This document shows positions 1-64,000 of a DNA stretch of 64,000 nt, piece after piece. The notes beneath the pieces were generated by a model. It saw nothing but the letters and a program-made list of their open reading frames with translations. It was not told the origin of the DNA and did no database searches. Origin of the DNA: Spraguea lophii (taxonomy: Eukaryota > Microsporidia > Spragueidae); contig LDOQ01000289.1 in assembly GCA_001887945.1 (NCBI GenBank), forward strand, positions 31,383-95,382. The letters are read 5' to 3'. Each line of letters begins with the position of its first letter. The stretch's first letter is position 1. A program made the position numbers and the translations under genes.

Positions 1-853
1 CTATTGGTGTTCCTAATACTACATTAAGATATTTCATTAGGTGTTCAACATTTGATATTAGGTGTTGTACTTCGAGTGTTGGGTGGTTGATAGCATCGTG
101 ATATCTAGGATCGTGTTTTATTTCTTCTGTATGTATATGTTTTGTATCATATCCTTCAAGTTCATTTCTTTCATAAAGTTTTGCTGCTGATAGAATAAAT
201 TTTTTCTCATCGGAAACTTTACTGTAACTGGATGATAATGAGAAGAATTTGCCTGATTTTCTATCCTTAAGAAGTGGTGAATCATATAATCTTAAATTAT
301 CGTATATCAAATTGTCTTTATCGTAAATTTCTATTTTGAAATTTTGTTTCGTTGAGATAATTTTTATCCTTAATTTACTAATATTCCTGTATCTTTCTGG
401 ATTAGGTGAATCTTTTATTACAACAATATCATCATAGCTATCCAAATGTGTTATGTCCTGTCCGTCGTTTACGGCTATTAATATTTCCATGGATCTTCCA
501 AGGAATTCAACACCAGCCATAATACCATTAAAATCACCATCAGTACCAAATAACTTATTACCATAATTTACTGGCTTTTCTGTATACCATAAAAATATAC
601 CTGCTTTCTGTGGATATGCTACATTTATATCATTAACAACAAATTCAAAGCTCCAATTTTCATGTTTATTCTCCGTTTTAAAGTTAATTATAGAGTCTTT
701 ACCATCTAAGGATTTCATAATTAAATCTTCTCTGTTTATTACCACATTCTTCAATGCTAAATTTTTAAGATCGTTATGTGTCGAATATCGTATATCATCA
801 ACTAAGTTTTCAATTATACTAGATTTTATCAAAGTTAATAATGTAAATAACAT
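1..853 (-). CDS. L-type lectin-like secretory protein (3' end beyond window)
   Basis: An open minus-strand frame starts at the ATG at 851-853 and stays open to the window edge, about 284 codons without a stop. It begins with a short hydrophobic leader (MLFTLLTLIKSSI). Residues about 65-120 read like the core of an L-type (ERGIC-53/VIP36/Emp47) lectin fold: WSFEFVVND, then GIFLWYTEKP, then GNKLFGTDGDFNGI and GVEF. This resembles the family's GLAxWYT...GxVFG...FxGxxIxxD pattern, although the usual Asp after the Gly-rich turn is Glu here. Family members are ER-Golgi cargo receptors for glycoproteins. The C-terminus, where a transmembrane anchor would be expected, lies outside the window. It is divergent from the next gene, with 116 bp between the starts. 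The fold call is mine from motif reading; sugar binding is unproven. Confidence 0.6.
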   Translation of the reverse strand, partial: MLFTLLTLIKSSIIENLVDDIRYSTHNDLKNLALKNVVINREDLIMKSLDGKDSIINFKTENKHENWSFEFVVNDINVAYPQKAGIFLWYTEKPVNYGNKLFGTDGDFNGIMAGVEFLGRSMEILIAVNDGQDITHLDSYDDIVVIKDSPNPERYRNISKLRIKIISTKQNFKIEIYDKDNLIYDNLRLYDSPLLKDRKSGKFFSLSSSYSKVSDEKKFILSAAKLYERNELEGYDTKHIHTEEIKHDPRYHDAINHPTLEVQHLISNVEHLMKYLNVVLGTPI

Positions 854-969
854 ATGTTTGTTATTATTTGTTACTTTTATAGCACGTATAATGATTTGTT
901 TCACGACTGATAGAATCAAAAACAAAAAGAAAATTGATAAAAAATAAAAAGAAATGTATCAGTTTCAGT

Positions 970-3774
970 ATGTTTATCGTTCTTTATTTTATTCTTGCTA
1001 TATCCTCTATACAGGTTGGAATAAGACCAAGGTGTGATTGTAGAGTATATAGACCTGAATGTGTAAATGTTTGTAGATATTATAATTATAAATTACCGAA
1101 TAGAGAGTATTATAATAAACCAATACAATATGTTCCTACAATACCAAAAGAATATCTAAATAATTCTCCTATACAAATAACAAAAACTGTATATAAAGAT
1201 AAATCCGATGAACAGAAAATTAAAACAGTTTATAGAGAAAGGGAAACAGATAAAAATGATATAGGATTGATAGATACGGAAGATTCTTCACCATATACTA
1301 AAAAAAGAGATATGGTAAATAAAATATACACAAAAAATAGAAAAAAATCAGATAATTTAAACTTTTGTGCATTGTTGTATTATTTAGACCAATATAAAGA
1401 TGATTTAAATATTAGTGAAGACAATTATAATGAAATAAAAACAGGATTTTTTAATGAATATAAACTTAATGAAAAAATATGTGATAAAAATATTGTAGGA
1501 AAAAGAGATGGTGCGATTTTAAAACACGGTGGAACAATTAAAAAAACAAAAATCAATAAAAAAGCAAACTTTTTTAAAAGATTAATTGGTTCTGATGAAG
1601 ATGTTAAAGTTGAAGAGTTAGAAGTAAACAAGGACAAATCAAATTCTAAGAAAGTACGACTTATAGAGGAAGAGCCAGTCATTCCAATAACAAGTGAAAA
1701 TAAAATAGTTACAACCACTAAATACGTAGATAAAATTTCCACTGTAAATAATACTATCATACATACTGTTTATATTCCAAGTAAAGATTATCAAAATCCA
1801 CTCTATGATTACTTTGCAAAGGATCAAAATAACAATAAATACAAAACTATCAATTCTGAATCTAATCAAATAGATAATCAAAGTACAATAAAAAATATTC
1901 TTAGTCAAACTAGACCACCTGTATCAACATTTACTGTAACAAATACAATTACGGTAACAGAAACAAAACCACCTGTAACTTCCAAAATAATACGTAAGAA
2001 ATACAGAAAATCCAACAAAGATTGTGAAAGTGATTGTCAATCAAATAATAATATTAAAAAAAGAAAACATAATGAAAAAAATAGTAATGTAGTTGATAAT
2101 AAATTATTAAATGTAGATTCTACAAATAATGAAAATTCTAATGAATTTTCAGAAAATAAAAGAAAAAAGTCGAAACGAAAGAAAAATAAAAAATTTTTAC
2201 TTGAAGAAAAAATGGACAAAAAAGATGTTATTAAAAGATTATTAAATATTTTGGTTGAAGAAAAAAAAATAAAGAAGGAAGAGAAAAACACCGATGAAAT
2301 AAAAGTAGAAGAGAAACAAAATCAAACTAAAGATAACGATAATGATCTCCTTCTAAAAATATACAATTTACTTTTAAAACAAAAAGAAATACCAAAAACT
2401 ATTTCTGAAGATAAAATAAAAAGTAAAGATAAAAACGATATAGACAAAAACAATAAATATCAAATTAAAACATCTTCTATTCCAATCTCAACAACAAATA
2501 AAATATTTGAAACAATACAAACAGTGCCAGGATCTGTCGTTACAGTGACTGTTACCAAAGATCATAATATAATAAAAACTGTAGTAAAAGATTCAATAAG
2601 CACAATAACACAACCAATTCAAGAAATAATGAATACAATTACATCTAAGATAAAAGGCAAAGTAAAAACAGTGACACAAACAGAGAATAAAATAATAACA
2701 AATGTAATTGATAAAGAAATAATAAATACTGTATATAACACAATAAATACAGCAGAACTAAAAACAGATAAAATTAGTACACAGGTTAAATATCCTCAAG
2801 AAGACACAATAGAAAAAGGTATTTCTACAGAAAATCCTATCGGTAAAAAAGTAATAGTACCACCTAACCAAGAAAATAATAAGAGTATCAAATTATCTTT
2901 TACATCCTCAAATATTTCTTCTACTATAAAACCTATTATAAAAAATAAATATATTACTAAAAAAGTAACAGAAGAACCTAAAACATCTACCATCACAACT
3001 ATTAATATAAAAACAGAATATACAACATCTTTGCGTTCTAAGAATACAACAATAACAAAAAATATAAATAACGATGGAGAAGAAGTTACAGAAGGAATAT
3101 TAGATAAAATTTTTAAACCTTTTATAAGTTTAGCACAAATAAATAACAAAGATTCTACAGAAAATAAAGAAATTGAAAAAACAGAAGATGATAAGAAAAA
3201 TGAAAATAACTCCAACACAGGTACTAACAACAACAATAAAAAATCTAAAAATAAAAATGATAAGGATAAAAAAAATGAAAATAATCCCAACACAGATACT
3301 AACGACAACAATAAAAAATATAAAAATAATAATGATAATATAGAAAAAGAGAAAAATAAGATAATAAAACAAATTATTGATAAAAAAATAAAAGCTAATG
3401 ATAATTTTGATGAAGATTTAGAAAAGAAGAAAAAAGAAATAGTGAATAATATTATTGCTGGTAACGATAGACTAAAAGAATCTAACGATGAAAATGTAAA
3501 AAATATAATAAAAAGGAAAGTAGATGAAGCTATAAAAACACAGGATGACATAGGAAAGAAGAAAATAGAACTTAATCTTGTAATTAAAAAGAAGAAGAAG
3601 GAAGATATGAAAAAAGATGAAAAGAAAGTAAAAGTAAAGGTTGTAAAAGTTTATAAAAATAAAATAAATAATGAGAAGAATAAAACCATTGTGAATAATG
3701 ATAATCAGAATAAAAATAAAATACCACAAAATGATGTAGGAAATAGAAATAATCTTTTAGATTTATTAATTTAA
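970..3774 (+). CDS. Large secreted Thr/Val- and Lys/Asn-rich protein, function unknown
   Basis: The open frame reaches upstream to a TTG at 934, but the first in-frame ATG is at 970, giving 934 residues. That start yields a good signal peptide (MFIVLYFILAISSIQVG), followed at once by a Cys-rich stretch (CDCRVYRPECVNVC). The middle has several Thr/Val-rich strands of a common style (STFTVTNTITVTET, GSVVTVTVTK, KVKTVTQTENK) separated by Lys/Asn/Glu-rich low complexity. Near the C-terminus a 25-residue unit occurs twice in tandem. The protein is strongly basic towards its end. It should enter the secretory pathway and could be a spore-coat or exported protein, but I recognise no family. Confidence 0.8.
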   Translation: MFIVLYFILAISSIQVGIRPRCDCRVYRPECVNVCRYYNYKLPNREYYNKPIQYVPTIPKEYLNNSPIQITKTVYKDKSDEQKIKTVYRERETDKNDIGLIDTEDSSPYTKKRDMVNKIYTKNRKKSDNLNFCALLYYLDQYKDDLNISEDNYNEIKTGFFNEYKLNEKICDKNIVGKRDGAILKHGGTIKKTKINKKANFFKRLIGSDEDVKVEELEVNKDKSNSKKVRLIEEEPVIPITSENKIVTTTKYVDKISTVNNTIIHTVYIPSKDYQNPLYDYFAKDQNNNKYKTINSESNQIDNQSTIKNILSQTRPPVSTFTVTNTITVTETKPPVTSKIIRKKYRKSNKDCESDCQSNNNIKKRKHNEKNSNVVDNKLLNVDSTNNENSNEFSENKRKKSKRKKNKKFLLEEKMDKKDVIKRLLNILVEEKKIKKEEKNTDEIKVEEKQNQTKDNDNDLLLKIYNLLLKQKEIPKTISEDKIKSKDKNDIDKNNKYQIKTSSIPISTTNKIFETIQTVPGSVVTVTVTKDHNIIKTVVKDSISTITQPIQEIMNTITSKIKGKVKTVTQTENKIITNVIDKEIINTVYNTINTAELKTDKISTQVKYPQEDTIEKGISTENPIGKKVIVPPNQENNKSIKLSFTSSNISSTIKPIIKNKYITKKVTEEPKTSTITTINIKTEYTTSLRSKNTTITKNINNDGEEVTEGILDKIFKPFISLAQINNKDSTENKEIEKTEDDKKNENNSNTGTNNNNKKSKNKNDKDKKNENNPNTDTNDNNKKYKNNNDNIEKEKNKIIKQIIDKKIKANDNFDEDLEKKKKEIVNNIIAGNDRLKESNDENVKNIIKRKVDEAIKTQDDIGKKKIELNLVIKKKKKEDMKKDEKKVKVKVVKVYKNKINNEKNKTIVNNDNQNKNKIPQNDVGNRNNLLDLLI
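3190..3339 (+). repeat. 75-bp in-frame tandem duplication (2 copies)
   Basis: Two adjacent 75-bp copies (3190-3264 and 3265-3339) encode a 25-residue Asn/Lys-rich unit containing KKNENNSNTGT or KKNENNPNTDT. The period is a multiple of three, so the frame is kept. Confidence 0.8.
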
Positions 3775-3966
3775 ATAAAAATTTTATAATAATAATAATA
3801 TTTCAAATATGAACGATAGAAGGTATCATTTTAAATATCTTATCATCTTTTATAATTAAATAAAAAATAATTTTAAATAAAAACAATTTGTTTATCTTCT
3901 ATATAAAATATTATTTTTTTAGTTATAAGAATTCTAATTACGATATAAAAATTATTATAAAATATT

Positions 3967-4767
3967 TTATTTCTGTTTTAATTTTTCTTTCAAATATTTA
4001 GGATCTATACATTTTATATTAGTACAAGGAGATTCACATAATATATTATCACATACACAAACAAATGTACATCCCTTTTTTCCTTTAATTTTGATATTCA
4101 TTTTATAATTGTTATTAAATATACGTTGTTCCAACGGTGTAAACTCATTCTTTTCTTTCAAGATTTCCAAATATTTTTTATTTTTATCTTTCGCAATATT
4201 TTTTATTATTTTTTTTATAAAAATAAAATTACGTTCTTTTGCCGAGTAAGTAATATTCTTATACTGAAATAATCCCAATTCTGTAATTTTACCATTATCG
4301 ATTATTTCTTTGATAGATGATAATATTTTACCTTCAAAAATACCAGTACTGTCTACATATTTATCATTTATACGTTTAAAATCCAATATTCCCCAATAAT
4401 CCCTATAAATATACCCATCATTTATATTTTCAATATTTTTCTTTTTTACAATTAATACATCTTTTACCTTCTCACTTGCATATTTCTTAATCTCTTTTTT
4501 ATATTTACGTATAAAATTCAATATACTCATTCCACCCACAATACCATCCTCCTCATCCTCTTGTACTAATTTTATAACTATTTCTTTATCCATTCCTTTA
4601 TTATCCTTATCCAATATTAATACTAATTTTACTTCTTTTTCACCCTCATTGGTATCCATAATCTTCCCAACCATATTATGTATTATACCACGAACATCAT
4701 TAGGTTCCAATTCACAACTGTATAATAGAAAATATAAAACAAAATGAAAGTATATTTGCATATACAT
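3967..4767 (-). CDS. Small secreted protein with Cys-rich C-terminus, unknown
   Basis: This encodes 266 residues starting MYMQIYFHFVLYFLLYSC, a signal peptide, followed by a charged, mostly helical body. Near the C-terminus six Cys occur in a cluster (CTFVCVCDNILCESPC, then NIKC), which suggests a small disulphide-bonded module. It is convergent with the preceding Thr/Lys-rich gene, which also carries a CxC-type cluster, though at its N-terminus. I recognise no family. Secretion is likely from the leader and function is unknown. M3 is an equally plausible start and gives nearly the same leader. Confidence 0.7.
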   Translation of the reverse strand: MYMQIYFHFVLYFLLYSCELEPNDVRGIIHNMVGKIMDTNEGEKEVKLVLILDKDNKGMDKEIVIKLVQEDEEDGIVGGMSILNFIRKYKKEIKKYASEKVKDVLIVKKKNIENINDGYIYRDYWGILDFKRINDKYVDSTGIFEGKILSSIKEIIDNGKITELGLFQYKNITYSAKERNFIFIKKIIKNIAKDKNKKYLEILKEKNEFTPLEQRIFNNNYKMNIKIKGKKGCTFVCVCDNILCESPCTNIKCIDPKYLKEKLKQK

Positions 4768-5210
4768 GATTAGTAGATAATATTGGTGTTTATAAAAATG
4801 ATAGATCTGATACTGTTTTAGATAATGATCAAAGTTAAATCTTTTATAATCGAAACCAGTTAGTACAAGTTTAGATATGGTTTAACGATTAAATATTATA
4901 TATCATAATAGGTTACAAACGGTCCTGAATCCTCTACAAAAAAAACAATAACACCTTTTACAATGTTATAACAATCGATAATATATTATATCTATTAAAA
5001 TTAAAAGTATTTTTAGTGTGATAATAAATAAATGTGAAAGTATATTTATTAAATAAATAATAAAAATATCTCTCAAAAAATATTTGAATAGAAAATTTTA
5101 AAATCAAAGATAATTAGTGTTAATTATAAATTAAGGAATATACAGTCTTCATTCGTTTACATTTATTAGAAAATTACTATTAAAATATATTAGTATAATA
5201 ACATCATAAT
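4768..5210. other. Intergenic AT-rich spacer with a SINE fragment
   Basis: No coding signal. The stretch at 4851-4926 resembles the 3' part of the dispersed SINE (CGAAACCAGTTAGTACAAGT, then TATCATAATAGGTTACAAAC). It is an old, truncated plus-strand remnant. Confidence 0.55.
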
Positions 5211-5537
5211 TTATTTTTTATTTATATTTTTTTCTTTCATTGGTTTCCTCCTCTTTCCTACTTCTTCTGTTTTATTTATATTTTCTTTATATATTTTTGT
5301 TTTATTTAATAATTCTTCTAATACTTGTATACTCTCATCTAAAAATAAACACATTTTATCTTTTGTTAAATCATTGTAATAGTTACCCTTAATATTCTTT
5401 TCTATTGTTTTGTTGTTTTCAATGGCTTTAGAACGTAGTTCAGATTTTAATTGTGTGTTTTTCTTTGCAAGCTTTTTGTTCTTTTCTTCCATATTATTGC
5501 ATAAATAAAGAGAAAGATAAATATTTAAATATTGCAT
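5211..5537 (-). CDS. Short Lys/Glu-rich coiled-coil ORF, hypothetical
   Basis: The longest ATG frame starts at 5537 and gives 108 residues. A second ATG at 5492 would give 93 residues beginning MEEKNKKLAKKN and may be the true start, since the sequence before it is hydrophobic and AT-driven. The body is hydrophilic and helical with heptad-like spacing and a basic tail (KRRKPMKEKNINKK). I recognise no family. The length, low complexity and position beside tandem repeats leave real doubt that it is a gene. Confidence 0.4.
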   Translation of the reverse strand: MQYLNIYLSLYLCNNMEEKNKKLAKKNTQLKSELRSKAIENNKTIEKNIKGNYYNDLTKDKMCLFLDESIQVLEELLNKTKIYKENINKTEEVGKRRKPMKEKNINKK

Positions 5538-5550
5538 AGACAAAATATCT

Positions 5551-5711
5551 AAATAGTGTATTATTATTTTAAAGCTTAAAATTATATTTAAATAGTGTAT
5601 TATTACTATTTTAAAACTTATAATTATATTTAAATAATGTATTACTATTTTAGAATTAAGTAATTATAGTTAAATAATATATTACGATTTTAAAGTTAAA
5701 TAATTATATTT
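5551..5711. repeat. Tandem repeat, about 40 bp x 4
   Basis: Four consecutive diverged copies start at 5551, 5590, 5632 and 5672, each beginning AAATARTRTATTA and ending ATTATATTT or similar. They fill the spacer between the small ORF and the HDAC gene. Confidence 0.75.
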
Positions 5712-5751
5712 TTAAAAATATCACATAAATAAAAATTAATTTATTTTTAAT

Positions 5752-6813
5752 TTAATAATTATCCATTAACTCCAAATTATAATTTACAACGACATCTAAA
5801 TATTTCTTGCTGTTCACATTATCATATTTCTTCTTCAATCTAGGATACAAACTCTGCGACGGTTCAAAATATGCACTATATTGATTTTTATCTATTTCAT
5901 TCTTGATCTGCACATCACATGCTATAGCAGTCTCATTAACCCATGCTCTACTTACATTCTTTATATTGTATCCACCACCACCTAATATTAACAATGGTAT
6001 ATTATAACTTTTAACCGTTTTCACACATTCACCATGTCCTTGAATACTCAGATTAAAACATCCCAATGTATCTTCAGCTAACGAATCTGCTCCACATTGC
6101 AATACTATAGCACTTGGTTTAAATTTTTTTATCGCTTGATCTACTATAGGTTTAAATACATAATGGTAAGAATGATCATCTATACCATTTTTCAATGGTA
6201 CATTTACTGCATAACCCAACCCTTCTTCATCACCATTCGTAAAAAGATCTCCAGTACCAGGATAATATCCTTCTCCGAATTTATGAAAAGATAATGTCAT
6301 TACTCTATCAGAATGATAAAATGCCTCTTCCACCCCATCACCGTGATGTATATCTATATCTATGTATAATACTCTTTCTTTATATTTAAGAATTTCTTGT
6401 ATACCCATAACTATATCATTGAAATAACAGAACCCACTCGGCTCCTCTTTCTTTGCATGATGAAGACCACCACCCCAATTTATAGCAATATCGTATTCAT
6501 TAAGAAGTTTACTACAATTGATAGTAGCGCTAGAATATCGTTTAGAAAATATGCCCAATCCTGGAAAACATGGACAATCATCCGACGGTTCTAATGTTTC
6601 ATTTGTTATTGTATTTATATAATTTTTTGTATGAAAAACAGAAAATACATTATTATCGTAAAGAATCTCTGGTTCTATTATATCCATATGTTTATCTAAA
6701 CCATAATTTTTAACTAATGTGTGTGTAATTGCAACTCTATGTGGTTTCATAGGATGATCTTCACCGTAGAAAAAATTTCCAACTTCTTTATCGTACATAT
6801 ATGCAATTTTCAT
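5752..6813 (-). CDS. Class I histone deacetylase, HDAC3/Hos2-like
   Basis: This zinc-dependent lysine deacetylase acts in nuclear corepressor complexes. The frame opens at 6858, but the ATG at 6813 is preferred: CCC abuts it and the protein then begins MKIAYMYDKEVGNFFYGEDH, as class I enzymes do (353 residues). Visible landmarks are HPMKPHR, the catalytic pair in GGGLHHAKKEEPSGF (His118-His119), DIDIHHGDGVEEAFY with the zinc ligands, SFHKFG, YPGTGDL, QCGADSL and the catalytic Tyr in LGGGGYN. The wording KIxxP-free N-terminus, YIDIDIHHGDG and GIDDHSY are closer to HDAC3/Hos2 than to Rpd3. All key residues are present, so it should be active. An ARID4-like protein, a typical HDAC-complex subunit, is encoded at 33.7 kb. 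Confidence 0.95.
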   Translation of the reverse strand: MKIAYMYDKEVGNFFYGEDHPMKPHRVAITHTLVKNYGLDKHMDIIEPEILYDNNVFSVFHTKNYINTITNETLEPSDDCPCFPGLGIFSKRYSSATINCSKLLNEYDIAINWGGGLHHAKKEEPSGFCYFNDIVMGIQEILKYKERVLYIDIDIHHGDGVEEAFYHSDRVMTLSFHKFGEGYYPGTGDLFTNGDEEGLGYAVNVPLKNGIDDHSYHYVFKPIVDQAIKKFKPSAIVLQCGADSLAEDTLGCFNLSIQGHGECVKTVKSYNIPLLILGGGGYNIKNVSRAWVNETAIACDVQIKNEIDKNQYSAYFEPSQSLYPRLKKKYDNVNSKKYLDVVVNYNLELMDNY

Positions 6814-6816
6814 GGG
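6814..6816 (-). promoter_or_regulatory. CCC start-proximal motif of the HDAC gene
   Basis: On the minus strand the sequence reads TTTTTTACCCATG. C-runs directly before ATG recur at many starts in this window and decide the HDAC start here against an upstream in-frame ATG. Confidence 0.5.
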
Positions 6817-7658
6817 TAAAAAATAATAGAAGATATTTATCTGTTTTTTAAAAAACAAAATATTTTTATAAGAGGGGATAAGAAATTATCTGGTAATCAA
6901 TTATATATTTAAATATTGTTATAAAATATTTATATTTATGATAGAAATAAATAATAGTATACATATACAAACAAGTATATATTATAAATATCAAATAAGC
7001 TATTTTATAGTTATTATATATAAAGTAAAATGAAAATAAGGAAACTATCATTTAAGAATAACATTTATTTTGTTAATAATAATTTCAAAAAGAAATATAC
7101 ATATTATATACAAATATAATATTTTATATATAAAGTATTTATATATGAGATAATTTAATGTAAGATGAGATTAATGCATATATGTAGCGAAACCAGTTAT
7201 TACAAATCATCCACATTTTAAATAATTAACAATATTATAAATAATAATATATAATATATTAATTATAATTCTTTTTATGTTTATTAGAGATTATATTTGA
7301 TTAGCTAGTTTATTAGAGATTATATTTGATTAGCTTATTAAAGAAAATAAACATAAGCACATAATTGAATGAATATTTTAAAAGAAATAATTATTATTAT
7401 AATATCAATACAGTTGTAATATCCATTAACAATGAATATATTATATAAATACATATTTCATAAACACACCCTCGTATTATATTCACTAATCAAATATAAT
7501 AATAACAAAAAAACCATTTTATAAATTCTATAATGATATTTATTAAATAATATATTTTAATTATATTTATAATATATCATTATTATAATATCTATATACA
7601 ATCTATCATTATCACTGTCATTATTATAAAATAAAATCAGGTAACACAAACACAATAA
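6817..7658. other. Intergenic, AT-rich, with a SINE fragment
   Basis: No gene seen. Positions 7158-7207 match the most conserved SINE body segment (TAAGATGAGATTAATGCATA, then TGTAGCGAAACCAGTTA) on the plus strand. The rest is A/T-rich; two copies of TTTATTAGAGATTATATTTGATTAGC lie close together around 7275-7335. Confidence 0.5.
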
Positions 7659-8744
7659 ATGAAAGTAGTATATCTAAATGATTATCTATTAAAGAAATAC
7701 AATAGAGCTAAACATAAAAACATAGTAAATACCAAAGATAATATAAATCAATATAATACAAATCAATCCAATAAAGATAATATAAAAGTAATAGTATTTG
7801 ATGTAGATAATACATTGTATAATGAATCTATACATTTAGAAAAATTATTATTAAATAATACTATAGATTTTATTATCAAAAATATAAATACAACAGATAT
7901 ACAAGAAATAATAAATAAAATCAATTATAACCTAAATTACAATTATAATAGTGATTGTGATAATAAAGATAATATAGATAGTGATAATCATATTAAATAT
8001 AATAAAGATAATAATATTATATACACTATAAATAATAAAATTATAAATATAAATAATATCTATAATATAGTAAATAATTACGTGTATAAATATTATCCTT
8101 TAATGATATATTATTTATATAAATATATAGATAAAGATATTTATATAAATGAAGTAATAAATAAAATAGAATATAAAGAATTAATAAAATATAATAAAGA
8201 ATTAAAAGATATTATAGATAATACTATAGATAATATAGATAATACTATAAATAATAATAAAGAATTAAAAGATAATATAGATAATAATATAGATAATAAT
8301 ATAAATAATAGAAATAATAGAAATATTATAGATAATAGAATTATAAAAATAATATATACTAATAGTATAAAAGAACATACACTTAAAATATTAAATATAT
8401 TAGATATAAAATTTAATATAATATTTTGTGGTAATAAAATATATAAACCTATGGATATAGGATATAAACTAATAGAATATTATATAAACAATTGTTATAC
8501 GTATGATACGTATGATAGTGAGTGTGATGGTTGTGATATCAGTGATACTAACGATAAAACATCTACTATTAACAATAACAATACACATATTAACAATAAT
8601 ATTAATGATAATGTAAAATATTATTTTATTGATGATAAAGAAATAAATTTATTATCTGCAAAGAATAATGGATGGAATACATATTTGGTAAACAAGAAAG
8701 AAGATGTAATAGAAAATATTAGAAATTTTATAAATGATTTATAA
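7659..8744 (+). CDS. HAD-superfamily phosphatase, pyrimidine 5'-nucleotidase (Sdt1/Phm8)-like
   Basis: A HAD phosphatase of 361 residues. Motif I is VIVFDVDNTLY (Asp48, Asp50), motif II is IIYTNS, the motif III Lys lies in KIYKPMD, and motif IV is YFIDDKEIN followed by SAKNNGWNTYLV. The order and wording match fungal Sdt1/Phm8 proteins, which dephosphorylate nucleoside monophosphates. What is odd is that the cap region and linkers are swollen with Asn/Asp/Ile low complexity (DNTIDNIDNTINNN and similar), making the protein longer than the family norm, and codons are almost all A/T-only. The four motifs are intact, so activity is plausible. No CCC motif precedes the ATG. Confidence 0.8.
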   Translation: MKVVYLNDYLLKKYNRAKHKNIVNTKDNINQYNTNQSNKDNIKVIVFDVDNTLYNESIHLEKLLLNNTIDFIIKNINTTDIQEIINKINYNLNYNYNSDCDNKDNIDSDNHIKYNKDNNIIYTINNKIININNIYNIVNNYVYKYYPLMIYYLYKYIDKDIYINEVINKIEYKELIKYNKELKDIIDNTIDNIDNTINNNKELKDNIDNNIDNNINNRNNRNIIDNRIIKIIYTNSIKEHTLKILNILDIKFNIIFCGNKIYKPMDIGYKLIEYYINNCYTYDTYDSECDGCDISDTNDKTSTINNNNTHINNNINDNVKYYFIDDKEINLLSAKNNGWNTYLVNKKEDVIENIRNFINDL

Positions 8745-8803
8745 TTAAATAATAAATATTTTAATTATAAAAATAATTTTATTGTAAATTATATTTAGAT
8801 ATT

Positions 8804-8882
8804 AGATATTCTTATATTTGATATTAAGTTATATAAGATTAAATTGTAGTATAAAAATATTATATCAAATATAAGAATATCT
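8804..8882. repeat. 21-bp perfect inverted repeat between convergent genes
   Basis: AGATATTCTTATATTTGATAT at 8804-8824 is the exact reverse complement of 8862-8882, with a 37-base loop. An eight-base outer pair (8791-8798 with 8881-8888) partly overlaps this arm and could extend it. It sits between the ends of the convergent HAD and CCDC47-like genes and could form a 3'-end hairpin or be a foldback remnant. Confidence 0.75.
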
Positions 8883-8916
8883 AAATATAAATATTATATC
8901 AAATATAAAAATATAA

Positions 8917-9963
8917 TTACCTCTTAGCCTGTATTATTTTTACATTCTGTTTATTTTTCTTATCTTTCTTTTCTTCTATATGTCTACTTTGTCTATCTCT
9001 TAATACTTTCTCTTCATTCTTTTTTTCTCTTTTTTGTATTATTTCTGTATAAACATCTTTTTCGTATAATTTAATAGTTTCTTTATTAAGTTTATATATT
9101 TGTTCAGATGGTTTAATAGGTAGATTGTTAAGAATATTAAATATATCATTTATCATTGTATTATTTGTTATACTCTTAGTTTTATTATTTGTTATGATAT
9201 TATTATTTTCGTTATCATTATTTGAATCTTCTTTATTATTATTTATTTTACTTTCATTATTTTCGTTATTATCCATTCTACTTTCATTACCTTCGTTGGT
9301 CATTTTACCTTCACCCCCTATTCTACTTTCATTTTTACTATTTTCATCATTATTTTTAAAACATTGATTATTTTCTATGAATTGTTTATAACTCATAGAC
9401 AAATAAACAATAGAAGGATAACTATCCACCTCTTTTACACTCTGTGGTATATTTGTAATATAAAATCTATCATAATGATATTTATTGCAAAATTCTATCA
9501 AACTATTAGATATCTTTGTATTATTTATATTGGAATAAATATTACCATCTTTATATATTTTTTTCTTTAAATATTTTAGTTGTGGATAACTTATTTTCTT
9601 TTTATGTTTTATATAAAAGAAATTAATATAATCTATATTTAATTTTATTTTTATTATGATATTCGATTCTTTAGGATTTAAAAGATATTGAAATATACAC
9701 CAATCATTCTTTAATGATATAATCATTATAAGTGTATCTATTACGTTCTTATTGTTTTTATCTATCACATTATTATCTTTATTTTTGTATACTTCTATTC
9801 TTTGTGATATTGCTGTAAAATATGTATAATTGTGATTAAAATGCGGTTTTATTGTATTTAATATGTTAGTATATTTGTTTTTATTGTTCTTCTTGTATCT
9901 TATGTATAAATATATGTTAATTGTAATTATTATTATAGGTATGGCTATGTAGAGCAATAACAT
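8917..9963 (-). CDS. CCDC47-like ER membrane protein
   Basis: Encodes 348 residues. The N-terminus is one strong transmembrane segment (LLLYIAIPIIIITINIYLYI). A globular domain follows with KNDWCIFQYLLNPKESNI and SLIEFCNKYHYDRFYITNIP, then an Asn-rich insert. A helix (NDIFNILNNLPIKPSEQIYK, then LNKETIKLYEKDVY) leads into a highly charged tail rich in Arg/Glu/Lys that ends NVKIIQAKR. This order (anchor, DUF1682 domain, charged coiled C-terminus ending in basic residues) matches CCDC47, a subunit of the ER chaperone complex for multipass membrane proteins that sits near the ribosome and Sec61. The start is supported by CCC six bases upstream. Similarity is weak per residue, so treat as a fold-level call. 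Confidence 0.55.
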   Translation of the reverse strand: MLLLYIAIPIIIITINIYLYIRYKKNNKNKYTNILNTIKPHFNHNYTYFTAISQRIEVYKNKDNNVIDKNNKNVIDTLIMIISLKNDWCIFQYLLNPKESNIIIKIKLNIDYINFFYIKHKKKISYPQLKYLKKKIYKDGNIYSNINNTKISNSLIEFCNKYHYDRFYITNIPQSVKEVDSYPSIVYLSMSYKQFIENNQCFKNNDENSKNESRIGGEGKMTNEGNESRMDNNENNESKINNNKEDSNNDNENNNIITNNKTKSITNNTMINDIFNILNNLPIKPSEQIYKLNKETIKLYEKDVYTEIIQKREKKNEEKVLRDRQSRHIEEKKDKKNKQNVKIIQAKR

Positions 9964-10017
9964 TAAGGGTATAAAATTAATAAATAAAAAATATTTTAAT
10001 AATTATATTAGGCTGTG

Positions 10018-10925
10018 AGATACCTATATTATACCTTTTTGAAAGAAATTAAATTTTTTTTACCCTTGTGATGACAATAAAAAAAATATTAAGAAAAATA
10101 ATAAATTAATAATTTTATTAAAATATAATACATTTTTTTATCTTAATTTCTTAAAAAAAACAACCAACGACAGATAATATTAATAATTATGAATTATACA
10201 CTCTTTTTATATATTATTTAATTCTACACTATGTCTCTTCTATATTATTTGTGTGTATTCCTGAAATTGTATTAATGAAAGATATAGAATGGCTTATAAT
10301 CGAATGAAAATAGTTTTTATGAACATCAGTATAGCTTCACCGATAATTTGTGTAAATAATGGCCAAGTTTTATAATATATTCTTCATAGAACTTATTTAT
10401 TTCATCGGCAGGCTATGATGTTATTTTTTTCTTTTACCCATTCTTTCTACACTTCCCCAAATCCAAGTTCCATCTATTCTGTGACCTCTATTATATTATC
10501 TTTTACCGAATTTGTATTCTTTAATTTCTATTTTGATTTCTTTCCCATTTAATTTATTATTTTTATTGTATTTTAATACAATTTTCCTTATTATTTTTAT
10601 TATTACGTTATATAATAATTTAATACACTTGTTAATTATTAAAATGTTATATATAATTGAAATAACTTTATCGCAATCTAGCTTTGAATTAAAAAAAGTT
10701 TTTTTAATAATAGAAGTTCTAGTTTTTATATATTTTATTAAATTTTAACATTTTTTACAATGCACCTTTCGCTGAAACAGTGCATACACACTATTATAAT
10801 TGTTTTTCTTTCTTTTTCTTCTATGAATATCGTCTTAAAACATTCTAATGTTATTTCTTTTTTGTTTGTCACCACAAGGATAAAATAAAGGTAATTTCTT
10901 GCAAAAGGGTAAATTGTAGGTATCT
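10018..10925 (-). mobile_element. Decayed Merlin/IS1595-type DNA transposon
   Basis: A 908-bp unit is bounded by inverted repeats. Reading inward from 10018 and inward from 10925, 50 of the first 60 bases agree without gaps (both begin AGATACCTA). Between them lies a broken minus-strand transposase frame with clear IS1595/ISXO2-like wording. The flanks show no target duplication, consistent with an old insertion. Merlin elements are known from other microsporidia. Confidence 0.8.
10215..10912 (-). pseudogene. Merlin/IS1595-like transposase remnant
   Basis: One minus-strand frame keeps family text across several in-frame stops: a Cys/His zinc-ribbon-like start with HCKKC, TRTSIIKKTFFNSKLD, then NGKEIKIEIKEYKFGKR, a stop, YNRGHRIDGTWIWGSVER, and near the end HSISFINTISGIHTNNIEET. 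These correspond to the family's IEIDExKFGKRKYNRGH, GxWVFGxVER and NHSxxFVxPxTGxHTNxIE segments. At least six stops interrupt the frame, and the first catalytic acidic position (IEID) reads IEIK. It is inactive. The plus-strand ORF at 10512-10748 is just its antisense. Confidence 0.8.
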
Positions 10926-10944
10926 AAATTCCGATATTAAAATT

Positions 10945-11180
10945 CTATAATTGGGTTTGGCCTATTATGGTCTAAGATTATTGTTTTCTTAAAATACAGA
11001 TAAATTGTACTAACTGGTTGTAGTCTATTATTATATAAAGCTATTGGTTTCTTAAAGCATATATAAGCTGTACTAACTAGTTTTATACGTATGTAATAAT
11101 TGCATCTTACTTTTTTTGTCCAAAACGTTAGAAATTTGCGTATAATGTAACTATCAATATTTTAGTCTTGATGCGATTCT
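10945..11180 (-). mobile_element. SINE remnants, minus orientation
   Basis: TTTGGCCTATTATGGTCTAA, TGTACTAACTGGTT, a second TGTACTAACTAGTTTT about 70 bases later, then CATCTTACTTTTTT and AACGTTAGAAATTTGCGTAT correspond to the antisense SINE body. The doubled TGTACTAACT block suggests two overlapping insertions or an internal duplication. It is heavily decayed and lies beside the dead Merlin element. Confidence 0.6.
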
Positions 11181-11758
11181 AACCATCTTTCTATAATGTT
11201 AATTTAATATTAAATTTGTATAAATATTATAATCATATCAGTTAATGGTTATTTTATATATAGATTAATGAACTGTCAAGAATAGGTTAGGTTAAGTTAT
11301 TAAACACCACTCAGTTAACATGCCTTCTTTCATTTTCTTGTTTTTTCTTTTACTGTTTTTATATTTTTTTTGAGCGAAGAATTCGAATCTGCTTGTCTTA
11401 AATTTTAATCATTATTCGTCATCATGATCAAATGAAATGAAAATTTTGGAAATAAAAAAATTTCTTTCTTTAAATTCTTATATTGAAAATATATTTATAT
11501 AATTAAAAACTATTACTGTTTTATTTATTTTTAATATGAAGATAATAAAGATAATAAAAAATATTTTTTTGAAAATTAATTAAATCACTTGTCATTTGAA
11601 TCGGAAAGATATAGAAAAATATTTTTTTAAATATAATTCTTTGTATATTTTAATATATTTGTCTTTTTTCAGAAATGAAATTTTTAAAAATCTCAGAAAA
11701 AAAATAATAATTTTTTTATGATCTTTTACGTTTAAATAAGAAAATATAATAAAAAAAT
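11181..11758. other. Intergenic AT-rich sequence
   Basis: No gene or RNA seen. It contains a short TTAGG-type repeat (TAGGTTAGGTTAAG at 11283-11296). Confidence 0.5.
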
Positions 11759-12814
11759 ATGCTTGGATTTTTAAATTTATTTATAAATTATATGAAATAT
11801 TTTGAAACTTTTAGATATAATAATAAGATGGCTGGAAGTAGTAATATTTTAGATAGTAAAGAGGTGATTATAAAACTTGATACACTCAATGAGCCTGGAT
11901 ATGAAATGTGTGGTGAATTTACTGAAATGAGTGATTCATTTGATGAAATAAGTGGTGAATCTAGTGAGACGAATGATAAATCTAGTGAGACGAATGATGA
12001 ATCTAGTGAGACGAGTGATGAATCTAATGAAACAAATGATGAACATACTGAAATTTGTTCTTCTCGTTCAAAAACACCAACACGTAGAACAATAAAAATT
12101 ACAGATATAAAATATGTGGGTGGTAGTGTTGGTTTTGCTTTAGGTCATACTTTTGGAGTTATTTGCGGATCACCATCTATTAATTTACATAATTATAAAG
12201 AGAAAAAGTTTTCCATACAAATAGCATCCATTGCTTTCAGCGTGACTGCAATTGTTGATAACAGGCATAGATTTAATACCTTTTTATTGTTTAATGTTGA
12301 TACCATACCTTATGTTGACGGTGGCTTTTTACGTGGTAATCGAAAATCAGTTTTAATCAACGATAGTAGAATGTGTCATGACGTAACAATATATTTTCCA
12401 AAAAAATTTAATTTTGAATTGCTTCCTGCTGAAGAATGCTTTTTAAAAACATCGCGACATATAAATTATTCAAGTCATGATATAACTGCTTATAAGATAA
12501 ACAATTTAACTATAAAAAAGAATGGTAAAGAATATTCTATAATGGAATTATTGTTTGTGGATACAGATACCGTAATACGTGAAGGAATTGAAAGTGAATC
12601 TTCATTTTCTGTAATAGAACCTGGTGACAATCCCATCATATATTTGCCGTGTAGCGAAGGAAGGATATTATTCACATGCAAAAAGCCTCATAAACCAAAG
12701 AGAGATGATAATGATAAAGATGAAAAAAAAATTTTATGTGAAGATGGTGCAATGCAAACAGAAAAAAATTCTAAAGTGATTAAATATGATGGTGCTTGTT
12801 CGACTACTATTTAA
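11759..12814 (+). CDS. Orphan protein with Ser/Glu/Thr/Asp 7-residue repeats
   Basis: Encodes 351 residues from 11759; an internal ATG at 11828 (MAGSSNILDSKE) is a credible alternative start because the first 23 residues look like A/T-driven read-through. Four acidic 7-residue repeats (SSETNDK, SSETNDE, SSETSDE, SNETNDE) come first. A folded-looking region of about 200 residues follows, beginning IKYVGGSVGFALGHTFGVIC, with alternating hydrophobic strands, five or six Cys and FSVIEPGDNPIIYLPCSEG, suggesting a beta-rich domain. The tail is charged. Base composition is less A/T-biased than in the neighbours. I do not recognise it; it stands alone between 1.8-kb and 1.5-kb spacers. Confidence 0.75.
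   Translation: MLGFLNLFINYMKYFETFRYNNKMAGSSNILDSKEVIIKLDTLNEPGYEMCGEFTEMSDSFDEISGESSETNDKSSETNDESSETSDESNETNDEHTEICSSRSKTPTRRTIKITDIKYVGGSVGFALGHTFGVICGSPSINLHNYKEKKFSIQIASIAFSVTAIVDNRHRFNTFLLFNVDTIPYVDGGFLRGNRKSVLINDSRMCHDVTIYFPKKFNFELLPAEECFLKTSRHINYSSHDITAYKINNLTIKKNGKEYSIMELLFVDTDTVIREGIESESSFSVIEPGDNPIIYLPCSEGRILFTCKKPHKPKRDDNDKDEKKILCEDGAMQTEKNSKVIKYDGACSTTI
11960..12043 (+). repeat. 21-bp in-frame tandem repeat x 4
   Basis: Four 21-bp units of the type TCTAGTGAGACGAATGATGA encode the acidic 7-residue repeats of the orphan protein. The first copies are almost identical and the last is diverged. Confidence 0.85.
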
Positions 12815-13611
12815 AATATACTTAAAGCGGTTATCATATACTGATGATATTAATAAGAGAAATTATATGATATTATATGTATCGAATTAAATTAATGAAA
12901 ATTACACTTGTTGAATAAAATTTTTAATCGAAAAAAATTGAAGTTTAAAAACTACGTTTGACAATTTTACTAAAAGTTTTATTACGGTTACTTCTATTTT
13001 TTACATTTTAAAATATTATTAAGTTTTACATTTCTTATTTGTATTTAAAACTATATTTAATAATAGATTTATATTATTCATTTAAAACATTCTGAACAGA
13101 TGTAATTTACCGGAATATTATACTATTAGTTAACTAAAAAATAATTATATAAATAATCTAGAATACTAAAGTTTAGAGACATAATCAATTTGAATAAATG
13201 GTAACATTCGAGAGAGTTTTTAAAGAATGAAAAACATCAAATATCTTTATCGTAATAAAGAGTAATGATTATAATATTATAGCAAAAGATTATTAAACAT
13301 TTTTCTTTTTTTTACGTCAAAGTATATCAATTCCCATACATATATATTTTAACATTTATCTTATATTTTTTTAAAGTCAGACTGAAATCAACTGTCATTA
13401 TACCTATACTTTTAAAACATTAAAGTATTGTTTAAATAAAAATTATAAATCCTAATTTCAAAATATACATATTAAAGTATTTAATCTTGATGTTAACTTT
13501 ATTTTATTATCTATTTACTATATATATATTGATTTTAATGAAAATATAAATTTTACAAAAATTATATTTTAAAATTTTCATATTATTTTTTTTCGAAAAT
13601 TTTTTACCCAT
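12815..13611. other. Intergenic AT-rich sequence
   Basis: No gene, repeat or RNA that I can support. Confidence 0.4.
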
Positions 13612-13672
13612 AGTCGATGATGATACTTCTCAGTGGCTGGAAGTTGATGACCTTACTACGGTATCTGAGACT
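13612..13672 (+). ncRNA. Probable box C/D snoRNA, snR79-like
   Basis: A GC-rich island of about 61 bases in very AT-rich DNA has the full box C/D layout: terminal stem AGTC (13612-13615) with GACT (13669-13672), box C ATGATGA (13617-13623), box C' TGATGA (13645-13650) and box D CTGA (13665-13668). A degenerate D' (CTGG, 13637-13640) is possible. The 14 bases before box D are complementary to ATACCGTAGTAAGG, close to the conserved SSU rRNA stretch GATACCGTCGTAGT. By the D+5 rule the methylated base would be the second C of ATACC, the site guided by yeast snR79 (18S Cm1007). The pairing is judged from general knowledge of SSU rRNA; this organism's own rRNA must decide. Confidence 0.7.
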
Positions 13673-13872
13673 CATTTAATATAAAATAAACTTTAATAAT
13701 AACTTAACTTCTTTTACTTTTCTATTTATTTGTAATATTTATTTTCTTCATTACAAAATATATGTAACAGATAAAACTGTTAATTTAAATCATACAAATC
13801 ATCTTTCTTAAATAAAAATATTCTAAATATTTTATTGTATGATATCTTTACGATCATTACAAAGTTATTAGA

Positions 13873-14030
13873 AACTGTTAATATATGATGTAAAACGAGA
13901 TTAATACCTCTGTAGCGAAACCGCTTAGTACAAATTTAAATATGCTTTAGAAACCAAAGGTCCTAGACTATGATAGGCTGCAACCGGCTAGGAAACTTCT
14001 ATTAATAAAAGTTTTATTAATAAAAAAATA
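13873..14030 (+). mobile_element. SINE, 5'-truncated 3' part
   Basis: Matches the SINE 3' third: ACGAGATTAATACC, GTAGCGAAACCGCTTAGTAC, TGATAGGCTGCAACCGGCTA and the tail AATAAAAGTTTTATTAATAA followed by an A-run. The head is missing, typical of incomplete reverse transcription. Confidence 0.8.
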
Positions 14031-14320
14031 AAATTATTATTGAAAAAAAAGTTTAACAAAAAAATAATTAAATTTTCTTATTTAAAAAAACAAATTCAAC
14101 AAATATTATTATTCATATAAAATATTATGATATTATATTTAATTTTATAGATTATTTTTATATTTCGTAACATTCACATAGAATAAATTTATTTTTATTA
14201 AAAAGAGTTTAGTTAAACAATTAATACGTTTCTTAATTATAAAACAATCAAAACATTCATTCTTTTATTCAAAAAAAAATTATCTAATAAAAATAAAAAA
14301 AAATTTTCTTTTATGCCCCA
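14031..14320. other. Spacer upstream of the PUF gene with CCCC start motif
   Basis: AT-rich. It ends in ATGCCCCAATG; the C-run at 14316-14319 precedes the PUF start. The upstream ATG at 14313 opens only a three-codon frame (stop TGA overlaps the real start), so it could be a minimal upstream ORF. Confidence 0.4.
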
Positions 14321-15520
14321 ATGAATAGATCTTCCCATAAAAGAAAGTATCCACAAAACTCCAAATCTCAAAATATCGTTAATACATCCACACCTATTAA
14401 AAAAAGCAAATCAACAGATATAATAGCCCAATTAACACCAATATGGGAAATATGCAGAAAGAAAAAATTAGCACGTCCTCTCAGAGATGAAAATATAAAC
14501 AAATTAAAATATATTTTATATAAAAATAATGATATCATAAATGAGCAAATTCTTAAAAAGAGAGGTAGTAGAATATTACAAACATTTATAAAATATTGTA
14601 ATGCAGATGATTTAGAAATTTTCTATAACACAATAAAGAATAATTTAAATGATATAGTTATTAGTAAATATGGTAAATTTATTATACAATCGTTGTTAAC
14701 AGAAGGATATAGAAATAAAATAATTAATGATATAGATATTAAAAGAGTAATAAGAGATAGAGTAGGACATTTTATTCTTAATGAAATATATTTATGTAAT
14801 AATACTAAAAGTAAAAAGAAGAAAAATAAAAATGATAACGATGATAATAAAAATAAACCTAATATTAAAGAGACAAGTAATTCATACGTTAATATAAAAG
14901 ATAAAATATTACGTACAATATTATTACCCAATCATTTAATTATATTAGAAAAATCAGAAAGAATAGATGTATATCCATCCAATGCATATAAAGGATATAA
15001 AACAATAAGCAAATTAATATCTAAAAATATAATAAACACAGAATTAGCCCACGATCTTATAAAACTTCAAATAAAAAAAAGTAAAACCAAAATATTTAAA
15101 AAATTGAAAAAAGTAGTTGTTGATTTATTGCATACTGATAGTGGATTATACGTTGCAAAGAAAATGATATTAGAATATAATAAAAATATAGAAATACAAG
15201 ATAATTATAAGAATGATGATAAACCTATTATTAATAAAGATATTAAAACAATATTAAAATCATTAAAAGATTATATAATAAAATTATTAGAATATGAATA
15301 TGGTGTAGATTATATAATTTTTCTAATGGAAGAAATAAAAGATAAGGAATTGGTTAAAAAATATATTATTAAAAAATTAAGAAAAAATAAACATTTGCTT
15401 TTAAATGAAGATACTGAAGATGGAAATATAATTATTCAGGGATTAAAAAAAATAAAGAAGATAATAGAAGAGGATGGTGTTTATAATGAATTTTTTAAAG
15501 ATAAAATAAATTATTTTTAA
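14321..15520 (+). CDS. PUF6: Puf6-like Pumilio/CPL-domain RNA-binding protein
   Basis: Encodes 399 residues with a basic Ser/Lys N-terminus. The PUF6 signature PIWEICRKKKLARPLRDENI follows, then Pumilio-type helical repeats (GSRILQTFIKYCN, ISKYGKFIIQSLL, DRVGHFILNEIYL), KGYKTISKLIS, and the C-terminal part LLHTDSGLYVAKKMILEYN, which matches the CPL domain. Puf6 relatives bind double-stranded RNA or DNA without the classic PUF base code, act in the nucleolus on 60S subunit assembly, and in yeast repress ASH1 mRNA. The family is usually 600 residues or more, so this is a reduced form. The start is supported by CCCC immediately upstream. Confidence 0.8.
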   Translation: MNRSSHKRKYPQNSKSQNIVNTSTPIKKSKSTDIIAQLTPIWEICRKKKLARPLRDENINKLKYILYKNNDIINEQILKKRGSRILQTFIKYCNADDLEIFYNTIKNNLNDIVISKYGKFIIQSLLTEGYRNKIINDIDIKRVIRDRVGHFILNEIYLCNNTKSKKKKNKNDNDDNKNKPNIKETSNSYVNIKDKILRTILLPNHLIILEKSERIDVYPSNAYKGYKTISKLISKNIINTELAHDLIKLQIKKSKTKIFKKLKKVVVDLLHTDSGLYVAKKMILEYNKNIEIQDNYKNDDKPIINKDIKTILKSLKDYIIKLLEYEYGVDYIIFLMEEIKDKELVKKYIIKKLRKNKHLLLNEDTEDGNIIIQGLKKIKKIIEEDGVYNEFFKDKINYF

Positions 15521-16231
15521 TTATCATAATTTTTTTTATCTTTAAATGTTATAAGAGTTTAATATTACAACTATTTTTATAAAAGATTATAAAGTAAATT
15601 AAACGATGATATAAAATATTATTATTCTTTGTGTTATCATTATGTATATTATATATAATTTTTATTTTTATAGAATATTTAATTGATAATTATAATATGC
15701 AATCTTTTATAAGTTAATTATAATGATGAATCATTGAAAATCACAAAAATACAATATGATAACAACTGAATAACAATGAGATAATATCAAGTATAACGGA
15801 AATTTAATATTTCATCTTAATAATATAAGTAATTTATTATGAAATATTGTTATGATAAAATTTAAGATCTTCCTTATGTTTATAATTACGATTATGGTTG
15901 TACAAGAAATTGTTTTTTTGTATTAGAAATTCAAAGATTATGGTAATATACCAACAGAATTTAAATAATTGATGGTATTATAGAATTTATATCTAAGATA
16001 AATATAGTTTAATTATAAAAAGTATATTATTATTATTTATTTTTAATGTATTTTTATAATTTTTGGAAATAAGAATTTGAATTTCTTACAACATGTTGAG
16101 TGTAATAATTTCAAAATCTTAATAATACACAAGCGAAAGGTTTTCTCTTTTTGTGATGGAAAACAAAAAAAATAAATGAAAATAACAAAGATAATGTATA
16201 ACACACATTTTTATTTTTTATTATCAGTTGA
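15521..16231. other. Intergenic, contains a dispersed repeat
   Basis: No gene. Positions 16106-16195 share an alignable block with 27218-27300 (TGTAATAATTTCAA, then GCGAAAGGTTYTYT, then AAAAC), pointing to a second, weak dispersed repeat family. Confidence 0.45.
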
Positions 16232-17416
16232 CTACAATTTTATATACATATATTGAGACTCTGGAATACCCCAAATTATTTTCCTAATCTTTCTTTTCAC
16301 ATCTATTGCTCTCATTCTAAGTTTCTTAAAAAAATACCCAATTTCGCTTATCTTTTCATTTGCTGGTATCCATACCATAGAATAATATAATGGATCTGTG
16401 GAACACATGTTTTTTGTACAATGTTCAGAATCCTTCACGGCCCATATTCCGTACGCTCGATAAACAATAGGAGGGTAGTCACTTGCTTTAAGCTCGCGGC
16501 ATCCACAAGCACAATCTACGATTTTTTGATAACCGGTTTCTGCAAAGTCACAGGCAGCGGTTTCTTTTAATACCCAACATTTATCACATTTATATTGGCT
16601 GATACAATTTTCAATTAAACAGTACATCAAACAATATGTAAAATATGGAAACTTATTAGTATTCTCACAGTTGGAACATTTTAGTGATTTACATTTTGTT
16701 AGCATTTCAGATTCTTTTTCTTCTTCCAAGTCATCGTCCCAGTATGGCATTCTTACAAATATTGGGTAAGATTTAAACATTAAAGCAGATGGAAGTTCCT
16801 CATTATAATCCAACAAATACCTTTTTTTGTGTTTAATGGGAATTCGAGCTTTTCTAGTACATTTTGTATAACATCTAGGAGGGTTTTCTTTATTATCTTG
16901 CTTGTTACATTTATTTGACGTCCTACTTCTCCCATCAGTTGATTCCAAACAAATTTTACCCACATTACAAACACCACAATTAAACTTTGTATATTTCCCA
17001 TTTAAATACAAAGTATATTTATCGCTTATTATCTTCTTTTTCCCCTGTAAAGCTCTTAACTTCCTTTTAATAAAACTACTAATTCCCATCTCATCGAGTT
17101 TCCTCTTTATATAACTACAAATTTCCATTTCATTGAATTTCCTCTTTATATAACTACAAATTTCCATCTCATTATATTTCCTTTTTATAAAATCGCCGAT
17201 TTCCATCTCATTAATTTTCTCTTCGCACACTAACCATATATAATCAAAGCATTTTTCTATAACACCATCTGCACTACATCTATTAATATATTCTATTCTA
17301 TGCCTGATCACACTCATAGGTAAATCATATACATATCTTTCATTACACAATATATTATTTATTTTCATTACAATTAATATCATCTCGACAAATATTTTAA
17401 GTGTAGAAAAAATCAT
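16232..17416 (-). CDS. Secreted Cys-rich protein with four 13-residue repeats
   Basis: Encodes 394 residues. A hydrophobic N-terminus (STLKIFVEMILIVMKINNIL) probably acts as signal or anchor. Residues 69-120 are four tandem 13-residue units of the form NEMEIxxxIKRKx. The rest is dense in Cys (well over 20), with CxxC and CxC clusters such as CKSLKCSNC, YKCDKCW and CACGC, suggesting extensive disulphides or metal binding. A final segment echoes the repeat style (SEIGYFFKKLRMRA). I recognise no family. The architecture fits an exported or spore-surface protein. Confidence 0.75.
   Translation of the reverse strand: MIFSTLKIFVEMILIVMKINNILCNERYVYDLPMSVIRHRIEYINRCSADGVIEKCFDYIWLVCEEKINEMEIGDFIKRKYNEMEICSYIKRKFNEMEICSYIKRKLDEMGISSFIKRKLRALQGKKKIISDKYTLYLNGKYTKFNCGVCNVGKICLESTDGRSRTSNKCNKQDNKENPPRCYTKCTRKARIPIKHKKRYLLDYNEELPSALMFKSYPIFVRMPYWDDDLEEEKESEMLTKCKSLKCSNCENTNKFPYFTYCLMYCLIENCISQYKCDKCWVLKETAACDFAETGYQKIVDCACGCRELKASDYPPIVYRAYGIWAVKDSEHCTKNMCSTDPLYYSMVWIPANEKISEIGYFFKKLRMRAIDVKRKIRKIIWGIPESQYMYIKL
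17057..17212 (-). repeat. 39-bp in-frame tandem repeat x 4
   Basis: Four 39-bp units encode NEMEIGDFIKRKY, NEMEICSYIKRKF, NEMEICSYIKRKL and DEMGISSFIKRKL. Units two and three are nearly identical, so expansion may be recent. Confidence 0.85.
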
Positions 17417-18300
17417 TAAGGTAAAGAAAACATATTTCTATTTATACCTTTAACTTTGTATACATAATACAAACAACTATTAAATAATGATATATATATT
17501 ATTTATATATATTTTATTTTTATAATTATTGTAAATTAGATATAAAAGAGAAGATAATTACTTATATTTAAGTTATTACGATTAAAAAAATAAATATTAT
17601 AGAAATGAAATCCTCTTAAATCAAGAATGAAAATAAAAAGATAATAAGATATAAAGAGATTTATTCATTTTAATAATAGAAATAAAATATATACTGATTT
17701 ACATTTAAAATGATAATTTAAAGCTTATCGTGATAAAACAACAAATCATTTATAAATATAAATATAAGTTTATTTTGTATTTTTTATATAATTTATTTTA
17801 ACCGTTATTTTTGTATAAAATATAATATATGTATCTATTTTGTACTTTTTTTGATATAAAGTTATAATAAATATATTTGTGTATTTTTTATATATGTTAC
17901 CGAAAAATATTATCGTACTCATGATATTCAAAATTATTATATTCTATAAGCAGCAAAAATTATAGTACATTTCATATTCTAAATCCCATGAGGTTATCAT
18001 ACATTTAATACAACAATGCATAAATTATAATAAACAAAAAAATATAATAGAAAATAGAATAGAATAAAGCAAGCTAAATAGAAAGATTAAAAACATAATT
18101 TTAACATAATTTAATTATACCTTTTATAACAATATTATTATTATATTAAAAGTAATAATTAAATAAAACCCTTAGTTAATATAGTACAATATCAATAAGA
18201 TTGAAATAACAATAGCATACATAAGTAATGAGCAATAACAAGTATAGAATAATATTATTATATAATAAATAATAAATAGAATGAAATAATAGATATAAAA
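17417..18300. other. Intergenic AT-rich sequence
   Basis: No gene, RNA or clear repeat seen. Confidence 0.4.
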
Positions 18301-18660
18301 AAAGAGAAAGATTGTTAAGTGGATGAGTGTTCGATAATGCAGAATTAACGATACCTTATATAACGACCATTCTTTGATTAAAATAATGTTTAACTGATGT
18401 AATTACAATTCCTGTATTGATTTATGAATCTATATTATTATATAAAGAAAGATATTAGAACTTCATTAAGGATGATAGAATGATGATTACACCACATATA
18501 AAATCCCATAATATAAAATATAAGACAAGATAAGATTAATGCATATCTGTAACGAAATCAGTTATTACAAGTTTAAATGTGCTTTAGGAACCAAATGTCA
18601 TAGATCGCGATAACTATAACTGGTTAGAAAACCTTTATAAATAAAAGTTTCATTTTTAAA
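18301..18660 (+). mobile_element. SINE lacking the tRNA-like head
   Basis: Begins at the body element AGAGAAAGATTGTTAAGTGG and runs through GTTCGATAATGC, TAATGCATATCTGTAACGAA, GTTTAAATGTGCTTTAGGAA to the tail AATAAAAGTTTCATTTTTAA. It is 5'-truncated, in plus orientation, and ends about 110 bp before the 1221-residue gene. Confidence 0.8.
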
Positions 18661-18772
18661 CACATAAAATAATATATGTAATATAATATATCTTATAACA
18701 TAATATAGTATATCTAACGCAGTATACCTTATATAATATAAAATACATTATAATATATTTTATAATATACCC

Positions 18773-21700
18773 ATGAATACCATAGAATATAAATTATTAT
18801 ACAAATATAATAAATATAAATCTATACATGTTCTATATAATAATAATAAAAATATAGATAACAATAAATATATAAACGATACTACCAATAGTAATACTAA
18901 TAATAATATTAATAATATATTAATAGTATCTAATAATAGTATAGATATATTATCATATGATTATAAATATTTATATTCTATTAATCTAGATAATATAATA
19001 GATATTATTACATATAAAGAATATATAATAGTATTAACATATAAGTATCTATACCTATTAAATAATAAAAATAATTATTATAATAGATATGAAAATGATA
19101 TCAATAAACATACTACCACTGATAATACTAATAAACATATTACCATTAATACTAATTCTAATACTGATATTTATAATAATAAAATAATATTAAATAAAGA
19201 TAATTATAATATAGACAGTATAATACATATAATAGATAATAATATTATAATATACAATAATAATACTATAACCGTTATAAAATATAATAATAAGATTATA
19301 GATAGTAATATAAAAGATAATATTATAAGAGATAGCGATAAGATTATAACAGAAATAAATAATAAAATATTAAAGATATTAAATTATAAAGAATATTTAG
19401 TAACCTTAGAATATAATAATAAATATATAAATGATAGTCAAAGTGATAATAATAATGTTATAAGCGACATTAACAACCATACTAACACTTATACTAATAA
19501 TAATAAATATATAATTAATTTCTATAGTATTCTTAAAGATAGAATAATAAATATATATTCTAAAGAATACAATAATATTAAAGATATATTTATTATAGAT
19601 AATATATTATATCTATATTATAATGATATAAAAGATAGTAATAGTATAGATAATGATATAGATAATGATATAAAAGATAATAATAAAGATATATATGATA
19701 ATAATATTAATACCAATAAAACAATAATAAAAGAATATAAGATAATGAAATATAAATATTCTATAGAATTAATATTTAATAATAAAAATATTTATAATTG
19801 TATTTATGATATATTCTTAATAGACAATAAATTATATTTAAAATATAATAATAGATATAATAATGATAGTAATATGAGTGATATAAATGATATAAGTGAT
19901 AATAGTAATATGAATGATAGTAATAATAAAGATAATATAAACAATATTAATGATATATCTAATATTATTATTATATCTAAAATTAATATAAACATAGATT
20001 ATATAAAAATAATAAATAATAATTTTATAATTATAAGTAATAATAATATATTTTCATATACAATAGATTATAAGTATATTAGATCTATTAATAATACTAA
20101 ATATATAAGTGATAATAATAAGGATAGATATATGAGTGATGGCAATAGTAATGATAGATATATAACTAATAATAATACTCGCATAACCTTAGGTAACCCT
20201 TGTAATAATATTATCACTAATAATACCATCACCAATAATAATAATATAATATACAGTAAAGAATATAATATAGATAATAATATATTTATATTTAATATTA
20301 TAAAATTAATAGATATAAATAATATTATAGATATAAGAATAATAGATAATTATATTATTATATATCAATATAATAATAATGATATACATATGAGTGATAA
20401 TAGTAATATGTATAATAATAATGATAATAATAAATATATGAGTGATAGTAATAATGATAACAATACTATAATTGATAATAACAATATAAGAATAATAATA
20501 TATTATAAAAATAAATATCTATATTCATCATATTCATTATATGATAATATTATAGTTTATAAAGATAATATATATTTATTATATTCTAATTATACTATAA
20601 TAGATAACCATATTGTATATAAAGATAATAATGATAACAATAACAATAAAGATAGTAATATATATAGAGTAAGTATAAAAGATAATACAACAAAAATACA
20701 TAATAGAATATATTCTTATAACAATATTAACACTACTAACAATCATATTAACAATATTAGTATTGATAATAATAATTATTTATATAACATAGATGAATAT
20801 ATCTTAATAATAAATAATAATACAATAAATATAATAGATAATAATAATAATAAAATATATTTAATAATAGTAAAAGATAATATTAAAAGAATAACACATA
20901 ATAATAATAGAATATATATTTATTATAATCATTATATTAAAATATATACTTATAATAGATATAATAGATGTGATAAGGATAATACTGTTAAACATATTAA
21001 TAATACTATTAATAATATTTGTGATAATAAAATAAGAATATATTTTAAATGTAATATAAATATAAAAGATTATGAAATATTCATATTCTATAATAATTAT
21101 ATTATTCTTTATAATAACAATAATAAAAGTATAGATAATAAAAGTAATGATGATAATAATACTAAAAGCATAGATAAGAGTAATATTACTACTACTAACA
21201 ATAATAATACTTACATAACCTTTAGTAACCCTAATAAATATAATAATAATAATATTTATTATAGATTAATAGATAATAAATTATATAGAATAGATAATAT
21301 AAAAATAAATAATATAAACATTAATTTAATAGATAGAAAAGTATTATATTATTATATTTATATTAATTATAATAACATTAATGATAATAATATTAAGAGT
21401 AATAATAGTAATTATAATAATACTAAAAGTATAGGCATAGATAATAAGAATGATATAAATGATATGGATAATATAACTAATAATAATATTAATAATAATA
21501 TAAATACAATAATCAATAGGTTTAGTAAAGATAATTATTTAGAAGATTTAATATTCAAAAGAATAAAATATAATAATATTAACAATAAGAGTAATAATAA
21601 TATAGATAATAATACTAACAATCATATAAATAATATAAACCATATAAATAATATAAATATATCATTTATAAAATATATGAATAATTATTATAAAATAAAT

Positions 21701-22438
21701 AATAAAATAAATGATATAAAGTTTATTACTGTAATATACAATAATATAATAATAAGTGATAATAATAGAATATATATTTATAATATAGGTAATAGATATA
21801 ATATAAATAATAGTAATAATGATAATAGTAATATAGTATATGATATAGATAATAATAGATACAGTATAAATAATAATAATAATATTATTACTACCTATCC
21901 TAACCCTAATGATAATAATCATATAAATAATAATATAATATATTATAATAATTTATTATTAAAAAAAGTAATAAATATTAAGAGTAATATTATAAGAATA
22001 ATAAAAGATAATATTTATATAACAGATAATTATAAATTATATATTTATAAATATATTATTATAAGAGATACTACTAATAATAATCATAATAATAATATAA
22101 ATAAATATATTACATCTGTAGAAAGAATAGATACTATAGAAATAAATGATATTATAAACTTTTATATTTATAATAAATATATTATCATAAACAATAGAAT
22201 AGGATATATTTATTATATTCAATATAATAATATTATAAATAATAATAATATAAGAGATATAAAAGATACTGAAGATAGTAATAATACTAACAACTATATA
22301 AACCATAGTAATACTAATATTAATACATATAATTATATAAAAGATTTATATACGATAATATTAAAATATATAATAATAGAAAATAGATTATTTATTATTA
22401 CTATAGATTATAATGTATATGAGATTATTTTATATTAA
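18773..22438 (+). CDS. Very large Asn/Ile/Asp/Tyr-rich protein, possible beta-propeller
   Basis: An uninterrupted frame of 1221 codons in DNA where TAA and TAG are the commonest words must be under selection. The start is preceded by CCC (CCCATG). Composition is extreme: Asn, Ile, Asp, Tyr and Lys dominate, in runs such as NNNINNI. Between the Asn-rich inserts there are regularly spaced short hydrophobic strands (NILIVSNNSIDILSY, YIIVLTYKYLYLLN, FIIISNNNIFSYT, IIINNRIGYIYYIQY). These resemble propeller blades of the WD40 or CPSF-A (Cft1/Rse1/DDB1) kind, down to a C-terminal strand at the very end. The family assignment is a guess from this periodicity. The codon and amino-acid style matches the HAD gene at 7.7 kb and differs from most neighbours. 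Confidence 0.75.
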   Translation: MNTIEYKLLYKYNKYKSIHVLYNNNKNIDNNKYINDTTNSNTNNNINNILIVSNNSIDILSYDYKYLYSINLDNIIDIITYKEYIIVLTYKYLYLLNNKNNYYNRYENDINKHTTTDNTNKHITINTNSNTDIYNNKIILNKDNYNIDSIIHIIDNNIIIYNNNTITVIKYNNKIIDSNIKDNIIRDSDKIITEINNKILKILNYKEYLVTLEYNNKYINDSQSDNNNVISDINNHTNTYTNNNKYIINFYSILKDRIINIYSKEYNNIKDIFIIDNILYLYYNDIKDSNSIDNDIDNDIKDNNKDIYDNNINTNKTIIKEYKIMKYKYSIELIFNNKNIYNCIYDIFLIDNKLYLKYNNRYNNDSNMSDINDISDNSNMNDSNNKDNINNINDISNIIIISKININIDYIKIINNNFIIISNNNIFSYTIDYKYIRSINNTKYISDNNKDRYMSDGNSNDRYITNNNTRITLGNPCNNIITNNTITNNNNIIYSKEYNIDNNIFIFNIIKLIDINNIIDIRIIDNYIIIYQYNNNDIHMSDNSNMYNNNDNNKYMSDSNNDNNTIIDNNNIRIIIYYKNKYLYSSYSLYDNIIVYKDNIYLLYSNYTIIDNHIVYKDNNDNNNNKDSNIYRVSIKDNTTKIHNRIYSYNNINTTNNHINNISIDNNNYLYNIDEYILIINNNTINIIDNNNNKIYLIIVKDNIKRITHNNNRIYIYYNHYIKIYTYNRYNRCDKDNTVKHINNTINNICDNKIRIYFKCNINIKDYEIFIFYNNYIILYNNNNKSIDNKSNDDNNTKSIDKSNITTTNNNNTYITFSNPNKYNNNNIYYRLIDNKLYRIDNIKINNININLIDRKVLYYYIYINYNNINDNNIKSNNSNYNNTKSIGIDNKNDINDMDNITNNNINNNINTIINRFSKDNYLEDLIFKRIKYNNINNKSNNNIDNNTNNHINNINHINNINISFIKYMNNYYKINNKINDIKFITVIYNNIIISDNNRIYIYNIGNRYNINNSNNDNSNIVYDIDNNRYSINNNNNIITTYPNPNDNNHINNNIIYYNNLLLKKVINIKSNIIRIIKDNIYITDNYKLYIYKYIIIRDTTNNNHNNNINKYITSVERIDTIEINDIINFYIYNKYIIINNRIGYIYYIQYNNIINNNNIRDIKDTEDSNNTNNYINHSNTNINTYNYIKDLYTIILKYIIIENRLFIITIDYNVYEIILY

Positions 22439-22780
22439 TATAAAATGATATCGAGAGAGCGTAAATTACAATGATAAAATATATTTATTTTAATAATAAC
22501 ATTAGATAGGTAATATATTATTAAAAATATTATTTATTTTCTTTACATCTTAATATAAAATCTTATAAAAGATTATTATTAAAACTGTTCATTGCTTTTA
22601 AACTATATTATTTTAAAAATATCTCTTTTATTTGTCTTTGATTTTTTATTTGATATATAACTTTTAAATTAAAAGTATTTATTATAATGTTTAATTCTGT
22701 TAAATAAGATAATATTTCGTTACGCTTTATAAAATCTAATATTCCCTAATATTAAAATTATATTCTTATCATATGTTTCT
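22439..22780. other. Intergenic AT-rich sequence
   Basis: Nothing supportable seen. Confidence 0.4.
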
Positions 22781-23320
22781 TTAATAAATATTTTTAAGTG
22801 TTCTATAATATATTTCTCGGTTTAGAAGTTTATAATGTACTAAAAATTTATGATGTATTATAACAGCTAGCGAGGAAAGTGTAGTTATCAAAATGTTTTG
22901 ATCGTTATTAGGTGCAACATAAGTAACAATTGGTATATTTGTTGGGCTATATCTGTATGGATTACTTATGTGTAGGTTGGATCTATATTTATATAAAAAC
23001 AAGATTGTTTTGTTCTTCATTGCAAGAAGTGTAGAGCAATATTTAATAACTTATTTTCTATGAGTGATTAAACGGACCACAAAGAGTCGCCTTTTCAGCT
23101 CTTTTCTAGGGATACCACTAGCATTAACAATTCTATGTAGACTGTGGTATATAGTTAACTTTTGTTATATGTTCTTTACGTGTGATAATTTGGGTTAAGG
23201 ATTGTCTTCAACAAATATATCTCGAATGATGCAACTAAGCCTCTCTATATTCTTTGGGTTTACACCCGTAATCTCAGAAAAAGTTGTAGAGGAATTCTCA
23301 TTAAAAGTGTATAAATAATA
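22781..23320 (-). pseudogene. Decayed coding sequence of unknown origin
   Basis: This island has clearly higher GC than its surroundings. One minus-strand frame reads protein-like across few stops: FSEITGVNPKNIERLSCII, RDIFVEDNP, stop, several residues, then LHRIVNASGIPRKELKRRLF, stop, and an open 79-codon stretch containing NLHISNPYRYSPTNIPIVTY and APNNDQNILITTLSSLAVII. That pattern fits a degenerating gene or transposon ORF better than chance. I cannot name the family. Confidence 0.45.
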
Positions 23321-23568
23321 TTTGTTATAATATTGTTATCCTCATAAGTGATGCGGGAGTCCCATCCATTCTTATATGTTTTATTTGCTCAAAGAGATAT
23401 TCTGTTATAGTAATATACGTCTTACTTTATGCTATCAATAAGGTTGAAATAGATAATATTTATATTAAAAATAATTTTAAAATAAATTCATTTTATTTGA
23501 AAACCCAATTTCTACCTTTCTTTCTAAATTTTCTCCAGCATTACTCTATAACATATAAAAGTTAATAA

Positions 23569-26500
23569 TCATATACTTTTTCTATATGCCATAAATTCTT
23601 CTATACTATTAAAATATTTATTTTTATATTTTAATTTATCTCTTAATTTAATATATTCTTTATTTATTATATCTTTGATTTTATAATAAAATGTTATATA
23701 TCCAGGGTATGCAGAAGATAGATAAAATCTATAATATATTTTATTATCTATATTATTATTGCATTCATTCATTATACTTCTTTTTGCTTCTATCTCATTT
23801 TTTACGTATTTATTGTTTTTCTTTATCTTATTAAACATTATAAATATATTCTTAATATAGTTTTCTACTTCTTTCATTGTTTTATATTTATGTTCTTCTA
23901 TTATTATATCTTTATCTTCTAATAATTTTATAGAAATTATATTATCATCTAATAATATCATTATAACTGCCGTATTATTGGTTTTACTATCTCTTATTAT
24001 TACTGGGTTATCTTTATTTAAAAGTTGACTAATAAATTTTATATTCGTATTATTATAATTCTTATAATAGAGTATGCTTTCTTTGTATTTATATTTTTTA
24101 TCTAAGGTTTCTTTTTCTATTATTTCACCTGTTATGAAAAATCCATTTTGTGATATTATTTTTAAATTTACTTCATCATTAATAGTATATCTATCTTCTG
24201 ATAATCTTACTGATACTAAAAACTTATTATCTGATGTACATACATTTCTTTTTGGAAGGGTATTATCTTCATTTGTAAGATAACCTTCTATTTTTATACC
24301 AGATTGTCTACCTTTTTCATATACTGTTACTGTAATATATCCTTCTACTTTTTTAGTTACTATACCTTTATATTCTCCATACACTAAACCTATTATAGAT
24401 TCTGCCATCTGTTTCTCAGAAATATTATTATTTTCATTGTCATTAGAAATTATATTTCTTTTATAACAAGTATAATGTATACATCTATTTAAATTAGCAT
24501 CATTTTCTACCATTTGTAGTATTTCTGTTAAATCACCATACATTATCTCTTTAACCCTTTTAGAAGGATTATTTTCATCTATTTCATCTTCTCCAACAGT
24601 AGCAGCACAAATCATACGTATTACATCATAATCATTTGGATGTAATAAAGTACCATCCAGTATTTCATAATTTTTATTATTATCATAATCATAAATCCTC
24701 AAGAAAGAAAGTAAATTTTTATTCTTCGTATCACCTAAACTTATAATTTTCTCAATATCTGATAATTTCTCTATGTATCCATAAGATATTATATCTTCTA
24801 TAAAATTACTTGGAATAATTATATTTAAAATATTTCTATATAATCTACTATTTATAGCTCTGTTGATATCAATGCCTATTATACTTAAAGCAGTCAATAA
24901 TCCTTTTCTTATTGCATTATTATAAATTGATGTATATATATTTTCTCCTTCATTCTTAGAAGTATTAATTATATTTTTATTAAAATATCGGTATGATAAC
25001 TCATTATTCAATATTTTATAAACAATTAATTCGGGTACACTCATTCTTAAAGCACAATAATAACTAAGGTCTTCTACATCCATATACTCTACATATGATA
25101 TATTTACATTAACCGTTTCTTCTGTTAATTTCTTAATAAATTTTATATTGTTAGTAGTACCTGTAATTCCAAACACCATATTACTTTTACCATTTAAATT
25201 ATTATTATATTTTTCTATTATAATTCTTATATTATCCAAAAAAGATTTCTTCTTTATCGATAATTGTTCTAGTATTTCTAAATTATAATTTATCACAGTA
25301 ATTTTTATATCATAACTGTATTCAGCTATACCAACACAAATATTATTATTATTGTTATAATTATTTAATACATAATTAACCACACCATCATATATTTCTC
25401 TTTCTCTTTTTTTATTCAATTTATTCTTTATATCCTCTAAATATCTACTTTCTATTATTTTATTGATTTTATTTTTTATTTTCAATGTTAAATCCTTATC
25501 ATTAAGAAAATTACATATTTTTCCATCTTCAGTGTAAATAGAAGATAATATTTTATCTACGATATCATCTAATTTATACTCTTCTATGAATATTCCTTTA
25601 ATCTTATTAATATCTTCTGATTCTCTTATAAACTCTTTTATTTCTCTATAATCGTTTCTATTTATCTTATATCTAAATATATCTGTATTATTAGATACAG
25701 TATCTTTATCGGTATAATTCGTATTATTATACTCATTACCCATATTACCATCTTTATTTTTATTATCTTTTATATTTATACAAATATCATATATATTATA
25801 TAAATATTCTAAAAATAATGGATAGGATAATAATATATCTATTATTACATCCACATTCACTTTATTATCTATTTTATATTTACTTTCTTCTATATATTCG
25901 CTATTACCATTCTTTATAATCTTATATATTCCTTCTATCAGACTATGAATTCTATTATCTTTTAAATTATTTAACTTATTTAAATATTTTTTATATTCAA
26001 TTATTTCTTCTAATTTATACGTCTTTTCTATATCCTCCAATAAATTATTATTATCTATTTCTTTTTTATTATTTAATTGCATAAAATCATATGCTAATAT
26101 TTGCTCTTTTATATTTTTATATTTTTTAAAGTTATTCATATAATCCTGTGTTTCCAGAATTTCCATGATTTTTAGATTATTTTCCTTCTGATGTAATGCT
26201 ATATGGTAGGGTGAAACACCCTTATCTAAAGATCTTACTACTATTCTTATATCTTCATATTGTATATTAATTATTCTAGATATCCATTCTGCACACTCCT
26301 CAACATCTAAACGTTGAGTAGGAACTAAATTTATATGTGGATTAATGCATGAATTAATATTTATATTTTTATCTATTTGTTTGTTTGTTTCGTATTTAAT
26401 GCTATGACTGGAATCGGTATCAGAGTCTTCATTACGTATATTTTCATAGATATAATTGTATTCTTTTCCTGTACCGAATACATCAAGTATAATATTATCC

Positions 26501-26604
26501 ATGTAGCCATCATCATAATAATCTTCTTCAGAAATTTCTTCTTCATCTTTTTTAAATTGTTGGCGACGTTGTGAAAATATTTGTTCGTCAGAGGATTCTC
26601 CCAT
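23569..26604 (-). CDS. SPT6: Transcription elongation factor Spt6
   Basis: Encodes 1011 residues, shorter than yeast Spt6 (1451). Spt6 is a histone chaperone that travels with RNA polymerase II. The N-terminus is acidic (DEEEISEEDYYDDGYMD). The helical core starts near VPTQRLDVEECAEWISRIIN. A YqgF-like domain follows with FGITGTTNNIKFIKKLTEE and YMDVEDLSYYCALRMSVPEL. Next come AIRKGLLTALSIIGIDINRA, a helix-hairpin/death-like section, and an S1 domain (GEYKGIVTKKVEGYITVTVY to IKIEGYLTNED). The C-terminal tandem-SH2 region includes NPVIIRDSKTNNTAVIMILL, matching the Spt6 VIIRPSS segment. CCCCC abuts the ATG. The N-terminal acidic region is strongly reduced. Confidence 0.85.
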   Translation of the reverse strand: MGESSDEQIFSQRRQQFKKDEEEISEEDYYDDGYMDNIILDVFGTGKEYNYIYENIRNEDSDTDSSHSIKYETNKQIDKNININSCINPHINLVPTQRLDVEECAEWISRIINIQYEDIRIVVRSLDKGVSPYHIALHQKENNLKIMEILETQDYMNNFKKYKNIKEQILAYDFMQLNNKKEIDNNNLLEDIEKTYKLEEIIEYKKYLNKLNNLKDNRIHSLIEGIYKIIKNGNSEYIEESKYKIDNKVNVDVIIDILLSYPLFLEYLYNIYDICINIKDNKNKDGNMGNEYNNTNYTDKDTVSNNTDIFRYKINRNDYREIKEFIRESEDINKIKGIFIEEYKLDDIVDKILSSIYTEDGKICNFLNDKDLTLKIKNKINKIIESRYLEDIKNKLNKKREREIYDGVVNYVLNNYNNNNNICVGIAEYSYDIKITVINYNLEILEQLSIKKKSFLDNIRIIIEKYNNNLNGKSNMVFGITGTTNNIKFIKKLTEETVNVNISYVEYMDVEDLSYYCALRMSVPELIVYKILNNELSYRYFNKNIINTSKNEGENIYTSIYNNAIRKGLLTALSIIGIDINRAINSRLYRNILNIIIPSNFIEDIISYGYIEKLSDIEKIISLGDTKNKNLLSFLRIYDYDNNKNYEILDGTLLHPNDYDVIRMICAATVGEDEIDENNPSKRVKEIMYGDLTEILQMVENDANLNRCIHYTCYKRNIISNDNENNNISEKQMAESIIGLVYGEYKGIVTKKVEGYITVTVYEKGRQSGIKIEGYLTNEDNTLPKRNVCTSDNKFLVSVRLSEDRYTINDEVNLKIISQNGFFITGEIIEKETLDKKYKYKESILYYKNYNNTNIKFISQLLNKDNPVIIRDSKTNNTAVIMILLDDNIISIKLLEDKDIIIEEHKYKTMKEVENYIKNIFIMFNKIKKNNKYVKNEIEAKRSIMNECNNNIDNKIYYRFYLSSAYPGYITFYYKIKDIINKEYIKLRDKLKYKNKYFNSIEEFMAYRKSI

Positions 26605-28040
26605 GGGGGAATAAATAAAAATTTTATAAATTTCAAATTTAGGTTGTAGATTTTCTTTTGATTGGTGAGTAATTTCATATTATTCCCTTTTTATTCTTTG
26701 TATAATCGTTAGTTTATTTAAATATGGTAGGTATAAATTTTTAAAATAAGAATAAATGATTATCTTTGGAATTGGAATATAAGATGATATATTAACAAAT
26801 AAAACAAGGATATTAGAAGTTATAATCTTTCTAATAAATATTATAATAATAATATATTAACCTATACAAAATAACTTTATTGTGGAGTGTAACAATATTA
26901 ATCAAAAGACTCATTTTCAATTAATAATAACATCATGATTTTATTATTAGATAAAGTTTATATGAAGATATTAAACAGAAAATAAAATTAATATGGATGT
27001 ATGGAAATATATAACATATAATGTATCAAAACATCTCTTTAGAAAGGAAAAATTCATTCGTTTTTACGATATAAAACTTTTTTTACAGAAACTTCTGATA
27101 GTTATAATATTACTCAAAAAGAAATTCTAGAGACATGATATTTCCGGGTGAATGATATCATTTAAAAGGATTTACAAGCTTAATGAACTTTGCATTAATC
27201 CTTTATAATGCCTATGAATGTAATAATTTCAATAAGTAAGTAATAAATGTGCGAAAGGTTCTTCTTTCATTGTTAGAAAACAGTAAAAATAAAATAAAGT
27301 TATTTTAAGAGAGAATAACATCCGATTTTATAATATAAGAAATGTAATTTAGTCAAAAAATCAAAAATTTGATTAAAGAAAGAGATAGACGGTTAATAAA
27401 TAACTGTTTAAACGTGTGAAATATACTTTATCGTAGTAAATTGAAATATGTATAGAATCGTAACAAAAGCAATGATTTATTAGAGGAATGTGTATGAAAT
27501 AAAATAATCTTTCTGATATAATGACTAAAAAATAGTTATTAACCGTCAAATATCATTATTAGAAATCCTAAAAAAACACAAAATAATTTATAATCATTAC
27601 GTAATTTATATTAATCCACATATCCAAATAAAATATATATCATAACCTATATTACCTTTTATATTTAAAGCATGGTTAAGTAAAATAAAATATTTATTGA
27701 AAAATAAATTTATATTATTGAATACAAAAAAATATAATATTTCAACACGTTTTTCTTAATTTTCATAAAAACTTCATTTAAACCTTTATATATATTTTTT
27801 TTAAAACTAGATAAAAATATAATAATGGTTATATCCAATTATATAAATGATCACAATAATAATTAACATATATTTGAATAAATTATACAATCATCTCTAT
27901 GTATCATTTTATTAAAAACTATACAATATATCTTTAATCTAATTATAATATATTTTTTTATTTCTAAAATAATTTAAATTATCTTTCTTTTATATTTTTA
28001 TTTGAAGAAAATTTTAAATTTTTTTAAAATATTTTTTTAT
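26605..28040. other. Intergenic AT-rich sequence with a weak dispersed repeat
   Basis: No gene. Positions 27218-27300 share the GCGAAAGGTT-containing block with 16106-16195. The rest is unstructured AT-rich DNA, mixed with a few moderately GC stretches such as GACATGATATTTCCGGGTGA at 27133. Confidence 0.4.
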
Positions 28041-28043
28041 CCC
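28041..28043 (+). promoter_or_regulatory. CCC start-proximal motif of RPS2
   Basis: CCCTTAATG: the C-run lies four to six bases before the ATG at 28047 and supports that start rather than the upstream in-frame ATG at 28002. Confidence 0.5.
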
Positions 28044-28046
28044 TTA

Positions 28047-28793
28047 ATGAACAGTGAAGAAACAACAAAAACATCTAGTCAAGAACAAAGAAGACCTAAA
28101 AGAGCACCAAGAGAAGAAGCTGAATGGTTTCCAAAAACTAGTTTGGGTAAATTAGTTAAAGCTGGTAGAATTACACTCGATGAAATCTTTGGTCACTCAC
28201 TTTGCATCAGAGAACCAGAAATAATAGATTATTTCCTTAAAGCCACATTGAAAGAAGAAGTTCTGGTTATTAAATCAGTTCAGAAGCAAACTAAAGCCGG
28301 TCAAAAAACAAGAATGAAAGTAGTATTAGCACTCGGAGATCATAATAACTATATTGGAATAGGAAGTGGTGTTGCAAGAGATGTAGTCTCTGCAATAAAC
28401 GCAGCTAAAGTAGTAGCAAAATGTTCTATGAGACCAATAAAAAAAGGATTTTGGGGTAATGAGATTGGAGAAGCACACACAGTACCAGTTAAGGCTCTTG
28501 GAAAATGTGGAAGTGTTAAAGTACAAGTAACACCAGCACCTAAAGGAACTGGATTAGTAGCAGGTGGAGTCAGTAAAACTATTTTCAAATTAGCAGGAAT
28601 AAAAGATATATTTACTTCTTCAAAAGGACAAACATGCACAACTGAGAACTTTGCAAGAGCGTCTCTTTATGCTATAACCAATTCTACAAATTTTAATATG
28701 CCTAATGTTATTGAGGAGAAAGTAGTAGAATTAAATCCTATATTAAAAAACGCAGAGTTTTTAATTGAACAAGAACAGAGAGACTTGAGATAA
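28047..28793 (+). CDS. RPS2: 40S ribosomal protein uS5 (Rps2)
   Basis: Cytosolic small-subunit protein at the mRNA entry channel, needed for decoding accuracy. The frame opens at 28002, but the ATG at 28047 gives MNSEETTKTSSQEQRRPKRA and a natural 248-residue protein. Landmarks are EWFPKTSLGKLVKAGRITLD, EIIDYFLKATLKEEVLVIKS, the S5 N-domain VQKQTKAGQKTRMKVVLALG with GIGSGVARDVVSAINAAK, and the S5 C-domain VPVKALGKCGSVKVQVTPAP with GTGLVAGGVSKTIFKLAGI. No parts are missing. Composition is less AT-biased than in the neighbours, as expected for a highly expressed conserved gene. Confidence 0.97.
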   Translation: MNSEETTKTSSQEQRRPKRAPREEAEWFPKTSLGKLVKAGRITLDEIFGHSLCIREPEIIDYFLKATLKEEVLVIKSVQKQTKAGQKTRMKVVLALGDHNNYIGIGSGVARDVVSAINAAKVVAKCSMRPIKKGFWGNEIGEAHTVPVKALGKCGSVKVQVTPAPKGTGLVAGGVSKTIFKLAGIKDIFTSSKGQTCTTENFARASLYAITNSTNFNMPNVIEEKVVELNPILKNAEFLIEQEQRDLR

Positions 28794-29100
28794 AAAATTA
28801 AAGGTTAATTGAAAAAATATTTGAGTTCTTTATTTTCATTCAGTAAAAATTTCCTAATGACGGTTTTATCCCATTAAAATAATTATTTAGTTTTTTATAA
28901 AAAAAATATTTTTTAAATATGACTCATTACTATATATGGATTGATATACGTTTACAAGATAAGTATAAAAGTAATACTATTTGTATTAAGCTGGGATGGT
29001 GTAGATTAAAATAAATACTAAGATTATGCTTGGAATTTAAAGAGAAAATAGTTGCATACATTCAATTTACTGCGGCTTTAGAAGAAGGAGAAAAGAAAAT
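28794..29100. other. Spacer between RPS2 and the SINE
   Basis: AT-rich, no gene seen. Confidence 0.4.
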
Positions 29101-29113
29101 CTTAGTGTGTCAA

Positions 29114-29605
29114 TTTTTTTTACGAATGAAACTTTTATTTATCAAAGCTTCCTGGCCGGTTGCGGCCTACCATGGTCTGTGATCTTCGGTTCTTAAAGCA
29201 CATCTAAGTTTATACCAACCGGTTTCGCTACAGATATGCATTAATCTCATCTTACCTTATGCTCCGAGTGTTAGGATTTTGCGTCTGGTGCACGTCTCCG
29301 CCCCCTCCCAGGTTTTAAGGAATTCCAAGTCTCTTCGTTACATAATATTGGCCGAGTCACTAATCAATACAGGGATTGCAACTACATCAGCTAAACACTA
29401 CTTTAATCTAGTAGCGGGGCCGTCATACAAAGCACAGCTATGCTGTGCTATCGAAACCTCACCCACTCAACAACCTTTTTTCTTCTCTTCTGCATTTATT
29501 ATTATTTTATTTTTTTTTGTTTTGAAAGCTTTTTCTGGATGAGGGATTCGAACCCGCCAGGCTTGGGGTTTGGTTACCACCCCACGACCACTGGGCCAGG
29601 CGGGA
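29114..29605 (-). mobile_element. Full-length tRNA-headed SINE with 13-bp target-site duplication
   Basis: This is the best-preserved copy of the dispersed retroposon. On the minus strand it begins TCCCGCCTGGCCCAGTGGTC, containing a perfect pol III A box (TGGCCCAGTGG), and carries a perfect B box (GGTTCGAATCC) about 50 bases further on. An A-rich linker, a roughly 350-bp body and the tail AATAAAAGTTTCATTCGT plus eight A follow. CTTAGTGTGTCAA flanks it exactly on both sides (29101-29113 and 29606-29618). The head, A-tail and duplication together show retroposition. It has no coding capacity of its own; the plus-strand ORF at 29279-29542 is antisense read-through. Its GC content is far above that of the surroundings, so it is a young copy. 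Confidence 0.93.
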
Positions 29606-29670
29606 CTTAGTGTGTCAAGAATGAAAAAATATCTGTGACAGATTAAAATAATATTTAAAGAAAAACATTA

Positions 29671-29716
29671 TTCTGGAACCAAAAATTTTAAACCATGGTA
29701 GGTTACAATTAACCAG
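29671..29716 (+). mobile_element. SINE 3' fragment
   Basis: GGAACCAAAAATTTTAAACC followed by ATGGTAGGTTACAATTAACC mirrors the SINE 3' body (GGAACCAAAGATCA...CCATGATAGGCTGCAACCGG). It is a short, diverged remnant next to the full copy. Confidence 0.6.
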
Positions 29717-29936
29717 AAGAAGGTTAGATTTATAGATCCTCCCAAAGAAACACTGTGGAGATTAAGAATTGAATAGAAGAATTAAAAAAATATAAAACAA
29801 TTGTGTCATAATAATATATTCTATTTTCTATAATAAAAAAATATTCTGATATTTAAAATATATTCATCATATCAATTTCTTTTCTTATTTACATTTTATT
29901 TTAAAATATTTATAAAATTTCTTTGTTTCTTTAATG

Positions 29937-29939
29937 CCC
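29937..29939 (+). promoter_or_regulatory. CCC motif between two possible starts
   Basis: The sequence is ATGCCCATG. The CCC directly before the second ATG (29940) matches the start pattern seen at HDAC, Spt6 and the cyclase-like gene, so the second ATG is preferred. Confidence 0.4.
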
Positions 29940-30122
29940 ATGCAAGAAAAGAAAAAAAAAGTAAGCTTCAAAGAAACAAATTTAGAAGAAAATAAGGAGT
30001 ATTTCAAATCTAGATCCTTTAAAAAGATAGATGAGCCTAAAACACCGTTAAGACCTAAGGAGATAGAAATACATGTAGGATGTGTAGGAAGTTTACCGTT
30101 TGAAGATACTGATGAAGAATAA
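29940..30122 (+). CDS. Protein phosphatase 1 inhibitor-2 (Glc8)-like mini-protein
   Basis: Only 60 residues (62 if the ATG at 29934 is used). The order of short motifs fits inhibitor-2/Glc8: KKKVSFKETNLEENKEYF, where KVSF is a good PP1-docking RVxF motif and KETNLEEN mirrors the family's KWDExNL element, followed by KKIDEPKTPLRP, which matches the KIDEPSTPY/KxxEPKTPY segment whose Thr is a GSK3 target. The acidic tail ends EDTDEE. Family members regulate PP1 (Glc7) activity and maturation. The His-containing helix that blocks the PP1 active site in animal inhibitor-2 is not visible, so this may be an activator or scaffold rather than an inhibitor. Confidence 0.65.
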   Translation: MQEKKKKVSFKETNLEENKEYFKSRSFKKIDEPKTPLRPKEIEIHVGCVGSLPFEDTDEE

Positions 30123-30531
30123 ATATGACTGTAAAATAAATATGAATCTGGAACAAAGTTGAATGTAGAATAAAGTTAAATGTAAAATTATTTTAATTAC
30201 TATCAATTATTTGTAATCTTAATATTAAAATTAAATAATATGTAAATATTTATTATTCTTTAATGTTATTCGTTATTGAATAAATATTTATTTATATGTA
30301 TCTTAATTAAATTTTCTTATGTCTAAAAAAATAATTATTATTTTTTAACCATTTTTATTTCATATAAAATAATTAATATTTTAATATTAGATCTTTGCTA
30401 TAGTATAATATTTTATTTATTTTAATTAAATTTTAATTAAGATTCTTCTGTTAAAAAAGAAAAGAATATTTCATTTGGTTATTATTAAAATTTAATCTAA
30501 TAAATAAAAATTGTCTATTAATTATTTTTAA
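30123..30531. other. Intergenic AT-rich sequence
   Basis: It begins with a short degenerate repeat of AATATGA/GTAAAATAAA units just after the Glc8-like stop. Nothing else seen. Confidence 0.4.
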
Positions 30532-31015
30532 TCACGCTTGGTCCAGTGGTTGTGGGGTGGTAATCAAATCTCAAGCCTAACAAGTTAGAATCCCTCATCC
30601 AGAAGAAATTTCAAAATAAAAAATAATAATAAAAAGTAGAAGAAAAGAAAAAGGTTGTTGAGTGGGTGTGGATTCGATAGTACAGCATAGCTGTACCTTG
30701 TATGACGGTTCTACTACCATATTAAAGTAGTGTTTAGTGGTATAATTACAATCATCGTATTGATTTGTATCTCAGCAAATACTATACCAGAAAAAGGTTA
30801 AGAGTCTCTGAAAAAATTAGGAGAGGCGATAACATGCTTCTTACGCAAATTTATAACGTTCTGGAGTATAAGGTAAGATGAGATTAATGCATATCTGTAG
30901 CGAAACCGGTTGGTATAAACTTAGATGTGCTTTAAGAACCGAAGATCACATGCCATGATAAGCTGCAACTGGCCATGAGACTTATAATAAATAAAAGTTT
31001 TATTAATAAAAAAAA
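30532..31015 (+). mobile_element. Full-length SINE
   Basis: Head TCACGCTTGGTCCAGTGG (A box TGGTCCAGTGG) and a degenerate B box (AGTTAGAATCC). The body runs through ATTCGATAGTACAGCATAGC, TTAAAGTAGTGTTTAGTGGT, TAATGCATATCTGTAGCGAA and TGATAAGCTGCAACTGGCCA to the tail AATAAAAGTTTTATTAATAA plus A-run. It is inverted relative to the copy 1 kb upstream, so the two could pair. Only a weak 6-bp flank match (TTTTAA) could be a target duplication. Confidence 0.9.
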
Positions 31016-31711
31016 TTTTAAAAATATTACTTTAATTACTTTAGAGTAAACATTATTGTTTTGCCAGAATTCCTGCCTGAATATTTTTATGATATTTAAG
31101 ATATAAGAATATATGTTCTAAAGTACATTATTCGAATCAATAAAATAAAAATATTCTTTATTATATTTAATCAACTAACCTGACCTTTATATTCAGTAAC
31201 ATTTATATTCTTTTTATTTTTTAAAAAAATAAACGAATTACATCCTCTGATCATTAAATATTAATATATTGTATTCTTTTACATTGATATCAATACACCC
31301 CTCTCCAAACATTTACCATTATTTTATATAAAATATCTTAAAACCACTTTCTTAAAAAAGGGTTTGTGATATCATACTGATTAAAACAAAAATATCAATA
31401 AAATTTACAAGACTTTTTGATATCTAAAATATGATAGATCTAGAATTAAAAATTAAGGATTTATGTTTTAATATGAAATATCAGATATTCAGGCATCAAT
31501 AATAAACGATTTATTATAATTCTTTGATTATCGCATTTAAGTTTTTATAAAATCATGAAAAGCAATTTTTATATAAAATAAATTATTATTTATTTCCTTT
31601 TAAATATTTTTTTAAAAGCTTCTATATTACAATAATATTTTTTGGACCAATATTTTTCTTATCATTAAAAAGATCACAAAATAAATATAATAAAAAAATA
31701 GTTTAAGGATT
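31016..31711. other. Intergenic AT-rich sequence
   Basis: No gene, RNA or repeat that I can support. Confidence 0.4.
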
Positions 31712-32503
31712 ATGAAGAGATTATTATATGATATAGATGTTTATCAAATTTTTAATAAAGTGAGAAGTGCATTGGATGATGGTGAGAAAACAAGAGCATC
31801 GAACTATACATGGAGATTGTGGACCATGTATATTCTAAATCCAAAAGCAAATAGAGATAAATTAACTTTCTTAAGAGATTATTACATTATGAATGAATTA
31901 ACACAACCTTTTGAACAAATATGGACAGTGAATTCAGCAAAAACTTATCCTAAAGAGGAAGGAGGAAAAGATAGAAAAAATGGAATTGAAATAGATCATC
32001 ACAATAGATGTTACCAACCATTATATACTTCAAATATGACTTATAATGAAGAATTATACAATATTCATTATCCATATAACAATTATCCTTATGAAAATAA
32101 AACATTAGATGATTTTTATATTAATCCAGAATATATGGATTTTGAGAATATATACGATCATCAAAAAGAAAATATAATGAATATAGATATGACAAGTAAA
32201 CCAAAATTCCAGAAACCTGTAAAAATGCCCAATAATAGTTCTAAAAAAAATAAAAGAGGAAGAAAAAAATTAGAAGAAATATACGGAAAGGAAAATATCT
32301 TCTGTGTACATTGCGGTACTAAAAAAACAACACTTTGGAGAAGATGGTATAATGAGTCGTTTGTATGCAATGCTTGTGGTCTTTACTTTAAGCTTCATAA
32401 CAAACCAAGACCTTTAAAACTTCAAGAAAAACATATTAAAAGAAGAGATAGAGGAAAAATAGAAAAAACAAAAACAAATGATGAAAAACACATATTTTAT
32501 TAA
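31712..32503 (+). CDS. GATA-type zinc-finger transcription factor
   Basis: Encodes 263 residues. Near the C-terminus is one GATA finger, CVHC-x17-CNAC (FCVHCGTKKTTLWRRWYNES, then FVCNACGLYFKLHNKPRP), followed by the basic tail that contacts DNA (HIKRRDRGK). The x17 spacing is the type IVa (animal-like) form. Before it lies a basic GRKK-containing stretch (KNKRGRKKLEEIYG). The N-terminal 190 residues are Tyr/Asn-rich and show no domain I know. Predicted nuclear regulator binding GATA-like sites; targets unknown. The upstream sequence is GTTTAAGGATTATG, with no CCC motif. Confidence 0.92.
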   Translation: MKRLLYDIDVYQIFNKVRSALDDGEKTRASNYTWRLWTMYILNPKANRDKLTFLRDYYIMNELTQPFEQIWTVNSAKTYPKEEGGKDRKNGIEIDHHNRCYQPLYTSNMTYNEELYNIHYPYNNYPYENKTLDDFYINPEYMDFENIYDHQKENIMNIDMTSKPKFQKPVKMPNNSSKKNKRGRKKLEEIYGKENIFCVHCGTKKTTLWRRWYNESFVCNACGLYFKLHNKPRPLKLQEKHIKRRDRGKIEKTKTNDEKHIFY

Positions 32504-32785
32504 ACTTTTGAAATTGTATATCAAAATTATTTTATTGTTTATTGAAAGATATAAATAATTTATTTTCATTTTTATTATAAAATATTATTTTTATTTTTTT
32601 TATAAAGATTTTTTTGATATAAGAAAATTTATTTAAGATACATTGTTATTATTATTATAATACACAGCTATTTTATAATTTAAGATTTATTTAAAAAACA
32701 GTTAAAAGATTATAAAATATATTAATAATAAAGAAGTTTATGTACGTGTTTTTTCCAAATAACATTTTAATTATTATCAAACGAT
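32504..32785. other. Intergenic AT-rich sequence
   Basis: Nothing supportable seen. Confidence 0.4.
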
Positions 32786-33015
32786 TTAAATTTGTTGCGA
32801 CATATTATAATATGGGATTGTTGATTCCTTAAAACAAGAATAATTTGTATTAATTGGTTTCGTGACATATACACATTAATCACATTTTACTTTATATTCC
32901 AAAATATTAGGATTTCGCATATAATACAATCGTCATTCTTTCTTTGCTTATATGAGATTTTAAATCCATTCTTGGTATATTATTACTCGTTTTATTAATC
33001 AATACATGTACGTAA
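32786..33015 (-). mobile_element. SINE remnant, minus orientation
   Basis: GTTGCGACATATTATAATAT, TTTGTATTAATTGGTTTCGT, ATATACACATTAATCACATT, ATTAGGATTTCGCATATAAT and TTAATCAATACATG follow the antisense SINE body in order. The head is missing and divergence is high, so it is an old copy. Confidence 0.65.
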
Positions 33016-33091
33016 AGAAATTAAACAATCAAATAAATAAATATTTTAATTTTATTTTATATTTATTTCTTTACACGAGAATGTTATTATT

Positions 33092-33174
33092 ACTTAAGAT
33101 GAAATATTACTTATTATAATTTACTAATATTTACTTAAAATGAAAGATTACTTATTATAATTCAATAAATATTT
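33092..33174. repeat. Tandem repeat, about 41 bp x 2
   Basis: Two copies (33092-33132 and 33133-33174) share ACTTAARATGAAA, then TTACTTATTATAATT; a third partial start follows. Confidence 0.7.
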
Positions 33175-33327
33175 ACTTATTTAAAAATAACAATTTTCTA
33201 TCCAAAATTATTTATTAACTAAAATTATTTTTAAAATATTTTTTAAAGAATATAAAATATAATTTAATTATAATCAACTAATTCCATATGAGAATATGGT
33301 TAAATCTTTCTATTCTTGGAAATATAC

Positions 33328-33412
33328 GATAAAATGATGTTAATGTATATATCTAGAAAACTTATCATTATAAATATATTATATCCTTTAAGGAATCAAC
33401 AACATTTGATAT
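33328..33412 (+). mobile_element. SINE 3' fragment, strongly diverged
   Basis: GATAAAATGATGTTAATGTA, TATCTAGAAAACTTATCA and CCTTTAAGGAATCAAC follow the SINE order TAAGATGAGATTAATGCATA, CTGTAGCGAAACCGG and CTTTAGGAACCAAA. Confidence 0.45.
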
Positions 33413-33667
33413 TATAAAAAATAAGCGTTTAAAGAACTTTATCTCAAAATAAAATTTTAAACTAAAAAAATATGATTAATCAATTTTGCTTAAAAAATTA
33501 TAATTCAATTTTAAAATATAAAATATATTTTCCTCTTAAAGAATATAAATAATTTAATATGATTTTTTATTCCATAAAAGAAAATGAATTAAAAAATAAT
33601 AATTAAATTTTTTAAGCAAAATAATATGATTATTTTTATTTATCTGTAATATTTTAGAAATATTGAT

Positions 33668-34990
33668 CTATTGAAAATAATTAAGAAAAAAATAATTGTA
33701 TTCTGTCATTTTCGGCTCTTTCCCTTTTATACCTAATGGCTTTAGAAATTTTCTAACTTCATCTTTTTCTTCTTTAGTTAGTGATTTTAGTTTTAATGTA
33801 CTATTTAAATATTCTTCTTCACCATCTAATATTTCTTCTTTTTTTTGTAATTCTTCATTTTTTTCCATAGGAGGCTCTGGTATAAAATTTTTTATAATGT
33901 AATTTTCATGATTAATTGTTTTGGATTTTTCATTTTGATAATCAATAGCAATTAATAGGCTTTCTAATTTGTTATCTTCTTCTTCAATAATCATTTTTCT
34001 TTTTTTAAACGAGAATATAGGTACAGGATTTATAGATTTATCTTCAACTGATTCATATGCTATTTTGCCTAAATTAAAATGTGAGTGTTTTTCTCTGATT
34101 AATGGATCGTTGACCAAATAATTGTTTTTAGAAGATTTAGGTGTTGCTTTGATCATCTCCTTGGAAATTTCCGATATTTTACTTTTTTCTAAAATATCTT
34201 CGCAATACCATTCACTATATTCTTTTTCCCAACCTGCAAATTGTATATAATATTGATTCATTCCTCTATTTCTTCGTATTTTTACTCTTCCAAAATACCT
34301 CTCATCATTATCAGCAATAAAAGAAATAGTTTCTCCTACATTGAAAATATAATCACTTTCAATTTCTGCATTTCTCCGAAAATATTCAAATTCCAATAAA
34401 TATTTTTTATAAAATGTTCTTACCGTATAAGAGATATTAGTTTTTCTTCCAGATTGATAAAATAAAGATTTCCATTTTTGATCGTTTGTAACAGCCTCCA
34501 TTCCTCCATTATTACATACAATCTTATAAAGATTATATGCATTTACAGCCTTAGTACCAGGTACAGTATAAGAACCAAACTTTTTAACACCATCAATCTG
34601 ATATTGTCCATCCGTCATACAATACCTCACATACTCAGATTCAAAGTTTTCCAACGAAATATCATTATCGAGAATATTTATTTTTCTATTAAATTTATTT
34701 TGTAAATCATCACTTTTACATCCTAATCGTGTTAAAGCCTTTCTAAAATCATTTTCCGTCTTACAAACACCACTTCTCATCAACCATTTAAAAAATATAC
34801 TATCAACATCAAAAACCAATAAATGCATCCTATGAATTTCCTCCCAATATTTAAAATTGATTATACCATAGAAAATATCCTCATTTATTTTTTCTGTAAT
34901 TTTTATTATTCGCAACGACAAATCTGTTCTCTTCCTTAAAAAATAAATCTGAGAAATAGTAATTTCTTTAGGAATTAAAGAACGTGACAT
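33668..34990 (-). CDS. ARID plus chromo-barrel protein, ARID4/RBP1-like
   Basis: The frame opens at a GTG at 34996; the first ATG is at 34990, giving 440 residues (MSRSLIPKEITISQIYFLRK). The ARID domain is clear at about residues 155-210: VNAYNLYKIVCNNGGMEAVT, NDQKWKSLFYQSGR, TVRTFYKKYLLEFEYF. A Tudor-knot/chromo-barrel follows: FNVGETISFIADNDERYFGR, then YYIQFAGWEKEYSEWYCEDI. This order is that of ARID4A/B, which recruit class I HDACs within Sin3 complexes. The C-terminal third is charged with no known domain. Predicted AT-rich-DNA and histone-tail reader; pairing with the HDAC encoded in this window is an inference. Confidence 0.8.
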   Translation of the reverse strand: MSRSLIPKEITISQIYFLRKRTDLSLRIIKITEKINEDIFYGIINFKYWEEIHRMHLLVFDVDSIFFKWLMRSGVCKTENDFRKALTRLGCKSDDLQNKFNRKINILDNDISLENFESEYVRYCMTDGQYQIDGVKKFGSYTVPGTKAVNAYNLYKIVCNNGGMEAVTNDQKWKSLFYQSGRKTNISYTVRTFYKKYLLEFEYFRRNAEIESDYIFNVGETISFIADNDERYFGRVKIRRNRGMNQYYIQFAGWEKEYSEWYCEDILEKSKISEISKEMIKATPKSSKNNYLVNDPLIREKHSHFNLGKIAYESVEDKSINPVPIFSFKKRKMIIEEEDNKLESLLIAIDYQNEKSKTINHENYIIKNFIPEPPMEKNEELQKKEEILDGEEEYLNSTLKLKSLTKEEKDEVRKFLKPLGIKGKEPKMTEYNYFFLNYFQ

Positions 34991-36113
34991 AACCACAATA
35001 CATAGTTTGTATTTAAATAAAATAATTTACTAAACAAGAATAAAAATCTATTGACAGGTGATAATCTAAACAAAAAAAAAGAAATTGAAAGATATAAATC
35101 TTTTAAAATTATATTTTAATAAAGAATTATAAATAATTATATAAATATATAAATAAATAAGTTTTAATAGATATGATAAATGTCAATTTAAGAATAAAAA
35201 TAATTATCTGATAAATGACATTTAATAAAAATTGAATAAATAAAGATATTATCTCATAATATGTGTATTAAAGTAGTTATAATAAATAAACGATATAAAA
35301 ATATTTAAAATGTGATTGTAAAAGATATAATTTAATTAAATTATTTAAATATAAATATAAAATATTTTAATTTAAAGTTTCATTGATATTTATTTTAATA
35401 AAAAATAAATCAACATCTTAAAATACAGTTTTACTTAGAAAAAAAGAAATTTCTAATAATTCATATTTAATAAAATTAATTAATAATTATAAAACAAATA
35501 TTTAATCATATATAAATATTAAAAGTTTATAAAATTTATATATTTATATATTTAATTAATATTTTATTAAATATGAATATTTCTCGTTGTATTTGAAATA
35601 TTTATATATAATGAGAAAGTAATATATCTCCTTTTTTTTCGAACGTTCTTTAAAGTTATAAAGAATAAAAAACAGGTGTAAATAACCATTTTAAATAAAT
35701 AAAATACATTACCCCGTGTAAAAAATAAAATTTTAATTAATTTTCAAAGTTTACGATTATACATTGTAATTATAATTTTATCATGAAAAATAAAATATTT
35801 TATTTATCATATATAAATTATTTTTAAAAATTTTTATTATTAATTACAAAATTATACACAATATATTAATTCTTTATATTCCATTTTATTCATGTAATTG
35901 ATAAAATTGCTTAAATATAAAATCATTATCATTACAATGATATTAATAATTTTTTAATATTTTTAAAAGTGTTATTATTAGGTATTAAACCTTTGACTTT
36001 ATTTTAATAAAGCTATTGATGTAATTACATAATTATAGAGTTTCTGTAATATGCATTCAATTTATAATTGAGTATTTTTAAAACAATGGATTTTTAATTT
36101 CATAAATCCACAT
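34991..36113. other. Intergenic AT-rich sequence
   Basis: No gene, RNA or repeat that I can support in about 1.1 kb. Confidence 0.4.
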
Positions 36114-36117
36114 CCCC

Positions 36118-38433
36118 ATGATATCAATAGAAGATAGAAAGAATACTGCAAAACAGATGATATCTTTATTAAAACATATTGGTTTAGTAGGTATATATAG
36201 TGAAGAAGAAACATATAGGATTCTTATAAAGCTTGAACATGTTGTTTTATCACGGGTACATCGGGCAGATGAATATTTTATTTTTTTTAATGAGATTATG
36301 CAGAAGATATCTTCGTTGAGCAATGATAATCAGAAAAGATTTTTTGTGGAATTATTGTTGAGGTATGGAATTTATGATAAATTATTGGAAGAAAATATTG
36401 AATATAGGAAGGATGTAAGATTTGTAAATCCTATGCAGGTTTTACAGTTGTGTAAAAATAAGGAAATACAATATAATAGACATGGTAGGGGGAGTGAGAG
36501 TGGCATGGGTAATTCTGATGTTTTTCAAATTGGTAATAAAATAAATCAAAGTGGTGGCAATAAAATAAATCAGGGTGGTGGTAATAAATCAGATGTAAAT
36601 TATAATGATGCGTTAAATAGAATACATTATTCTTATAGTCCACAACAATATCGTGGATCTTATAATAGTCCTCATATGAGATCTAATACACAAAAACAAA
36701 TATTTAATAATTCAAGATCTCCTGGTGATTCGGTCAACAATATGAACAACATTCCACCATCTTCTAAAAGAGTTGAAGCGCCTAAAAAAACTTCGTTTAA
36801 CACAATGCCGGAGAAACGAAAAGGGGTTGGTGAAGATTTTATTGGCAGATGGCCTGGTAATGTAAAAAATATTTCAGAAGATAAAAATATTATAAATCAA
36901 AGACAATCTCAGCCAATAAAATATTTTGATAAACAACAACCACATAATCAAATTTTATATAATAAAAATCTAGGTAAAGAAAAATCACCATATGCACAGG
37001 TTCAAAACTCTGATAAATTTTGTGATTTATCGTACATTGGTGCACCGAGGCATGAAATTTCTAAAAATGTTCAAAATCCAAATATCAATAAAATAGAAAC
37101 TAAACAAATAATTCCAGAAAAAAATAATATTGATAATAATTTTCAAACAATAGGAATTGAAGAGGAGATGAAATATAACAAAGGCATTAAAGATATTTTT
37201 GGATTTAAAAATAGTTTTGAAATAAAAAAAAATTTTGTAAAAATCAAAAAAAATATTGATACGGAAAAATTTAATGAAATCCATAGAAATAATAATGGAG
37301 GATTTAATGTTTTATTAAATCAAAGAGATGCTATTTATGCAAACAAAAAACAAAATATTTTATCACAAGGAAAAAGAACAATTCAAACAGAAGATAAATT
37401 TGTTTATTCAAACAAACAAACACCGGTAACACCATTGAATATTACAAAAGAATCTTATAACAATCAAACAATGAAAAATAAAGAATTTTTAAATAATGCT
37501 TCTGGTGATAAACGACAAACTATAGCTCCTATTGAAGAAGTAATATTTGGGAAACAACATATACCATATCAAGAAACAAAAAAAAATTATAATAAACAAA
37601 ATATAATTGATGATGAACATAAAAAAGAAAGTGTGGGGTTTAAACCAATGGAATTTAATAAGAATAATTTTAATATGATGGATTTTAAAAGAAAAAATTT
37701 AAAAAAAGTTATAAATAAAACTGAAAATCAGAATAAAAAAGAAAAAGAGATATTTATAAATTCAGAAAGAATAATTAATAGAAATATACATGATATCATT
37801 GAAAATAGAAATAAAAATAGAAGTCCTGGTGAAGAGCCTCCTGATAAAATACCTAAAATAATAAAATCATATTCTAAAAATAGTTCAATTATAATGAAAG
37901 ATGGGAAAATCATAAATGTTGGTAGAGAAAAAGAAGAAAAAGATTTAGAAATAGGAATTAAAAATGATTTAAATACCGTAATAAAAATCTTACGGGATAA
38001 AAATGGCGGGAGAATAAGATTTGTTATAGAAAAAATATTAAATATGGAAGAAGAGATAATTTTAAGTGAAGGAGAACAAAATGAAATATCCAAAAGATTA
38101 AAAGAAATAATGGATGATTTAATAAACAATCAAAATCTTTTTATTTACCATTCAGAAATAACAGACAATGAAAATTTTAGAAAATATTTACATTTTAAAA
38201 AATTTATTAAAGAAATTACAGCAACAATTGATTTTGAAGGTATTTTTATTGTGAATTTAGAAAATGTGGAAGAAATATCAAAAATCATAGGAGAATTAAA
38301 AGAATCGTGTATTAAAGATCTTAACAGATATGGTAAAACACTTAAAGATGCAAAATTTGATTATAATAAATGGATAAATGAAGCTATTAAAGCAATGGAA
38401 AAAAAACGAAAATACAAAACACAATTTAAATAA
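36118..38433 (+). CDS. KIX-like domain protein, possible Mediator Med15/Gal11
   Basis: Encodes 771 residues, with CCCC directly before the ATG. The first 75 residues form a three-helix pattern like the KIX domain of Gal11/Med15: EDRKNTAKQMISLLKHIG, then EEETYRILIKLEHVVLS, then ADEYFIFFNEIMQKIS. A long disordered Asn/Gln/Lys-rich middle follows, with a small Gly/Asn repeat (GNKINQSGGNKINQGGGNK). The C-terminal 170 residues are helical and dense (IGIKNDLNTVIKILRDKNGG, then NMEEEIILSEGEQNEISKRL) and end in a basic tail. KIX first, low complexity next and a helical C-terminus last is how fungal Med15 is built, which would make it an activator-binding Mediator tail subunit. The assignment rests on architecture, not on a diagnostic motif. 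Confidence 0.5.
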   Translation: MISIEDRKNTAKQMISLLKHIGLVGIYSEEETYRILIKLEHVVLSRVHRADEYFIFFNEIMQKISSLSNDNQKRFFVELLLRYGIYDKLLEENIEYRKDVRFVNPMQVLQLCKNKEIQYNRHGRGSESGMGNSDVFQIGNKINQSGGNKINQGGGNKSDVNYNDALNRIHYSYSPQQYRGSYNSPHMRSNTQKQIFNNSRSPGDSVNNMNNIPPSSKRVEAPKKTSFNTMPEKRKGVGEDFIGRWPGNVKNISEDKNIINQRQSQPIKYFDKQQPHNQILYNKNLGKEKSPYAQVQNSDKFCDLSYIGAPRHEISKNVQNPNINKIETKQIIPEKNNIDNNFQTIGIEEEMKYNKGIKDIFGFKNSFEIKKNFVKIKKNIDTEKFNEIHRNNNGGFNVLLNQRDAIYANKKQNILSQGKRTIQTEDKFVYSNKQTPVTPLNITKESYNNQTMKNKEFLNNASGDKRQTIAPIEEVIFGKQHIPYQETKKNYNKQNIIDDEHKKESVGFKPMEFNKNNFNMMDFKRKNLKKVINKTENQNKKEKEIFINSERIINRNIHDIIENRNKNRSPGEEPPDKIPKIIKSYSKNSSIIMKDGKIINVGREKEEKDLEIGIKNDLNTVIKILRDKNGGRIRFVIEKILNMEEEIILSEGEQNEISKRLKEIMDDLINNQNLFIYHSEITDNENFRKYLHFKKFIKEITATIDFEGIFIVNLENVEEISKIIGELKESCIKDLNRYGKTLKDAKFDYNKWINEAIKAMEKKRKYKTQFK

Positions 38434-38661
38434 AAACGTAATTTATTTTAATAAAAAATTTTATTTCTAAATTCCAATTCTTTTGATTGTTATATTTGAT
38501 TTTTATATTTGAATTATTTCAGAATTTAAATTTATTTTAGATTTAATTGTTATATTTTGTTAAACATTCTTAATTAAATGCGTATTATACAAATAAATTA
38601 TTTATTTATTTATTTTTAATTTAAAATATCTTCTTTAAACATTCTATTTAAATTAAATTTT

Positions 38662-39555
38662 TTATATTTTTTTATTCGTAGATAAATCTGTTAATGATCC
38701 AAATATCTTTTTTATTTTATTTTTAGTTTTTTCGATGTAACCTTTTTTATTTTGTTTTATTTCTTGTAAATCATTTATATAAAATTCTATTTTACCTTCA
38801 AATTCTTCTTTTGAAATATTTAAAGTATTATATTCTGTTGTTTCAATAAAAAATAATGCTGATTGATATGTTAACAAATAAAATTCAAGTTCTTGTTCAG
38901 GGGTATTATCTAACAATGTGATACATTCACAATTAGGATTATTAATATTTGTATTATTATTCAAATGTAAACAATTGTCATGGCATTGTAAATATTTCTT
39001 TCTTCTGTATTTTTTCATAAAATCTATTTTTAAATATATATCTTTTACCTGGGATTTTATTATTATGTAAATTAAGATAGGAAGCAATTGATCTTGTCCA
39101 ATCTCATTGGAATTTATATTATAAATCATTTTAATAGTTTGTAAGGCTGTCTTTATCATCATAGAAGGTGTAAATTGATTTTCTATATTTTTAAAATATT
39201 TTATAATTTCAGTATAATCATTATCCTCTATTTCCAAATGTGTAACTTCTATCCATTTAAACATAATCATTTTATTGTTAATAAAATTATTTGTATTCTT
39301 TTCTTCTACTGTCAAATAATGAATTTTTGTATTAACTAAAATATATTTTTCTAAATAATACATTCCTATTTCACAAAGAATAAATTTCTTTTTGTATAAA
39401 TAATCATAAAATCTATTTAACACATTATTATTTTCTGTGTGTATAAGACTTACATCTTTTATAAAAGATTCAATTATAAGAAATATTTTACCTGTAGGTT
39501 CGGTATATAAAGAATTTATAAAATATTCAACACATGATTTTGTACATTCTTTCAT
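38662..39555 (-). CDS. VPS9-domain Rab5-family exchange factor
   Basis: Encodes 297 residues. The VPS9 core is at about residues 132-245: SMMIKTALQTIKMIYNINSN, then GQDQLLPILIYIIIKSQVKD, then EQELEFYLLTYQSALFFIET. These match the family's GADxFLPxLIYxxIKAxP and GExxYxLTxxxAAxxFIE elements, with the catalytic Asp retained (GQDQLLP). An insert carries several Cys/His (CHDNCLHLNNN, then CECITLL). VPS9 proteins activate Rab5/Vps21 on endosomal membranes. No CUE or other added domain is seen, so it is a minimal version. It is convergent with the KIX-like gene. Confidence 0.82.
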   Translation of the reverse strand: MKECTKSCVEYFINSLYTEPTGKIFLIIESFIKDVSLIHTENNNVLNRFYDYLYKKKFILCEIGMYYLEKYILVNTKIHYLTVEEKNTNNFINNKMIMFKWIEVTHLEIEDNDYTEIIKYFKNIENQFTPSMMIKTALQTIKMIYNINSNEIGQDQLLPILIYIIIKSQVKDIYLKIDFMKKYRRKKYLQCHDNCLHLNNNTNINNPNCECITLLDNTPEQELEFYLLTYQSALFFIETTEYNTLNISKEEFEGKIEFYINDLQEIKQNKKGYIEKTKNKIKKIFGSLTDLSTNKKI

Positions 39556-40198
39556 GAAAGAATGAGGAGGCGGAGAAAAAAAACCTGAGATGAAACATGA
39601 TATGATATGTTTTATATTTCTTTGTAAATATTTTAAATAATATAAAATATTATTTTAGCTTATTATGATCTCTTTCATTTTTTGACTTGCTGTGATATAA
39701 AAAATGTATTATATTTTAAAAAATTAAATCTAAAAAAACTTGTTTGAAAGATGTCATGATATTTCTTATTTAGTTAATAAATGATTTTTGTATAAAATAC
39801 CAACACTGGAAGAATAAATATAGAAATACACATTTTTATTGAAATATTTTCTTAATTAACAAATAAATTTATCATTTAAAAATCAAAAAATTTTTAAAAA
39901 CGAAAACCACAATTGTGGTGTTGAAAGAATATCATTTGTAATTTTTACAAGAAAAAAAATATGACGAAAATGGTAAATTATATTATTTACTTTAAAAGGC
40001 CAATAAAAAATATTTTTGTTGAAAAAATGTAATTCACTGTCAAAAAGTCACATTTTAATAAAATATAATTTTTTAAGGTGGGTTTATTTCGTAATTCTTA
40101 AAAATTTCCCTAAGGAATAATAAGTTTTACTCCTTTTTCGATTTGGTATCACACGCTCAAAATTTTCCATATAAAGTAAGTTTTTTCAATCCCAATAC
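39556..40198. other. Divergent promoter region, AT-rich
   Basis: Lies between the divergent VPS9 and MADS-box genes. No gene seen. A CCC run (TTTTTCAATCCCAATACATG) stands before the MADS start. Confidence 0.4.
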
Positions 40199-40933
40199 AT
40201 GATCGAACGAAATAAAACATACAAAACAAATGATAATGAAGAAGAAACACCATACATTACAACAATTTCAGATGAACAATATTATGATGAGGATATTTTA
40301 CAACAAAATTATAATTTTTATCAACAATCGCAATATGGACAAGAGCTAGATAGCCTAGAAGAATACAATGCCAGTAAATACCATTCACCATCAAATAGTC
40401 ATCACACACAGCCGAGTAATTATACTCCAAATTACAATGGATATAATCAATATAATATTAATCATTTAATTAACAGTAATAATCTGAATGTAAATGATTA
40501 TTATAAAGAAAATGCGCCCGAGATAAGTTCTGACAATGGATTTGCAGAAGAAAAGAAGCCACGAAAATGTGGAAGAAAGAAAATTAAAATGGCTTTTATT
40601 GAAGGTAAAAATAAAAGAAGTGTGACTTTTAGTAAAAGAAAGAAAGGTATTATGAAAAAAGCTTACGAGCTTAATATTTTAACAGGAACAGAAATTTTAT
40701 TATTAGTTGCAAGCGAGAGTGGCCATGTTTATACGTTTGCAACTCCCAAACTTAAACCTATCATTGCCAATCATGAAAATTTGATACAACAATGTTTAAA
40801 CGCCCCCAATTTACCTGAAAGAAATATGGGATATATGGCAGAAAATAACGAAACTCCACAAAAGGATAATGGCTATTCGGGAGAATATTACGAAAGATAC
40901 AATAAATATTGGAATCAAGATAGGCGAGGCTAA
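40199..40933 (+). CDS. MADS-box transcription factor (SRF/MCM1 type)
   Basis: Encodes 244 residues. The MADS box spans about residues 125-183: GRKKIKMAFIEGKNKRSVTF, then SKRKKGIMKKAYELNILTGT, then EILLLVASESGHVYTFATPK, continuing KLKPII as in SRF/Mcm1. The wording (SKRKxGIMKKAxELxxLTGT) is type I (SRF-like). The N-terminal 120 residues are acidic then Gln/Asn/Tyr-rich, perhaps an activation region. It is a predicted dimeric nuclear factor binding CArG-like sites. It is convergent with a membrane-protein gene, with 53 bp between the stops. Confidence 0.95.
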   Translation: MIERNKTYKTNDNEEETPYITTISDEQYYDEDILQQNYNFYQQSQYGQELDSLEEYNASKYHSPSNSHHTQPSNYTPNYNGYNQYNINHLINSNNLNVNDYYKENAPEISSDNGFAEEKKPRKCGRKKIKMAFIEGKNKRSVTFSKRKKGIMKKAYELNILTGTEILLLVASESGHVYTFATPKLKPIIANHENLIQQCLNAPNLPERNMGYMAENNETPQKDNGYSGEYYERYNKYWNQDRRG

Positions 40934-40986
40934 AAACTTCCAATTAAAGTGCTTTTAAAAACTTTTATTTACAAATTATTATATTG

Positions 40987-41907
40987 TTATTCTTCTTTTC
41001 TTAATTCATTTGACGAGTTTTCAATCATAATTTCAGCACCTTTCTCTCTTTCGTTTTTTGGTTCAGAATAAAGACACTCATCATTTTCAATTTCTCCCGT
41101 TTCTATTGCGTTTGTGTCTATTTCATCAATATTTTTTTCGGATTTAAAAGTTTCTTGAGGCTTTTTATCCGAGTTCGATAAAACATTTGGATTTTTTGAC
41201 TCTTCTTCTATGGGAAAATTAACTATATTTTCATTATCTTTAAATGATTCTATTCTCTTTAATTTCTTTTCTAATAATAATTTTCTTGGTTTTTTTTCTA
41301 TAATTTTAAAATTTGAAATTTTATGTTTTGGATTAGGTTGGTCAATAAGTTTTGGTTCGACTAATTCCGTACGAACATCACAAGATGGAGCAAACTTACT
41401 AAATTTTATTTTCATATTTGATAATACAAGCCTACAATCCTCTTTTTTCTTTGATAATGTATATACTTTATATTCTCCTTCATCAGATTTCGATTTTATC
41501 TCAATATTTCTAATTTTATACATTTTTAAATAATATATTGGGTTTAAAAAACCTTTTGGTTTCTTTGATTCATATAAACTTTTAGATGGCTGATCTGATT
41601 CCGAAGATAAACCAATAGTGGCCATTTCTTCACCGATTCTTATCTTATATTTATTATCATTAAATTGTATTGATTCTTCTTTTAGTTTATGATCAGATGT
41701 ATAAATATTATTTATTCTTTCAAAATATATTTTAAATAAATCATTATCTATAACAATGGTATCTTTCCCTCTATCTTCAAAAGGTATTTTAAAATTTTTA
41801 CATTCTTTATTAGTCTTATAAAAAAGATATACAAATAATCCAAAACCTGCTATTAAAAATATAAAAAAAATTGTGAATATAATACGAAAGATTGTTTTGA
41901 ATGTCAT
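40987..41907 (-). CDS. Single-pass membrane protein, unknown
   Basis: Encodes 306 residues. A basic N-tip (MTFKTIFR) is followed by one strong transmembrane segment (IIFTIFFIFLIAGFGLFVYL), so it is an uncleaved anchor. Next comes a beta-rich region of about 150 residues (KDTIVIDNDLFKIYFERIN, YKIRIGEEMATIGLSS, EGEYKVYTLSKKKEDCRLVL), then a Lys/Glu/Asn-rich disordered tail. Three Cys lie in the middle. I recognise no family. The topology suggests a type II protein with the folded part in the lumen or outside. Confidence 0.75.
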   Translation of the reverse strand: MTFKTIFRIIFTIFFIFLIAGFGLFVYLFYKTNKECKNFKIPFEDRGKDTIVIDNDLFKIYFERINNIYTSDHKLKEESIQFNDNKYKIRIGEEMATIGLSSESDQPSKSLYESKKPKGFLNPIYYLKMYKIRNIEIKSKSDEGEYKVYTLSKKKEDCRLVLSNMKIKFSKFAPSCDVRTELVEPKLIDQPNPKHKISNFKIIEKKPRKLLLEKKLKRIESFKDNENIVNFPIEEESKNPNVLSNSDKKPQETFKSEKNIDEIDTNAIETGEIENDECLYSEPKNEREKGAEIMIENSSNELRKEE

Positions 41908-42804
41908 AATTTTTTGAACTGTAGAATATTTATAGATGTTATTAAATCATTTGTATATTGATATATTACAATTTAAATAAAAAACAATAAAAACTTTTTT
42001 GAAAATAACCTGCAAATAAAACGAAATATTTTATATTCGCAATGGAAAGTAATAATTGTAATTTTTTAGTATTAAATAAAATAAGGTTTTCTTTTAATAT
42101 TTGATTAAAATAAAAATATATTTATTTAGATAAATATATTAAAATAAATTTTTAAAAGAACGACATATAAATTTTACATCTATAAAATTAAAATTTTTTA
42201 TAAAATAATTGATAACAATTTAAAGCAAACAACAGATAAATTAATAAAAAATAAATTAAACATAAATTTTATATTATTTTATTGGGTTTTATTAAATAAT
42301 ATTAACAAATAAAAGAAATGTATAGTATATTGTGTTATTTATAAGAATTTTTTGATAAATTTGTATAAAGCCAAAATAAATAAAAATGTTTCAAAAAGAA
42401 AAAAACTTTTTTTAATCAATTTCATACGATCTAGAAATTATAAATTATAGTAAAAAAATGTAACTTGCAAAATAGTATATATGTAAAAATTGCCTTATTT
42501 GAATAAATAATTTTATCGTTTTTCTAAAAAAACCCGCCCCATTATTTGATATTATAGAATTAAAGTTTTCATCAATATGTTCAAAGAATTCTTCTCATGT
42601 GTTTAATATCATCCTATATCATCGAGCTTAATAAAACAATTTTTTATTATATTTAAAAATGCCGAATATGGTGTATGATACAGAATGGAAGCTTAAATTC
42701 CGAAATTAAATAAACAACACCATTATAATAGCGTAAATCAATATTACCAAGAAAATATATTGGATTAAGAATTCCTTTACTAACGATAATGTTGTATAAA
42801 TCTC
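41908..42804. other. Intergenic AT-rich sequence
   Basis: No gene seen. A short C-rich patch (AAACCCGCCCCATTATTTG near 42530) stands out but has no recognisable function. Confidence 0.4.
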
Positions 42805-42811
42805 TTAAAAA

Positions 42812-43262
42812 CTTTTATTTATTATAAGTCTCCTAGCCGGTTGCAGCCTACCGTGGTCTGAGACCTTTAGTTCCTAAAGTATATCTAAACTTGTATTAAC
42901 CAGTTTTGCCACATATATGCATTAACCTCATCTTATCTTATGCTCCAGACGTTAGGATTTTGCGTATGATGCACGTCACCACCTCTCCTAATTTTTTAGA
43001 GACTCTTAACCTCTTTCTGGTATAATATTGGTTGAGTTACAAATCAATACGATGATTGTAATTACACCACTAAACACTACTTTAATCTAGCAATGGGGTC
43101 GTTATACAAGGCACAGTTAATGTTGCATTATTGAATCCTCACCCATTCAAGAACCTTTTCTCTTCTCTTCAACATTTTTTTGAAAATTCTTCTTGTTGAG
43201 GGATTCGAACCCGCCAGGTTTGGTATTTGGTTACCACTCCACGACTACTGGACCAAACGGAT
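42812..43262 (-). mobile_element. Full-length SINE, minus orientation
   Basis: On the minus strand it begins ATCCGTTTGGTCCAGTAGTC (A box TGGTCCAGTAG) with the perfect B box GGTTCGAATCC, and retains the whole body and tail (AATAAAAG). The 7-bp word TTAAAAA abuts both ends (42805-42811 and 43263-43269), a plausible short target duplication but easily chance in this base composition. Confidence 0.9.
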
Positions 43263-43269
43263 TTAAAAA

Positions 43270-43795
43270 TTATTATATTAAAATAGAATACAGCCATGTT
43301 TAACATAATGAGATTTTAATTAAAATATGTTACAAATACTACTATTTATTATTCACAAAATTGTGTGTATAAATTGTTATATAAATTAAAACGTTATTTA
43401 AAAAAATATTCCAAGTTTATTTTTATATCCTGATTATACGATAGCACATAATAAATACAGATTTGTTTTAGATGTTACATTTTCCTAATGTATTTCGATA
43501 GGACTTTTTAGATTTATGAATCAACATCAATAATTATCTTAAATAAGTTTATATTATATAATTTTATATTAAATAAAAATATTTTCCATTGATGGATAAT
43601 TAGGATATACGTATATTTCATAGTATAATCAATTAAAAATTTTATTATATGTGCTATACAAGTTTGTTTTTAGTTTTGTTCAATCTGTTGAATTATATCC
43701 AAGTAATGTATATTTATATACTTAGGCATCTTAGTTATTCACGTGATATTTATGGATTAAAACATGCTCAACTTTGTTAATTCAAATCAAAAATA
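43270..43795. other. Intergenic AT-rich sequence
   Basis: Nothing supportable seen. Confidence 0.4.
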
Positions 43796-44665
43796 TTATT
43801 GAGTTATTAAATTCTCATTGATTTTATTTATATATTTTTTGGATTCCAAAAAATAATATTTTGTAGCATCTTTTTTATGGTTGAGATAACTTACTCTTTC
43901 TTTATATATATTTTCTATGATATAAAAACGATTTCTTCTTTTATAAAAAATAAATTCATTTTCTATATCACTCACCTTTTTCATTAATTTTGATCCCATT
44001 ATTTGATTTGCTACTTTTTTCGATAAAAAAACTTCTCCTGGATTTATATATTTGTGATAATGTTTAATTTTTTTAGTATGATATGCTAACCAATATTCAC
44101 CATATTTTCCATAGGCTCTTTTTAACGATAAACTATCGATAGCCATTCTAACAGAAATACCTTTAAAAATATAACCAGTATTATTTTTTTTCTTTAAATT
44201 ATATTTTATAGTTTCTTCCGTCCATTTAAATTTTAACAATGAAGAATTAAGCTTCTTAATAAACTCTAAAACATTTTTATTAAATAAAATAACAAGTCCA
44301 TCGGTCTCATCATCCAAAACAGTCCCACCATATTTTTCAATAAGACGAAATAGAATATCTCTATATTTTATGAAATCTTTCCTTTCGAAATCATGAGTCA
44401 TATTTTCCAAGAATACAGAATTAAAAACATCTACATATAATAGATATTTATAATTTTCATAATCCATCTTAATTTTAAACTTTTCTATAAATTTTGCTTT
44501 TCTACCATTTATTTGTGATCTATAGTAAATATAATCAAATATACTAACAATAGAAAAAAATACAATAATTTTATATCTTTTTCTTATATTAAAATAATAT
44601 CCCAATAAAATAAAAAGAAAAAGAGAAGTTAACATCCATTTTGTGTATCTACAAAATTTTATCAT
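43796..44665 (-). CDS. Membrane protein with degenerate class III nucleotidyl cyclase domain
   Basis: Encodes 289 residues; CCC abuts the ATG. Two transmembrane segments (about residues 11-25 and 32-48) precede a domain that tracks fungal adenylate cyclase (Cyr1). YLLYVDVFNSVFLEN corresponds to FTDIxNSTFLWE, with metal Asp79. YRDILFRLIEKYGGTVLDDE is followed by TDGLVILF, corresponding to TEGDAFMVAF, with metal Asp122. FKWTEETI, then YIFKGISVRMAID match QWPEEI and GLSVRMGIH, and INPGEVFLSKKVANQIM matches the GGQIxxSxxV segment. Both metal Asp positions are kept. The adenine-specifying Lys and the transition-state Asn appear replaced (LDDE; AYHTKKI), and the Arg is Lys. Activity is therefore doubtful; it may be a pseudo-cyclase or an enzyme of altered specificity. 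It lacks the LRR, PP2C and Ras-association parts of Cyr1. Confidence 0.7.
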   Translation of the reverse strand: MIKFCRYTKWMLTSLFLFILLGYYFNIRKRYKIIVFFSIVSIFDYIYYRSQINGRKAKFIEKFKIKMDYENYKYLLYVDVFNSVFLENMTHDFERKDFIKYRDILFRLIEKYGGTVLDDETDGLVILFNKNVLEFIKKLNSSLLKFKWTEETIKYNLKKKNNTGYIFKGISVRMAIDSLSLKRAYGKYGEYWLAYHTKKIKHYHKYINPGEVFLSKKVANQIMGSKLMKKVSDIENEFIFYKRRNRFYIIENIYKERVSYLNHKKDATKYYFLESKKYINKINENLITQ

Positions 44666-44668
44666 GGG
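44666..44668 (-). promoter_or_regulatory. CCC start-proximal motif of the cyclase-like gene
   Basis: Minus strand TATGACCCATG: CCC directly precedes the start codon, as at the HDAC gene. Confidence 0.45.
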
Positions 44669-46087
44669 TCATAAATAATTCATTCGCTTTATCTGATTTT
44701 TTTATAAAAAAATATACTACTTTATGTTAACCTCTAAAAAGAATAGATTATTTGTTTTATATTTCATAATTTTTTTTTATAGCGCATATACACTATTTTA
44801 TTTTCCGCATTTGTTTATAATTTTCTTTTTCAGTTATTTTTATATAATTTTCTTTTTTTGTAATGAAAATTGAATATGTTGAATAAAATACAATAAAATC
44901 AAATTTAATAGAAAATATATAAATATTTTAAATGATTAATTATTTTCAAGAATTCAATTATATTTTTTATTAATGTTATGTAATTAAGTTATATAACAGG
45001 ATGGATTTTGAATAAAAATAAAAAATATATTAAGAATAATACACACAACAAAATATATAATTTAGGATATACATCAATATTAACATTTTATGGGTATAAT
45101 ACTTATACAATCTCAAAAAAATTGTACCATATATAAAACTTACAAAAAATTATATAAGAAAAATATTAAAATAAAATAATCTAACATTTAATTATGAAAA
45201 AATATAATACTTCTTCATTCTTGATGACTCAAAAGAATTTCATTTCCTTCAATTCTTTTTTTTAAATAAAGAGAATTATTAATTTTTAGTAATAATATTA
45301 AATTATCGATATCTTTGTTTTTATAATAATCCCCAAAAAAATATAATATTTATATATTTCATTCTTACCACGGTATACTTTTTTGTTAAAAATTTCTTAT
45401 AAATAAAATTAAACATTCAGTTGTATTTATATGAGTTAATAAATTTTTATAATTCAAATTGAATAAAGAGTGGTTCTTATTTAAATGGAATATTTGTTTT
45501 TTTTGGAAAATTCGTTATGTATACTTTAAATTCATTAGCTAGATATAGAATCTTTGAAATAATATGATTTTTATTCAAATTAAAAAATATACATATTACA
45601 TAATCTATAAAATATACCATTATGTATAATACCACACTCGATTGCAAACTTAATTATAAATTTAATATTGATTATATAACCATTTTTTAAAGTTTTCTTA
45701 ATTCTTTAATACCCTTTTCAATTAACTATATAAAAAATACATTTCTAATTTTTCTATGTCTAAGTTTCTTATTTTCGAAGGGGAAAATAAAATAGAAAAA
45801 TTAGAATATTGGAAAATATTTGTTAATTATGTTTGTAAACTTTGAAAAAAACTGAAATATAAAAAAATGTATAAAAAAGTATTAGAGTAAAAAAATAATA
45901 TTGAAATTTATAAAATACTGTTTTATTGCGCAGGTGAAAACTTAAAAAATAATAAAATATATCAAAAATTTAATTTTCATAAAATAATGAGTTAAAATAT
46001 TAATATATTGTATTTTTTAAAAATAAGATTTTTTCAATTTATTTAAATTTATTAACTTTAATGATAATCTTTAATTGTAAGACTCTT
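44669..46087. other. Intergenic AT-rich sequence, 1.4 kb
   Basis: No gene, RNA or repeat that I can support. Confidence 0.4.
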
Positions 46088-46801
46088 TTAATTGCCATGG
46101 TAATGCATATGTTTCAAATGTCGGTGTTTTCTTCTATTATATTGATCTTCAAGATTTGTTTTTTCAGTTGGTGAGATCATGTCGCTTAATAAATTTCTAG
46201 TTGGTCTTTTATCTTCCAAAGCTTTTTTTGCCTCTGATTTTAATTCTTTATTTTCTTCCTGTAAAAGTTTAATTTCATTAAGTTCTGCTGTACAGGTTTT
46301 AGATTCTGCTGGTTGTTGCGTTTTTAAAATTTCTGCTTCCAACTCTCTAACTTTTGTTTTTAGTTCTTTGATTTTCTTCTTATTTTCAATATCTTTTAAA
46401 TAAATAATTTCGAAAAATTGATCAGCAGTTGAAGCACATCTGCGTCTTTCAAAATTATTTCTACTTTCGATATATTTTAAACACATACCGTTAGCAGTTT
46501 TAATAACCGAAACACGTCTAGGACCTTGTGTGATTATAAATCTTTGATTTATACGACCATGTCTATTTCCATATAAAATCAATTTCGATACATTTCTAGA
46601 TATATCAAATATTTTTTTAGTTTTAATCTCCACAACAAAAAAAGTTCCCACAACTTTACTATTTACCATTTTAAATTTACCAGCGGCTTTTATATCTGTT
46701 GTTGTTTTTGGATTTGAATCTGCTGTCATATATTTATTAGTATTGGCCAACTTTATATGAAATAATTCATCGCAAAATATCAAGCTTAAAAGTAAAAACA
46801 T
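46088..46801 (-). CDS. Secreted ricin-B lectin-like beta-trefoil protein with coiled coil
   Basis: Encodes 237 residues. The signal peptide is MFLLLSLIFCDE. Residues about 14-133 read as a beta-trefoil of the ricin-B type found in many microsporidian secreted proteins: ELFHIKLANTNKYMTADSN, FDISRNVSKLILYGNRHGRI, NQRFIITQGPRRVSVIKTAN, GMCLKYIESR, FERRRCASTADQFFEII. A Lys/Glu heptad coiled coil follows (about 134-200), and the end is very His/Lys-rich (RRKHRHLKHMHYHGN). The QxW lectin signature is weak (NQRF, DQFF), so sugar binding is uncertain. Proteins of this class have been linked to the spore wall or polar tube. Confidence 0.75.
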   Translation of the reverse strand: MFLLLSLIFCDELFHIKLANTNKYMTADSNPKTTTDIKAAGKFKMVNSKVVGTFFVVEIKTKKIFDISRNVSKLILYGNRHGRINQRFIITQGPRRVSVIKTANGMCLKYIESRNNFERRRCASTADQFFEIIYLKDIENKKKIKELKTKVRELEAEILKTQQPAESKTCTAELNEIKLLQEENKELKSEAKKALEDKRPTRNLLSDMISPTEKTNLEDQYNRRKHRHLKHMHYHGN

Positions 46802-47114
46802 AAAATGTTGAGTTGTAAAATATTTATACTTCCGTTTTAAAAAGTTTTGGAATTACACCATAAATGATTTTTAAACTAGTTTTACATATTATATAAAACT
46901 ATAAAGTTTTATGAATAAAAAAATAACTTTATTTTGTCTCTGATAAAACAATGATATGAAAAATATAATAATAAAGAATAAGATAAAATTATTGAATAGG
47001 ATAAACAACGATTATTTATTGAATTAATATTAAAAGTTATAAAATTAAATCACGAATAAAATAATACCAATTATAAAACAACGTGTAATTAAGAAACGAA
47101 TAAAATAATATATC
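46802..47114. other. Intergenic AT-rich sequence
   Basis: Nothing supportable seen. Confidence 0.4.
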
Positions 47115-47568
47115 TTTTTTTAAATGAAACTTTTATTTATAAAAGTCTTCCTGGCTGGCTTATAACCTTTGATTCTTAAAGCACATTTAAACTTGTACCA
47201 ACTGGTTTTGCTACAGATATGTATTATTTTCATTTTACATTATACCCAGAACGTTAATGTTTTATATATGATGTACGTCGTCTCCATTTCTTAATTTTTT
47301 AGAGATTCCCAATCTTTTTCTTAGCATAGTATTAGCCGAACCACAAATCAATACAAGAATTGCAATTACGCTGGCCAAACACCATTTTAATCTAATAATG
47401 GGTTTTTTATATAAGATACAGCCAATGTTATGCTATCGAACCCACATCTGTGCAATAACTTTTTTTTTATTCTATTTTCTATTTTTTTGAAAATTCTTCT
47501 GTGTGAGGGATTCGAACCCACGATGTTTGAGATTTAGTTACCACCCATAGCCATTCAGCCAAATTGGC
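47115..47568 (-). mobile_element. Near full-length SINE just upstream of the GGT gene
   Basis: On the minus strand: head GCCAATTTGGCTGAATGGCT (A box TGGCTGAATGG), B box GGGTTCGAATCCCTCAC, body with one deletion around the GGCTGCAACC block, tail AATAAAAGTTTCATTT plus an A-run. The head ends only 41 bp before the gamma-glutamyltransferase ATG, with opposite transcription, so its pol III promoter points away from that gene. Confidence 0.88.
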
Positions 47569-47609
47569 TTTACTTAAAATATAATATATAAAAATCTCGT
47601 TATAGCCAT

Positions 47610-49313
47610 ATGAAATTTTTTGAAACACAAAATCAGAAATCATTTAAAATATATATTAAAGACAATACATTTAAAATAAAAGATAAAATTGGTGATAATA
47701 CTTTTTATACAAATGGTGCTATATCGTCTGAAGTTTATGAAGCTTCAAAAGTTGGTGTTAACATTCTTAAGAAAGGTGGTAACTCTGTTGATGCTGCAAT
47801 AGCAACAGCTATATGTGTAGGAATTATTAACCAGTTTTCATCCGGAATTGGAGGTGGTGCTTTTATGGTAATTATGGATGAAAGTAAAAAAGAGTCTCCG
47901 CAATATTATATGATAGACAGTAGAGAAATGGCACCAACCAATATAAATATAGAAAAAATACAAAAGAACCCAAAAAATTCCATAGAAGGTGGATTAGCCG
48001 TTTGTATTCCTGGTGAAATTAAAGGGTACATTAAAGCGCATAAGAAATTTGGAAAGTTGCCATGGAAAGATCTTTTTGAAGAAAATATTCAGATTGCAAA
48101 GAAATTCAAAGTATCTAAAATCTTAGAAAAAAGACTTTTTGAAAATAAAGCACATATTTTTAAAGATGAAGGATTAAAAGAAACGTATACAAGAAATGGA
48201 GAACTTTTAAAACACGATGAATATTGCTACCGAGAAAATCTTAGCAAGACATTAAAAAAAATATCAGAAGACCCAGAATCCTTTTATATTGGATCACTTG
48301 CTGATGATATAATAAATTTTGTAAACAAAAAAGGTGGATGTCTTACAAAAAAAGATTTTTCAGATTATGAATCTGTGTTTAGGGATGTTTTAACTGGAAA
48401 ATACAAAGATTATGAAATCATTACTTCTGGATTACCATCAGCTGGAATATTTTTAATAGAAATTTTAAAAACTCTTGAAAAATATAATTTAAATATTTTA
48501 GAAAAAAATCAAAAACTTAGTAGTTACCATGTACTGGTAGAAATATTTAAATTTGTTTATTCACAAAGAGCTGATTATTGTGACCCAGATTTTCTACAAA
48601 ATTATCGGGAAATGATAAAAAATAAAATTTCTGATAAAAGATCTCAAGAAATTTTTAATAAGATAAATTTAAAAAAAGTTCTCGATGAAACAGAATATAA
48701 CGTCAAAAAACATACATCATACGATAACGGTACTACACATATAAATGTTGTTGATAGTAATAACATATCAGTACTTTTAACATCTAGCATCGATCTAGCA
48801 TTTGGTTCAAAAATATTAGATCCTAAAACTGGAATATGTTTTAATAGCACAATCAACGATTTTTATATCCCAGGTATAAACAGTGCCTATCTTTTATCAT
48901 CATCTCCGAAAAATATATTACACCCAGGAAAAAGACCATTTTCTTCTATCGCACCATTAATCCTAAAAAATAATAATGAAACAATTTTATTAGGGGGTGC
49001 AGGAGGATCTAGAATTCCAACAAATATTATTCTTGTAATATTTTACATGGAATTAGGATTATCCATGGAAGAAGCCATAAATGCCCCAAGATTTCATCAT
49101 CAATTTAACCCCAATATTTTATATATAGAAAATATACTCCCGCGTGAATTAAGAGAAGAACTTACAAAATTTGGACATCAAGTAAAAGAATGTATCACGA
49201 ATTCAAATTTTACATCTGTTCAATCTTTAATAATTCGAACAGATGAAAATAAGAAAAAAAGAATTTTTGCATATTCAGATCCACGGAAAGGAGGAAAGCC
49301 AGATGGATATTAA
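47610..49313 (+). CDS. GGT: Gamma-glutamyltransferase
   Basis: Encodes 567 residues. This enzyme hydrolyses or transfers the gamma-glutamyl group of glutathione and self-cleaves into two subunits. Landmarks are SSEVYEASKVGVNILKKGGN, SVDAAIATAICVG, SSGIGGGAFMVI, DSREMAP, GGLAVCIPGEIKGY, then the cleavage site with nucleophile Thr375 in DNGTTHINVVD, TSSIDLAFGSKILDPKTGI, FSSIAPLIL, and the oxyanion-hole/Gly-rich LLGGAGGSRIP. All core residues look intact. What is odd is that there is no signal peptide or N-terminal anchor (MKFFETQNQKSFKIYIKDN), whereas GGTs are normally secreted or membrane-bound. A SINE sits 41 bp upstream and may have separated the gene from its original 5' end. I do not know how widespread GGT is in microsporidia. 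Confidence 0.93.
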   Translation: MKFFETQNQKSFKIYIKDNTFKIKDKIGDNTFYTNGAISSEVYEASKVGVNILKKGGNSVDAAIATAICVGIINQFSSGIGGGAFMVIMDESKKESPQYYMIDSREMAPTNINIEKIQKNPKNSIEGGLAVCIPGEIKGYIKAHKKFGKLPWKDLFEENIQIAKKFKVSKILEKRLFENKAHIFKDEGLKETYTRNGELLKHDEYCYRENLSKTLKKISEDPESFYIGSLADDIINFVNKKGGCLTKKDFSDYESVFRDVLTGKYKDYEIITSGLPSAGIFLIEILKTLEKYNLNILEKNQKLSSYHVLVEIFKFVYSQRADYCDPDFLQNYREMIKNKISDKRSQEIFNKINLKKVLDETEYNVKKHTSYDNGTTHINVVDSNNISVLLTSSIDLAFGSKILDPKTGICFNSTINDFYIPGINSAYLLSSSPKNILHPGKRPFSSIAPLILKNNNETILLGGAGGSRIPTNIILVIFYMELGLSMEEAINAPRFHHQFNPNILYIENILPRELREELTKFGHQVKECITNSNFTSVQSLIIRTDENKKKRIFAYSDPRKGGKPDGY

Positions 49314-49561
49314 GCTTGTTTGATATTTTATTGATGATTTTAACTCTATGATTTTTTTTGACCTTGTTATAATTAAAAGTATATTATAAAATATTTAATT
49401 TATTTATCATCAATTATTTCAAATAAATTGAATATAATAATATTTTAAAACATTTTAAATAATAATTCTTTTTTAGAAGTAAATTACAAATAAATAGAAA
49501 TAATTATTTTTATACAAAGAAATAATCCATTTTGGATTAAAACGTTATTTTTAAAAATGCA

Positions 49562-49580
49562 CTAACCTAACCTAACCTAC
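49562..49580. repeat. Short interstitial CCTAA (TTAGG-type) repeat
   Basis: CTAACCTAACCTAACCTAC holds three tandem CCTAA units, 35 bp before the PGK start. Similar two-unit runs occur at 11283, 54798 and 63899. Confidence 0.6.
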
Positions 49581-49614
49581 GAGAATTTATTATTATTTGT
49601 TTATTTTGTCCTTA

Positions 49615-50742
49615 ATGATAAAATCTAAAAATAATTATTTACAAAAGAAAAGCATAGAAGACATTGATCTCAATGAACAAAGAATTTTTTACAGAGTAGA
49701 TTATAATGTTCCGATGGAAAACAATAAGGTTATGGAAGGATTTAGAATAGATAGCACATTAGACACCATTAGATACATGTTAAATAAGAGATGTAAATAT
49801 ATTATCATAGGAAGTCATTTAGGAAGACCCAAAAACAGAGAAGAATGTTCTTTAAAACCTCTGGTATCGTATTTAGAAAACAAATTAAAAGAAAAACTTA
49901 TTTTTACTGATATTAATAAAAATATTGAAAATGGTAAAATTTTTTTAATGGAAAATCTTAGATATTATGATGAAGAGAAAAATTTTATAAAAAATACTGC
50001 TCTGTATAAATGGATAGAAAAAAATGCGGATATTTGTGTAATGGATGGATTTGGTGTTGCACATAGATGGAGTGGCTCTGTAAATGGAATAAAACTTAAT
50101 GTGTACGCGGGTTTATTAATGAAAAAAGAAATTTCTATGACCAGTTGCTTAAACAACTCAGATCTTATAATTTTAGGAGGAAAAAAAGTAAAAGATAAAC
50201 TTCCATTGATAAAATCCTTGATTAATTATACAAAAAATATATATTTTACTGGTGCTATGTGCTTCACCCTTATAAAATATAAATACAAAGAAAACATAGG
50301 TAAAAATTATTGCGAGGGAGAAGATGTTGTATATGAAATATATTCTGAAGCAAAAAAGCATAATTGTAAAATTTTTCTACCATTAGATTTTATATCGACT
50401 GAACCATATGCTATCATTAAAAGAAATTGCATAAAAGATGAGATATGTGTTGATATAGGACCTGAAACAATTGAAGATTTAAAATTATTGGTAGAAAAAA
50501 GTAACATAATATTTTGGAATGGCCCGCCTGGTATTTTTGAAGAAAATAACAGTAGTAAAGGTACTGAAGAGTTAATTAAAATGTTGGAAGGGAAAGATGT
50601 TTTAATAGGTGGTGGTGATACTTTAGCAGCAGTAAATAAATTTAATGGAAAATTTCAAAAATTGAGTACAGGTGGTGGTGCACTGTTAACTATGATAGAA
50701 GGAGGAGATATGCCCGGAATAGACGTAATTCAAAATAAATAA
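49615..50742 (+). CDS. PGK1: Phosphoglycerate kinase
   Basis: Encodes 375 residues from the ATG at 49615; the frame extends to a TTG at 49597, but TCCTTAATG supports the ATG. PGK interconverts 1,3-bisphosphoglycerate/ADP and 3-phosphoglycerate/ATP in glycolysis, the main ATP source of microsporidia. Landmarks are RVDYNVPM, IIGSHLGRPKN, LMENLRYYDEEKNF, MDGFGVAHRWSGSVNG, LILGGKKVKDKLPLIKSLI, NGPPGIFE and the nucleotide loop GGGDTLAAVNKF with STGGGALLTMIEG. It is shorter than the usual 415 residues, with loops trimmed and the motifs intact. The close upstream CCTAA repeat may be part of its 5' region. Confidence 0.97.
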   Translation: MIKSKNNYLQKKSIEDIDLNEQRIFYRVDYNVPMENNKVMEGFRIDSTLDTIRYMLNKRCKYIIIGSHLGRPKNREECSLKPLVSYLENKLKEKLIFTDINKNIENGKIFLMENLRYYDEEKNFIKNTALYKWIEKNADICVMDGFGVAHRWSGSVNGIKLNVYAGLLMKKEISMTSCLNNSDLIILGGKKVKDKLPLIKSLINYTKNIYFTGAMCFTLIKYKYKENIGKNYCEGEDVVYEIYSEAKKHNCKIFLPLDFISTEPYAIIKRNCIKDEICVDIGPETIEDLKLLVEKSNIIFWNGPPGIFEENNSSKGTEELIKMLEGKDVLIGGGDTLAAVNKFNGKFQKLSTGGGALLTMIEGGDMPGIDVIQNK

Positions 50743-51131
50743 AAATTTTATTGTAAAAATGATATTTTATTAAAAATTATAATTTTATTAGAAAAAATTT
50801 ATTTTAAATAACGGCTTACATATCTTCCATCAATATTGTATATTTACAACTAATTGTGTTAGAGTATATTTAACTTATTAGAATGTGTTAATATATGAAT
50901 CCAAAATATCATAAATTATAATTTTTGTTTATTATGGTCAAATATAAAATATCATAATATTGATTATTAAACAAATAAAATATAATTGATAATGATATGA
51001 AATAACATAATTACCTGATTCATTATAAGATTATGTAAGAATAATACAAAACTGATTAATTCTAATATTGAAAAAAATATTTTTTTTAAAATTTGTTTTA
51101 TTTGCATAAAAATTATTTGTTGGAATAAAAA
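50743..51131. other. Intergenic AT-rich sequence
   Basis: No gene seen; it ends with the CCC at 51132-51134 before the next start. Confidence 0.4.
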
Positions 51132-51135
51132 CCCT

Positions 51136-53241
51136 ATGAAGATTTTAGAAGATCAGCGTAGTGATAGTATGTCAACACGATTAACATTATATTATTATTC
51201 TATGGATGAAAAGGTGAAAAAGGAAGTAAGTTTGCATGGGGATGAGATTTTGTTCGATGTGATTAGGATTTTATTTCTTAACGAAGAAATTACATTGGAA
51301 AAATTTGAAAGATCATACAGAGTATATTCTAATGATATGAAACTAGACCCATGCACGAGGGTATGTGAATTATACGGGCAAAATATAAAAGTTATTGCTG
51401 ATAATGCCTTGGGTGGTTTGGGTAATCTTGGGAATACTTGTTTTATGAACAGCAGTTTACAAGGTATCTTTGCATATAAAGAATTTTCAGATTTTTTATG
51501 TGGTGACTATAGAATATCTGAAAACAATAACTTAGGAACAGGAGGAAGATTGGTAAAGGCTTTATCAGATGTAATTAAAATGTTAAAAACACAAAGAACA
51601 GTTAGACCAGATGAATTCAAAAGAGAATTAGCCATTACTACAAAAAAGTATAGCGATTATCAAGAACAAGACGCACCAGAGTTTATTTCCATACTTTTAG
51701 ATAAAATACATGAAGATTTAAATATTTCTGCAGAATGTAAAGATAAAAAATATATTTTTAATAAAAATGAAATTATTGAGATATTTGAAAATGCAGCAAT
51801 CAACGAAAGAATAGTTAATGAGAGTATAGGTGATACAGAAATAACACCAGATGAATATATAGAATATTATGAAGAATATACGAAATTAAAAACAATTAAG
51901 AAAGATGATAATATAGATTATATAAAAAAAGAAATGAAAAATTCACAAGAAGATCGTGGAGATAAAGAACCAGAAAATACAGATAGTGGATTTGAAGATT
52001 TAGATGAAATACAAAATGAAGAAAATCAGATGACCACCAAAAAGATTCGTAAAATACAAAAAAGAAATAAGAAACAATTTATGATTGTAAAAGACGATTT
52101 TAAAAAATATAAACCATGGTTAAATTTCCTTGAAATGAATAATTCATTTATTGGTAAAAATTTCTATGGCCTTCTTCATTCCAAACTTAGATGTGTTAAC
52201 TGTTCTAAAGAAAGTATTACATATGACCCTTTTCTATTTTTAACATTATCGATACCTAAGAAAAGAAGAATGCATCCAATGGTAATTCTAACGAGAAATT
52301 TAAAAGAAAAACTTCCAATGAAAATTAATATAGATGAAGATTTTACTGTTAATGAATTGAAGGAACTATGTAAAATTAAATATGGTATTACTGGTGAAAT
52401 GCTTGTCATATCATTCAGAAGAAATGTAATAGAAATATTAGAAGATGAATATACGATAAGAAGATTTAAAAGAATATTTGTATATGAAATAGAGAATGAA
52501 AAAAGATATGTATGGTTTACCATAAGAATTAATTCATTTATATTTCTTAACGATACATTTGAATACCCATGGTTAATAGAAATAGAAAATACTCTTAAAG
52601 ATTTTAAAAATGATGAATTTCAAGAAAAAATACATCAATGCTTAGATCCTTACATCAAAAATTATGTGAATATAGAAAAATATAATTTCAAAGAAAATAT
52701 AAAAATAGAAAACAAATCAATTCATGAGACGAATTATCCTATTGTAACATTAAACCTTAAAGAGAATACTTTTAGTGAAATATTTGGTAATGATTTTAAG
52801 CTTGAAGAAAATATTTATGTTGAAAGTAACAATGGTATTTCTATAGAAGATTGCTCAGATATTTATTTTAAAAGAGAATATCTATCAGGAGATAATGCCG
52901 TATTTTGTAAAAATTGTAAAGAATTATGCTCTCATATGAAGAAAATGGATATATTTTATTATCCCAAATTTTTAATAATTACTCTAAAAAGATTCACCTA
53001 CGAATATTCTATGGAGAAACTGAATGATTTAGTAGATTTTCAAGAATGGTTTACAATGGAAAATATAAATTATAAATTAAGAAGTGTATGTAATCATATT
53101 GAGCTTGGATTTGGATCTGGACATTATACTACATATTCAAAAAGAGAAGGTGATTGGTATTGTTTTAATGATTCTGTTGTTAGTAAATTAAAAGAAATGA
53201 AAAAAGAAAATGCATATATTTTATTTTATGAGAGAGAATAA
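51136..53241 (+). CDS. Ubiquitin-specific protease (USP4/15, Ubp12-like)
   Basis: Encodes 701 residues; CCC lies two bases before the ATG. It removes ubiquitin from proteins. Residues 15-90 look like the ubiquitin-like/DUSP-linker part (RLTLYYYSMDEKVKKEVSLH). The Cys box is GGLGNLGNTCFMNSSLQG with Cys102; QEQDAPEFISILLDKIHEDL is the QQDAxEFL box. A large insert (about residues 205-330) follows, then a zinc-site pair LRCVNCSKES and VFCKNCKEL, FLIITLKRFTYEY, and the His box GFGSGHYTTYSKREGDWYCF with NDS completing the triad. The split catalytic domain with an internal Ubl-like insert (KINIDEDFTVNELKELCKIK) is typical of USP4/11/15 and yeast Ubp12. The catalytic residues are intact. Confidence 0.93.
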   Translation: MKILEDQRSDSMSTRLTLYYYSMDEKVKKEVSLHGDEILFDVIRILFLNEEITLEKFERSYRVYSNDMKLDPCTRVCELYGQNIKVIADNALGGLGNLGNTCFMNSSLQGIFAYKEFSDFLCGDYRISENNNLGTGGRLVKALSDVIKMLKTQRTVRPDEFKRELAITTKKYSDYQEQDAPEFISILLDKIHEDLNISAECKDKKYIFNKNEIIEIFENAAINERIVNESIGDTEITPDEYIEYYEEYTKLKTIKKDDNIDYIKKEMKNSQEDRGDKEPENTDSGFEDLDEIQNEENQMTTKKIRKIQKRNKKQFMIVKDDFKKYKPWLNFLEMNNSFIGKNFYGLLHSKLRCVNCSKESITYDPFLFLTLSIPKKRRMHPMVILTRNLKEKLPMKINIDEDFTVNELKELCKIKYGITGEMLVISFRRNVIEILEDEYTIRRFKRIFVYEIENEKRYVWFTIRINSFIFLNDTFEYPWLIEIENTLKDFKNDEFQEKIHQCLDPYIKNYVNIEKYNFKENIKIENKSIHETNYPIVTLNLKENTFSEIFGNDFKLEENIYVESNNGISIEDCSDIYFKREYLSGDNAVFCKNCKELCSHMKKMDIFYYPKFLIITLKRFTYEYSMEKLNDLVDFQEWFTMENINYKLRSVCNHIELGFGSGHYTTYSKREGDWYCFNDSVVSKLKEMKKENAYILFYERE

Positions 53242-53724
53242 AATATACGACTTATCAAAGTTTCTATAGAATTAAAAATTTATTAAAAATGTAAAATATT
53301 TTAAATAATAAATATTATAAGAGATATATTATATTTGTAATGTATTATAAGATACATATATTAATTCTATAATCCTTTAGAATGATTTATAGATGATTAT
53401 CATAAAATAAAATCAAATGTGATATTTTATATTATATATAATTTATTATAAGTTTTAAGATTAGAGTAGACTTGTTTGATTCAATATTCATGGAATATAT
53501 ACTAAATCCTAAATAAATTATTTTTAAAATAAAATAATTATATATAATATAAATATCATATTTGAATGATAGAATACCTTAAGATTTTCTAATATTATCC
53601 AGAATACAAATTTTATAAAGTATATTGTATTTTTAATATTAATTATAAAAAATTTTATAAATTTTAAAATACAAAATAAAATTGAATATGATATTCATTA
53701 TCGTCTAATATACTTTTCATTTAT
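53242..53724. other. Intergenic AT-rich sequence
   Basis: Nothing supportable seen. Confidence 0.4.
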
Positions 53725-53797
53725 AACACCTGTTATAATATCAAAATACTTTTATATTTATTATCTATAATTGTATTTTAATATTATAACAGGTGTT
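53725..53797. repeat. 25-bp inverted repeat (hairpin), one mismatch
   Basis: AACACCTGTTATAATATCAA continuing to AAATAC (53725-53749) pairs with 53773-53797 at 24 of 25 positions around a 23-base A/T loop. The tips carry AACACCTGTTATAA, richer in C/G than the surroundings. It may be a foldback element remnant or a structured RNA. Confidence 0.85.
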
Positions 53798-54832
53798 AGG
53801 TTATTAAATATTTTATGGTTAATTTTATATTACATATTTATTGAACCAATCATTATCAATATTTCATTTATGTTTATTATGTATTATTTTTATATTATTT
53901 TTATATTAAAAAAATAAATTGAAATTATTACTTTTATTTCAATTCAGGAAGATTTTTTATTTTATTACTGTTTTCATAATTATTCTTACATCTTTTGATA
54001 TTTTTAACCGAGTTGTTAAAAAAAACAATGGATACTTATTTATAAAATATTTAACAAATAATTTTAATATCTTGTTAAAATTAAATATATTCTAAAAAAA
54101 TATTTATTTTCTTATATGAAAGGATATTTGTCGTAAGAAGCGAAATACCCATTTAAACTCATTAACCATCTCAATCTACTTTTTTATTAGTCTTTTCAAT
54201 GATATTATTATTTTCTTCTAGAATTTTTTTAATTTTTTATCCTATGAAAACATCATTATGAAAGGAAATGATAGATAAAAAAATCTTATTACATTTCTTT
54301 AAATTTATATTATAATTATCAAGAAGTGGGTGTTTATTACCTATACATTACGGGTATATCTATAATGGTCGAGGCCCGTGATAATAATATTCATTGAAAA
54401 TTATTAAAAATTAAAAATATTTATTTTTCTGTTAATTTATAATAAAGCATACTTTTCAACTATAAAATCGTTATAAAATTTGATTTATTTATTATTTTAT
54501 ACACTATCATTTGATGAATTGTTTTAAATAAAATATTGTTCTTAAATTCAAGAAATAATACAATATATTTTATTGATTTTTTTAAAATTACAATTATGGA
54601 TATAATAATTGTTTATTATTCACTTTTATATCTAAAAAAATATCTTATATAGATTTTTTATTGTGTAATAATATATATTTCACAATGCTAAAGGATAAAA
54701 ATTTTGGTAATTCTATATTGATAATTTAAAATTAAAATTAAAACTTTTTATTATCAGCAATAATTTTTTAGAAACACCATATTAAATATATTAATCAAGG
54801 TTAGGTTTTTTAAAAATAACATTTTACTTACT
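53798..54832. other. Intergenic, with one GC-richer island
   Basis: No gene. At about 54323-54385 a less AT-rich patch contains TTACGGGTATATCTATAATG followed by GTCGAGGCCCGTGATAATAA, in which ACGGG can pair with CCCGT. I recognise no RNA family. Confidence 0.35.
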
Positions 54833-55262
54833 AATAAAATATTCCAGTTGGCTACAGTACACTTGGGACCGAGATTGTTAACTCCATAAGGTTGAATAAT
54901 TTATATTAATTGGTTTCTATATATATTAATATTATCTTATATTATGTTCGGATTGTTCTGGTTTTGCTTATGATGAACATGTTGCCTTTTTTCACGTGAT
55001 ATTCCAGACCTTTTTTAGTATAATACTAATTGAACCATTACTCGATACGGATATTATAAGTAGATCAATTAAGCATCAGTTTAATCTAGTAATGTATCCA
55101 TTATATCGAGTATACTCAAATCACACTATTGAGCCTTCACTTATTCAACCATCCTTTTCATCTTTTCCCGTCTCTATTTTTATTTGAAAATTTTATGTGT
55201 AAGATGTTCGAATTTGTCAAACATAAGATTTGATTAATACCTATTAAATTAAGCGATTTAAG
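54833..55262 (-). mobile_element. Old near full-length SINE
   Basis: Antisense blocks in the right order: CCAGTTGGCTACAGTACACT, TTTATATTAATTGGTTTC, TTGCTTATGATGAACATG, TAATACTAATTGAACCATTA, TTTAATCTAGTAATG, CCTTCACTTATTCAACC and a ruined B box (AGATGTTCGAATTTGTC). Highly diverged, so an ancient insertion. The small plus-strand ORF at 54996-55187 is inside it and not a gene. Confidence 0.78.
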
Positions 55263-55647
55263 TTTTGTTTCCATATTTTTTTATTAATTATTTATTTTAA
55301 TTAAACCATTCATCTTTTAAAATTGATTTTTCTAATTCTAATTAAAAATCCTTTATTTTGATTAAGAAACACCATAATTTAAAAGGATTAAAGAATTCCA
55401 ATTTTCAATCCTATTAAAAATAATAATATTTTCCATCATTTTTAGCAACAAAAATAACAAAAGTTTGACATTGTTTTTTTTAGGAAAAACAATATTGTTT
55501 AAAACAACACATTAAGCTTAATTTGATATTTAAGAAAAGTTTATTTTCAAAATGTCTATGATTTTAATAATAAATTAAAATTATTTCAAAAATATCAATG
55601 AAAATAAATATTTTTTTATTTAAGAAACTTCAAAATTAAAAAAAAGT
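55263..55647. other. Upstream region of the SHMT-like gene
   Basis: AT-rich; no motif seen. No CCC precedes the start (AAAAAAAAGTATG). Confidence 0.4.
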
Positions 55648-56997
55648 ATGAAGTTGTCAAATGATAATTCTAATAATATGCAACCGAACACATTTGAGAA
55701 ATTCTCTTCTATGTTAAAACAAGATTTAGAAGAAACGGATCCTGAATTATATCAATTACATTTAAAAGAAAAAAAGATTCAAAGAGAGTTTATAAGTTTT
55801 AATTCAAATGATAATATTATTTCAAGAGCAGTTTTTCAAGCTTCATCTAATTTATTTGTTAACAAGTATATTGAATCTTACAGAGAAGATAATAAATTGA
55901 GGAGATTCGAAAATATGACAGATTTGTTAAAAATAACTGAAGCAAGAGCCAAAAAGTTATATAAGTTAGATGATAACTGGAGTGTAAATTTAGCACCCGT
56001 TTCTGGCACACAAGCTAATTTATTAATTTTTTTAGCTCTTAAAGGAAAGGATACAAAAATATTGGGATTGAACACAGAACAAGGGGGTCATTATAGTTTT
56101 CATTATAAACCTTTGAGACATCAAAAAAGTTTTGAAGCAAATTTATTTCATTTCTATGAATTTGGAATAAAAGAAAATAACGAATTGGATTATGATGAAA
56201 TAGAAATGTTGGCGAAGAAACATAAACCAGATATATTGATCGCAGGGGCATTTATCAGATCCTTAGATTGGGATTATAAAAGATTAAAAGAAATTTGTGA
56301 TAAATATAATATGTTACTCCATGCAGACATTTCACATCCGGCAGGACTCGTATCTGCAGACCTTCAAAATAATCCTTTTCCATATTGTGATATTGCCATG
56401 ACAGTACTCCAAAAAACTTTAAGTGGACCACGTGCTGGAATTATTTTTTATAAGAAAAATAAATATTTTTCAGACTCTTTAAAATATGGTAGTACAGTAA
56501 TGTATGGAAATCCACATGTTCATGTAATATATGCTGTTTCAGTAGCTTTAAAAGAAGCACTTTCACCTGAATATAAAAGATCAATGAAATTAGTTCAATC
56601 AACAGCAAATAGGTTATGTGAAAAATTGAGGATATTTGGATTCAATGTCTTTAATACAACATCCCATATGTTACTTATAGATCTACAAAACAAAGACATC
56701 TCAGCAGTAGATTTTGAATATTTAGCCGATCAAGCAAATATGGTTGTTGAACAATCATCCATTTACACTTGTCCGAATCTTTATAATAAAAAAGGATTAA
56801 GAATTGGAATAAGTGGACTTGTAAGAAGGGGATTTGTAGAACACGAAATGAAAAATTTAGCAGGATTCCTTAACGATATTGTTATAATTTTTAATGAAAA
56901 TAAAAATAATATCGAAGAAACAATTCAATCTGAAAGGTTTAAAGAATTGAAAGAACGTATCAAAAACCTTGCACTTCAAAAAGACTTTAACTATTAA
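55648..56997 (+). CDS. Divergent serine hydroxymethyltransferase-like PLP enzyme
   Basis: Encodes 449 residues with SHMT fold landmarks: SRAVFQASSNLFVNKYIESY, WSVNLAPVSGTQANLLIFLA, LNTEQGGHYSFHY (His148 stacks on PLP), HKPDILIAGAF, LLHADISHPAGLVSA (Asp227, His230), the PLP lysine in TVLQKTLSGPRAGIIFY (Lys256), and GLRIGISGLVRRGF, which keeps the carboxylate-binding Arg. Odd features: the near-invariant GYPGxRYYGG motif is replaced by ESYREDNKLRRFENM, losing the Tyr-Tyr-Gly-Gly of the substrate site; VQPYSGSPAN is APVSGTQAN; and TTTHKT is TVLQKT. The enzyme may have altered substrate use, or the lineage's only SHMT may have drifted. Family certain, activity uncertain. Confidence 0.88.
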   Translation: MKLSNDNSNNMQPNTFEKFSSMLKQDLEETDPELYQLHLKEKKIQREFISFNSNDNIISRAVFQASSNLFVNKYIESYREDNKLRRFENMTDLLKITEARAKKLYKLDDNWSVNLAPVSGTQANLLIFLALKGKDTKILGLNTEQGGHYSFHYKPLRHQKSFEANLFHFYEFGIKENNELDYDEIEMLAKKHKPDILIAGAFIRSLDWDYKRLKEICDKYNMLLHADISHPAGLVSADLQNNPFPYCDIAMTVLQKTLSGPRAGIIFYKKNKYFSDSLKYGSTVMYGNPHVHVIYAVSVALKEALSPEYKRSMKLVQSTANRLCEKLRIFGFNVFNTTSHMLLIDLQNKDISAVDFEYLADQANMVVEQSSIYTCPNLYNKKGLRIGISGLVRRGFVEHEMKNLAGFLNDIVIIFNENKNNIEETIQSERFKELKERIKNLALQKDFNY

Positions 56998-57404
56998 AAT
57001 TTTTGAACTGATTTCTTTTTTAAATATACTTTAAATTTATAATTCTTTTGATCGTTGTTATAAAAATATGATAATTTTATATTTTATAAAATATTCTAAA
57101 TGAATAATATTAAATTTAAATAAACATTATTTTAAACATTTTCAATTATTTATTTATTTTTAATACAATAAAGAATAAATAGTTATCATATTAATTGTTT
57201 ATTCCATATAGTATTTTTGATATATATGTATGTAATAAAATAATCTAAATAATATTTTGTTTTACGTGATCATAGCAAAATAATACATCTTATAAGCAAT
57301 AAATAGAATACATTATTCACTTAATTTTTCGTTTTTCCCAAGAAGAAATAAATCTTTTACACTCATTCATTACTAAGGTTTGTTCGAAAAAAAATAAATT
57401 TTGA
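56998..57404. other. Intergenic AT-rich sequence
   Basis: Nothing supportable; it shows no similarity to the sequence before the second duplicated unit at 62.7 kb. Confidence 0.4.
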
Positions 57405-57859
57405 TATTTGCTGGCCAAGGGGTTGTAGAGTAATAATTAAATTCCAAACCAAACGGGTTCGAACCTCTCACCTTGAAGAATTTTCAAAAAAATCAAAAGT
57501 ATAAGAAGAAGGTAACTGGGTGATACGGGTTCGATAACGTAGCATTAGTTATGCCTGTGCACAACCTAACTACTGGGCTAAAGTAGTGTTTAGCCAATGT
57601 ATTTATAATGTATATATTACTTAATGTTCTATTAATATTACAATTAGAAGAAGATCATAATATTATCAAAATGATAGAATGATGATTATATCATACGCAA
57701 AACTTCACCACACTGGAACACAATGTAAGATGATATTATACATATATGTAACAAAACCAAATAATACGAATTCAAATGCATTTCAAGGAACTGAATATCA
57801 TAGATCACGATGGTTGTATCCTCTAAAAAGTTTTTATAGATAAAAATTTTATTAAAAAA
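57405..57859 (+). mobile_element. SINE, full length, moderately old
   Basis: Head with A box TGGCCAAGGGG and B box GGTTCGAACC; the body has GGGTTCGATAACGTAGCATT, CTAAAGTAGTGTTTAGCC, AATGATAGAATGATGATTAT and GATCACGATGGTTGTATCCT; the tail is ATAAAAATTTTATTAAAAAA. It forms the first part of a 1.3-kb unit repeated at 62704. Confidence 0.85.
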
Positions 57860-58690
57860 TGTTACTTTGTTATAGTTTACATTACATTTATATTTGTTTA
57901 AATATAAAAAATAGAATAATTTTTTAACAACATTTTGATTATAACTAAAATCTTTTGATGGTTGTACATTATTATAATCAGAAATAAGATTCTTTAAGAA
58001 AGATATATACAGTTTTTAATTAACTTCACGCTATAGATATCATAATCTATTTTATTTCATTTCCCGAGTTTTTTATATGTTTATGTATAGTGCACAATGA
58101 TAGTTATTATGATTTTCTTTGAAGAATTCTTAAGATATTCTAACTTTCATAATAAGTTAGTATACAATTTTCAACAGTTTGAAGAATTTTTGATTCATAT
58201 AATAAATATTTTATTATTGCATAATATTATTTTGAAAATAAAGACATATCACGGATTATAAAGATAATTATTAGTTTTTTAGCGGGGAAACTTTACAATT
58301 AATATTTTATTTATATTCAAAAGTTTTTTTAAACTTTTTAAAAAAATATGAGAATCCAATGAATATATTAATCCATATAAAAATCCAATTAATTAATTAG
58401 TGTTTAATAGATAAAAAAATAAAATATAATAATACAAATATAAAATATTAGACATATAAGTTTTTTAATGAACATCCTTTAATGAAATTAAATTTTTTTA
58501 TAAATTATATAAAAATAGAATCCAGCGATATTTAAAATTTATATATATTATAATATCATTCGTAAATAAAGTAAAAACATATAGTTTAAGAAAATTTATA
58601 AAGATATATAATTAAGTTCTTTTCTTCTCATTCCTATCAAGGGTAAAAAATAAAAAAAAATCTGAATATAAAAATCAATCTATTTGTATT
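57405..58690 (+). repeat. 1.3-kb duplicated unit, copy 1 (SINE plus 3' flank)
   Basis: The SINE and about 830 bp after it are repeated in the same orientation at 62704-64000. Shared landmarks in order are GTTATAGTTTACATTACATT, TGGTTGTACATTATTATAAT, TATCATAATCTATTTTATTT, TCCCGAGTTTTTTATATG, CACAATGATAGTTATTATGA, TAGTGTTTAATAGATA and TATCAAGGGTAAAAAATAAA. Similarity stops abruptly upstream of the SINE head. Confidence 0.85.
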
Positions 58691-59477
58691 CTTATCAAAA
58701 AATATTTTATACTCCGATTTTTTTTTCTATATTGTTCATTTCATCAATATATATTAATTTATAAAAGAAATTCTTTTATACATATTATTTTAATTACGTT
58801 TTACATATAAATAAAAACGATTCTCTCCCATCAATTAATGTATATAAGTTTTTATTATAAATATTACTTTTTTTTATTATACTATTTTTTGATTTAATAT
58901 TTTTAAAAGTAACATTAGTAAAATAAAAATAATTTTGTAAATCAAGGAAAAAACAAAAGACTATTTTACAATAAAAATTAAAATAATTATAAAGTTATTA
59001 TATTTTTAAATATGTTTATTTTTATTTCTGAGATTGTATATAAATATATTTCTATTTATTTGATAAATATTTTGATGAATATTATAGAAAAAATAAAAGA
59101 AGATTTTTTTATAAAATAAAATAAAGAGTATTTTTATATTTTTAAGCATATTTTATTAATTATATTATAACTGATATTATATGTACCAACCTAAATTTTA
59201 TAAAATTAGTTGGAAAATCCACCAGTTTTATTTATTTCTTTTTTTATCCATTTTAAAATTATTTTATAAATATTATATACTTTTTATTTGAGATGTTTAA
59301 TAATTTCAATCATTATTTTTTAAAATAATATTTTTCAATTTAATTTTATGTAAATTTAAATTTATTTCAATCTCTCATACTATATTTATAAATTTATTTT
59401 GGAAACTTTTTTTATTATATAAAAAAAAGTAAATTTAAATCTTAAAAATTGATAAAAAAATTATATAAGAAAAAAAA
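58691..59477. other. AT-rich region upstream of the LRR gene
   Basis: No gene. A CCC at 59478-59480 lies eight bases before the ATG. Confidence 0.4.
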
Positions 59478-59488
59478 CCCTTACTTTC

Positions 59489-62155
59489 ATGAACTTTTTC
59501 TTAATCTTTTCCTCCGTATTGGTGAATTGTATTGGATATGAAATAACATACACTGATTATGATAGTATTAAGGAATTAATACACAAACCAGATGAAGTTG
59601 GTTTATACAATGAAATTACAAACAACCCGGATTTTTCATGTTCTTTTTCTTTTGAAGTAAATGAAGGAGATGAAGATACGAAAGAAATTAAAATTATAAA
59701 ATTAAACAATGTTGATCCAGAAACAGGTGAGAATATGTTTCCTGCAATATTCTGTGAAATTAATTACATTAAACGTTTAATACTTAATGACTTAACATTA
59801 TCCAGATTGCCTAATCAATTTGAAAAATTTAAAGAATTATCGTTTTTAAATTTAAATAATAATGAATTCAAAGAATTTCCTCAGGTTTTATTTTCATTAT
59901 CAAAATTGAAAACCCTTCACCTGGATTTTAATAAATTTGTCAAAATACCTTCTGAAATTATACAAATGAACAGTCTTGAGATATTAAGTATTGGGTATTG
60001 CTCTCATTTGATAAGTATCAATTCAAATTTATTTAAATTAAAAAATCTGAATGAATTAGATTTATCACGCAATCCCCTATTATTTAAAAACAACAATTTT
60101 ATTGCTTACTCAATTTATTCAGATGATAAAGCTTCTACAAAAAATGAGAATAATGATCCTACAAAATTCGTATCTTATAAATCTTTAAAAAAATTACATA
60201 TTAGTAGTAATGGTTTGAGCACGTTCCCCAGAATTTTTTATAATTTTATAAATTTAGAAGAACTTGTTGTTTCCAGGAATTTATTCAAAAACATTCCTCG
60301 TAAACTAATTTTTTTTATTAATCTAAAAATATTAGATATTTCTTTTAATCATATTAAGAAACTAACTATTAAACAAAACATGCTTAGTAATTTATTAAAG
60401 TTATATCTTAATCACAACAAAATAACTAAATTATTAATCCCTGATAATACGTTAAAAAGTTTGGAAACACTTGTTTTATCTTGTAATAGATTTTCAAAAC
60501 TTGATAAAAATATTTTTCGATTAAAACAACTAAAGAGTTTATCGGTATTTGGAATCGTATTTACTGAAATTACGAAATTTCCTCGCGAAAGAGATGATCC
60601 AATAAGTCTTAAGTTAACTCTTAAAGACATAAGTGTATTACCAAATATTTTTTCTTATAATTGTATAAACGAATTAACTGTTAAATGCAAAGATCAAATT
60701 GATAAAGAAATTAATATATTTGAACACGTACCCATCAATTCAAAAATCAAATATTTAGATTTATCTAGATGTTTCTTAACAAGTATACCTCATAGTATTT
60801 CAAAACTTATTAATCTAGAAACTTTTGAAGCAGAATTTAACCAAATAATTACCTTGGAGAATGTTTTTATAGGTATGACGTTAAAATTTCTGAATTTATC
60901 TTTTAACCAGATAATCAGTATTGATAGGAGTATATTTGACATATATACACTCGAAAGATTAGATTTATCTTTTAATAATATAGAACTAATTCCTTCTAAT
61001 ATCAATAATACGAGAAACAGAAATTTACAAATCGATTTACATGAGAATCCTTTACGTTCAGGAATTGATGTAGATTTACAGAATCCCGAATTAATATCTA
61101 TTGACCAAGTAAATCATGATATTTTAAGAAACATCAGATATGGTCGAATAAGAATACCCGGAATTCCAGAAGACATAAATTTTGATTTAGATGTTAAAAA
61201 ATTTTATGAAGAGCTTAATATTCCTAATGGAGAAAAATTAAATTTAGATAAAATAAGATTATGTAAAATGGATAAACCACAAAAACACACAAAAACGAGA
61301 AAAGAAATAGAGGAAATGTTACGACGTATTTTTGATCAAACAACTTCATATAAAAGTATGGAGAAATTAAACTTTTTGTTAAGAAGAATAGAAACATATT
61401 ATTATTATGAAGATAATCCCAAATCAATTCAAAACTCTCATATTGATTATCAAAAAAGAAATTCAATCATCGATCATTTCGAATCTATTGTTATATCAAT
61501 GACTGAAATGCTCACAGAAAAACATAAAGATGTAGAAGAGGTGTTTGTTAGACTTTTAAACCAGTTAAACTTCAATTATAACACGACTACAGATAATGTT
61601 TCTTGTTTAGATGGACAAGAAGAAGCATTTATAGCGGCGTATGCATTTCTGAAACAAGGAAATGACTGTAATTCTGCTGAACAAAAGATAATTGAAATAG
61701 TAACAGATCTTAAATTTGATATACTTAAAGGTATTACTACTGGAAAAGATGAAAGAGAAGAAGTCGAGGTGTTTTTAAATTGGAGAAATATATTATCAGA
61801 AGAACTTGGATTCAAGAAGGTGACAAACTTATATGGTAATATATCTATGATATCAGAACTTCACGATAAAAAATATATAGTTGAACAATTTTTTAGTAAA
61901 TTTACTTGTAAAATAATAATAGAAGAAATAAATGAATATTTAAAAGATGGAAAATCTGGATTAGCCTTATACAATCAATTAAGAGAATATTTAACTAATA
62001 AATTCGGAGAAGAGTTTGAAATAAGTAATGTATTTGAATACTTTGATGATGAAAATTATTTTCAAATAAATGATGAAGGTTCTTATATACTTTTAAAATC
62101 AATGGGTTATCTTTTCACAATAGGGAAAAATAATAACGATGAAGTAAACCAATAA
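59489..62155 (+). CDS. Secreted leucine-rich repeat protein
   Basis: Encodes 888 residues. The signal peptide is MNFFLIFSSVLVNCIGYEI. Residues about 90-520 carry many leucine-rich repeats of 22-24 residues, for example LSFLNLNNNEFKEFPQVLFS, LKTLHLDFNKFVKIPSEIIQ, LKKLHISSNGLSTFPRIFYN, LKILDISFNHIKKLTIK, IKYLDLSRCFLTSIPHSISK, LERLDLSFNNIELIPSNINN. They end in a capping segment (LQIDLHENPLRSG). The C-terminal 350 residues are helical without a known domain or anchor (REEVEVFLNWRNILSEELGF). The layout matches the secreted LRR protein families expanded in several microsporidia, thought to act at the host interface. It lies between two copies of a 1.3-kb repeat, hinting at a duplicated locus. Confidence 0.88.
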   Translation: MNFFLIFSSVLVNCIGYEITYTDYDSIKELIHKPDEVGLYNEITNNPDFSCSFSFEVNEGDEDTKEIKIIKLNNVDPETGENMFPAIFCEINYIKRLILNDLTLSRLPNQFEKFKELSFLNLNNNEFKEFPQVLFSLSKLKTLHLDFNKFVKIPSEIIQMNSLEILSIGYCSHLISINSNLFKLKNLNELDLSRNPLLFKNNNFIAYSIYSDDKASTKNENNDPTKFVSYKSLKKLHISSNGLSTFPRIFYNFINLEELVVSRNLFKNIPRKLIFFINLKILDISFNHIKKLTIKQNMLSNLLKLYLNHNKITKLLIPDNTLKSLETLVLSCNRFSKLDKNIFRLKQLKSLSVFGIVFTEITKFPRERDDPISLKLTLKDISVLPNIFSYNCINELTVKCKDQIDKEINIFEHVPINSKIKYLDLSRCFLTSIPHSISKLINLETFEAEFNQIITLENVFIGMTLKFLNLSFNQIISIDRSIFDIYTLERLDLSFNNIELIPSNINNTRNRNLQIDLHENPLRSGIDVDLQNPELISIDQVNHDILRNIRYGRIRIPGIPEDINFDLDVKKFYEELNIPNGEKLNLDKIRLCKMDKPQKHTKTRKEIEEMLRRIFDQTTSYKSMEKLNFLLRRIETYYYYEDNPKSIQNSHIDYQKRNSIIDHFESIVISMTEMLTEKHKDVEEVFVRLLNQLNFNYNTTTDNVSCLDGQEEAFIAAYAFLKQGNDCNSAEQKIIEIVTDLKFDILKGITTGKDEREEVEVFLNWRNILSEELGFKKVTNLYGNISMISELHDKKYIVEQFFSKFTCKIIIEEINEYLKDGKSGLALYNQLREYLTNKFGEEFEISNVFEYFDDENYFQINDEGSYILLKSMGYLFTIGKNNNDEVNQ

Positions 62156-62703
62156 CAATAAGATAGAACAAGACGGTTTTTAAAAGATATGTTTACATTA
62201 ATGGAAAAATTTTTTTTAATCGTTACAGGTAAGATTAGGATAAAATATTAAAAATAAAAAAATTTAAAACCATTAATTAGTGGAAGTACAATATTAAATC
62301 ACGAACAACTTTTTTATGTATATATCCTTTTTAATTCTCTTTTAAATCTTTGTTATATAATATTGATAATAAACAATAGTATTATTATAATAATTCGTAT
62401 TTTAACTGAAATAATTATATTATATGTATCATAATATATACTATAAATATAAGCATATAAATTAAATAAAATTTTATAATTTTTTAAAAAATAATGTGTT
62501 TATTTTGTTATGTAAATCTATATTTACTTTTATTTGAATATATTTTTTATTAAATTTTTTATTTCTTATTCCATAACAATTATTTTTAATAAAAATTATT
62601 TATCATAATAAAATACAGAATAAATAAAGATAAATAATATTATTATAATACCAGTGTAAATATGAATATAAATTTTTTATTATTCTATCTCAATTAGATA
62701 TAA
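62156..62703. other. Downstream spacer of the LRR gene
   Basis: AT-rich, no gene seen. Confidence 0.4.
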
Positions 62704-63156
62704 ATCTTGCTTGGTCTAATGACCATTGGATGGTAACCAAATTCCAAGTCCACCAGATTTTAATCCTTCATAAAGAAAAAAAACAGATAGAAGAGAAAGG
62801 GAAATTATTGAGTAGACGAGGATTCGATTATGTAACTTAATTATACTTTGTATTTCATTATACCATTGGATTAACTCGTGTTCGATTGATGTTGTTGCAA
62901 TTTATATATTAATTTGTGTTTCTACTAATATTATGACAAGAAAGAGATTATGAATCTCATTAATAATGATATAATGATGGTTACACCATATGCAAAATTT
63001 TAATTATCTGAAACATAAGATAGGATGAATTAATGCATATCTGTCGCAAAACCAACCAATACAAGTTTAAATGTATTTTAGGAACCAAAGGACATAAACC
63101 ATAATAGGCCTCAACCTGTTAGGAAATTTCTATAAATAAAAATTTTACTAAAAAAT
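62704..63156 (+). mobile_element. SINE, full length, with decayed promoter boxes
   Basis: Head TTGCTTGGTCTAATGACC (degenerate A box), ruined B box (GATTTTAATCCTTCA), body with ATTCGATTATGTAACTTAAT, TAATGCATATCTGTCGCAAA, GTTTAAATGTATTTTAGGAA, tail ATAAAAATTTTACTAAAAAA. First part of the second 1.3-kb unit. Confidence 0.85.
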
Positions 63157-64000
63157 GTTATTTTGTTATAGTTTATATTACATTTATATTTGTTTAAACA
63201 TACGAAATAAAATAACTTTTAGCAACATTTTAATTATAATTAAAACCCCTTCATGGTTGTACATCGTTATAATCCAAAACACAAATCTTTTAAGAAAAAT
63301 ATATATAGTTTCTATTTAGTTTCACTATATAAATATCATAATCTTATTATATTTCATTCTCCCGAGTTTTTTATATATTATTGCATAATACACAATGATA
63401 GTTGTTATGATTTTTTTTTTACTTTAATTAATATTTTTATTTTTTTAAAAAATTTCTAAGATATTCTAACTTTTATAATAAGCTAGTATACAATTACCAA
63501 TCAAGTTTGATTGTTTTTTTTTGATTTACTGATCAATATATTGTCACTATATAATATTACTTCGAAAAGTAAAAACATATATCATATATCATGAAGATGG
63601 TTATTAGTTTTTAGCAGGGGATTTTACAGTTAATACTTGATTTATATTCAAAGATTTTTAGACATTTAAAAGAAATATTAAAACCTAACAATTAGTTAAT
63701 GTTTAATAGATATAAAAAAATATAATAATACAGATATAAATGTATTATAATCACTGTCATGTTGATCATACAAAGTTTTTTAATGAACATTCTTCAAGAA
63801 AAGTGAATTTTTATATAAATTATATAACAAGTATAAACCAATAATATTCAACGTTTATAAACAATTATATATTATTTCAAAACAAAATAAAAATATATAA
63901 CCTAACCTAATTTATAGAAATATGTAAATAAGTGTTCCTTCTCACTCTTATCAAGGGCAAAAAATAAAAAAAAAATTCTGGATATAAATTAATTTATATA
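62704..64000 (+). repeat. 1.3-kb duplicated unit, copy 2 (may continue past the window)
   Basis: Same order of landmarks as copy 1, through TCCCGAGTTTTTTATATATT and TTATCAAGGGCAAAAAATAA to the window edge. The copies differ by many substitutions and small indels. The offset between the two is about 5.3 kb. The 68-codon ORF at 63253 is not conserved as a protein and is rejected. Confidence 0.85.

Follow-up and report, generated by a model that had tools for sequence, protein, structure and literature searches.

A tRNA-headed SINE family and its probable LINE partner in the microsporidian Spraguea lophii

We identified a tRNA-headed SINE family in Spraguea lophii, whose copies appear to be mobilised by a LINE through a related 3' region (a reading to which we give a probability of about 0.9). 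One full-length copy lies at 29114..29606, on the minus strand, of the 64,000-nucleotide stretch of DNA that was analysed (hereafter the window). According to this reading, RNA would be made from an internal promoter formed by an A and a B box, and its 3' region would be akin to the 3' UTR of one of the genome's own LINEs. The endonuclease and reverse transcriptase of this LINE would recognise the 3' region and the A tail, nick the target at TT/A-like sites and use the nicked end to reverse-transcribe the RNA into the site (target-primed reverse transcription). The outcome would be an A-rich tail and a target duplication of mostly 11–17 nt, both of which are present in the genome. The family is long-lived: one group of copies is very similar, other copies have come to resemble the AT-rich background in composition, and two copies appear to have undergone gene conversion. 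A preliminary description of this DNA was largely right about the window copy but overlooked the probable LINE partner, 12 further pieces in the window and the tract of putative gene conversion.

The window copy is ~490 nt long and consists of a tRNA-like head, a body, a LINE-related 3' region and an A8 tail. All features that had been claimed for it were found in their places when the minus strand was read. These are a perfect A box (TGGCCCAGTGG, 29588..29598) and a perfect B box (GGTTCGAATCC, 29544..29554), which presumably form an internal pol III promoter, the eight-A tail at the 3' end (29114-29121), and identical 13-bp flanks. The two copies of the flanking target-site duplication (CTTAGTGTGTCAA, 29101..29113 and 29606..29618) match exactly over 13 nt, and the first base of the second overlaps the first base of the SINE. 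An AATAAA polyadenylation-like signal is located near the A tail (29134..29139, minus strand). The GC content of the element is 43.6%, compared to 21.7% for the whole window, and the longest listed reading frame within it has 56 aa and is antisense. The body matched no Rfam family at gathering score, and nothing convincing at E up to 10, which speaks against its being part of an rRNA or tRNA locus, a possibility raised earlier. In particular, a 5S rRNA origin, prompted by the word GGTTGCGGCC on the plus strand, was rejected: at E up to 10 no part of the element matched 5S rRNA in Rfam, although nine 5S genes scored above the cut-off elsewhere in the genome. SINE pieces occurred within the flanks of four of these nine genes (loci L012, L013, L015 and L017; a raw count).

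We searched the genome (5,273,041 bases in 73 contigs) for further copies. At least 40 places matched the window SINE at 92% or more (best 40 of 426 candidates scored). With up to 3 mismatches allowed, a 33-nt internal word was present at 114 places (68 + 46) and a 26-nt internal word at 206 places (95 + 111), with 0 places for the reversed-pattern controls. These two words place the family at no fewer than 114 to 206 sites, far from the low copy number that the preliminary description had named as evidence against a SINE. A 21-nt tail word, which LINE tails can fit too, was found at 165 places (75 + 90; control 0).

A profile of the copies detected 13 copies or fragments in the window, amounting to 3,976 bases (6.2%), and 0 in the reversed window. 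Extrapolation from 13 per 64 kb to the whole genome gives ~1,000 pieces, a rough figure because it derives from one window that was picked for containing a copy. Apart from the copy described above, these pieces include a more diverged full-length copy, inverted relative to it (30532..31013, plus strand, nhmmer E 1e-102), and more diverged near-full-length copies at 42809..43260 (minus strand, E 4e-99), 47116..47562 (minus strand, E 2e-64), 62706..63149 (plus strand, E 4e-44) and 57411..57854 (plus strand, E 4e-31). The others are a diverged copy without the head (18300..18660, plus strand, E 3e-39, model 117-487), a 3' fragment (13886..14027, plus strand, E 1e-25), diverged fragments at 54901..55239 (minus strand, E 2e-12) and 32794..32924 (minus strand, E 7e-11), a 50-nt fragment (7156..7205, plus strand, E 3e-10), a weak diverged fragment (11048..11145, minus strand, E 7e-6) and the weakest of the 13, also diverged (4850..4943, plus strand, E 3e-4). 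None of the 13 pieces overlapped the 22 larger ORFs used, which span 53% of the window, and random insertion points avoided all 22 ORFs in ~0.0001 of 20,000 draws.

The nearest larger gene on one side of the SINE is the uS5 gene at 28047-28793. Its protein is identical to chain SC0 of PDB 7QCA, the Spraguea lophii ribosome (PMC10522483), in each of the 248 residues compared. The genome had earlier been described as microsporidian-like, and the host is indeed a microsporidian, almost certainly Spraguea lophii or a very close relative. A histone deacetylase encoded in the window has microsporidian relatives at ~51–56% identity, among animal ones. The window also contains a very asparagine-rich open frame of 1,221 aa (18773-22438) in a stretch of 11–18% GC. 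Elsewhere in the genome, a head-only SINE on contig C11 (L031:1969-2300) is followed by a different repeat, which is 81% identical over 270 nt to window positions 10671-10938. Its left flank, TTACTTAATAAACT, matches the right flank of a full SINE nearby, whose left flank is in turn matched by TTGGAGCT on its own right, as if the two had recombined or been copied together.

Target duplications were examined in 62 copies that started no more than 6 positions from the head, reached position 470 and had both flanks present; they came from part of the genome, and truncated and contig-edge copies were dropped before the count. Exact duplications of at least 11 nt flanked 47 of the 62 copies, versus 3 of 1,223 flank-swapped controls, and those of at least 13 nt flanked 41 of 62, versus 0 of 1,223. 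For the remaining 15 copies, no exact flank duplication of 11 nt was found. An earlier rule that tolerated one mismatch gave 53 of 62 but had a 30% false rate in the controls, and was replaced by exact matching. Duplication lengths varied, mostly within 11–17 nt, and 13–15 nt were commonest. The duplication at the window copy is thus one of many, a point on which the preliminary description had made its interpretation depend. Insertion sites were TT/A-like, with T at 63% and 61% of positions -2 and -1 and A at 61% of position +1 against a background of ~40% each (51 sites, taken from the looser one-mismatch duplications), and A-rich 3' ends were seen in the 59 copies inspected. The duplications and TT/A sites are the marks that target-primed reverse transcription by an endonuclease-type LINE would leave. 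The proposal of a tRNA-headed SINE spread by retroposition is therefore supported by its many copies, target duplications and A-rich ends. It is very improbable that the element is instead what remains of a DNA transposon (MITE) or a segment that recombination has multiplied. Such an origin could account for the close inverted pairs, one of which has an 83-nt identical tract in common, but it agrees poorly with target duplications that vary from 11 to 17 nt, with the A-rich ends and with a 3' region common to a LINE; for a MITE, moreover, the duplications should be short and of fixed length, and head and A tail should be inverted repeats of each other, which they are not.

The head of the retroposon retains the promoter boxes but no recognisable cloverleaf, as ARAGORN reported zero tRNAs over the window and Rfam gave no tRNA match on the element even at E up to 10. 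Its fit to a tRNA fold is poor, and the structure of minimum energy differs from a cloverleaf. We compared it with 46 of the host's 58 tRNA matches (45 above the Rfam cut-off and one below). Ranked by score, Ser-GCT, Leu-TAG and Ser-AGA came first, followed by Trp-CCA, which was itself first by z-score. The parent tRNA, which the preliminary description had expected to name, thus has no secure name, the score favouring serine or leucine and the z-score tryptophan. Genome-wide, 89 places (34 + 55; reversed-pattern control 0) carry the exact head pattern, in which the two boxes lie ~33 nt apart, and the full-length copies inspected begin within a few bases of one head position, as an internal promoter predicts. 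Both observations argue for pol III and against transcription by pol II, driven by neighbouring genes or by a cryptic promoter, which we consider unlikely. Features that would suit pol II are an AATAAA within the last 45 nt, near the A tail, in all 62 copies, a head that does not score as a tRNA, and a TTTT near position 79, which could stop pol III early and is present in 55 of the 62 copies and absent from the window copy.

The preliminary description called the window copy young. Sixty full-length copies differed from their consensus by 0.6–8.3% (median 1.6%), and the window copy, at 5.9%, ranked 57th of the 60; these copies had been chosen for their similarity to the window copy and to an internal word of it, a choice that favours close copies. 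The window copy is therefore young only in a relative sense: it is more diverged than most of the full-length copies ranked and does not belong to the youngest group. Of 108 distinct profile hits in the window and the other loci examined, 54 were at least 98% identical to the consensus, 15 were at 95–98%, 6 at 85–95% and 33 below 85%, two of the last group being LINE 3' UTR pieces (in loci L101 and L005) rather than SINEs. This series is no census, as the choice of loci put many diverged hits near young copies, but it suggests at least two waves of SINE spread. Copies become poorer in G and C as they diverge, positions with these two bases being kept at 56–58%, compared to 84–88% for A and T, and within the window the GC content was 0.44 in the 29114-29606 copy versus 0.25–0.38 in the 12 others. 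High GC had earlier been taken as a sign of recent movement; higher GC does go with lower divergence.

Part of this apparent age may have been acquired from a neighbour. The window copy and the inverted copy 0.9 kb away are 100% identical over an 83-nt tract (29178..29260, minus strand, and 30868-30950) and 76% identical elsewhere. Aligned to the consensus, the window copy shows 38 differences, of which 13 fall in the tract, and these 13 are common to both inverted copies. Among the loci examined, the next best matches to the tract were 88% over 51 nt and then 87%. The tract is probably the product of gene conversion, most simply with the old copy as donor and the younger one as recipient. Descent of both from one subfamily ancestor is less probable because 83 of 83 positions are identical. 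A gene-conversion-like tract of this kind would partly explain the apparent age of the window copy.

The isolated 50-nt fragment and a 26/26 identity in the 30532 copy had prompted the idea of a conserved, perhaps functional core at consensus positions 347-396. This was rejected: z was only 2.2–2.3 over the 33 hits below 85% when base-specific decay was allowed for, and the 26/26 identity falls inside the putative gene-conversion tract. Two bins of the decay table, 281-300 and 401-420, had a z of -5.4, which may reflect subfamily differences.

A search of the genome for RVT_1 gave nine places, of which seven were examined: LINE loci L022 and L027, Gypsy-like loci L019-L021, and L023 and L026, which are two pieces of one long frame. 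RVT_1 was above cut-off in the L022 piece, while Exo_endo_phos_2, Exo_endo_phos and RVT_1 matched below cut-off in the L027 and L098 pieces. The latter two lie at the start of contig C72, which has a 479-codon frame with weak, below-cut-off matches to Exo_endo_phos_2 and the start of RVT_1; the first part of the endonuclease is in another frame, and the copy runs off the contig. Because its endonuclease is split over two frames, this copy is either broken or misread. No intact LINE was seen among the LINE pieces examined, and an upstream frame, interpreted as ORF1, matched no Pfam family. Protein relatives of the LINE carry PF03372, PF14529 or PF00078 among the 20 matches listed, the named ones being from Acanthocheilonema viteae, Smittium culicis and Strigamia maritima. 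L101 and L005 contain the LINE's 3' end, in which a CCHC-like motif, a stop and then a 3' UTR that terminates in A were recognised by eye; zf-RVT matched the C-terminus at E 0.11 only. When the LINE 3' end was used as a query (best 40 of 108 candidates scored), at least 16 of 41 rows extended past the stretch shared with the SINE, at least 11 of them over ~180 nt or more.

Locus L101 (positions 1-3068, contig C21) contains pieces of apparently at least two LINEs, head to tail, with a 68-nt LINE fragment (98.5%) between the poly(A) of one and the ORF1-like region of another, an arrangement that reads as template switching or nested insertion. LTR elements were rejected as partners, since their insertion should produce neither A tails nor duplications of this kind. 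L019 had protease and RNase H matches, L020 protease matches and L021 RVT_1 only, and the three look Gypsy-like by eye. L023 and L026 (contig C2) contain an open frame of 1,239 codons with split RVT_1 matches and long asparagine-rich inserts, which, as a guess, is perhaps telomerase.

The SINE and the LINE are homologous near their 3' ends. Consensus positions ~370-464 of the SINE aligned to the LINE 3' UTR with a local score of 85 in each of two LINE copies, and the best of 1,000 dinucleotide shuffles scored 43 for each. In the window copy, this segment of ~95 nt corresponds to 29142..29236 on the minus strand (coordinates transferred from the consensus). A core, AACCnAAGGTCnCAGACC...GGCCGCAACCGGC, occurs in both the LINE and the young SINE, and older SINEs still show it. 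The shared part ends ~28 nt before the 3' end of the SINE and ~125 nt before that of the LINE, so the ends are not collinear and the SINE tail would be a shortened version of the LINE's. This layout is that of a SINE that would have borrowed the 3' signal of a LINE and may depend on it, and because ~95 nt of LINE 3' UTR are homologous to the SINE 3' part, LINE-driven target-primed reverse transcription is likely.

A different LINE, or relaxed recognition of poly(A), might instead mobilise the SINE, the shared 3' region being a relic of its origin; we regard this as rather unlikely. It would be in keeping with the unequal distances of the shared region from the two A tails, with the A-rich ends of the SINE copies inspected and with a second, different LINE-like C-terminus seen by eye in L101. 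It also agrees with the behaviour of older copies, in which the shared region shows no excess conservation and decays about as expected from base composition (z 1.1 and 2.1 at 421-460, and -5.4 at 401-420). However, GGTC...GACC and GCCG...CGGC, which are able to form hairpins, were seen by eye in both LINE copies and the young SINE, and the target-site and tail features fit an endonuclease-type LINE. We prefer mobilisation by the LINE with the related 3' UTR.

SINEs derived from tRNAs (SINE2 class) have A and B boxes, an unrelated body, a LINE-like 3' part, an A tail and short variable duplications. The Spraguea element resembles this class in each of these features and differs from it in a head that ARAGORN and Rfam do not recognise, a body without an Rfam family at gathering score and a length of ~490 nt. 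A fungal parallel is AfuSINE2-1a of Aspergillus fumigatus, a tRNA-related SINE that is similar at its 3' end to the 3' UTR of the LINE I-1_AF (PMC5063351), so that both systems combine a SINE and a LINE of one genome with similar 3' sequences. The two organisms belong to different phyla and, by description, AfuSINE2-1a ends in an ACT repeat and the Spraguea SINE in poly(A).

The preliminary description knew of no well-described tRNA-derived SINE in Microsporidia. None was found in the freely available published papers that were searched, but a SINE line is in print in a repeat table for Nosema bombycis, with 28,669 bp, 0.18% of the genome and no subtype; in the accessible part of that report it comes without a head, tail, target duplication or partner (PMC3614468; compared by description). 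Published microsporidian LINEs include families in Anncaliia and Edhazardia and L1-type and Dong-R4 elements in Microsporidia sp. MB, and non-LTR transcripts are listed for S. lophii; the available parts of these reports contain no LINE–SINE link (PMC4202319, PMC13174016, PMC3749934). The word SINE was not found in the main text of several papers, the S. lophii genome paper among them: PMC4202319 and PMC13174016 were searched for the whole word in the singular, PMC3749934 for the start of the word, and PMC7313128 for singular and plural. In the S. lophii genome work, contigs of at least 500 bp were retained and those above 40% GC discarded. The SINE consensus (492 nt) has 45.9% GC and the LINE pieces 41–43.5%; a collapsed SINE contig would thus probably have been filtered out. 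The SINE family with its probable LINE partner is ordinary in kind and, as far as searched, new for Microsporidia. SINE terms are reportedly mentioned in mosquito work on Microsporidia MB (PMC7198529 and PMC11657153).

At least 11 contigs apparently begin at one SINE position (consensus 367-368, inside the palindrome ATGCAT), C3, C19, C35, C46 and C48 in one direction and C15, C25, C54, C56, C58 and C60 in the other; letters were available for C3, C19, C35 and C48, and the other seven were placed from coordinates. The shared starts are probably an assembly artefact at repeats, though a fixed nucleotide is odd. For three contig ends, C11:1, C63:1 and C63:12583, the distance to the point where the LINE 3' query begins is 323 bases in each case, and contigs therefore seem to break at one LINE position as well.

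A broader reading, to which we give even chances, is that the SINE and LINE form a still-active pair, the first in Microsporidia, in which the LINE recognises the common core. The SINE would make up ~6% of the genome, would have spread in two or more waves and would vary in its insertions between strains, and it would have been hidden by assembly filters.

Microsporidia are models of genome reduction. A genome of only 5.3 Mb in which SINEs cover ~6% of a 64-kb window (a rough figure, as it comes from a single window) indicates that compaction is compatible with bursts of retroposons. The SINE–LINE pair offers a direct test of tail recognition, and its divergence series displays decay from GC to AT together with probable gene conversion. 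The family may also explain gaps in short-read assemblies, and its insertions are possible markers for strains of this fish parasite.
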